Assembly (NCBI GenBank): GCA_017959225.1
Contig: JAGDBD010000104.1
Coordinates: 1 to 32,451 of the forward strand
Reading direction: 5' to 3'
From: Fibrobacter sp.
GTDB lineage: Bacteria > Fibrobacterota > Fibrobacteria > Fibrobacterales > Fibrobacteraceae
DNA: 32,451 bases
Below, in pieces: positions 1 through 32,451 of the stretch; position 1 is the first letter of the stretch, and every line of letters starts with the position of its first letter. Made by a program: the position numbers and the translations under genes. Under the pieces are notes generated by a model. That model was given only the letters and a program-made list of their open reading frames with translations. It did no database searches and was not told the origin of the DNA.

Positions 1-1
1 C

Positions 2-520
2 ATGGGCCTCATTGACAGAATTCCGCGCATCGTCGTCGCACAGGCAGAACACGCAAATCCGTTCTTCCAAGCCTATGAACGCGGCTTCGACAAGCTCGTT
101 CCGGTACAGGCAAAGAAAACCCTCGCAAGCGCAATCCAGATCGGAAACCCGGTCAGCTACCCGAAGGCAGTCCGCGCAATTCAAAGTACAAACGGCATGG
201 TCGTGAGCGTCACGGAAGAAGAACTGGCAAACGCTGCCCACCGCGCAGACCGCATCGGTCTTTACGCTTGCCCGCACACCGGTGTCGCTCTCGGCGGTCT
301 CGAAAAGCTCGTGGCAGCAGGCAAGATCGATAAGGAAGAAGAAGTGGTCGTCATCAGCACGGCACACGGTCTTAAGTTCACCGAATTCAAAGTCGGCTAT
401 CACGAACAAAAGCTTGAAGGCATTCAAAGCCAGTTCGCCAATCCGATCTTCAAGGCCCCTGCAGAAATCGGTCCAGTCATGGACATTCTCAAAAAAGAAA
501 TGGCTAACCGGAGACGCTAA
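2..520 (+). CDS. thrC: Threonine synthase, C-terminal part (5' end outside window)
   Basis: Threonine synthase is the PLP enzyme that converts O-phosphohomoserine to threonine, the last step of threonine synthesis in the cytoplasm. The visible 172 residues match the C-terminal part of the family: the stretch around P9-A13 (IPRIVVAQAEHANP), the segment AIQIGNPVSYPKA, the GLYACPHTGVALGGLEKL block that closes the PLP pocket, and the STAHGLKF motif. The PLP-lysine region is missing because the gene enters from the left edge, so the ATG at position 2 is probably internal rather than the true start. The stop lies 3 bases before the next gene, so the two are probably co-transcribed. The call is firm; the true start cannot be seen. 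Confidence 0.9.
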   Translation: MGLIDRIPRIVVAQAEHANPFFQAYERGFDKLVPVQAKKTLASAIQIGNPVSYPKAVRAIQSTNGMVVSVTEEELANAAHRADRIGLYACPHTGVALGGLEKLVAAGKIDKEEEVVVISTAHGLKFTEFKVGYHEQKLEGIQSQFANPIFKAPAEIGPVMDILKKEMANRRR

Positions 521-523
521 AAA

Positions 524-1768
524 ATGGTTTTGAATGTCATCTGGCTCATTTTCTTCTTTGGAGCCTTTATCGCATGCATCGTTCAATGGCTCGCCATGGG
601 CGATTCGGGGATTTTTAACAAGACGATCCTCGCTGCATTTGATATGTCCAAGACGGCATTCGAAATTTCTCTCGGGTTGACGGGAATACTAAGCCTTTGG
701 CTCGGTCTCATGAAGATCGGTGAAAAAGCGGGAGCCGTGCAGATCCTTGCAAAGCTCGTCCAGCCTCTTTTCACCCGTCTCTTCCCCGAAATTCCCAAAG
801 GGCATCCGGTGATCGGCTCCATGCTGATGAACATCAGCGCGAACATGCTCGGTTTGGACAATGCGGCAACGCCAATGGGACTTCAAGCCATGAAGCAGTT
901 GCAAGAGTTGAACCCTAACGAAGACAAGTCCGTTGCAAGCGATTCCCAAATTCTCTTTCTCGTTTTGAACGCCAGCGGTTTAACGCTTATTCCGGTAAGC
1001 ATCATGACTTACCGTGCCCAAATGGGAGCGGCAAATCCCAGCGACGTGTTCCTTCCGATTCTCCTTGCTACATTCTTCAGCACCATCGCAGGCATTGTTT
1101 CCATTAGTTTCTTCCAAAAGATCAAATTAAAAGATCCTGTAACGTTGCTTTGGCTCGGCGGTCTTTGCGCTGGCGTCATTGCGCTACTTGCCTACTTTAG
1201 CCGCTTGACAGCCGAAGCTCTCGGAACCACAAGTCTTTTCATCAGCGGGATCGTTCTTTTCAGCGTGATCGTCGCATTTTTAGCTTTGGCGGTGTACAAA
1301 AAGATGCGCCCGTACGAAGCTTTTGTGGAAGGCGCAAAAGAAGGGTTCCATACTGCGGTCATGGTCATTCCCTATCTTGTAGCGATCCTTGTCGGTGTTG
1401 CGGTATTCCGTGCCAGCGGAGCCATGGACCTTGTGATGAACGGAGTTTCCCACTTGCTCGGACTTTTTGGAATCGGAAATGACGTGGTCCCGGCTCTCCC
1501 GACTGCGGTCATGAAGCCTTTGAGCGGCGGAGGCGCCCGCGGAATGATGATCGACGCCATGAAAACCTTTGGCGCAGACAGTTTTGCAGGCCGCTTGAGC
1601 AGTATGTTCCAAGGAGCGACCGACACAACCTTCTACGTTATCGCCGTTTACTTTGGATCGGTAGGCGTCCGCAAAACCCGCCATGCGGTTACCTGCTGTC
1701 TTATTTCGGACGCTGTCGGTATTCTTTCAGCGATCGCAATCGCCTACCTTTTCTTCCCACCGGCTTAG
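524..1768 (+). CDS. Fused SpmA-SpmB nucleoside-recognition (Gate) domain membrane protein
   Basis: This is a 414-residue polytopic inner-membrane protein. Residues about 1-200 resemble SpmA (GLTGILSLWLGLMKIGEKAG, then NMLGLDNAATPMGLQAMKQL), and about 210-414 resemble SpmB (PYEAFVEGAKEGFHTAVMVIPYLVAILVGV, then the LPTAVMKPLSGGGARGMMID motif). In Bacillus these are two spore-maturation proteins; in non-sporing Gram-negatives a single fused form is common and its substrate is unknown. The ATG follows the thrC stop by 3 bases, so translation is probably coupled. A bidirectional terminator follows. Family assignment is firm; function in this organism is not known, and the thrC linkage may be only positional. 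Confidence 0.85.
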   Translation: MVLNVIWLIFFFGAFIACIVQWLAMGDSGIFNKTILAAFDMSKTAFEISLGLTGILSLWLGLMKIGEKAGAVQILAKLVQPLFTRLFPEIPKGHPVIGSMLMNISANMLGLDNAATPMGLQAMKQLQELNPNEDKSVASDSQILFLVLNASGLTLIPVSIMTYRAQMGAANPSDVFLPILLATFFSTIAGIVSISFFQKIKLKDPVTLLWLGGLCAGVIALLAYFSRLTAEALGTTSLFISGIVLFSVIVAFLALAVYKKMRPYEAFVEGAKEGFHTAVMVIPYLVAILVGVAVFRASGAMDLVMNGVSHLLGLFGIGNDVVPALPTAVMKPLSGGGARGMMIDAMKTFGADSFAGRLSSMFQGATDTTFYVIAVYFGSVGVRKTRHAVTCCLISDAVGILSAIAIAYLFFPPA

Positions 1769-1780
1769 ATTTTACGGTTT

Positions 1781-1822
1781 AAAACAAAAAACGCAGTTCC
1801 ACCGGACTGCGTCTTTTGTTTT
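1781..1822. terminator. Bidirectional intrinsic terminator
   Basis: The arms ACGCAGT (1791-1797) and ACTGCGT (1806-1812) form a stem that is extended by an A-rich flank on the left and a T-rich flank (CTTTTGTTTTT) on the right. The arrangement serves both the SpmA-SpmB gene arriving on plus and peptidase T arriving on minus. Confidence 0.8.
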
Positions 1823-1835
1823 TAATGCTTGGACT

Positions 1836-3074
1836 TTACTCTGCCGCAGCGATATTTAAAATGATCTGCGTCACCGTTTCGATGCCTTCAACGGTCACAT
1901 GTTCAAACGGACCGTGATAAGCGTAGCCGCCCGTGCCGAGGTTCGGGCAAGGAAGTCCCATAAACGAAAGCCTTGCACCGTCCGTTCCGCCCCGCACCGG
2001 TTTGCTTACCGGTTCAATTCCCACTTGGCGAATGGCTTTGCGAGCGCGTTCCAAAACCTGCGGATACTGTTCCATCACCTGCAGCATATTGCTGTAAGAA
2101 TATTTGACTTCCAAAGAAACCACTGGATCCGTTTGAACGCCACCATATTTTGAATTGAAAATCACAGCGAGCTTTTCCAAATTTTTCAAACGCCTTTCAA
2201 AAATCTGCTGATCGTGATCTCGGACAATGTAAACGAGTTTCGCTTCAGAAACATTCCCTTGCATATCGATCAAATGGTAAAAGCCTTCCCGGCATTCCGT
2301 TGTCGCAGGAGTTTCATTTTTCGGAAGGGCCATAGCGATTTCTGCAGCGATCAAGCTCGCATTTTTCATGATCCCTTTAGCATCACCCGGATGAACGCTT
2401 TTGCCCCGCACCTTAAAAATGGCCGTTGCCGCATTGAAATTTTCGTAAGCCAGTTCACCTTCATAGCTTCCGTCCACCGTATAAGCGTACTTCGCTTTGA
2501 AATAGTTCAAGTCAAAAAGGTCCGCACCGCGACCGATTTCTTCGTCGGGGGTAAATCCCACCCAAATATCTCCATGAGGAATTTGCACCCCGTTCCGATC
2601 GCTTTCCACAAGGCGTTCCATGGCCGTCACAATCGCCGTAATTCCCGCTTTGTCGTCTGAGCCTAAAAGGGTCGTTCCGTCGGTCGTTACCAGAGTTCTT
2701 CCCTTGAGGGATTCCAGTTCCGGAAATTCAGAAACGCTTAAAACATCGCCCGAACCTTGAAGAACCACATCGTTCCCGTCGTAATTTTCAAAAACCTGTG
2801 GCTTCGGATTTTCACCGGAAAAATCCGGAGACGTATCCATGTGACTGATAAATCCAATCGCATCGTCGGTTTCATGCCCAAAAGTCGCCGGGAGCATTCC
2901 GTAAACGTATCCGTGTTCGTCCATCTTCACTTGGGAAAGCCCTATACGCTTCAATTCTTCGACGAGATAATTTCCGAGATCGAGCTGTTGTGCTGTACTC
3001 GGACACGTGGAAGAATCCTCGTTTGAAGTCGTCGTGAAACGGACATAATTGAGAAAACGATCTAAAATTTTCAT
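1836..3074 (-). CDS. pepT: Peptidase T (tripeptide aminopeptidase)
   Basis: PepT is a cytoplasmic dizinc M20B peptidase that removes the N-terminal residue of tripeptides. At 412 residues it is close to the usual length of about 408. The metal and catalytic motifs are intact: HMD (H78, D80), the bridging-Asp motif GSDDKAG (D141), PDEEIGRG (E178, E179), and RGGTDGARLS with LGTGGYAYHGPFE near the C terminus. It is transcribed toward the bidirectional terminator at 1781-1822. The gene upstream on the same strand ends in its own terminator, so pepT probably has a separate promoter, though none is obvious in the short gap. The ATG at 3074 is the first one that precedes the conserved N-terminal helix (LDRFLNYVRF). 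Confidence 0.95.
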   Translation of the reverse strand: MKILDRFLNYVRFTTTSNEDSSTCPSTAQQLDLGNYLVEELKRIGLSQVKMDEHGYVYGMLPATFGHETDDAIGFISHMDTSPDFSGENPKPQVFENYDGNDVVLQGSGDVLSVSEFPELESLKGRTLVTTDGTTLLGSDDKAGITAIVTAMERLVESDRNGVQIPHGDIWVGFTPDEEIGRGADLFDLNYFKAKYAYTVDGSYEGELAYENFNAATAIFKVRGKSVHPGDAKGIMKNASLIAAEIAMALPKNETPATTECREGFYHLIDMQGNVSEAKLVYIVRDHDQQIFERRLKNLEKLAVIFNSKYGGVQTDPVVSLEVKYSYSNMLQVMEQYPQVLERARKAIRQVGIEPVSKPVRGGTDGARLSFMGLPCPNLGTGGYAYHGPFEHVTVEGIETVTQIILNIAAAE

Positions 3075-3100
3075 ACCCTAAATTTACAACTTTCAAAACG

Positions 3101-3127
3101 AAAAAAGCCTTCCGGTTTGGAAGGCTT
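3101..3127 (-). terminator. Intrinsic terminator of the thioredoxin-fold lipoprotein gene
   Basis: Read on minus, the arms AAGCCTTCC and GGAAGGCTT (9 bp perfect stem, plus coordinates 3119-3127 and 3105-3113) with a 5-base loop are followed by a run of T. It lies 20 bases after the stop of the gene at 3148-4299. Confidence 0.85.
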
Positions 3128-3147
3128 CCTTTTAAGCACTCTGCAAA

Positions 3148-4299
3148 TTACTTCGCAAGTTTCGAAAGTTCTCCGCGGATCGAATCCTTCTGGGCTTCAA
3201 AGCTCTTGAAGGTGCTGAGAGAACCATCTTCCTTGACGATGTAAACCTTAGGAACATAGCCGTCGCTGTAGAGTTCACCGAATTCGCGGGATTCGTCAAA
3301 GAACACGTCAATGCCCGCTTCATCCAGCTTGAATTCTTCAATGTAGCCACGGACAGCACGCTTGTTGTTGCCACCGCTTGCCACAGCGATCGACTTGATG
3401 CCTTTATCCTTGAATTCGCTTGCAATCGCTTTGATTTCCGGCGTTGCATGGCGGCAGTGACCGCAGGTCGTGGAGAAGTAGAACACGAAGAGAGGCTTAC
3501 CCGCATAGGCTTCCAAATTTTCTGCCGAAACGGAAACGCCAGTGGCTTTGACTTTGAAGTTGAGCTTTGCCTGAGTACCATCGGCCAAAGTATCACCGCG
3601 GAGAGGTGCGACAGCTTCTTTCAGTTTAGCTTCTTCCGCTTTCTGCTTTTCGATATTCGCTTTGCGCTGTTCCATTAAGCGATCACGGAAACGGAGACCC
3701 ACAGCATTCAAAGTATCTGCCGGGAGTTGGAGCTTCTTGGTGGAATCCGCAGCATTAGCACGGGTATCGCGGACCGACTGTTTGAAGGTAGAAAGGCTCA
3801 AATCCAAAGCGGACTGTTCCGAAAGCGAAGCTACCTGTGCACCGAACTGAACACCGAGCAAATAAGAAGCGTTGCTAGCCTGTTCTGCTGTAAACGGAGC
3901 CGGCTTTTCCGGAGCCTTGGGAGCAGCAGCCGTATCTGTCGAATCCAGAGACTTCGGCGGAAGCGGCATCTTTGCCGCCTGAAGTGCGCGGGCACGGCTG
4001 TTCATCGAAGCAGCAATCGTCGTCATGACGGAATCGGAATACTTGATTTTGAACGAAGTATCCTTGATCATTTTGTAACCGTCATCGATAGCCGCAAAGA
4101 ATGTGGCATCGTCAACCGGGAATTCCAGTTGCTGTTCCGAAACGTTCTGCAACTGCATTCCAAACTGGGAACCGAGCAGATAAGCGATTTTGATTTCGTC
4201 CTTGGCATCAAGGTCTACTTTTACATTTTCGGTCTTTTGCGCATTGCAAGCGACAGGTGCTGTAGCAGCTGCAGCAAGCGCGATAGAGCGTAACTTCAT
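3148..4299 (-). CDS. Probable lipoprotein with two FKBP-N-like repeats and a C-terminal thioredoxin-like domain
   Basis: This 383-residue exported protein begins with a hydrophobic signal ending in PVAC (Cys18), a weak lipobox. Two repeats follow: about 33-110 (IAYLLGSQFGMQL) and about 139-215 (ASYLLGVQFGAQV), both resembling the dimerising helical domain found N-terminal to FkpA/Mip-type prolyl isomerases. A charged helical linker (about 215-245) leads to a TlpA/thioredoxin-like domain with the active-site motif CGHC (C279, C282), preceded by FVFYFSTT and followed by a cis-Pro-type YVPKVYIV. No FKBP catalytic domain is present. The start at 4299 is chosen because AAGGAGG lies just upstream and a signal peptide follows; the longer open frame upstream of it overlaps proS on the other strand and is not coding. 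A periplasmic disulfide or redox role is inferred; the precise function is unknown. Confidence 0.8.
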   Translation of the reverse strand: MKLRSIALAAAATAPVACNAQKTENVKVDLDAKDEIKIAYLLGSQFGMQLQNVSEQQLEFPVDDATFFAAIDDGYKMIKDTSFKIKYSDSVMTTIAASMNSRARALQAAKMPLPPKSLDSTDTAAAPKAPEKPAPFTAEQASNASYLLGVQFGAQVASLSEQSALDLSLSTFKQSVRDTRANAADSTKKLQLPADTLNAVGLRFRDRLMEQRKANIEKQKAEEAKLKEAVAPLRGDTLADGTQAKLNFKVKATGVSVSAENLEAYAGKPLFVFYFSTTCGHCRHATPEIKAIASEFKDKGIKSIAVASGGNNKRAVRGYIEEFKLDEAGIDVFFDESREFGELYSDGYVPKVYIVKEDGSLSTFKSFEAQKDSIRGELSKLAK

Positions 4300-4365
4300 T
4301 CTAATGCCTCCTTGGCATATCAATTTTGAACATAAACTAGCAATTTTTCTAATTTGTTGACCACT

Positions 4366-6051
4366 ATGAAGCTCTCTAAGTTCTTTTATACCACGCTCCT
4401 CGAAACGCCGAGCGACGCCACCATGCCGAGCCATATTTTCCTCATGCGCGGCGGTTATATTAAGCCCCTGTCCACCGGTATCTACAGTTACCTTCCGATG
4501 GGCTTCCGTGTCCTCAAAAAAATCGAAAATTTGATCCGTGAGGAAATGAATTCCATCGGCGGAATCGAAGTCGATCTTCCGGTTGTGCAGACAGCAGAAC
4601 TCTGGAGCGAATCGGGTCGTTACACGGCAATTGGCGAAGAACTCCTCCGTTTTAAGGACCGCAACAACCACAACATGGTCCTTGCGATGACCCACGAAGA
4701 AGCGATGACGGATCTGGTCCGTTACGTGGTTTCGAGCTATAAACAGCTCCCGTTCATGCTCTATCAGTTCAAGACAAAGTACCGCGATGAAGCCCGCGCC
4801 CGCGGAGGTCTTATCCGCGTCCGTGAATTCTTGATGAAAGACGCATACAGCTTCCACACTTCACAGGAAGATTTGGACAAGCATTACGACCTCGAATACA
4901 AGGCATACCAGAACATTTTCCGCAAAGTCGGCATTGAACCGGTGATCGTCCAGTCGGATACCGGCATTATGGGCGGTAAAGTCGCTCACGAATTCATGCT
5001 CGATACTCCCAACGGCGAAGATTACCTGATTCTCTGCAAGCACTGCGGGTACCAGGCAAACCGCGAAATCGCCACCTTCGAACGCGAACCGTTCCAAGGA
5101 GACGCAAACGCTGCTCTCGAAAAAGTGGCAACGCCGAACGCTTCGACTATCGAAGACCTCTGCAAGTTCCTGAACGTTCAGCCGGCACAAACCGCCAAGT
5201 GTGTATTCTTTGACTTTAACGGCAAGCTCGTCACCTGCGTTGTACCGGGCAACTTGGACGTTTCGGAAATCAAACTGCACAACCTTCTCAAAGCAAAGGA
5301 ATTGTACCCGGCTGAAGATTCCCTGATCGAAAAGTGCGGCATGGTCCCTGGCTTTGCAAGCCCGATCGGTGCACACGACACCATCGTGGTCATCGACAAG
5401 GCTCTCGAAAACGCATACGATCTCGTCTGCGGAGCAAACGAAAAAGGTTTCCACTACATTCACTTCAACCCGAAGCGCGACACAAGCGGTTTCCAGATCG
5501 CAGACATCGCCGAAGCGGAAGAAGGCTGCAAATGCCCGAAGTGCGGAAAGCCTCTTTCCGAAACCCGCGGTATTGAACTCGGCAACATCTTTAAGCTCGG
5601 TGTCAAATTCTCCGAAAGCATGGGCGCTACATTCTTAACTCCGGACGGCAAGAGCGAACCCATCATCATGGGCTGCTACGGCATCGGAGTCGGACGTCTC
5701 ATGGCTTCCGTGGTCGAAAATTCCCACGACGAATTCGGACCGATCTGGCCCAAAGCCATTGCACCGTTCCAGGTAGAAATCGTGAACATCACCAAGGATA
5801 GCGAAATCGCAGACAAGCTCGAAAAGGAACTGACCGATGCCGGCTTCGAAGTCCTTGTAGACGACCGCGACGAACGCGCAGGCGTCAAGTTCAAGGATGC
5901 AGACCTTTGGGGCATTCCGCTCCGCATCGCTCTCGGCAAGAAAGGTCTTGCTAACGGCGAAGTGGAATGGAAACCGCGTGCCGAAAAGGAAATGACGATG
6001 GTGAAACTCGAAGACGTCGTCGAAAAGGTCAAAGAATTCTACAGAGACTAA
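4366..6051 (+). CDS. proS: Prolyl-tRNA synthetase (bacterial type with INS editing domain)
   Basis: This class II synthetase charges tRNA-Pro in the cytoplasm. The 561-residue product has the bacterial layout: an N-terminal catalytic part with motif 2 around 138-158 (KYRDEARARGG then REFLMKDAYSFH), a YbaK-like insertion at about 225-380 that hydrolyses mischarged Ala-tRNA, motif 3 around 436-451 (GCYGIGVGRLMASVVE), and the anticodon-binding domain from about 465 (PFQVEIVNI, DDRDERAGVKFKDADLWGIP). A Cys-x2-Cys pair (CKCPKCGK) sits just before GIELGNIFKLG. The ATG at 4366 gives the typical start MKLSKFFYTTLLETP; the in-frame TTG codons just upstream are unlikely starts. No Shine-Dalgarno sequence is visible. 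It diverges from the lipoprotein gene at 4299 and ends in its own terminator. Confidence 0.96.
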   Translation: MKLSKFFYTTLLETPSDATMPSHIFLMRGGYIKPLSTGIYSYLPMGFRVLKKIENLIREEMNSIGGIEVDLPVVQTAELWSESGRYTAIGEELLRFKDRNNHNMVLAMTHEEAMTDLVRYVVSSYKQLPFMLYQFKTKYRDEARARGGLIRVREFLMKDAYSFHTSQEDLDKHYDLEYKAYQNIFRKVGIEPVIVQSDTGIMGGKVAHEFMLDTPNGEDYLILCKHCGYQANREIATFEREPFQGDANAALEKVATPNASTIEDLCKFLNVQPAQTAKCVFFDFNGKLVTCVVPGNLDVSEIKLHNLLKAKELYPAEDSLIEKCGMVPGFASPIGAHDTIVVIDKALENAYDLVCGANEKGFHYIHFNPKRDTSGFQIADIAEAEEGCKCPKCGKPLSETRGIELGNIFKLGVKFSESMGATFLTPDGKSEPIIMGCYGIGVGRLMASVVENSHDEFGPIWPKAIAPFQVEIVNITKDSEIADKLEKELTDAGFEVLVDDRDERAGVKFKDADLWGIPLRIALGKKGLANGEVEWKPRAEKEMTMVKLEDVVEKVKEFYRD

Positions 6052-6073
6052 ACTCTGAATTCCTGAACGCTTG

Positions 6074-6103
6074 AAACGCTCTGCCCCCGCGGAGCGTTTT
6101 TTT
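6074..6103 (+). terminator. Intrinsic terminator of proS
   Basis: The arms AACGCTC (6075-6081) and GAGCGTT (6092-6098) flank a C-rich loop and are followed by a run of T. It lies 23 bases after the proS stop. Confidence 0.85.
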
Positions 6104-6196
6104 CATTTGGAGCGTTTTTTCGTTTACAAGAGGAACCTCATCCCCTCTACAAATCAGCAATGTCAATTTCTATTATATGCGTCGAGGAAATTCCCT

Positions 6197-7528
6197 ATGG
6201 CAGATAACGTCAAAGATCGCAGCATTCTAGGCCTTTCCTGGCCGCTCATTATCACGTTCGGAATCGGCGTTTTCCAACCGATGATGGACAGCTGGTTTCT
6301 TTCTCGAACAAGCGAAAGCGCTGCCGCAGGAGTTGGAGCGTTACTGCCAATTCTTGGAACCATCTTCATGGCCATTCAAGCCTTTTCCCAAGCGGGAGCA
6401 AGTATCGCTTCCCAGTTCATGGGGGCAAGCGCCAACAGCCACGCTAGAACGACCATTTCCATGGTGATTGTCGGCAGCATGCTTTTAGGCGTCGCCATGA
6501 CATTACTCGTTTGGCCATCTTCCCATTGGATCGTAAGTGCAATGGGGCTTTCGGGGGAAACGGCTAAATTCGGCGTGCAATTTATGCAGGTCGTCTGTTT
6601 TGGTTTTGTGTTCCGAGCGTTGCAAACGACTTTAACAGCAATGATTGCAACCCACGGTCTCACCATTTGGAATTTGATCGGCAACTCCTTTACGATTGCA
6701 TTCAATATCCTCTTGAACATCGTCTTTTTGAACGGCATGTTTGGACTTCCCAAGATGCACGTGGAAGGCGTTGCACTGGCCACCGCTCTTTCCTGGGCAT
6801 TTTCAAGCGCCATCCTTTGGGCGGTATTGAAGTTTAAAATCCATCACAAGACAAAGCGTATCGACATCAAACGTTCCCGTGTCGTCATCGGAGACTGGTT
6901 TCGCATCGGGCTTCCGGCAGCCGCAGAACCGGTCAGCTTTCAGCTTTTCCAAGTGTTCATTACAGCGATGGTCGTGCACCTTGGAACAATGGCCGTCACA
7001 GCAAGAGTTTTCAGCGCAAACTTCGCCATGTTCGCCATTATCCTCGGAGTGGGCCTTGGCAACGGAAACCAAATTCTTGTAGCCCATTTGGTAGGCGCCC
7101 ACGATTACAAAAAAGCAAACCGCAGAACGTATCAGTCGCTCATCGCAAGCTGTTCTTCCGGCTTTTTAATCGCTCTCATCGTGGCCCTTTTAGGCTCTCA
7201 TCTGCTAAGGCTCTATACCGATAATCCGGACGTCATCGCTCTCGGCTCAGCGTGCCTTTGGTGCGATGTCGTATTGCAGCCCTTCAAATCGGCAAACATT
7301 ATTTTAACGGGATCGTTGCGTGCTGCCGGAGATTCCAAATTCCCTGCGATTTTTGGAAGCCTCATGATGTGGACACTTGGCGCAGGAACAGCCCTCTTCC
7401 TAGCCTTCGTATTGGATCTTGGGCTCATTGGACTTTGGCTCGGCATGGCGAGCGATGAATTCTACAGATCCTGCGCAAATCTTTGGCGTTGGAAAAGCGG
7501 TCGCTGGAAAGCGGCAACCGTTATCTAA
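6197..7528 (+). CDS. MATE-family multidrug/cation antiporter
   Basis: This 443-residue inner-membrane protein has about 12 hydrophobic segments in two similar halves, as in the MATE family, which exports drugs or metabolites in exchange for Na+ or H+. The start has the typical pattern (ILGLSWPLIITFGIGVFQPMMDSWFLSR), then VGALLPILGTIFMAIQAFSQAGASIASQFMGA; the second half shows GLPAAAEPVSFQLFQ and LGVGLGNGNQILVAHLVGAHDYKKANR. The ATG at 6197 is preceded by GAGGAA (6184-6189) at good spacing; an upstream extension of the frame runs through the proS terminator and is rejected. Its last 8 bases overlap the 3' end of the convergent radical SAM gene. Substrate cannot be told from sequence. Confidence 0.9.
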   Translation: MADNVKDRSILGLSWPLIITFGIGVFQPMMDSWFLSRTSESAAAGVGALLPILGTIFMAIQAFSQAGASIASQFMGASANSHARTTISMVIVGSMLLGVAMTLLVWPSSHWIVSAMGLSGETAKFGVQFMQVVCFGFVFRALQTTLTAMIATHGLTIWNLIGNSFTIAFNILLNIVFLNGMFGLPKMHVEGVALATALSWAFSSAILWAVLKFKIHHKTKRIDIKRSRVVIGDWFRIGLPAAAEPVSFQLFQVFITAMVVHLGTMAVTARVFSANFAMFAIILGVGLGNGNQILVAHLVGAHDYKKANRRTYQSLIASCSSGFLIALIVALLGSHLLRLYTDNPDVIALGSACLWCDVVLQPFKSANIILTGSLRAAGDSKFPAIFGSLMMWTLGAGTALFLAFVLDLGLIGLWLGMASDEFYRSCANLWRWKSGRWKAATVI

Positions 7529-8399
7529 GCAGTTCTTCCACGCGAGCGACGATTTTATTCCGGTCTCCGCTCCAATCCGGAGCGATAAGGGTTTCGTTTT
7601 GAGCTTCGCCGCTAAACCGTTCAATGGCAACGGAATTCCCCACGATCCGTATAAACCGCGCCACGGCACTGCAATAGTCTTCAAACGAAAGCAGTCCAAA
7701 TTCGCCCCGTTCAAATTCTTCCGCCATACGCGTTCCACGGACAATGTGCAACGGATGAATTTTAACCGCACTCACGCCAGAATCTTTGATCGTCTGAGCG
7801 GTACGTTCAAAATCTTCCATCGTTTCACCGGGAAGTCCAAGAATCACGTGGGAAGTCACCGTAAGTTCCGCTTCATGAGCCCGCTTTACGGCATCGGTAA
7901 AATCCGCCACTGTATGACCGCGGCCAACACGTTCAAGCGTTTTATCACTAGCCGTTTGGAGTCCTAATTCTAAAATCACCTTTTTCCGGGAATTTTCATA
8001 GGCGAGAAGTTCCATCACATCGTTTGGAACCGTATCCGGTCTCGTTCCAATGGCCACCCCAATGACTTCTTCCGAAGCAAAAGCCGGTTCGTAAATTTCA
8101 CGCAGACGATCAACTGGCGCATACGTATTCGTATATGGCTGAAAATAGGCAAGAATTCCCGCATCTTTGTATTTACGGCGAATCCGCGGTAAATATTCCG
8201 CGATCTGCTCCTGCACGCCAACGCCCGCTTTATCCCAAACCGGACTAAAAGACTTGTTGTTGCAATAACTGCATCCGCCCTTTCCACGGGAGCCGTCCAA
8301 ATTTGGGCAACTCATTCCGCCGTTCAACGGCAATTTGCGAACCCGTTTCCATTCCGGGAAAATCTGCGCAAGAAACTCTTTATATGTGAAATAGAGCAT
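7521..8399 (-). CDS. TIGR01212-family radical SAM protein (YhcC-like)
   Basis: A 292-residue radical SAM protein. The cluster-binding cysteines are C31, C43 and C46 in the pattern CPNLDGSRGKGGCSYC, which has the long first spacing typical of TIGR01212 rather than the classic Cx3Cx2C. Other family blocks are present: GVAIGTRPDTVP, ELGLQTASDKTLERVGRGH, VTSHVILGLPGETMEDF and KIHPLHIVRGTRM. The function of the family is not established; an RNA-modification role has been suggested. The ATG at 8399 matches where homologues begin but has no clear ribosome site; a short frame with a much better one starts 47 bases upstream (see 8324-8446). The 3' end overlaps the convergent MATE gene by 8 bases, with no terminator between. 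Confidence 0.88.
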   Translation of the reverse strand: MLYFTYKEFLAQIFPEWKRVRKLPLNGGMSCPNLDGSRGKGGCSYCNNKSFSPVWDKAGVGVQEQIAEYLPRIRRKYKDAGILAYFQPYTNTYAPVDRLREIYEPAFASEEVIGVAIGTRPDTVPNDVMELLAYENSRKKVILELGLQTASDKTLERVGRGHTVADFTDAVKRAHEAELTVTSHVILGLPGETMEDFERTAQTIKDSGVSAVKIHPLHIVRGTRMAEEFERGEFGLLSFEDYCSAVARFIRIVGNSVAIERFSGEAQNETLIAPDWSGDRNKIVARVEELLR

Positions 8400-8446
8400 A
8401 AAACCGGTCCGATCACTTCCAAGTAGAATTTAGAAAATTTGGCCAT
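8324..8446 (-). CDS. Possible 40-residue upstream ORF overlapping the radical SAM start
   Basis: The ATG at 8446 has a strong ribosome site (AAAGGAA about 5 bases upstream) and opens a 40-residue frame (MAKFSKFYLEVIGPVLCSIS...) that runs past the radical SAM start in another frame. It could be a leader peptide coupling translation to the radical SAM gene. Alternatively it could be the real N terminus: one extra base in the 4-base T run just before the radical SAM ATG (plus 8400-8403) would join the two frames. Nothing recognisable is in the peptide, so the call is tentative. Confidence 0.3.
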   Translation of the reverse strand: MAKFSKFYLEVIGPVLCSISHIKSFLRRFSRNGNGFANCR

Positions 8447-8584
8447 TTTACATTCCTTTCCGTTTTTGAACGAGTGATGCCGTTCATAAAATGAAGATCC
8501 TTCCAAAAAAATCGCCACGCTCATCTTAATTTTTTTTTACATTTGTATAAAATGTCTTTTTGACAACTTACCTGGGAGCCTATT

Positions 8585-9412
8585 ATGTTCAAGAAAATTT
8601 TCCTCGCATCGGCACTAGCCTTTTCTTCGAGTTTTGCCACGTTAAACTTTTTCCCCGTCGGAAAAGCCAACCAGGCACAAGTGGACTTCGTATCCGTTTA
8701 CGTTTGGAACGATGATTTTTCCACATTGATCTTTCCGCTCAGCATCAAATACAATCCTATGGACAATTTTGAACTCTCCATTCAAAAGTTGGGATATATG
8801 GCTTGGAGCGAACCGAAAGACTGTGAAGACCTCCCCACCGGCTGTCCCGACCACAACGGTTTTACCGCTGCGACATTAGGCGTCCGTTATCAGTTTATTC
8901 CTACCCAGCCCTTTAAACCTTTATTTGCCGCCGCTGTAGACGTTTTCCTTCCTCTTTCTGCGGAAGCCGTTACCGATGGATATGATCCTTTCGGCTTCTA
9001 CGGAGCACTCCAGTACATTCAAATTTTTAGCCGTTCTCTCATTTTCGGTTCTGAATTTGGTCTAAAATGGCTCTTCGAGGACGATTACAAAGACGGATAC
9101 AGGTACATGGGCCAGCTTTTCGAAAAGAAAGAAGAAGGTCTTCAAATGACCGCTAAAGGAGAACTCGATTACACCTTTGCACCTATCAACACCACCATCT
9201 GGATCGGAGTGGACTTTAACAAAAAATTCACCGAAGACAAAATCAACGGCAAAAAGGATGACGATAGCGACGAAAGCCAAATCGACTTCCGAGTCGGTGC
9301 AAGTTACTTATTCACCCCCATGTTCCGTCTAAAAGTCAACTTCGCCTATTCGAAGGGAGACTTGGAAGGGGATCACAAAACCGTCAACAGCATCTTCTCG
9401 GTCATGTTCTAA
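8585..9412 (+). CDS. Predicted outer-membrane beta-barrel protein of unknown function
   Basis: A 275-residue exported protein with a clear signal peptide (MFKKIFLASALAFSSSFA, cleavage near residue 19). The mature part alternates polar and aromatic residues in strand-like stretches (VDFVSVYVWNDD, NFELSIQKLGYMAW, AATLGVRYQFIP, LIFGSEFGLKWLF, TTIWIGVDFNKKF, IDFRVGASYLFTPMFRLKVNFAYS) and ends in an aromatic residue (NSIFSVMF), as outer-membrane barrels usually do. One cysteine pair (about C79 and C86) could form a disulfide in a loop, and an acidic loop (KKDDDSDES) could bind metal. GGGAG (8573-8577) precedes the ATG at proper spacing. It stands alone between a divergent gene and its own terminator. 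I do not recognise a specific family. Confidence 0.7.
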   Translation: MFKKIFLASALAFSSSFATLNFFPVGKANQAQVDFVSVYVWNDDFSTLIFPLSIKYNPMDNFELSIQKLGYMAWSEPKDCEDLPTGCPDHNGFTAATLGVRYQFIPTQPFKPLFAAAVDVFLPLSAEAVTDGYDPFGFYGALQYIQIFSRSLIFGSEFGLKWLFEDDYKDGYRYMGQLFEKKEEGLQMTAKGELDYTFAPINTTIWIGVDFNKKFTEDKINGKKDDDSDESQIDFRVGASYLFTPMFRLKVNFAYSKGDLEGDHKTVNSIFSVMF

Positions 9413-9430
9413 CCCCGTACATTGTTCTTC

Positions 9431-9463
9431 AAAAAAACTCCTCGTCAACCGGGGAGTTTTTTG
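9431..9463 (+). terminator. Intrinsic terminator of the barrel protein gene
   Basis: The arms AAAAAACTCC (9432-9441) and GGAGTTTTTT (9453-9462) form a 10-bp stem including the T run, 19 bases after the stop. Confidence 0.85.
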
Positions 9464-9642
9464 CTTATGAATAAAAAAAATCGTTTAATATTTAACAACG
9501 GAATTTTGCAACCGCCCAAAATCCTTTGTTTTCACGGGATTTATTTTAAGAGTAAAAATGGAGAAAATCGGGTAAAAAGTTTCCATATTTTCACTCTCAC
9601 ATCACCTAGAAAGCTCTCGCCCTTCGGGGCGGGAGTTTTTTT
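9463..9642 (+). ncRNA. Candidate small RNA ending in an orphan UUCG-loop terminator
   Basis: Between the terminator of the upstream gene and the strong plus-oriented hairpin at 9614-9641 there is no convincing gene. A weak promoter-like pair (TTGCTT at 9461 and TAATAT at 9486, spacing 19) lies at the left edge. A terminator with no gene to end suggests a short transcript of about 140 bases. The only open frame here (ATG 9467) reads through the hairpin and has no ribosome site, so it is not called. I recognise no known RNA family. Confidence 0.3.
9614..9642 (+). terminator. Orphan intrinsic terminator with UUCG tetraloop
   Basis: The arms CTCTCGCCC (9614-9622) and GGGCGGGAG (9627-9635) close a TTCG loop, with one G-T wobble, followed by seven T. 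The T run is on the right only, so it acts on plus transcripts. Confidence 0.85.
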
Positions 9643-9652
9643 CATATGAAAT

Positions 9653-9676
9653 TAAAAAGCCCCCGATTTCTCGGGG
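9653..9676 (-). terminator. Intrinsic terminator of the sugar porter gene
   Basis: Read on minus, CCCCGA-GAAA-TCGGGG (plus 9661-9676, GNRA-type loop) is followed by GC and a run of T. It lies 24 bases after the stop of the transporter. Confidence 0.85.
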
Positions 9677-9700
9677 ACTCTCTGTTGAAGACTAAGCGGA

Positions 9701-11101
9701 TTACATTTCTTCCAAGTGCTTACCGTTCGTTTCACGCACGAACTTCGCCACAAAGAAGATGCTGAACGCCGCAAAGAGCGTGTAAAGCAAGTACGTCGGC
9801 CCAATGCCAATTCCGCCCTTGCCGGTGAGAATCGGGAACGACCAGGAAACGAGGAAGTTCGCAAACCACTGTGCAAGACCGCAAATCGAAATGGCCACAG
9901 CACGGATACGGTTATTGAACATTTCGCCGAGCATCACCCACATCACCGGACCCCACGTGACCGCAAAGAACGCCACATAGAAGTTCGCAGCCACGAGAGC
10001 GACCACAGCGCCACCGCCCAAGGATCCGTCCGGAGACGCATTCAAGAAGCAAAGTGCCAAAGTTCCAAGCGTAAGCATCATACCGACACTACCGATCAAA
10101 AGGAGCGGTTTACGGCCCACTTTATCGATCAAAAGAATCGCGACAACCGTCATCACCATGTTAATGATACTGTTGATAAGGCTCGAAAGGAATGCATCAC
10201 TTTCACCAAAGCCCACGCTCTGCCACAGCATAGAACCGTAGTAGAAGATCACATTGATACCGACGAGCTGCTGCAACACGGCAAGGCCAAGGCCCACCCA
10301 CACAATCGGCGCAACACGCTTCTTTCCATTGGTCAGTTTTTCAAGCAGGTCCGAAAGATGGTGACGCTTTTCATTGTCGAAAGACTTCTGAATGGCTGCC
10401 ACGTGTTCATCCAGACGATCCGGGTTGATCTTGGCAAAGACAGCCTTCGCTTCTTCGATTTTGCCCTGGGAAATCAAATATCTCGGCGATTCCGGAAGGC
10501 GAAGAGCCGCGATTCCATACATGAGCGCCGGAACGATTTCGATCCAGAACATCAACTGCCAAGCCTTGAAACTTCCAAGGATCACGTTGTTTGCAGAACC
10601 CGAAATTTTAACGATCAGGTAGTTGGAAAGCAACGCGATGAAGATACCGACAACGATTGCCATCTGCTGCATGGAACCTAAACGTCCACGCAAATGCGCA
10701 GGCGCGGTTTCAGCAATGTAAATCGGAGCGATGATACTTGCCATGCCGACGCCAATACCACCGATGACGCGCCACATAATAAAGTCCGGAATTCCAAAAG
10801 GAATACCGGAACCGATAGCGCTCACAAGGAAGAGGATTGCAGCGGCGAGCATGCATCTGACGCGTCCAAAGACGTCAGCCAAACGACCCGCGAAATAGGC
10901 ACCGCCAGCCGCACCGATCAAAGACAATGCGACAGCAAGGCCTAACTGGTAATCCGACATGGCGAAATGGACTTTTAATGCGCCATTCGCTCCGTTGATC
11001 ACAGACGAGTCGAAGCCGAAAAGGAAACCACCGAGGGCGGCGGCGAGAGTTATTTTGACAACATGACCGAGGTCAAGTTTTTCTGTAGATAGCTGATCCA
11101 T
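9701..11101 (-). CDS. MFS sugar porter family transporter (XylE/GalP/GlcP type)
   Basis: A 466-residue, 12-segment inner-membrane transporter of the sugar porter family, likely a proton-sugar symporter. Family signatures are present in order: GGFLFGFDSSVINGA in TM1, GRLADVFGR between TM2 and TM3, the RVIGGIGVGMASIIAPIYIAETAP block, PESPRYLI before the central loop, VLQQLVGINVIFYYG in TM7, DKVGRKPLLLIG, and WGPVMWVMLGEMFNNRIRAVA in TM10. The ATG at 11101 is chosen because AAGGAGG lies just upstream (complement of 11106-11112), and because the longer frame adds 11 residues with no role. It is a single gene with its own terminator. The substrate (glucose, xylose, galactose or similar) cannot be told. 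Confidence 0.93.
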   Translation of the reverse strand: MDQLSTEKLDLGHVVKITLAAALGGFLFGFDSSVINGANGALKVHFAMSDYQLGLAVALSLIGAAGGAYFAGRLADVFGRVRCMLAAAILFLVSAIGSGIPFGIPDFIMWRVIGGIGVGMASIIAPIYIAETAPAHLRGRLGSMQQMAIVVGIFIALLSNYLIVKISGSANNVILGSFKAWQLMFWIEIVPALMYGIAALRLPESPRYLISQGKIEEAKAVFAKINPDRLDEHVAAIQKSFDNEKRHHLSDLLEKLTNGKKRVAPIVWVGLGLAVLQQLVGINVIFYYGSMLWQSVGFGESDAFLSSLINSIINMVMTVVAILLIDKVGRKPLLLIGSVGMMLTLGTLALCFLNASPDGSLGGGAVVALVAANFYVAFFAVTWGPVMWVMLGEMFNNRIRAVAISICGLAQWFANFLVSWSFPILTGKGGIGIGPTYLLYTLFAAFSIFFVAKFVRETNGKHLEEM

Positions 11102-11145
11102 GCAGCCTCCTTGGTAATAGGTTAATTCTTTCACTGCTCTTTAAT

Positions 11146-11174
11146 AAAATAGGTTGCGAAGATCAGTTCCGCAA
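11146..11174 (-). promoter_or_regulatory. Candidate promoter of the sugar porter gene
   Basis: On minus, TTGCGG (complement of 11169-11174) and TATTTT (complement of 11146-11151) are 17 bases apart, a good match to a housekeeping promoter. It would give a leader of about 35-40 bases before the ATG. Confidence 0.4.
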
Positions 11175-11224
11175 GAAATTTCACTATCGATGTAAAGAAA
11201 TATTTTCCATGGATGCCTATGAAA

Positions 11225-11256
11225 TAAAAAAAAAGCCTCGTCGAGACGAGGCTTTC
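11225..11256 (-). terminator. Intrinsic terminator of argG
   Basis: A near-perfect palindrome (AAGCCTCGTC at 11233-11242 and GACGAGGCTT at 11245-11254) is followed on minus by a long T run. It lies 26 bases after the argG stop. Confidence 0.88.
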
Positions 11257-11281
11257 TTTATTCCAATTTGGAATGTTCCAG

Positions 11282-12559
11282 TTACTTCTTTTTCTTCACG
11301 TTGACCGTGCCGAATTCCACGTTGGTCTTCTTGCCGAGCAAGAGAGCACGTGTCTTCAGCGGAAGGCCGAAGCAGTGAATGAAGCCGATAGCGTCCTTCT
11401 GATCGTACATATCGACGTTGGAGAAGCTGCCGAGGCCCAGATCGTACAAGCTGTACGGGCTCTGCATGCCAGCCGGAATCACGTTACCCTTGTAAAGCTT
11501 GAGACGCACGTCGCCGGTCACCACCTTCTGGGTTTCCGTGATGAAGGCGTCCATAGCCTGGCGGAGCGGAGTGAACCACTGACCATTGTAAACGAGGTTT
11601 GCATAAGTCATGGCCATCTTCTGCTTTTCGAACATGGTTTCCTTGTCGAGAACCAGCTGTTCCAAGCATTCGTGAGCCTTGTAAAGGAGCGTGCCACCCG
11701 GAGTTTCGTACACGCCACGGCTCTTGAGACCCACGAGACGGTCTTCCACGATGTCGATCAAACCGCAAGCATTGTCGCCAGCGATCTTGTTCAACTTTTC
11801 GAGGAGTTCCACTGCGCCCATCTTCTTGCCGTCGAGAGCTACCGGAGTGCCCTTGTCGAAGGAAATGGTCACATAGGCCGGCTTGTTCGGAGCCTGTTCG
11901 TACGTCTTCGTATGCTTGAGCATGTCGTACTTGTGTTCCTTATCCGGTTCTTCGAGAATGCCACCTTCGTGGGAAAGGTGCCAAAGGTTACCGTCTTCGG
12001 AATAGATCTTTGTCTTGGAAATGCCGGCATGCGGAATCTTGTGAGCATCGAGATAGTCGATCATGCTTTCACGATCGTTGAATTCCCACTTCGGGTCCTT
12101 CCACGGAGCGATCACTTCGAGGGACGGATCGAGAGCCGCATAGGTGAGTTCGAAACGCACCTGGTCGTTACCCTTACCGGTAGCACCGTGAGCAACGGCA
12201 TAAGCACCTTCCATCTGAGCGATCTTCACCTGATACTTGGCAATGAGCGGACGGGCAAAGGACGTGCCGAGAAGGTAGGTGCCTTCATACTTAGCGCCAG
12301 CGCGAACGGTCGGCCAAACGTAATCTTCGAGGAATTCCTTGCGGAGGTCGAGTACGTAGCACTTGGAAGCGCCCGTTGCAAGAGCCTTCTTTTCGAGAGC
12401 GGCTTCGCTCGGGAAGTCGCCCTGGCCAAGATCAGCCGCGAAAGCGATCACTTCGCAGTCGTAGTTATCCTTGAGCCAAGGAATAATAACGGAAGTATCA
12501 AGTCCACCGCTATAAGCGAGGACGACCTTTTTCTTGGAGTTTTTAGCAGCTTTTGCCAT
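11282..12559 (-). CDS. argG: Argininosuccinate synthase
   Basis: ArgG joins citrulline and aspartate with ATP to make argininosuccinate, the penultimate step of arginine synthesis in the cytoplasm. The 425-residue product shows the ATP-binding P-loop motif AYSGGLDTS (15-23), the GTSFARPLIAKYQVKIA block, the AHGATGKGNDQVRFELTY signature, and IPHAGISKTKIYSEDGNLWHLSHEGGILE. AAAGGA precedes the ATG at a workable distance. The gene is single, with its own terminator. Its pathway partner argH lies about 6.3 kb away on the other strand, so they are not co-transcribed here. A lysine-rich C-terminal tail (VNVKKKK) is unremarkable. Confidence 0.97.
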   Translation of the reverse strand: MAKAAKNSKKKVVLAYSGGLDTSVIIPWLKDNYDCEVIAFAADLGQGDFPSEAALEKKALATGASKCYVLDLRKEFLEDYVWPTVRAGAKYEGTYLLGTSFARPLIAKYQVKIAQMEGAYAVAHGATGKGNDQVRFELTYAALDPSLEVIAPWKDPKWEFNDRESMIDYLDAHKIPHAGISKTKIYSEDGNLWHLSHEGGILEEPDKEHKYDMLKHTKTYEQAPNKPAYVTISFDKGTPVALDGKKMGAVELLEKLNKIAGDNACGLIDIVEDRLVGLKSRGVYETPGGTLLYKAHECLEQLVLDKETMFEKQKMAMTYANLVYNGQWFTPLRQAMDAFITETQKVVTGDVRLKLYKGNVIPAGMQSPYSLYDLGLGSFSNVDMYDQKDAIGFIHCFGLPLKTRALLLGKKTNVEFGTVNVKKKK

Positions 12560-12710
12560 TTTATTGTCCTTTTGAAGAGGAAGTTTAGTCGGTATTAAAT
12601 ATAGAACAATTTACCCCCATCTTGTTCCATAATTTTTTCCAATTTCTCATCCTAAGGGTATAAATTTTTTGATATCCTTTTTCCACATACTTTATCGTAT
12701 TTTAAAAGGG

Positions 12711-14465
12711 ATGCAACAACGTACTTACGAAATTTCTCAGGGGAAATCTCTTGCACAGGCTTTAAAAATCATTGGCAAGAGCAAAGCTTATCAAAACGCA
12801 TTCGATAAGCTTTTAATTGTCTATGAACCGAATTGCGATGAACAGTTCCTAGACAAGGAACGCATGACGATCCAAAAATATTTACCGGATATCAAAGTCA
12901 TCGCCATGACAACCTTTGGACCGGTGAGCAGCAATTTCATTTACCAAAAAAACACCCGGTTGACCCTGCTCCTATTTGACCGTTCCAAGATCGATATTTT
13001 TGAAGCCAACGGAAACGACAAGCATTTCAACAATCTCGGAGTCACTTGGGGATCTAAATTCCAAAGCATTCCAGATTTAAAAGGTTTGCTCTTTTTTTCG
13101 AGCAGCGCAACCTTGAACCCTGCCAGTTTAGTCCAAGAGCTCCAAGCGGCAAATTCCAATGTTCCGATTTTTGGGGCACAAGCTGGAACCCGGACTCTTG
13201 GAAACGACGAATCCAAAATCTTCAGTGCCAAACAGGTTTACGACAAAGGCGTTATTGTTGCAGCCCTCTCCGGAGAAGATCTTGAAATTTTTACCCAATA
13301 CACTTTAGGTTGGAAGCCCTTAGGCCGTACCCACGTTATCACCAGCAGCGATAGCCACGGCGTCGTTTCGACTGTAGACGGGAAATCCGTCAAAGAATTG
13401 TACGACAAATATCTCGACATTCCTTTTGACGAAGACTTTCCTGTAAAAGCCTGCGCATTTCCGCTCCTTTTCAAAAGCGGAAATACTTACACGGCAAAGA
13501 TTCCGATTCGTTACACGGAAGACGAAAAACTGATTTACCCGTCGGAGCTTAAAATTGGAACCAAGGTCTGGTTTTCCTATTCAAAGCCGGAATATCTTTT
13601 AAAGGAAACCCTCATCGCTGTCAATCGGATTGCTGAATTCCAGCCGCAGGGTCTGATGGTTTTTGCCTGCGTCAATCGACAGCTTTTTATGGGCGCAGAA
13701 AAAACGACCCGGGAGCACAATTACTTCCTAAAAGTTCTTCCTGAAGTCAGTTCCTGCTACGGCTATGGCGAAATTCTGCAAACAAAAAATGGTGGCGGAG
13801 TTTTTACGTCTTCCATCGTTTCCGCTGCTTTCCGCGAAGGCCCAGCAGATACCGATAAAATCATCAAGCCGATTATCGATCGAAAGCTTATTTCCAAAAA
13901 GAACCTCCACGAACTTTCGGACCAGCTCGTTTCATTTTTGGAAGCCACAACGGAAGATTTGAACAGCACCATTGACCAGTTAGCAGATCTTGCCGAACAC
14001 GATCAGCTGACCGGACTTTTTAACCGCAGAAAGATCAACGAAATTCTGGAATACGAACTTCGGAAGCGCCGCTCCGACGGAGACTTTAGCATTCTGATGT
14101 ACGACATCGACTTCTTTAAAAAGGTAAACGATGAATTCGGGCATCAGATAGGCGACCAAGTTCTCGTTCACGTTTCAAACCTGATCCGAAATTCGATTCG
14201 AGGCTGCGACGTTTTGGGACGCTGGGGCGGTGAAGAATTTATCTGCATTTTACCGAATACGCGGATCGCCGGGGCCAAAGCCCTTGCCGAACGCATGAGG
14301 CACCTGGTGGAATCTATTGAATTTCCGCCGCTCAAAAAATTGACCATTAGTCTTGGGATTACCGAAGTTCTTGCAAGCGATTCCTATGAAAGCTTACTGG
14401 TTCGTATGGACAATGCCCTTTACGATGCCAAAAAAAACGGTCGGAACCAGTTTTGCATCCATTAA
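12711..14465 (+). CDS. FIST-domain diguanylate cyclase (FIST_N-FIST_C-GGDEF)
   Basis: A 584-residue cytoplasmic protein with no transmembrane segment. Residues about 20-370 form a FIST sensor: FIST_N (GLLFFSSSATLNPASLVQELQ, VPIFGAQAGT, GVIVAALSG) and FIST_C (LMVFACVNRQLFMG, CYGYGEI). FIST domains are thought to sense small ligands such as amino acids. A helix (about 405-425) links to a C-terminal GGDEF domain with DQLTGLFNRR, MYDIDFFKKVND and the active site GGEEF (506-510). The inhibitory site RxxD is kept (R497-D500, exactly five residues before GGEEF), so feedback control by cyclic di-GMP is likely. The ATG at 12711 follows AAAAGGG directly, an unusually short spacing; a TTG at 12669 in the same frame is the alternative. 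It probably makes cyclic di-GMP in response to a bound ligand; the ligand is not known. Confidence 0.9.
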   Translation: MQQRTYEISQGKSLAQALKIIGKSKAYQNAFDKLLIVYEPNCDEQFLDKERMTIQKYLPDIKVIAMTTFGPVSSNFIYQKNTRLTLLLFDRSKIDIFEANGNDKHFNNLGVTWGSKFQSIPDLKGLLFFSSSATLNPASLVQELQAANSNVPIFGAQAGTRTLGNDESKIFSAKQVYDKGVIVAALSGEDLEIFTQYTLGWKPLGRTHVITSSDSHGVVSTVDGKSVKELYDKYLDIPFDEDFPVKACAFPLLFKSGNTYTAKIPIRYTEDEKLIYPSELKIGTKVWFSYSKPEYLLKETLIAVNRIAEFQPQGLMVFACVNRQLFMGAEKTTREHNYFLKVLPEVSSCYGYGEILQTKNGGGVFTSSIVSAAFREGPADTDKIIKPIIDRKLISKKNLHELSDQLVSFLEATTEDLNSTIDQLADLAEHDQLTGLFNRRKINEILEYELRKRRSDGDFSILMYDIDFFKKVNDEFGHQIGDQVLVHVSNLIRNSIRGCDVLGRWGGEEFICILPNTRIAGAKALAERMRHLVESIEFPPLKKLTISLGITEVLASDSYESLLVRMDNALYDAKKNGRNQFCIH

Positions 14466-14525
14466 AAGGGATCCTTTGCCCGTGTTGCGTCAACAGTCCG
14501 ATTCAAAAAATTATATTCTCCCTGT

Positions 14526-15515
14526 ATGAAAATTTCGGACAAAGCCTTTGGCTATTTTTCCTTTGCAGTCATTCTCCTGATTATCGTCGGAGTCACTTTC
14601 GGCATGTGGCAAGCACACCGGGAAAGTTCTACCCAGGCGATCATCGATTTTCAGGAACTTGGATCCCTATCTCCCGAAGATCCCATGACGGAAAACGGTT
14701 ATGAAATCGGGCACGTTGGCGACATACAATGGCTAGGCAACCGCTCCCGTGTAACCGTCGTTTTTGACGAACCCATTACCCTGCACGAAGGTACCCAATT
14801 TCGCAATGCGGCATTCGCCCTGATGGGACAGCGCAGAATCGAACTCATCCGTTCCCGCGAAGGAAAAGTGCTTCCTAAAGATCACGTTTTCCAAGGCGAA
14901 TTCGTACCGGGCATTACCGAATCTCTCCGTTTTATTACCGAGCTTCACGATCAAGTAATGGTGACACGAGATGCTATCCTTACCATCCTTTCCGGAAATG
15001 ACACCCTTCCCAGCGTAACGCAAAAATACCACGAAGCCATGGAGACCGTCGAAGGACTTCTTGACAATTTAGAGAAAAACACCCAGACAACCGGCAAAAA
15101 AATCCAGGATGTTCTCGCTCAAGCGGAAAACGCTTCTTCCGCAATCCATAAAACTGCCGACGCCGCAGATTCCACCATCCGAGTGTTAACGGAACAAGCC
15201 GACAGCTCCATTGCAAAGGCACAAACCGCATTACAAGGCCTTTCCGACGGAATCGGAAAAATCGAAAGCATCGTCGAAGCCGCAGAAACCGATACCCTTG
15301 CCCAAAATCTTTTGAACACCAAAGCCACGGTAGACAAAGTCAACCAGCTCATTTCCCAGATGGAGCAGCTGATTCAGGCCATTAACACGAAAGGCATTGC
15401 CGTATATGACGAAAACGGCAACAAGGTAAAGCTCCTCAAGTGGAAGAATTTGAATTTAATCGGTGAAACCGCCCGAGAAAAAGCGAAGAAGCGTCAAGAA
15501 AATCAAAAAAAGTGA
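14526..15515 (+). CDS. MCE/MlaD-domain protein with long coiled coil
   Basis: A 329-residue inner-membrane-anchored periplasmic protein. One N-terminal transmembrane helix (about 8-30) is followed by an MCE-like domain at about 38-115 (FQELGSLSPEDPMTENGYEIGHVGDI, VTVVFDEPITLHEGTQF, IELI), the fold that in MlaD forms a hexameric lipid-transfer ring. Residues about 140-300 are a long heptad-rich helix, as in the periplasmic tunnel-forming MCE proteins, and the C terminus is strongly basic. Family knowledge suggests phospholipid transport between the membranes. No MlaE permease or MlaF ATPase lies beside it. It follows the FIST-GGDEF gene by 60 bases on the same strand; no terminator is evident between them. 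No strong ribosome site is visible before the ATG. Confidence 0.75.
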   Translation: MKISDKAFGYFSFAVILLIIVGVTFGMWQAHRESSTQAIIDFQELGSLSPEDPMTENGYEIGHVGDIQWLGNRSRVTVVFDEPITLHEGTQFRNAAFALMGQRRIELIRSREGKVLPKDHVFQGEFVPGITESLRFITELHDQVMVTRDAILTILSGNDTLPSVTQKYHEAMETVEGLLDNLEKNTQTTGKKIQDVLAQAENASSAIHKTADAADSTIRVLTEQADSSIAKAQTALQGLSDGIGKIESIVEAAETDTLAQNLLNTKATVDKVNQLISQMEQLIQAINTKGIAVYDENGNKVKLLKWKNLNLIGETAREKAKKRQENQKK

Positions 15516-15535
15516 AAAATCTTCACACAACCCCC

Positions 15536-15563
15536 TTGACAAGAAATTCTCGTTTTTTATATT
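15536..15563 (+). promoter_or_regulatory. Promoter of tRNA-Asn
   Basis: TTGACA (15536-15541) and TATATT (15558-15563) are separated by 16 bases. Transcription would start about 7 bases before the mature tRNA. This is the best consensus promoter in the window. Confidence 0.75.
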
Positions 15564-15576
15564 TGGGTCACCGCGA

Positions 15577-15649
15577 TGCCTCATAGCTCAGTTGGTAGAG
15601 CCCCTGACTGTTAATCAGGTTGTCACTGGTTCGAGTCCAGTTGAGGCAG
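15577..15649 (+). tRNA. tRNA-Asn (anticodon GTT)
   Basis: The cloverleaf is complete: acceptor arms TGCCTCA and TGAGGCA pair perfectly, the D arm contains AGCTCAGTTGGTAGAGC, the anticodon stem CCTGA/TCAGG encloses the loop CTGTTAA with anticodon GTT, and the T arm is CTGGTTCGAGTCCAG. G is the discriminator base. CCA is not encoded and must be added enzymatically. It has its own promoter and terminator, and no integrase gene or partial tRNA repeat is seen nearby. Confidence 0.96.
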
Positions 15650-15652
15650 CTT

Positions 15653-15683
15653 AAAGACCCCGAGAAATCGGGGTCTTTTTTAT
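15653..15683 (+). terminator. Intrinsic terminator of tRNA-Asn
   Basis: The 11-bp arms AAAGACCCCGA (15653-15663) and TCGGGGTCTTT (15668-15678) close a GAAA tetraloop and are followed by further T. Confidence 0.9.
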
Positions 15684-15700
15684 TGCGAAAAAAAATGAAA

Positions 15701-15738
15701 ACGTAAAAAGCCCACAGAGAAATTTTCCTGTGGGCTTT
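15701..15738 (-). terminator. Intrinsic terminator of the SUI1/YciH gene
   Basis: The arms AAAGCCCACAG (15707-15717) and CTGTGGGCTTT (15728-15738) form an 11-bp stem; on minus it is followed by TTTTT. It lies 14 bases after the stop of the YciH gene. Confidence 0.88.
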
Positions 15739-15752
15739 ATGCGTTCTTCTAT

Positions 15753-16076
15753 TTAACCGCCAGCGAGCTTGACCGAATAGCCCCGTTTTTCCAGTTCCGT
15801 CTTGAGCACTGCCCGTTTATCTCCCTGAATTTCGATCTGGAAATCTTTGACCGTTCCACCGGTTCCGCATTTACGCTTCAAATCTCTCCCGAGATCTGCA
15901 AGGGCATCTGCATCCAAGTCGACACCCGTTACCACGCTCACCATTTTATTTCCGCCGAGGCGTTTTAAAAGAATGCGGACGACGCCATCCGTTTTAGGGC
16001 GTTCCGCTACAGGCTTCGGCTGTTCGATTTTGCCTTTTCCCGTCACGTAAACAAGGGAAGAACGTTCTTCAATCAT
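15753..16076 (-). CDS. yciH: SUI1/eIF1-like translation factor (YciH)
   Basis: A 107-residue cytoplasmic protein of the SUI1 family, the bacterial relative of eIF1. The SUI1 fold covers about residues 30-107, with VRILLKRLGGNKMVSVVTGVD, DLGRDLKRKCGTGGTVKD and EIQGDKRAVLKTELEKRGY; the KCGTGGTVKD block is the family signature. In E. coli YciH affects start-site choice in translation, but its role is not essential. GGAG lies 5 bases before the ATG. It diverges from the TIGR02147 gene across a 178-base AT-rich gap. Confidence 0.92.
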   Translation of the reverse strand: MIEERSSLVYVTGKGKIEQPKPVAERPKTDGVVRILLKRLGGNKMVSVVTGVDLDADALADLGRDLKRKCGTGGTVKDFQIEIQGDKRAVLKTELEKRGYSVKLAGG

Positions 16077-16124
16077 AAAATCTCCATGGAAATCGTTATA
16101 AATCTAGAAAAAAGAGAATCCCTC

Positions 16125-16217
16125 CTTTTTGTATCATAGAATTTAACGGATTTGCATAAATTTTCAAAATTTATCACGATTTTCACATAATTTTTGTCTT
16201 TTTGTATCATAATTTAA
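16125..16217 (+). repeat. Duplicated 14-bp motif upstream of the TIGR02147 operon
   Basis: CTTTTTGTATCATA occurs at 16125-16138 and 16198-16211. The first copy is followed by GAATTTAA and the second by ATTTAA, so similarity extends a few bases further. The copies are 73 bases apart, about seven helical turns, and the second ends directly beside the -35 element of the candidate promoter. The placement suits a pair of regulator or UP-type sites. Confidence 0.6.
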
Positions 16218-16246
16218 TTGCTTTCGAAAAAATTTCTGTATATATT
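16218..16246 (+). promoter_or_regulatory. Promoter of the TIGR02147 operon, apparently near-leaderless
   Basis: TTGCTT (16218-16223) and TATATT (16241-16246) are 17 bases apart. The predicted transcription start is about 16252-16255, at or just before the ATG at 16255, and no ribosome site lies upstream of that ATG. Confidence 0.5.
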
Positions 16247-16254
16247 CCATATAG

Positions 16255-17097
16255 ATGAAACCGGTGATGCAATACATGGACTTCAGAAAATTCCTGAAGG
16301 ACTTCTACTTGGAAAGGAAGCCCTACGGTTTCTCCTTTCGAGAATTTTCAAAGCTCGCCGGATACAGTTCCCCCGTCTTTTTAAAACTCGTCATTGAAAA
16401 CAAAGCGAACCTTTCCGAAATCGGAACAGAACGGGTCGCTAACGCTGTAGGTCTTACCGGTACCGATGCGGAATATTTTCGCATTCTCGTTTCGATGAAC
16501 CAGAGCAAAAGTGCGAAGCAGAAAAAGTCTTTGTTCCAAGAACTCCGTTCCATTGCCAAATCCAACAAGGTGAAGATCGTCGGAGAAGATCAATACGATT
16601 ACTATGAATCCTGGATTTCTCCTACACTGCGAGAAGCTCTGCCCCATATGGCAAAAGCCAAAGCTTCCGAAGTGGCGGACAAGCTTACATTCAAAGCATC
16701 CGCTGCGGAAATCCGGAAGTCTGTTCAAGTGCTTCTGAATGCAGGATTCCTTGCCGAAAATGCAGACGGGACTTTTTCGCAAACGGATCAAAAAATTACC
16801 ACCGGCGATTTAGAAATCCCATCCCTTGCCGTGCGGGATATGCACCGTCAAATGGGAGAGCTCGCCCTCGAAGCGTTGGAAAACGTCCCTGTGGAAGACC
16901 GTGACATTTCCGGTTTGACTCTCGGAATTCCAGAGAATGCTCTGCCGAGAATCCGTTCCGAAATCGCAGATTTTCGCCGCCGCATTGCAAACATCGTGAC
17001 GGAATCTCCGGATACGGACCGAGTTTATCGTTTGAACGTGCAGTTCTTTCCGCTGACGAAAAAGCTTTCTTCTGCCGTAGAAGGAGGTGCCACATGA
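16255..17097 (+). CDS. TIGR02147-family protein, probable regulator
   Basis: A 280-residue cytoplasmic protein of the TIGR02147 family, which is found mainly in Fibrobacter and some other phyla, often in many copies per genome. The N terminus is typical (MKPVMQYMDFRKFLKDFY), followed by a helix-turn-helix-like segment at about 24-60 (SFREFSKLAGYSSPVFLKLVIENKANLS) and a helical core with YFRILVSMNQSKSAKQK and YYESWISPTLREAL. A second winged-helix-like part (about 140-185, KASAAEIRKSVQVLLNAGFLAENADGTFSQT) precedes the C-terminal helical domain. Its fold suggests DNA binding. The gene starts at what looks like a leaderless promoter. Its stop overlaps the lipoprotein start (ATGA), so it is co-translated with the two genes that follow. 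The function is inferred, not proven. Confidence 0.85.
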   Translation: MKPVMQYMDFRKFLKDFYLERKPYGFSFREFSKLAGYSSPVFLKLVIENKANLSEIGTERVANAVGLTGTDAEYFRILVSMNQSKSAKQKKSLFQELRSIAKSNKVKIVGEDQYDYYESWISPTLREALPHMAKAKASEVADKLTFKASAAEIRKSVQVLLNAGFLAENADGTFSQTDQKITTGDLEIPSLAVRDMHRQMGELALEALENVPVEDRDISGLTLGIPENALPRIRSEIADFRRRIANIVTESPDTDRVYRLNVQFFPLTKKLSSAVEGGAT

Positions 17098-18371
17098 AGC
17101 GTTTCATTTTTGCAGCACTGCCCATCTTGAGCGCGGGGATTTTCTTTGCCTGTTCCACATACGTGTCGGGAGGAACATCCGAAGAAACAAATACCATTGC
17201 CGGTGTAGTAACCCTTCCGAGCGGAGACGTTGCTGCCCGTGTCGCCGTGGAAGCACAGGCCGTTTCCGGTACAGATTCTACCATTTACCGCGACACCACC
17301 AATTCCAAAGGCGAATTTTCCATTTCGCCCAAGGCAAATGGTGTCTACGGTCTCAGCGGGATTTCCAAAGATTACGCCTTTTACGACACGATTTCTGTCT
17401 ACGGAAAATCGGTATCCCGCAATGCAGAACTCGTTCAAACAGAAACCATTTCCGGGAACGTCTTCTTACGTACAAATGAAGCTGCCCAAGGAGCAGTTGT
17501 TTCCATCGCCGGTTCTCCGTGGAAAGCCGTTGTAGATGAAGACGGTTCTTTTACGCTTTTTGACGTTCCCCAGGGAGAACATTCCATTCAAGTTCTCTCC
17601 CCGAAAACGAATTACGTGCTGAGCCAAAATTACACGGTCCATGTTGCAGAAAGTTCGGATTCTTCGACGGTCAAATCCATTGCGGAGCCTTGGATTTTGC
17701 CTCTTTCTCCGGATTATGCCATGGCCGGTTATTGGACCTTTGAATCGTTGATCGAAAAGGTAGCGCCTGACGTTCGGGGAGTTTCCGGGAATGCAAAACT
17801 TTACGGGGACGCTTCTTTGGAAGCAGGCCGTGATGCAAGTAAAGCGATCCATTTTGAAAGCGCAAGCGATTTTGCTGTCGTTGAAAACGACAAAGGCGTT
17901 CTCGATAGCGCAAAAGCCTTTACCGTCGAAGCCTGGGTGAACATTCAAAGCCTGCAAAGCGACTCTTCTTTTGTTAAAAACATCTTCGGAAAGCTCGGTT
18001 TTAGCGATAGCGCAGTCTTTAGCTTGTCCGTTCTTCAGGATACCTGCGGAATCGAAGGCTCTGCATTCGGATTCTTTATGGCCCAAGGTTCCGGAGATTC
18101 TCTCCGTTGCGAAAGCGCTGTAATTGGACGCTCCCACGTAGAACTGGAACGTTGGAATTATGTAGCAGCTTCTTGGAGCGGGGATACGGCGAAGCTTTAC
18201 GTGAACGGAAAATTCGAAGCTTCCGTGGCGACGAATTTTACGGAGCTCGTTGGTGAAAACGGCATTCCGCTTTACTTCGGCAAAGAAAATTTGAAAATGT
18301 CCATTGATGAAGTCCGACTTTCCACCACTGCGATCGAAGCTTCCGACGCTCTCTATCGCTACCAAGAATAG
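17094..18371 (+). CDS. Surface lipoprotein with two carboxypeptidase-regulatory-like domains and a LamG-like domain
   Basis: A 425-residue lipoprotein: the signal MKRFIFAALPILSAGIFFAC gives a lipobox with Cys20. Two Ig-like carboxypeptidase-regulatory domains follow at about 33-108 (IAGVVTLPSGDVA...DTTNSKGEFSIS) and about 122-190 (ISGNVFLRTNEAAQGAVVSI...DEDGSFTLFDVPQGEHSI). Residues about 205-420 form a concanavalin/LamG-like jelly roll (MAGYWTFE, AIHFES, FTVEAWVNIQSL, WNYVAASWSGDTAKLYVNGKFEAS, MSIDEVRLST), a fold that often binds carbohydrate. A strong AAGGAGG precedes the ATG, which overlaps the previous stop. Surface or periplasmic carbohydrate or matrix contact is inferred; no catalytic site is seen. 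The pairing with TIGR02147 suggests that the regulator controls or is controlled by this protein. Confidence 0.85.
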   Translation: MKRFIFAALPILSAGIFFACSTYVSGGTSEETNTIAGVVTLPSGDVAARVAVEAQAVSGTDSTIYRDTTNSKGEFSISPKANGVYGLSGISKDYAFYDTISVYGKSVSRNAELVQTETISGNVFLRTNEAAQGAVVSIAGSPWKAVVDEDGSFTLFDVPQGEHSIQVLSPKTNYVLSQNYTVHVAESSDSSTVKSIAEPWILPLSPDYAMAGYWTFESLIEKVAPDVRGVSGNAKLYGDASLEAGRDASKAIHFESASDFAVVENDKGVLDSAKAFTVEAWVNIQSLQSDSSFVKNIFGKLGFSDSAVFSLSVLQDTCGIEGSAFGFFMAQGSGDSLRCESAVIGRSHVELERWNYVAASWSGDTAKLYVNGKFEASVATNFTELVGENGIPLYFGKENLKMSIDEVRLSTTAIEASDALYRYQE

Positions 18372-18381
18372 GAGGTACCGT

Positions 18382-18765
18382 ATGAAAACCAAAGAATCCG
18401 CATATTGCGAAATCAATGATCACGGTCGCCTGCTGAACGCCAACAAGCGTTTTTGCCGCCTGTTCGGATACAAGGAAGAACAGGTTGAATGGCATTATAT
18501 CCGTGACGTTTTCCGTTACGATCAAGACTGGACCACCTTCATTCAGAATGCCACTGCCAAAGCGGCCCACTTTATTGTGCGCCTTAAAAATCGCAAAGGC
18601 CGCAGTTTTCTTGCAAGCATTTCTCGCAAGGCTTCGGAACTGAACGGTAAAACGATTTACCAAAACACGTTCCAAAAGCTTTCGGACATTGCCGAAAACG
18701 ATAATGAAATCTCCCTAATGGTGGAAGAGCCTCTTTACGAAGCCCCTCAAACCATCGCTCTTTAA
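18382..18765 (+). CDS. Stand-alone PAS-domain protein
   Basis: A 127-residue soluble protein that is almost entirely one PAS domain: YCEINDHGRLLNANKRFCRLFGYKEEQVEWHYIRDVF, then HFIVRLKNRKGRSFLASISRKASELNGKTIYQNTFQKLSD. There is no kinase, GGDEF or other output domain, so it must act through a partner. A short acidic tail (ENDNEISLMVEEPLYEA) could be the contact site. The ATG at 18382 has GGAGG at good spacing, overlapping the lipoprotein stop; an upstream extension of the frame is a shadow of that gene. It closes the operon and is followed by a strong terminator. The ligand or signal is not known. Confidence 0.85.
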   Translation: MKTKESAYCEINDHGRLLNANKRFCRLFGYKEEQVEWHYIRDVFRYDQDWTTFIQNATAKAAHFIVRLKNRKGRSFLASISRKASELNGKTIYQNTFQKLSDIAENDNEISLMVEEPLYEAPQTIAL

Positions 18766-18798
18766 ACTTTTATAGCTAGAACACTCCCTTCCTACAAG

Positions 18799-18842
18799 AA
18801 ATCAGCCTCCTGAAAGAACCACAAAAGGAGGCTGATTTTTTA
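18799..18842 (+). terminator. Intrinsic terminator of the TIGR02147 operon
   Basis: The 13-bp perfect arms AAATCAGCCTCCT (18799-18811) and AGGAGGCTGATTT (18826-18838) flank a 14-base loop, with T continuing beyond. It lies 33 bases after the PAS gene. Confidence 0.9.
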
Positions 18843-18882
18843 TCTTTTAAACGAAAAAAATTCACTTGTGAAGAGGTTCCAA

Positions 18883-20283
18883 ATGGCCGAAAAGAAAGGC
18901 AAAAAAATGATGTGGGACGGCCGCTTCGATTGCGGAATGGCCCAAAGCATGATCGATCTCAGCTTTAGCTTGGATTTTGACAAAGAGCTTTTGGAAGAAG
19001 ACATTCAAGGCTCTCTCGGCCACGGAAAGGGCCTTGTAGAATCCGGAGTTCTCACCAAAGCCGATTATGCCAAAATTCGCAAGGGCCTTTTGGGAATCCT
19101 CGACGACGTTCACGCCGGTAAAAATCTTTGGCTGCCCACCGACGAAGACGTTCACATGGCCGTGGAACGCGTTTTGACCGACCGCATCGGCGACCTTGGA
19201 AAAAAGATTCACACCGGAAGAAGTCGCAACGACCAGGTTTCTACCGACTTTAAACTTTATATGCGCCACCGTGCTGCGGAAGTTCGCGCTCTCGTTGTGG
19301 AACTTCAAAAGAGCGTTCTGGACGTTGCCAAAAAGAATTTTGGAAAAATCATGCCGGGTTACACGCATTTGCAACAGGCCCAGCCGATTCTTTTTAGCCA
19401 TTACATGATGAGCCTTTTCTTTGCGCTCTCCCGCGACGTGAAACGCTTAGACAACTTCTTGGATTTGCACGTGGAACTTCCTCTCGGTAGTGGTGCCATT
19501 GCAGGTTCTGCATTCCCATACCACCGTCAGCTTGTTGCAGAAGAACTAGGTTTTGAACGTCCGAGCGCAAACAGCATTGATGCGGTTTCTCACCGCGACA
19601 TGGCTCTTGAATTTTTGAACGATCTTGCGATTATCGCTAATACGCTCAGTCGCTATGCAGAAGACTTTGTGATTTGGAGTTCTTCCGAATTCGGTTACCT
19701 TACGCTTTCCGATGCTTTCTCAAGCGGTTCGTCCATGATGCCGCAAAAGAAGAATCCGGATTCGATGGAATTGATCCGCGGGAAATCCGGTCGCATGCTC
19801 GGCAATTACACGGCCATGTTCACCTTGGTCAAAGGCGCTCCCCTTTCTTACAGCCGCGATCTTCAAGAAGACAAACAGCCCGTTTTTGACAGCACTCGCA
19901 CGGTAAAAGTTCTTCTTCGGGTGATGAGCGAAGCGATTTCCAGCGCCCGTTGGAACTTTGACAAGATGGAAGACCGTATGCTTCCGGCGCTCCTTGCCAC
20001 GGACCTTGCAGATATTTTGGTGGAAGACGGAGTTCCGTTCCGCGATGCACACCGCATCGTGGGAAGCCTTGTCGGTGAAGCGGCAAAGCTCGGCGAACAG
20101 TTTACGGATCTTTCCGATGAAGAATGGGCCGCCAAGGGCGTGCCGAATCCGAAAGACGTGAAGAAACGTTTGACTTTCGCCTATTCCGTTTCCCGTAGAA
20201 ATATTGAAGGCGGTACCGGTGCGAACTCGGTGAAGAACCAGTTCAAAAAAGCGGACGCAATTCTCAAGAAAGAATCGAAGTGA
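18883..20283 (+). CDS. argH: Argininosuccinate lyase
   Basis: ArgH splits argininosuccinate into arginine and fumarate, the last step of arginine synthesis. The 466-residue product shows the fumarase/aspartase superfamily signature GSSMMPQKKNPD (about 282-293), the substrate-binding TGRSRNDQV (about 111-119), the GYTHLQQAQPILFSHY block and LPLGSGAIAGSAFPYHR. The ATG at 18883 follows AAGAGG (18871-18876); the GTG at 18868 in the same frame would place that site inside the coding region and is not preferred. Upstream is the terminator of the previous operon, so argH has its own promoter in the short gap. Downstream is a cluster of intergenic repeats. Confidence 0.97.
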   Translation: MAEKKGKKMMWDGRFDCGMAQSMIDLSFSLDFDKELLEEDIQGSLGHGKGLVESGVLTKADYAKIRKGLLGILDDVHAGKNLWLPTDEDVHMAVERVLTDRIGDLGKKIHTGRSRNDQVSTDFKLYMRHRAAEVRALVVELQKSVLDVAKKNFGKIMPGYTHLQQAQPILFSHYMMSLFFALSRDVKRLDNFLDLHVELPLGSGAIAGSAFPYHRQLVAEELGFERPSANSIDAVSHRDMALEFLNDLAIIANTLSRYAEDFVIWSSSEFGYLTLSDAFSSGSSMMPQKKNPDSMELIRGKSGRMLGNYTAMFTLVKGAPLSYSRDLQEDKQPVFDSTRTVKVLLRVMSEAISSARWNFDKMEDRMLPALLATDLADILVEDGVPFRDAHRIVGSLVGEAAKLGEQFTDLSDEEWAAKGVPNPKDVKKRLTFAYSVSRRNIEGGTGANSVKNQFKKADAILKKESK

Positions 20284-20392
20284 TTGCTTCGCCTGTCATT
20301 GCGAACGCAGTGAAGCAATCGCAATGACATTTCGCCTGTCGTCGCGAACGCATTCCCCATGTCATTGCGAGGAGCGTAGCGACGAAGCAATC
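20282..20392. repeat. REP-like intergenic palindromic repeats
   Basis: The gap between argH and the copper ATPase gene is filled with copies of one palindromic unit. Copy 1 has outer arms GATTGCTTC (20282-20290) and GAAGCAATC (20312-20320) with GTCATTGCGA inside. Copy 2 (20361-20392) reads GTCATTGCGAGGAGCGTAGC and then GACGAAGCAATC. A diverged piece (TCGCCTGTCGTCGCGAACGC) lies between. Such GTCATTGCGAGG/GAAGCAATC units occur between genes in many bacteria. The last copy runs into the stop codon of the ATPase gene. No transposase is near. Confidence 0.75.
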
Positions 20393-20600
20393 AACCTTTG
20401 AATGTATACCCAGCCTTCGTGATAGCAGATTCTAGTTCAGCATCCGAAGGCATTTTTTCATATTCGATTTCCACTGCCTTCTTTTTGTGATCCGCAGTCG
20501 CACGGACGATTCCAGGCAAAGATTCTAACGCCTGTTTCACATGGGCTTCGCAATGGGCACACATCATTCCGTCTACATGCAAAATTCTTGTATTTGCCAT
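20391..20600 (-). CDS. copZ: CopZ-like copper chaperone, in-frame internal start within the ATPase gene
   Basis: The ATG at 20600, in the same frame as the ATPase, is preceded at 6 bases by CAGGAG (complement of 20607-20612) and would yield a free 69-residue HMA protein, [20 protein letters not shown]..., with the metal pair C14 and C17 and the usual CopZ length. It is therefore either a second product of the same gene or the remains of a once separate copZ. One more A in the A6 run just upstream (T run, plus 20613-20618) would place a TAA (plus 20602-20604) one base before this ATG and separate the two genes. Internal initiation is inferred from the ribosome site only. Confidence 0.5.
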
Positions 20601-22889
20601 TTTAATCTCCTGTTTTTTGAAGAAATTCAACCGCAAAGCATTTGTCACAACACAAAAGCTTGAAAGGCTCATGGCAAACGCAGCGAACGTGGCGTTCAAA
20701 GTCCAACCGAAAATGGGATAAAAACAACCCGCTGCAAGGGGCATGCCAATCACGTTATAAATGAACGCCCAAAAAAGATTTTCGTGAATATTTCGAATCG
20801 TTTTACGGCTTAAGCGGATCGCTGTCACCACATCATTGAGAGAACTTTTTACAAGCACCACATCGGCAGCATCGATCGCTACATCCGTTCCCGCTCCGAT
20901 GGCAATTCCCACGTCGGCACGGGTAAGCGCCAAAGCATCATTAATGCCGTCGCCCACCATGGCCACCTTTCGATTTTTAAAACGCTGAATGGCTGCGTCT
21001 TTTTCATTCGGAAGAACTTCTGCAATCACATCGTCTATGCCAACCCTTTGAGCAATAGCCTTTGCCGTTCGAAGATTATCACCGGTAAGCATCACAACGT
21101 GAAGGCCCATCTGGCGAAGCTTTGAAATTGCAGGCGCAGAATCCGGTTTAACTGAATCTGCCACAGCAATCATTCCCAAAAAACGATTTTCCAATGCGAA
21201 CAAAAGCGGTGTAGAGCCTCCATTCGAAAGTTCTTCCACTTGATCGACGATTTCTTGGGAAAGATTTTCTTGAGAAGCGATAAATTTATACGATCCGCCG
21301 ACTAAAGATTTCCACTTTCCGTCTACGAAAATTTTCGCCGAAAGACCGTTCCCCGGATGGGCTGTAAAATCCGTCACGTTTCGCAGTTCTACGCCAGAAG
21401 CCTTCGCCATAATCGCCTTTGCCAAGGGATGTTCGCTTTTCGCTTCTAAGCTTGCGGCAAATTGCAAAAGTTCTGCTTCGGAAATTTCTTTTGCCGGAAT
21501 AATTTTTGTGACTTCCGGTTCTCCACGGGTGATTGTTCCCGTTTTATCCAAAACCACAATTTCTGTGCGCCCTGCCGTTTCGAGAGCTTCCGATGTTTTA
21601 AAAAGAATTCCATTTTTTGCACCGACACCGTTCCCCACCATGATGGCAACAGGCGTTGCAAGCCCCAAAGCGCAAGGGCAACTGATAACGAGAACCGTGA
21701 TTCCACGGGCCAAAGCAAAACCCACACCAGATCCAGACAAAAGCCAAACACATACCGTTACGACGGCAATCGCAATTACAATTGGCACAAAAACTCCAGC
21801 CACCCGATCCGCCATTTTTGCAATGGGAGCTTTAGTCGCAGCAGCATCCGACACCATCTGGATAATTTTTGCAAGAGTCGTATCTTCGCCAACCCGCGTC
21901 GCTTTACACTTCAAAAAGCCGGAACAATTCATTGTTGCAGCAGAAACACGGTCATCTTTCGATTTATCGACCGGAACGCTCTCCCCTGTCAAAGCGGATT
22001 CGTTCACAGCGGAAGAGCCGTCTAAAACAAAACCGTCTACGGGAATTTTTTCTCCCGGTCGAACGGCAAAAACGTCTCCCACTTTTAAAGAATTCGCAGG
22101 CACGATTTTTTCGGTATCTTTTCCATTTTCCAAAACGATCAAGCGGGCCGTTTGAGGAGCAAGTTCCATTAATCCTTTAATCGCATTCGTCGTTCGGCCT
22201 TTGGAAATCGCTTCCAACAATTTTCCGACTGTGATTAAGGAAACGATCATCGCTGCGCTTTCAAAATAATAAGCGTCCATGAAGCTCCGGGCTAAAGCTT
22301 CTCCGCCCGTCAACTGAGCTTCTGTCATTTTGAAAAGAACCGCTACGCTGTATATAAAAGAAACTCCCGCTCCCAACGCAACTAGGGAATCCATATTCGG
22401 CGCCCGATGAATCATCCCTTTAAATCCGCTTACAAAAAATTTTTGATTGATGATCAAAACAATTCCTGCAAGAACCATTTGAACAAGAGCCATGGCCACA
22501 TGATTCGGCTGCGGAGAAGTAAACCAACTCGGCAACGGAAATCCAAACATCATATGTCCCATGCTAAAATACAACAGCGGAACAAGGAATAAGAACGATG
22601 CTATCAATCGCCTTTTTAAAAGAGGGATTTCTTGATTTTTTAAATTCAATCCGAAATCAGGCCTAGACTCCGATGGGCGAAGGGGTTCTGCGCTTGCCAC
22701 AGTCGCCCCGTAACCCGCTTTTTCCACAGCAGAAATCACGTCTGCCGAAGAAGCGGATCCGTTCACCGTCATGGAATTCGTTAAAAGGCTTACTGCGCAA
22801 GAATCCACACCGGGAATCGCATTGACCGCTTTTTCCACACGGGCGACACATGCGGCACAGCTCATTCCTGTTACAGAGTACTTTCCCAT
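20391..22889 (-). CDS. copA: Copper-type P1B ATPase fused at its C terminus to a CopZ-like HMA domain
   Basis: An 832-residue inner-membrane ATPase that probably exports Cu+. In order: N-terminal HMA domain with C11-x2-C14, eight transmembrane segments, the TGES actuator motif, the membrane metal site CPC (C404-C406), the phosphorylated D448 in [17 protein letters not shown], and [10 protein letters not shown]. The last membrane helices end near residue 757, and then a second complete HMA domain (764-832, GMMCAHC with C777 and C780) follows in frame. Chaperone-like HMA domains are normally at the N terminus or on a separate CopZ. The joint codes for KKQEIK and contains a CAGGAG ribosome site and an ATG for the second part (see 20391-20600). 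It lies 21 bases after the small HMA protein gene, in one operon. Exact metal (Cu or Ag) is inferred from CPC. Confidence 0.93.
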
Positions 22890-22910
22890 TCCGCAGACTT
22901 CCGTTAATGT

Positions 22911-23279
22911 TTAGCGGTCTTCTATCGAAAGGACGTGGTAATTTCCAGCCCGGTGAACAGCAGATCGAATTTCTTCTTCCGACACTTCACGGATCGCGTC
23001 CAGTTTGACTGTGCCCTTTTTCAAATTCACCGATGCGGAAGCTCCGTCGATTTCATTCAGAGCCTCCTGCACATGGGATTTGCAATTTTCGCACATCATG
23101 CCTTGAATGCGGATAGTCTTTTTAAAGACAATTGTTCCATTCAGTTTTTTGCCGAACGCATCCCGGCAGCCGCAATTTCCGCCGCAGCAAGAGCCTTGTC
23201 CCTTAAAATGCACAATGGAAGAACGCACCGCAAAAAAGATGACAAGGACGATAATAGCAATGATAAAAACATTGATCAC
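22911..23279 (-). CDS. Membrane-anchored FeoB-associated-like/HMA metal-binding protein
   Basis: A 122-residue protein with an N-terminal transmembrane helix (2-18) and a short Cys-rich stretch (HFKGQGSCCGGNCGC; C31, C32, C36, C38) like the FeoB-associated Cys-rich membrane proteins, followed by an HMA domain at about 53-118 with GMMCENC (C63, C66). It could hand metal ions to the adjacent ATPase. The GTG start at 23279 follows AAGGAGA at good spacing. It is the first gene of the operon with the copper ATPase 21 bases downstream. The combination of both domains is unusual; which metal it carries is not known. Confidence 0.75.
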   Translation of the reverse strand: MINVFIIAIIVLVIFFAVRSSIVHFKGQGSCCGGNCGCRDAFGKKLNGTIVFKKTIRIQGMMCENCKSHVQEALNEIDGASASVNLKKGTVKLDAIREVSEEEIRSAVHRAGNYHVLSIEDR

Positions 23280-23315
23280 GGGATTCTCCTTTTGAACGAA
23301 TCGCTTCCACCCAAA

Positions 23316-23381
23316 ATTTAGTTAAATCTAACTTTAAAAACCAGCCAGTCCGAATGAATTCCGTAATTTAGACGTGTCTAA
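23316..23381. promoter_or_regulatory. Two palindromic operator-like sites upstream of the metal operon
   Basis: ATTTAG-N5-TCTAA occurs at 23316-23331 (spacer TTAAA) and again at 23366-23381 (spacer ACGTG), exactly 50 bases apart. Both have the dyad TTAG-N6-CTAA. The first lies 37-52 bases before the GTG of the HMA protein, where it could cover the promoter; the second overlaps the stop codon of the gene upstream. The dyad is reminiscent of DtxR/MntR-type metal-regulator sites, but the regulator is not in the window. Confidence 0.45.
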
Positions 23382-24064
23382 GAACGGCGTTTGCGTTCTT
23401 GAGGCGCAAGGCGTTCCGTAATTTTGGAAAGGCTATCGTAAAGTTCTAGGAAATCTTCCACCCAGATTGCGTCTCGTTCCCCCACCAGGGAAAGTGCGTT
23501 CTCCAGAGTATGTTCCGCATTGTACGGCCCGACCACAGCTCCCGTCGGCGAATGTCCAAATCCCGAAGAATGTTGGCTGTAGAGAATCATCGCGGCGCGG
23601 GCACGGTAGGAACGATGTAAACGGGAAATCAGTTGAGAGCGGAGAGAAAAAAGTTCCGAGTAGGCTTCGTCAAATTTTTCTTCGGAAAGGAGTTCCTTTG
23701 CACGGTCCATATTGTGCGAAAAAGAAATGCGTTCCGCCACCGGAATCAAATAATTTTTCGCATTCAACATAGTCTGAATCTGGGTCAGTTCCTTTTCAAT
23801 GGCTGCGGCATTCCAAAGGGAAACCTTCGCCGGTGCAGGTTTTGCCGTGCGAGCGAGTTCCTTTTCGTGTTCATCCACCCAATGGTTCAAACGACAAATC
23901 ATTTCATGAGCTTCATCTTCCCCGCCGACAGCGATATAGTCGCTAACACGGGACAGGGAAAATTCCGCATAAGCCAGACGCCAATACGGCAAGCGATCCT
24001 TTTTGCGGAGCTCGTCTACTTTGCTTTTTAAAGCAAGGAATTCAGCGTCCAACGCTTCACTCAT
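23378..24064 (-). CDS. Unknown helical protein at the end of the ZorAB-like operon
   Basis: A 228-residue protein with no signal peptide or membrane helix, rich in charged helices (LDAEFLALKSKVDELRKKDRLPYWRLAYAEFSLSRVSDY, then ERISFSHNMDRAKELLSEEKFDEAYSELFSLRSQLISRLHRSYRARAAMI). The middle segment resembles a TPR-like helical pair. The C terminus is basic (RLAPQERKRRS). Its ATG overlaps the stop of the OmpA-like gene by 4 bases, so it is translationally coupled and likely works with that membrane complex in the cytoplasm. I do not recognise a family. Confidence 0.75.
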   Translation of the reverse strand: MSEALDAEFLALKSKVDELRKKDRLPYWRLAYAEFSLSRVSDYIAVGGEDEAHEMICRLNHWVDEHEKELARTAKPAPAKVSLWNAAAIEKELTQIQTMLNAKNYLIPVAERISFSHNMDRAKELLSEEKFDEAYSELFSLRSQLISRLHRSYRARAAMILYSQHSSGFGHSPTGAVVGPYNAEHTLENALSLVGERDAIWVEDFLELYDSLSKITERLAPQERKRRS

Positions 24065-24705
24065 TTTTTCACAACCTCAGCCGCTTCCGATTTGCGGATC
24101 GGCGTAATACCGATTTCCACGCGGCGGTTCAAACGGCGATTTTCTTCACTCGTATTCGGTACACGGGGATGGAATTCTCCAAAGCCTGCTGCAAAGACCC
24201 GTTCTCCTGGGAAGCCTTGATTTATAAGGGTTTTCACCACATTTACAGCGCGTTCTGTAGAAAGGTTCCAGTTTGTATATGTGGGAGAATTCGTCGGAGT
24301 GTCATCGGTAAAGCCCGAGACCATGATCGCATCTCCGGAATCCAAAACATCTTGCAATCCTTGACCGATGGATTTGATGATGTTCACACCTTCTGCAGTC
24401 AAATCGGCTCCGTTACGCGGAAAAAGGAAAGACGCCTGAATTTGGATGTTTCCATTTTCTAGCGCAATGATTCCCTTTTCGAGAGGCGCTTTTAAGCTTT
24501 GAGAGAGCAGAGCATTGCGTTCCTTCGCCACACGGCGCATTTCTTCTTGGCAGCTCACGACTTCCTGTTCGGTACGCGTCAACGCTTCCGCTTTCTTTTC
24601 TTTCATGGTCGTCATGGCGACAAATGCAAGAATGAACAAAGCAAGCAGACCCGCGGTCAAGTCCGTAAAAACAAGCCAGTGGCTTTCTTCGCGACGCTTC
24701 GCCAT
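24061..24705 (-). CDS. MotB/ZorB-like proton-channel subunit with OmpA peptidoglycan-binding domain
   Basis: A 214-residue inner-membrane protein. A short basic N terminus leads to one transmembrane helix (about 11-33, WLVFTDLTAGLLALFILAFVAM) whose D15 sits where MotB-type proteins carry the proton-binding aspartate. A coiled segment (about 35-75) follows, and then an OmpA-like domain at about 80-205 (VSGFTDDTPTNSPTYTNWNLSTERAVNVV, GFGEFHPRVPNTSEENRRLNRRVEI) that binds peptidoglycan. It starts 3 bases after the MotA-like gene stops. Such pairs make ion-driven stators (MotAB, ZorAB). No flagellar gene is in the window, so a non-flagellar role is likely. Confidence 0.88.
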   Translation of the reverse strand: MAKRREESHWLVFTDLTAGLLALFILAFVAMTTMKEKKAEALTRTEQEVVSCQEEMRRVAKERNALLSQSLKAPLEKGIIALENGNIQIQASFLFPRNGADLTAEGVNIIKSIGQGLQDVLDSGDAIMVSGFTDDTPTNSPTYTNWNLSTERAVNVVKTLINQGFPGERVFAAGFGEFHPRVPNTSEENRRLNRRVEIGITPIRKSEAAEVVKK

Positions 24706-24708
24706 GGA

Positions 24709-26520
24709 TTATTCCGCCTTCTTAGGAGCCTTCTGAACCTGATCCAGAATTTCAAGGAGAATTTCCTGGGTCTTCAAAGCGTTTTCAAGCAGCACTTCGC
24801 CGGAACGTTCCTGGAAAGACTGCAACGCGGTATTCAGCTGTTCAATAAAGTTCTGTTCGTTTTCACGTTCCGGAACATCGCCCGAAAGTTTCGAAAGCAC
24901 CACTTCGATGCCCTTGCCGAACATTTCGAGGTTCGCTGCGAATTCGGACTGGTTCACACGCATAAGCTTTGCCGCTTCCGCAATGTTAGAGCCAAGAGCT
25001 TCCGTCGATTCGTTTTCCTTGATGACGCGGTTATCGATACCGGTAATGAGGGCCTGTTGCGAAGCCACAAGGGATTCGGAAGATTTGGCAAGTTCCGCAA
25101 AAGACGTCTGAACCTTCTGGGAAAGGTTTTCGATTTCAGTGGTAACCGTATTCGAAAGTCCAACCGTGGAATCGTTTGCCTTGGAAGCCACGTCTTCGGC
25201 AACGGAACACAAAATTTCAAGGCCTTTCTGTTCAGCTTCCGCCACCTTTTCGGTAGAAACCTTGAGAGATTCCATAAAGGAATTCCACTGTTCCCCGGAG
25301 TTCGCCATTTGCGTATCGAGATGAGAAGAAATGGAATTTGCAACGCTGGAAGAAAGGTTCGAAATTTCTTTTTCAAGACCGTCCACAACGCCCGATTCAA
25401 TGGATTTGACGCTGGTCGAAAGCTTCTGCATTTCTTCGGAAAGTCCAGAAGTCACTAATGACAAGGAATCTCGCAGTTCTGCCGTAGCAGACTTCCCAGA
25501 TTCGGCAACGCTTGCTGCTGCATTCTTTTGAACCAAAGCGAATTCTTCGGAAAGCTTTTGGACCGCAGCCTGCATGCCTTCGAGAGCGGACTTCTGCGCA
25601 AGGGCAAGATCTTGCATCGCCTTTTCGCCAAACTTCGAAATGCTTTCCACAAAGGACTGTTGCAGCTCGGAAAGATTCTTCTTTTGCGCCACTTCCAAAG
25701 AAGCAAGGCTCGAAGTCAAAGAATTTGTACGGGAAGCTTCCGCAGCCTTCGACGCATCCACAATGCTCCGGAAATCCGCAGCACGGGCTTCGTCCGAAGA
25801 CTTCACCGTTTCAATCAGACGACGGATTTCGTTCGCCGCTTCATTTTCTGCTGATGCAGACTTCGGAATCAAATAGAAAAGAGTGAATTCATCCAGTTCC
25901 GCAATCAAGGCTTCATGGTCCGATTCATAGGATCCATGGATCGTATTCAAAACAAGTGCAGCGAACAAACCGCAAAGCGAAGAGCCGAAAATACCCTTCA
26001 TGCTCGCAAAAATATTCTGGATAATTCCCAAGGTCGTTTCGGAAGTCGCATTCGTATCGATAGCAGAACCGGCAGCATTAATCGAAAGCATTAAACCGAA
26101 GAATGTACCCATCAAACCGAGGAGCACAACGACACCGCCATTGCTACGCACAGAAACATCTTCTTTTGAAATCCAAGTGGACTTTAAGAACGGAAGATCC
26201 TGCACGGAAACCTTCACCTGCTTTGCAGCCAGGCTTTTCAAAAAGCGTACACGGGAATTCAGAATGCCATCTGCTTCCGTATCTTCATTCGACGGAACGC
26301 TTCCCGCATTGTAAATGTCCGCATATTTCTTAGCCAGTTCCCTTTCTTTCGCCGTTTTCTGAATTCCGCGGAACACATTCCACGAAGTCAACAGATAGAT
26401 TGCAAAAATGGCAATCATAATGAGCCAGCCAAAAAGCGGAGCTCCAAAGTAAACGGTTCCAACCGCAAGAACGATTGCACCGATCAGGGAAATAATTAAA
26501 GTCCGAGAAGATTTTGTCAT
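24709..26520 (-). CDS. MotA/ZorA-like proton-channel subunit with long coiled-coil tail
   Basis: A 603-residue inner-membrane protein. Four transmembrane segments (about 8-27, 30-47, 127-148 and 176-194) follow the MotA/TolQ/ExbB plan; the third carries the family motif LGLMGTFFGLML and the fourth SSLCGLFAALVLNTIHG. Residues about 200-600 are a continuous Ser/Ala/Glu-rich coiled coil without membrane segments, which would project into the cytoplasm as the tail of ZorA does. Ordinary MotA, TolQ and ExbB lack it. The gene begins 2 bases after the previous stop and ends 3 bases before the MotB-like partner. It likely forms the pentameric channel of a proton-driven motor; what the tail contacts is unknown. 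Confidence 0.85.
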   Translation of the reverse strand: MTKSSRTLIISLIGAIVLAVGTVYFGAPLFGWLIMIAIFAIYLLTSWNVFRGIQKTAKERELAKKYADIYNAGSVPSNEDTEADGILNSRVRFLKSLAAKQVKVSVQDLPFLKSTWISKEDVSVRSNGGVVVLLGLMGTFFGLMLSINAAGSAIDTNATSETTLGIIQNIFASMKGIFGSSLCGLFAALVLNTIHGSYESDHEALIAELDEFTLFYLIPKSASAENEAANEIRRLIETVKSSDEARAADFRSIVDASKAAEASRTNSLTSSLASLEVAQKKNLSELQQSFVESISKFGEKAMQDLALAQKSALEGMQAAVQKLSEEFALVQKNAAASVAESGKSATAELRDSLSLVTSGLSEEMQKLSTSVKSIESGVVDGLEKEISNLSSSVANSISSHLDTQMANSGEQWNSFMESLKVSTEKVAEAEQKGLEILCSVAEDVASKANDSTVGLSNTVTTEIENLSQKVQTSFAELAKSSESLVASQQALITGIDNRVIKENESTEALGSNIAEAAKLMRVNQSEFAANLEMFGKGIEVVLSKLSGDVPERENEQNFIEQLNTALQSFQERSGEVLLENALKTQEILLEILDQVQKAPKKAE

Positions 26521-26522
26521 TG

Positions 26523-27413
26523 TTATCCCACGGTTTTATGAGTAAAAAGATCCAACTGTCCACGCGAAAAGCCGCGCAGATACAAAAGCCATTTATCGCG
26601 ATACCACTTGCCGATAAAAAGCGTTAAGCCTTGAGCGTAATCGCAGAAGTCATCGGTAAAAGCGAGGAACGCATTTTCATAAGCGATATTCGCATTGTTT
26701 GCGCCTACATTCTTAGCACAGGAACGGGCCGTCTGGTAGTGACGCTTATCGCGAGGCGGCTTAAATTCCGCCATAAAACGATTTCGAGAAATTCCTGCTA
26801 AAGAAGCGCGAAGGCGAGACGTCAAAGCGTATTCGCTTGAACGCAAAGCCGATTCCAGGGCCGGTAAAATTTTAGAAGAAGCGTCCACAGCACTTTCTTT
26901 ATACCACAAGCGCGAAAGCTTGTCTTGCATATGTTCGACACGACCCGAAAGATTGACAAGCAACTTTTCGGCATCACCCACCATCAAGTGGATGGTCGAA
27001 AAATAGAGGTTGCGAAGTTTCTCTGCCGTCGCTGTATAGTACCAGCCATCGTCGTCACATGCGATGTACTGGTTCTGCGAAAGCATACGGGTGATTTCAT
27101 CCGTTGCAAAACGTTGAATCCACTTGGCGCGGAATTCTTCAAATTTTTGACGGTATTCGTCGAGAATAATCGGGAAATCTTCAGCGGCGATTTTCCAAGC
27201 GGCCTTACCATTGGAAATCATTTCGCTGCCCGCCATCATTTCTTCCGGGTTCGATTCTGCTGCGTCCAAATGTTCATAAAGCGCAATGGACCAGCGAATG
27301 TCCATCGCCTGGGAAAGGCTCGCCAGTTCCGAAGCACGGTCCAAACGGAAACCGAGACCGAGCAAGCTCGTCCCCGTCATCTTCCGAATCGCTCTACGAA
27401 ATTTTTCTTCCAC
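26523..27413 (-). CDS. Unknown cytoplasmic protein of the ZorAB-like operon
   Basis: A 296-residue, mostly helical protein with no signal peptide or clear membrane helix. Recognisable stretches are WSIALYEHLDAAESNPEEM, WIQRFATDEITRMLSQNQYIACDDDGWYY and FLAFTDDFCDYAQGLTLFIGKWYRDKWLLYLRGF; it is unusually rich in Trp and Tyr for a soluble protein. The GTG start at 27413 has AGGGG upstream; the next Met, 12 codons in, is the alternative. It sits 2 bases before the MotA-like gene, so it is probably made with it. Proteobacterial clusters with a DUF3348-DUF802-OmpA-DUF2894 order have an unknown gene in the same place; whether this one is related cannot be told by eye. Confidence 0.75.
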   Translation of the reverse strand: MEEKFRRAIRKMTGTSLLGLGFRLDRASELASLSQAMDIRWSIALYEHLDAAESNPEEMMAGSEMISNGKAAWKIAAEDFPIILDEYRQKFEEFRAKWIQRFATDEITRMLSQNQYIACDDDGWYYTATAEKLRNLYFSTIHLMVGDAEKLLVNLSGRVEHMQDKLSRLWYKESAVDASSKILPALESALRSSEYALTSRLRASLAGISRNRFMAEFKPPRDKRHYQTARSCAKNVGANNANIAYENAFLAFTDDFCDYAQGLTLFIGKWYRDKWLLYLRGFSRGQLDLFTHKTVG

Positions 27414-27422
27414 GCGTTCCCC

Positions 27423-28124
27423 TTAAAAGCCCGATTCAATTCTTTGCCAGACGCTTTTTGAAACCTTTCTACCTTTGCCGGCAAGGTCATCGGATTCCTT
27501 GCGAATATCCGCTTCCAAATTATTGGTCACCGATTTTGCATCGCCATCAAAGGTCGTTCCTTTGTAAAGATAGAGTCCAAAAACGTTTTCGTGGATCTTC
27601 GTGTTGCGAAAACGCACCGATCCGACGCCCACCGAAAGCGCAAAGCGATTCCGCTTAAAATCGCAGCCTACAAGATCAAATCTGGGAGAATTTTCTACCC
27701 AAAGTCCGTAGTAATTATTGACGAACTTGACATTTTCAAAAATTCCCTGGGACCGAATCACCGTGTTGCGGAACGAATTTTCCACTCGCAAATTTTTGAC
27801 TTCAAAGTAATTGTCGCCTGTGGAAAAGTACAGACCGTTCCACGATTCCGAAGAATCCGCATTCAAAAAGGCTACCGGCTTTTGAACGGTTCCATTGATA
27901 TGAACCGTGCCCCGCAAATAAAGCTTTGCATAGCCGCTAAAGAAAACTTCTACACCGGGCTCGATTTCAAGCGTGTCTTCGGCACCCAGAACAAAGCTCG
28001 TTTCCAAAAGATACGGTGACGAAACCGATGAAAGCAAAACCTTGTGATGCTTCACCGCCGGAAAAGGCGTTACCGCATAAGACACGCCTAAAAGACATAG
28101 GAAAGCTAAGAGCAATCGTTTCAT
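27423..28124 (-). CDS. Exported right-handed beta-helix protein
   Basis: A 233-residue protein with a signal peptide (MKRLLLAFLCLLGVSYA, cleavage near residue 17). The mature part has a repeating pattern of short strands and turns (LEIEPGVEVFFSGYAKLYLRGTVHINGTVQKPVAFLNAD, FEVKNLRVENSFRNTVIRSQGIFENVKFVNNYYGLWVENSPRFDLVGCDFKRNRFALSVGVGSVRFRNTKIHENVFGLYLY) typical of NosD/pectate-lyase-like parallel beta-helices. No catalytic residues of polysaccharide lyases are evident. Its ATG overlaps the lipoprotein stop by 4 bases, and the next gene starts 9 bases after it. It probably acts in the periplasm or outer surface beside the motor complex. Confidence 0.8.
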   Translation of the reverse strand: MKRLLLAFLCLLGVSYAVTPFPAVKHHKVLLSSVSSPYLLETSFVLGAEDTLEIEPGVEVFFSGYAKLYLRGTVHINGTVQKPVAFLNADSSESWNGLYFSTGDNYFEVKNLRVENSFRNTVIRSQGIFENVKFVNNYYGLWVENSPRFDLVGCDFKRNRFALSVGVGSVRFRNTKIHENVFGLYLYKGTTFDGDAKSVTNNLEADIRKESDDLAGKGRKVSKSVWQRIESGF

Positions 28125-28957
28125 TCGCGAACGCTCCTCAGCGTAATTTTTTGACGTACGCGCAAATCCGGAATGGTGTCTCCACTTTTCTTTTCGATGA
28201 CACGCATCTTTCCTTCAATGTTCAATTCCCCTTCAACGACCTTTCCAGCGGCAATGTCAAAAAGGATGGTTCCCGTTCCAAGCACAAAGTCCGAGCTTTC
28301 CATCACCTGAGCGTCGTCTTCACTGTTTTGCTTGTACCGAACGTTCATTTGGAGTTTTGCAATTTTCACACCGTCCCGGTCAAAGACTTCTTCCAATTTG
28401 AACCATTTATAAACCACGCTCTGCTTATGATTGTCATCCGTTAAAACCTGTTGACGTTCCCAGGAATCTCCCACCTCCAGCGGACTCGACGGAAGAACCG
28501 GCTGAACTTTGAGGAAAATGCGGCGAATATCCACATCGCCCACATCCGGAAGGGCTACCATGTCATCGAACCGGACAGAACTCATTTCCCCATCGCTTCC
28601 CATTTTGTACTGAACCGCTTGAGTCTTCAAATAGCGCTGAATGTGATCCGTTTCTTCGACAGAGCGATTATCCGAAATGTAACTAGCCGAATCCACCCGA
28701 AGTAAAAAACGTCCCGTTCCGTCGTCATAAGCAGAAAGCAGTTCGGAATGAACCAAAACATTCACCGTCGCTGTCATCGACTGTTGAACTTCCGCCTGAG
28801 CATTTTCCGGAGAATTCAACAACACGTGCAACGAACTTTTTAGTTCATAGTTTTCCGGAGTCGGATTCTGGGTGTTGAAGCCGAGAGATATAGATTTGTC
28901 TTCGCATGCGACAAATACAAGCGAAAACAGAAGAGACAGGAGCGCAATACGGTTCAT
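28121..28957 (-). CDS. Lipoprotein of unknown function, first gene of the envelope unit
   Basis: A 278-residue lipoprotein with the lipobox VFVAC (Cys18). The mature part looks like a beta-rich periplasmic domain (ALPDVGDVDIRRIFLKVQPVLPSSPLEVGDSWERQQVLTDD, SDFVLGTGTILFDIAAGKVVEGELNIEGKMRVIEKK). The GDSWERQ and AAGKVVEGELN stretches recall DUF6263-type lipoproteins, though this is by eye only. It starts 14 bases after the tadA stop, so it may be read from the upstream operon as well as from a promoter of its own. It overlaps the beta-helix gene by 4 bases. Confidence 0.75.
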   Translation of the reverse strand: MNRIALLSLLFSLVFVACEDKSISLGFNTQNPTPENYELKSSLHVLLNSPENAQAEVQQSMTATVNVLVHSELLSAYDDGTGRFLLRVDSASYISDNRSVEETDHIQRYLKTQAVQYKMGSDGEMSSVRFDDMVALPDVGDVDIRRIFLKVQPVLPSSPLEVGDSWERQQVLTDDNHKQSVVYKWFKLEEVFDRDGVKIAKLQMNVRYKQNSEDDAQVMESSDFVLGTGTILFDIAAGKVVEGELNIEGKMRVIEKKSGDTIPDLRVRQKITLRSVRE

Positions 28958-28971
28958 GTCTCAAAAATAAC

Positions 28972-29475
28972 TTATGAAATGGATTGTTTTGGAGGCTTTG
29001 CGCCAGAATCGCCCTTCTTTAAGCGCATTTCCATAAAAAACGCCTTGAGAATGCCCAAACATTCTTCCGCTTTCACGCCGCCCGTAACCTGAACTTTTTG
29101 CCCAATGGCATTGTTCGTGATGACGTCAATGGTCGTGCCGCAGCCACCAAAACGCGTATCGGGAGATCCGTACACGATCCGAGAAATTCGGCTGTTCAAA
29201 ATTGCGCCTGCACACATGGGGCAGGGTTCAAGCGTCACGTAGAGAGTCGCCCCGGAAAGGCGCCAGTTTTCAAGAGCCGCGGAAGCAGCCCCGATAGCAA
29301 TAATTTCGGCATGGGCTGTTGCGTCTTTCAAAGTTTCCACCTGATTGTATCCACGGGCAATGCAGCGCCCATCCTTTACGATGACGCAACCGATGGGAAC
29401 TTCGCCCAAATCATAAGCACGTTCAGCTTCACGTAAAGCCGCTTCCATCCAGCGGATATCTTCTTGATCGGTCAT
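28972..29475 (-). CDS. tadA: tRNA adenosine(34) deaminase
   Basis: TadA converts adenosine to inosine at position 34 of tRNA-Arg(ACG). The 167-residue product has the zinc and proton-shuttle motif HAE (H55, E57) and the PCPMC motif (C85, C88), with the expected surroundings (LGEVPIGCVIVKDG, LYVTLEPCPMCAGAILNSRI, GGCGTTIDV). Its ATG overlaps the stop of the symporter gene by 4 bases. The stop lies 14 bases before the lipoprotein start. Confidence 0.95.
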   Translation of the reverse strand: MTDQEDIRWMEAALREAERAYDLGEVPIGCVIVKDGRCIARGYNQVETLKDATAHAEIIAIGAASAALENWRLSGATLYVTLEPCPMCAGAILNSRISRIVYGSPDTRFGGCGTTIDVITNNAIGQKVQVTGGVKAEECLGILKAFFMEMRLKKGDSGAKPPKQSIS

Positions 29476-30962
29476 GGATTTTCCTCAGCAGAAACTTCTG
29501 CGCGTTTGGGGAATACAAAGCGAAACAGATTCGCCATGATCAAAGTCGAAGCACACGAAATCACAGGATTCCAGAAAAAGCTGAACACGCCTCCAAATGG
29601 AGGTGCATAAGAAGGCAGCACGGGAACTTTGTTAAAGAGTAAAATGGAAGCCATGCCACAGATTACGCCTAAAACCACCGCCTTAGAACTTACTTTGTGC
29701 GTAAAGAACGCAAGAAGGAAAAGCGCAAGAAGTGGTCCCGTAAAAAGTCCGGTAAAGAACAGAGCGTTAGAAAGCAAGGAGCTTTGCATATCGACAGCGA
29801 TAAAAGCGCATAAAGTGCTGAGAATCGCCCAGAGAATCGTCCACTTTTTCGCTTTGGAAAGAGCATCAACGTTTTCCGAACGCACAAGCAAAATATCTTT
29901 CACCGAAGTGTTTCCCAGGGAATTGATTGCGCTCGAAAGGCTACTCATGGCAGCGGCATAAATGGCAGCAATGACAAGTCCCGTTGCGCCCGGAGGTAGT
30001 ACGTTCACAATAAAATGCGGAAAGACTTCGTTCAGCTTCATTCCTTCCGGCAAAACGGCAACGCCTTTTGTCTGGTAGTAAACAAAAAGCCCTGCGCCCA
30101 CCCAAAAGAACACAACCGAAATAAAAACCCCAAGGATCATGCTGAGAACGCTGGAAGCGTTTGCCGACTTCACCGATTTGCAGCTCAAGTAACGCTGCAC
30201 AAATTGCTGGTCACAACCGCGAATCGATATTTCTATCACTCCATAGGCTAAACCTGCCGAAAGCAAATTTCGCGCATTCGCAGGATCCCAATTGGAAGCG
30301 TCAAAAAATTTGGTTTTACCAGCAGCCGAAGCCAAATCGACCATTTCCTGGAAGCCGCCAATACCTTTTGCCAAAATATAAAGCGTAACGATTCCACCGC
30401 CAAAAAGCACGAGGAACTGCAAAACATCTGTCCAAATCACCGCTTTGAACCCACCATACCAAGTGTAAAGCGTCGCAACGACAGCCGTTACAAGAATCGC
30501 CCAGTGGATATCAATTCCGAGGATGGGAGCAAGCACAAGGGACGGGGCATAAAGCAAAATGCCCATGCGCAAAAGCAAGTGCAAGCTGTAAAAAATAGCC
30601 GCCAACCGGCGTACCGCTGGAGAAAACCGAATTTCAAAAAGTTCGTAAGCGCTAGAAATTTTTGACTTTCGAATACGCGGAATAAACACAAAGCCCACAA
30701 CGATAATCGCAATCAAAGCCCCGATATTGTTCATGAGATAGCTCATGTCCGCGGCATAAGCCTCTGCCGGATTTCCAAGGAAGGTTGTTGCGCTTACCGA
30801 AGTTGCAATCAGGCTAATGCCCACTGCAAACCAGGGCATTGCTCCACCACCCCGCATATATTCGCTAAAGCCTTTATTGCTTCCTCGGGACGCCCAAAGT
30901 CCAACGCCCACCGAAAAAAGAACATACAGTGCAAGCACCAACCAGTCTAAACATGTGAACAT
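29472..30962 (-). CDS. Sodium:solute symporter (SSS family)
   Basis: A 496-residue inner-membrane transporter with about 13-14 hydrophobic segments. SSS features include the N-terminal GVGLWASRGSNKGFSEYMRGGGAMPWFAVGISLIATSVSATTFLGNPAEAY, the GGFKAVIWTDVLQF motif, and IYAAAMSSLSSAINSLGNTSVKDI, which carries the conserved Ser/Thr residues for sodium binding. It uses the sodium gradient to import a small solute, possibly a sugar, carboxylate or amino acid. It begins 2 bases after the stop of the GAF-GGDEF gene, and tadA follows with a 4-base overlap. Confidence 0.92.
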   Translation of the reverse strand: MFTCLDWLVLALYVLFSVGVGLWASRGSNKGFSEYMRGGGAMPWFAVGISLIATSVSATTFLGNPAEAYAADMSYLMNNIGALIAIIVVGFVFIPRIRKSKISSAYELFEIRFSPAVRRLAAIFYSLHLLLRMGILLYAPSLVLAPILGIDIHWAILVTAVVATLYTWYGGFKAVIWTDVLQFLVLFGGGIVTLYILAKGIGGFQEMVDLASAAGKTKFFDASNWDPANARNLLSAGLAYGVIEISIRGCDQQFVQRYLSCKSVKSANASSVLSMILGVFISVVFFWVGAGLFVYYQTKGVAVLPEGMKLNEVFPHFIVNVLPPGATGLVIAAIYAAAMSSLSSAINSLGNTSVKDILLVRSENVDALSKAKKWTILWAILSTLCAFIAVDMQSSLLSNALFFTGLFTGPLLALFLLAFFTHKVSSKAVVLGVICGMASILLFNKVPVLPSYAPPFGGVFSFFWNPVISCASTLIMANLFRFVFPKRAEVSAEENP

Positions 30963-30964
30963 CG

Positions 30965-32451
30965 CTACCCCTGTTCAGCGTCTTCTTTTTCAAAGCCTCG
31001 GTCCTGATATTCTACAACACGGTTTCTTCCGCCTTCCTTTGCGCTGTAAAGGGCATCGTCTGCATAATGGACAGCCCGTTCCATTTCTCCCTGGAATTCT
31101 CGCGTTGCAAGGTAACAGCCAATGCTTACCGTTACAGGAATCGGAGCGCCTTGGTGAATGTCAAAAGGAGACGAATTCACAGCCACACGGATCGCTTCGG
31201 CGGTTTCCTTCAGCACTTCTTCGGTAGCTCCAGGAATCGCAACAAAGAATTCTTCTCCGCCGTAACGGGCCAAAAGATTTTCACCTTTGTTTGCTACAGA
31301 GGAAATGCGGGAAGCGATTCCCTTCAAAATCGTGTCACCAGCTTGATGTCCATAAGTGTCGTTGATATGCTTAAAGTGGTCGATGTCCATCATCATCACA
31401 CCCACCGCTTTTTCCTGGCGAACCTTGTTCAATTCCATCACCTTTTCGTTGATGGTTCTACGGTTCAAAAGGCCTGTCAACGCATCGTGATAAATTTCGA
31501 ACTGTTCATGTTCAAACTGCATACCGCGCTGATAAGCGAAGTAAGCGATGTTCACCATAAAGCGGAGCAGGTCTTTTTCGAACTGTTCGAACTTAATAGG
31601 CTGACGACGTTCAATGCAAATGGCAAGTTCCGAAGGGCGATTCATGGCCACGTTGTGCATGGTCATGGAACTCGGCTGAGCAAAGAGGTAGCGCAAAGTG
31701 CTGTTGCGAGGTTCTTCGTCGTTGATGCGGTAAACGTAATCGTGTCCGTTGAACACCCGTTCCGTTGCGCTATGCTGCATCATGGCGAGAGGCAAAATGC
31801 CCTTGTCCGAAAGGGAAAAATGCATGCCTTCAAAATGTTTTTCATCTTCGCCACGGCAGAACGCCACGGTTCCCTGTTCCTTTTCCAAATTGTCGAACAC
31901 GAGAATCATGATACGGTCCGCCGTAAAGTTCTGGCTTACATATTCAAAGATTTCTTTGTAAGTGTCCTTCAAAAGGGTGGTTTTAAAGAATTTCTGCTGG
32001 TATGCGGAAAGTTCATAGAACTTTTTCTTTTCGCGGTAATTCGACGCCGACGTGTAGCTCTTGTATGTGAGCATGTAGAACATGGCGGCAAAGCTGTCGA
32101 GAATCGGAATCAAAGTGGCGTTAAACGCATTGCGTTCCAAAGAATCGATGACAAGAGCGCCGACCCTTTGACTTTTGCTGTTGTAAATAGGAACTCCGGC
32201 AACGGAATGCACCATGGGAACCGTAGCATAGTAACCCAAACTTTTTCCATTCAAAAGATCGCCTTCAAGGATGCGGTTCACATCCCGGTGGGAAAGCTGA
32301 CCGATCACTCCCGAGCCATCGTCGATGCGGGCATTCATATTGATTTCCGCTTCGACTTCTGCCGAGAACTGGCGAATGGCAAAGGATTTTCCATCTCCCG
32401 ATTTAAAAAGCAAAAGCACCGTGTGGGATTTCGGCACAAGAGTCTGGAGAG
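30965..32451 (-). CDS. GAF-GGDEF diguanylate cyclase (5' end outside window)
   Basis: The reading frame is open to the right edge, and the sequence before the first visible GTG (LQTLVPKSHTVLLLF) is the first helix of a GAF domain, so the true start lies outside. The visible part holds a first GAF domain (VAGVPIYNSKSQRVGALVIDS), a second GAF-like domain (FEYVSQNFTADRIMILVFDN, then SELAICIERR), and a C-terminal GGDEF domain with DALTGLLNRR, MMMDIDHFKHINDTYGHQAGD and the active site GGEEF (complement of 31247-31261). The inhibitory RxxD site is lost (KGEN at the matching place), unlike the FIST-GGDEF protein. It probably makes cyclic di-GMP, perhaps free of feedback control. The symporter gene starts 2 bases after its stop. 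Confidence 0.88.
   Translation of the reverse strand, partial: LQTLVPKSHTVLLLFKSGDGKSFAIRQFSAEVEAEINMNARIDDGSGVIGQLSHRDVNRILEGDLLNGKSLGYYATVPMVHSVAGVPIYNSKSQRVGALVIDSLERNAFNATLIPILDSFAAMFYMLTYKSYTSASNYREKKKFYELSAYQQKFFKTTLLKDTYKEIFEYVSQNFTADRIMILVFDNLEKEQGTVAFCRGEDEKHFEGMHFSLSDKGILPLAMMQHSATERVFNGHDYVYRINDEEPRNSTLRYLFAQPSSMTMHNVAMNRPSELAICIERRQPIKFEQFEKDLLRFMVNIAYFAYQRGMQFEHEQFEIYHDALTGLLNRRTINEKVMELNKVRQEKAVGVMMMDIDHFKHINDTYGHQAGDTILKGIASRISSVANKGENLLARYGGEEFFVAIPGATEEVLKETAEAIRVAVNSSPFDIHQGAPIPVTVSIGCYLATREFQGEMERAVHYADDALYSAKEGGRNRVVEYQDRGFEKEDAEQG

What the first reader, a model, noticed from the sequence alone, without database searches (positions are those of the whole stretch)
23378..28957. 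Six-gene envelope operon built round a ZorAB-like motor, without Zorya effectors
Six minus-strand genes with 4-base overlaps or gaps of 2-9 bases encode a lipoprotein, a secreted beta-helix protein, an unknown helical protein, a four-TM MotA-type channel subunit with a ~400-residue coiled-coil tail, a MotB-type subunit with TM aspartate D15 and an OmpA peptidoglycan-binding domain, and a last unknown protein. The long tail is characteristic of ZorA of the Zorya anti-phage system, not of MotA, TolQ or ExbB, yet no ZorC, ZorD or ZorE is present; instead there are outer-envelope components. This suggests a proton-driven machine that couples a cytoplasmic rod to peptidoglycan and a periplasmic lipoprotein/beta-helix pair. 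The function (defence, cell-surface organisation, adhesion or gliding) is open.
Basis: partly seen in the sequence, partly recalled or inferred. Interest (0 to 1): 0.75.

Follow-up and report, generated by a model that had tools for sequence, protein, structure and literature searches.

The report
Core-genome Zorya III-like rotary motor operon
A motor of the kind some bacteria use against phages (Zorya type III), previously described mainly from Proteobacteria, turns out to be a fixed, inherited part of nearly every Fibrobacter-class genome, and some of these bacteria have thrown away the motor but kept the proteins at the tip of its rod, which suggests that those tip proteins are the working core.

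Summary
The six genes are real and tightly packed as described. The channel pair is neither MotAB nor TolQR. ZorB is a full-length relative of Zorya type III ZorB (39% identity, p 7.6e-40), and the ZorA channel half matches Zorya III ZorA (p 2.5e-8). All 17 proteobacterial loci examined have the order ZorF-ZorA-ZorB-ZorG, identical to genes 3-4-5-6. Profile comparisons with shuffle controls support the pairing, although no single-sequence HMM detects gene 3 or gene 6. "Without Zorya effectors" is therefore true only for ZorC/D/E.

The module is single-copy and vertically inherited throughout class Fibrobacteria, outside any defence island. The lipoprotein and beta-helix genes are lineage-specific additions. 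In two clades (genera g7/g11; families f3-f5) the channel part of ZorA and all of zorB are missing, yet gene 3, the rod tip and gene 6 remain adjacent. I read it as an ion-driven, peptidoglycan-anchored motor turning a cytoplasmic rod whose tip works with the ZorF- and ZorG-like proteins. A resident envelope function seems likelier than dedicated defence; neither is shown. New variant of a known kind.

The parts
28121..28957 (-). Outer-envelope lipoprotein (278 aa; Cys18 is the predicted lipidation site at 28904-28906)
   Evidence: ORF; invariant Cys in 15 homologues; found next to gene 3 in Fibrobacteraceae and genus g14 of family f3, absent from g7, g11, f2, g13, f4 and f5
27423..28124 (-). 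Secreted right-handed beta-helix protein (233 aa, signal peptide)
   Evidence: Pfam Beta_helix E 1.2e-6, above cut-off; seen in Fibrobacteraceae loci only
26523..27413 (-). Gene 3, ZorF/DUF3348-like helical cytoplasmic protein (296 aa)
   Evidence: Profile match to 17 ZorF, 205 collinear columns, 1 of 200 column shuffles as good; AF2 pLDDT 84.5, pTM 0.82, no PDB fold match
24709..26520 (-). ZorA-like channel subunit with long cytoplasmic rod (603 aa)
   Evidence: N-terminal 240 aa vs Zorya III ZorA p 2.5e-8, 100 shuffles max 23.7 vs 59.3; PADLOC ZorA1 2.5e-10 and ZorA3 1.3e-7
25939..26136 (-). Channel helices TM3-TM4 of ZorA-like (residues 129-194), missing in g7/g11 and f3-f5
   Evidence: Hydropathy of homologues
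24730..24993 (-). Conserved rod tip of ZorA-like (residues about 510-597, NQxE ... FQER..EVL.ENALKTQEILLEVL), the only part kept in all lineages
   Evidence: Alignment A5, one search match ranges; f4 homologue seen in L071; vs ZorA3 C-terminus 1 of 200 shuffles as good
24061..24705 (-). ZorB-like subunit (214 aa): TM helix with Asp15, periplasmic OmpA-type peptidoglycan-binding domain
   Evidence: vs Zorya III ZorB p 7.6e-40 over 199 columns; PADLOC ZorB3 2.5e-46; PRK09040 3.3e-44; Asp 111 of 112
24124..24426 (-). OmpA peptidoglycan-binding domain of ZorB-like (residues 94-194)
   Evidence: Pfam OmpA E 1.2e-16
23378..24064 (-). Gene 6, ZorG/DUF2894-like helical protein (228 aa)
   Evidence: Profile match to 17 ZorG, 0 of 200 shuffles as good; p 1.5e-4 over the C-terminal 41 aa
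23420..23542 (-). C-terminal motif of gene 6 (GPYN ... DPxWVEDFLELY; ZorG has GPLNS ... SPxYLQQFL)

Best explanation
Genes 3-6 are a divergent Zorya type III (ZorF-ZorA-ZorB-ZorG) module that has become part of the core genome of class Fibrobacteria. Five ZorA-like and two ZorB-like subunits would form an ion-driven rotary motor (inferred from the solved ZorA5B2 complexes). ZorB Asp15 would be the ion site and the OmpA domain would hold peptidoglycan. The ZorA tails would bundle into a long cytoplasmic rod ending in a conserved tip. The ZorF-like and ZorG-like proteins would bind or be actuated at that tip (inferred: these three elements are the only ones inherited together everywhere, including where the motor is lost). 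In Fibrobacteraceae an outer-envelope lipoprotein and a secreted beta-helix protein were added on the periplasmic side. I think it more likely senses or transmits the state of the cell wall in normal life than acts solely against phage. The homology, gene order and inheritance are shown; the assembly, tip binding and physiological role are inferred.
For: All four genes match their positional counterpart in Zorya III: ZorB p 7.6e-40 and ZorA channel half p 2.5e-8; gene 6-ZorG 0 of 200, gene 3-ZorF 1 of 200 and rod tip-ZorA C-terminus 1 of 200 shuffles as good, while mismatched pairs are reached by 11 to 64 of 200. The order F-A-B-G is the same in 17 of 17 proteobacterial loci. Core status: gene 3 is in 105 of 151 phylum genomes, at one match each, and confined to the class; ZorB is in 40 of 40 good-quality genomes of genus g2. 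Pairwise divergence of every gene follows that of the housekeeping neighbour tadA, r 0.68-0.77, 0 of 500 permutations. Lineages without the motor keep gene 3, tip and gene 6 side by side, nested by a supported gene 3 tree. ZorA5B2 architecture, ion flow, peptidoglycan binding and tail are needed in Zorya I/II (PMC11890865). Zorya III consists of ZorA, B, F, G (PMC8565338).
Against: Pfam DUF3348 and DUF2894 and the PADLOC partner models do not detect gene 3 or gene 6 in single sequences (one gene 6 member reaches DUF2894 at only E 0.019). The gene 3-ZorF link rests on profile statistics and collinearity, and the ZorF profile is shallow (17 beta-proteobacterial sequences). No fold match was found for gene 3 or 6. 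Zorya III was shown to protect E. coli against phage (PMC8565338), so a defence role cannot be dismissed. No expression or phenotype data could be tied to this operon.
Confidence: 0.62

Rival explanations
1. It is an anti-phage defence system, i.e. Zorya III proper: infection disturbs the peptidoglycan, ZorB grips it, the motor turns, and the ZorF/ZorG-like proteins at the rod carry out or control the antiviral response.
For: Homology of all four genes and identical order; Zorya III from Stenotrophomonas lowers plaquing in E. coli (PMC8565338); Zorya I/II use this motor for defence (PMC11890865).
Against: Single-copy, near-universal and vertically inherited in the class, whereas defence systems are usually patchy; neighbours are tadA, a solute symporter, a diguanylate cyclase and a copper ATPase, not defence genes; whole genera keep the module without motor.
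Confidence: 0.28
2. It is an unrelated envelope machine: a MotAB/TolQR-family motor that gained a coiled-coil tail independently, with a lipoprotein and beta-helix as its outer partners (adhesion, surface organisation or gliding), and genes 3 and 6 not related to ZorF/ZorG.
For: Genes 3 and 6 fail all single-sequence HMM tests for the Zorya III partners; lipoprotein and beta-helix are conserved in Fibrobacteraceae.
Against: ZorB is specifically Zorya III ZorB, 150.8 bits to PRK09040 against 98.6 for the next family, p 7.6e-40; matched profile pairs beat shuffles while mismatched do not; the order is identical; lipoprotein and beta-helix are not retained with the module in several lineages.
Confidence: 0.08
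3. The tip, gene 3 and gene 6 form a membrane-tethered cytoplasmic complex whose work does not need rotation; the ZorAB channel is an optional regulator.
For: g7/g11 have only a TM anchor, a linker (Pro/Lys/Glu-rich in L066) and the tip, with no ZorB orthologue found elsewhere in the genome; f3-f5 likewise keep a rod without channel.
Against: These may be relics with altered function; the ion-site Asp of ZorB is strongly conserved wherever the motor exists.
Confidence: 0.3

Closest known systems
Zorya type III (ZorA, ZorB, ZorF = DUF3348, ZorG = DUF2894; PMC8565338)
   Same: Same four-gene order and strand; ZorB full-length orthologue-like; ZorA channel half related; remote profile similarity of gene 3 to ZorF, gene 6 to ZorG, and rod tip to the ZorA C-terminus
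   Different: Partners too diverged for the family HMMs; ZorA tail shorter (603 aa in all, against about 720-1070 aa ORFs); extra lipoprotein and beta-helix genes; core genome of a different phylum; motor-less derivatives
Zorya type I / II (ZorABCD / ZorABE)
   Same: ZorAB-type motor with cytoplasmic tail and peptidoglycan-binding ZorB
   Different: No ZorC, ZorD or ZorE among the six proteins; ZorB scores far lower against ZorB1/ZorB2 models
Flagellar MotAB/PomAB
   Same: Four-TM channel subunit, TM Asp, OmpA-type periplasmic domain
   Different: Long rod tail, no flagellar neighbours, MotB models score below PRK09040/ZorB3
TolQR, ExbBD, AglRQS, GldLM
   Same: Ion-driven motor family of the 5:2 kind
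   Different: ZorB carries an OmpA domain, ZorA carries a long tail; no Tol, Ton or Gld partner genes beside it

Membership tests
Zorya type III | ZorB3-type MotB-like subunit (PRK09040/PDLC00651) | tested here: met
   PADLOC ZorB3 E 2.5e-46; profile p 7.6e-40; 150.8 bits is below NCBIfam's curated 194 cut-off
Zorya type III | ZorA with MotA-type channel and long tail | tested here: met
   PADLOC ZorA1 2.5e-10, ZorA3 1.3e-7, members up to 5.8e-16; channel p 2.5e-8
Zorya type III | ZorF (DUF3348) recognised by its family HMM | tested here: not met
   No hit of PF11828 or PADLOC models to gene 3
Zorya type III | ZorF relationship at profile-profile level | tested here: inconclusive
   p 0.01 over 205 collinear columns, 1 of 200 shuffles as good; p 0.054 with the shallower set
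Zorya type III | ZorG (DUF2894) recognised by its family HMM | tested here: not met
   PF11445 none; one member at PADLOC E 0.019
Zorya type III | ZorG relationship at profile-profile level | tested here: met
   p 1.5e-4 to 2.9e-4, 0 of 200 shuffles as good
Zorya type III | Gene order ZorF-ZorA-ZorB-ZorG | tested here: met
   17 of 17 reference loci and the window
Zorya type III | Protection against phage | not testable with these tools
   Needs an infection assay
Zorya type I/II | ZorC+ZorD or ZorE | tested here: not met
   Absent from the six proteins; the rest of the genome was not searched for them
Flagellar MotAB / TolQR | Best family match to MotB or TolR and matching neighbours | tested here: not met

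The most novel reading that the evidence does not exclude
Zorya III-type motors are primarily resident cell-envelope machines, of which phage defence is a side use. The conserved working unit is a membrane-tethered complex of rod tip, ZorF-like and ZorG-like proteins, to which the ion-driven motor is an actuator that has been lost at least once (g7/g11), and perhaps twice, in Fibrobacteria.
Probability: 0.4. Interest if true: 0.82.

Novelty: new variant of a known kind. Interest (0 to 1): 0.62.

Why it matters
How Zorya III works is unknown: I found no fold or activity reported for ZorF and ZorG. Fibrobacteria supply a distant, vertically inherited version, motor-less natural variants that point to the tip-F-G unit as the core, and a short list of invariant residues to mutate (gene 3 R101, W170, E194, W275, R280; gene 6 R148, G179, Y181, N182, W201). 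Near-universal presence in a non-mobile setting also challenges counting every ZorAB operon as a defence system in genome surveys.

Tried and rejected
JetB/MukE-like hit of gene 3 (E 1.9e-4): found in only 2 of 31 members and no such fold match, so rejected. Apolipoprotein and transposase hits to the ZorA tail: coiled-coil composition. Foldseek of gene 3 and gene 6 against the PDB: nothing at E <= 0.001. Pfam DUF3348/DUF2894 searches over 151 genomes: marginal hits fall outside the operon. Linking the ZorB-like gene to F. succinogenes FSU_0151 in proteomics (PMC4619616, PMC6851124): predicted pI of orthologues does not match, left unproven. First-pass search for related loci with all 31 gene 3 sequences failed for lack of conserved stretches; a narrower set worked. 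A DUF802 test was not run as such; the C-terminal comparison was made directly with DUF802-annotated ZorA proteins.
Full report
What is there. The first is a lipoprotein whose Cys18 is invariant in 15 homologues. The second is a secreted beta-helix protein (Pfam Beta_helix 1.2e-6). The third is an unknown helical protein. The fourth has four hydrophobic segments and a tail of about 390 residues. The fifth has a TM helix with Asp15, conserved in 111 of 112 orthologues, and an OmpA domain (1.2e-16). The sixth is a small helical protein. The neighbours are tadA, a sodium:solute symporter and a diguanylate cyclase upstream, and a heavy-metal HMA protein and P-type ATPase downstream.

Which organism. 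The window lies in a 2.43 Mb genome of 130 contigs. Related loci are named Fibrobacter, including F. intestinalis ATCC 43854 at 82% identity for gene 3, so this is Fibrobacteraceae. Family and genus labels such as f1 or g7 below are the search tool's anonymous labels.

Conservation. Gene 3, the ZorA-like gene and gene 6 each occur essentially once per genome. Gene 3 is in 105 of 151 phylum genomes, all of them in the same class as the window; none of the genomes labelled only 'same phylum' has a match. Gene 6 is in 97. ZorB is in 74 of 80 genomes of the sister genus g2, and in 40 of 40 of those that are nearly complete. In 72 loci fetched independently, the order tadA-lipo-bh-g3-ZorA-ZorB-g6 or a contig-truncated part of it dominates. 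In 54 loci with all genes, pairwise divergence of each operon gene tracks that of tadA (r 0.68-0.77, 0 of 500 permutations). TadA is adjacent, so this shows shared history of the locus; the drop of identity with taxonomic rank points the same way. This is core-genome behaviour.

Relation to Zorya. The ZorB-like protein is best matched by PADLOC ZorB3 (2.5e-46) and NCBIfam PRK09040 (3.3e-44). The ZorA-like protein matches ZorA1 and ZorA3 models weakly, other members up to 5.8e-16. A tblastn with ZorB against plasmids brought loci from Variovorax, Azoarcus, Aquabacterium, Caballeronia, Cupriavidus, Burkholderia and Paraburkholderia. Where annotated they read DUF3348 - DUF802 - OmpA - DUF2894. 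These are the partners of Zorya type III (ZorF and ZorG) described in PMC8565338 and PMC11890865. All 17 loci have the order F-A-B-G, which is the order of genes 3-4-5-6 here.

Testing the correspondence. ZorB-like vs ZorB: p 7.6e-40 over 199 columns. ZorA-like N-terminal part vs ZorA: p 2.5e-8 over 210 columns, score 59.3 against a shuffle maximum of 23.7. For the diverged parts I compared profiles and used 200 column shuffles as a null. Gene 6 vs ZorG scores 32.8 (0 of 200 as good). Gene 3 vs ZorF scores 25.1 over 205 collinear columns (1 of 200). ZorA tip vs ZorA C-terminus scores 17.7 (1 of 200). The six mismatched pairs are reached by 11 to 64 of 200. The clearest motif is at the C-terminus of gene 6, GPYN...DPxWVEDFLELY against GPLNS...SPxYLQQFL. 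Single-sequence HMMs do not see gene 3 or 6. I therefore call it a divergent Zorya III-like module rather than a standard member; the gene 3 link alone remains the weakest step.

The motor has been lost or was never gained in part of the class. In genera g7 and g11 the ZorA homologue is 180-244 residues. In L066, read in full, it is one TM anchor, a PKIE-type linker and the tip. In f3, f4 and f5 it has one or two TM segments, a coiled coil and the tip. The genes still overlap or nearly overlap in most of these loci, so nothing is missing from the assembly, and no ZorB orthologue was found elsewhere in those genomes (best matches are generic OmpA/MotB proteins). The tree of gene 3 needs two changes of state, forced by supported branches. 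g7/g11 sit inside the motor-bearing order, with f2 (motor-bearing) outside them, which favours loss there. For f3-f5 loss is the simpler reading if Proteobacteria and Fibrobacteria inherited the same module, but the direction is not proven.

Accessories. The lipoprotein occurs beside gene 3 in Fibrobacteraceae and in g14 of f3 (a motor-less lineage), but was not found in g7, g11, f2, g13, f4 or f5; the beta-helix gene was seen only in Fibrobacteraceae loci. They are thus not the defining partners of the motor.

How it probably works. By homology with solved ZorA5B2 complexes (PMC11890865), the pair forms an ion-driven rotary motor with ZorB holding peptidoglycan and the ZorA tails bundled into a rod. 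Since the tip, gene 3 and gene 6 are the only elements inherited together everywhere, I infer that the two proteins meet at the tip and that motor rotation, where present, acts on them. Structure prediction gives gene 3 a confident helical fold with a short beta hairpin (pLDDT 84.5, pTM 0.82) and gene 6 a less certain helical one (79.0, pTM 0.44), both without PDB counterparts. The physiological output is unknown. Universality, vertical inheritance and non-defence neighbours favour a resident envelope function; the demonstrated phage protection by a Stenotrophomonas Zorya III in E. coli (PMC8565338) keeps defence open.

Verdict. Observation confirmed; interpretation partly supported. The finding is a new variant of a known kind, with the motor-less derivatives as the most surprising part.

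Noticed in passing
L066:7519-8061 (genus g7), also L067-L070: In L066 the ZorA homologue is a single TM anchor followed by a (PKIEVPKIEIPKIE...) linker in place of channel and coiled coil, then the conserved tip; the homologues in L067-L070 are similarly short with one TM.
   Followed up: partly
L058-L062, L064, L065, L073-L075 (family f3); L063 (f5); L071 (f4): Motor-less ZorF-rod-ZorG operons: rod with one or two TM segments, no zorB.
   Followed up: yes
L088-L090, L094, L095, L178, L179: Annotated proteobacterial Zorya III operons on megaplasmids sit among metabolic and transport genes, not defence genes; worth a systematic check of whether Zorya III is core there too.
   Followed up: no
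PADLOC-DB PDLC00654: PADLOC-DB labels its DUF2894 model ZorF, whereas the paper (PMC8565338) calls DUF3348 ZorF and DUF2894 ZorG; names may be swapped in surveys.
   Followed up: no
window 22911-23279: Small protein fusing a FeoB-associated Cys-rich membrane segment to an HMA metal-binding domain, upstream of a P-type ATPase (20391-22889) that has two HMA domains.
   Followed up: no
window 12669-14465: FIST sensor domain fused to a GGDEF diguanylate cyclase; a second GGDEF protein lies at 30965-32437, upstream of the operon in this genus.
   Followed up: no
phages OR848533.1, OR847070.1, OR848573.1: Short records named Listeria phage contain an OmpA-like reading frame with 40% identity to ZorB residues 87-205; probably mislabelled or contaminating DNA.
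   Followed up: no
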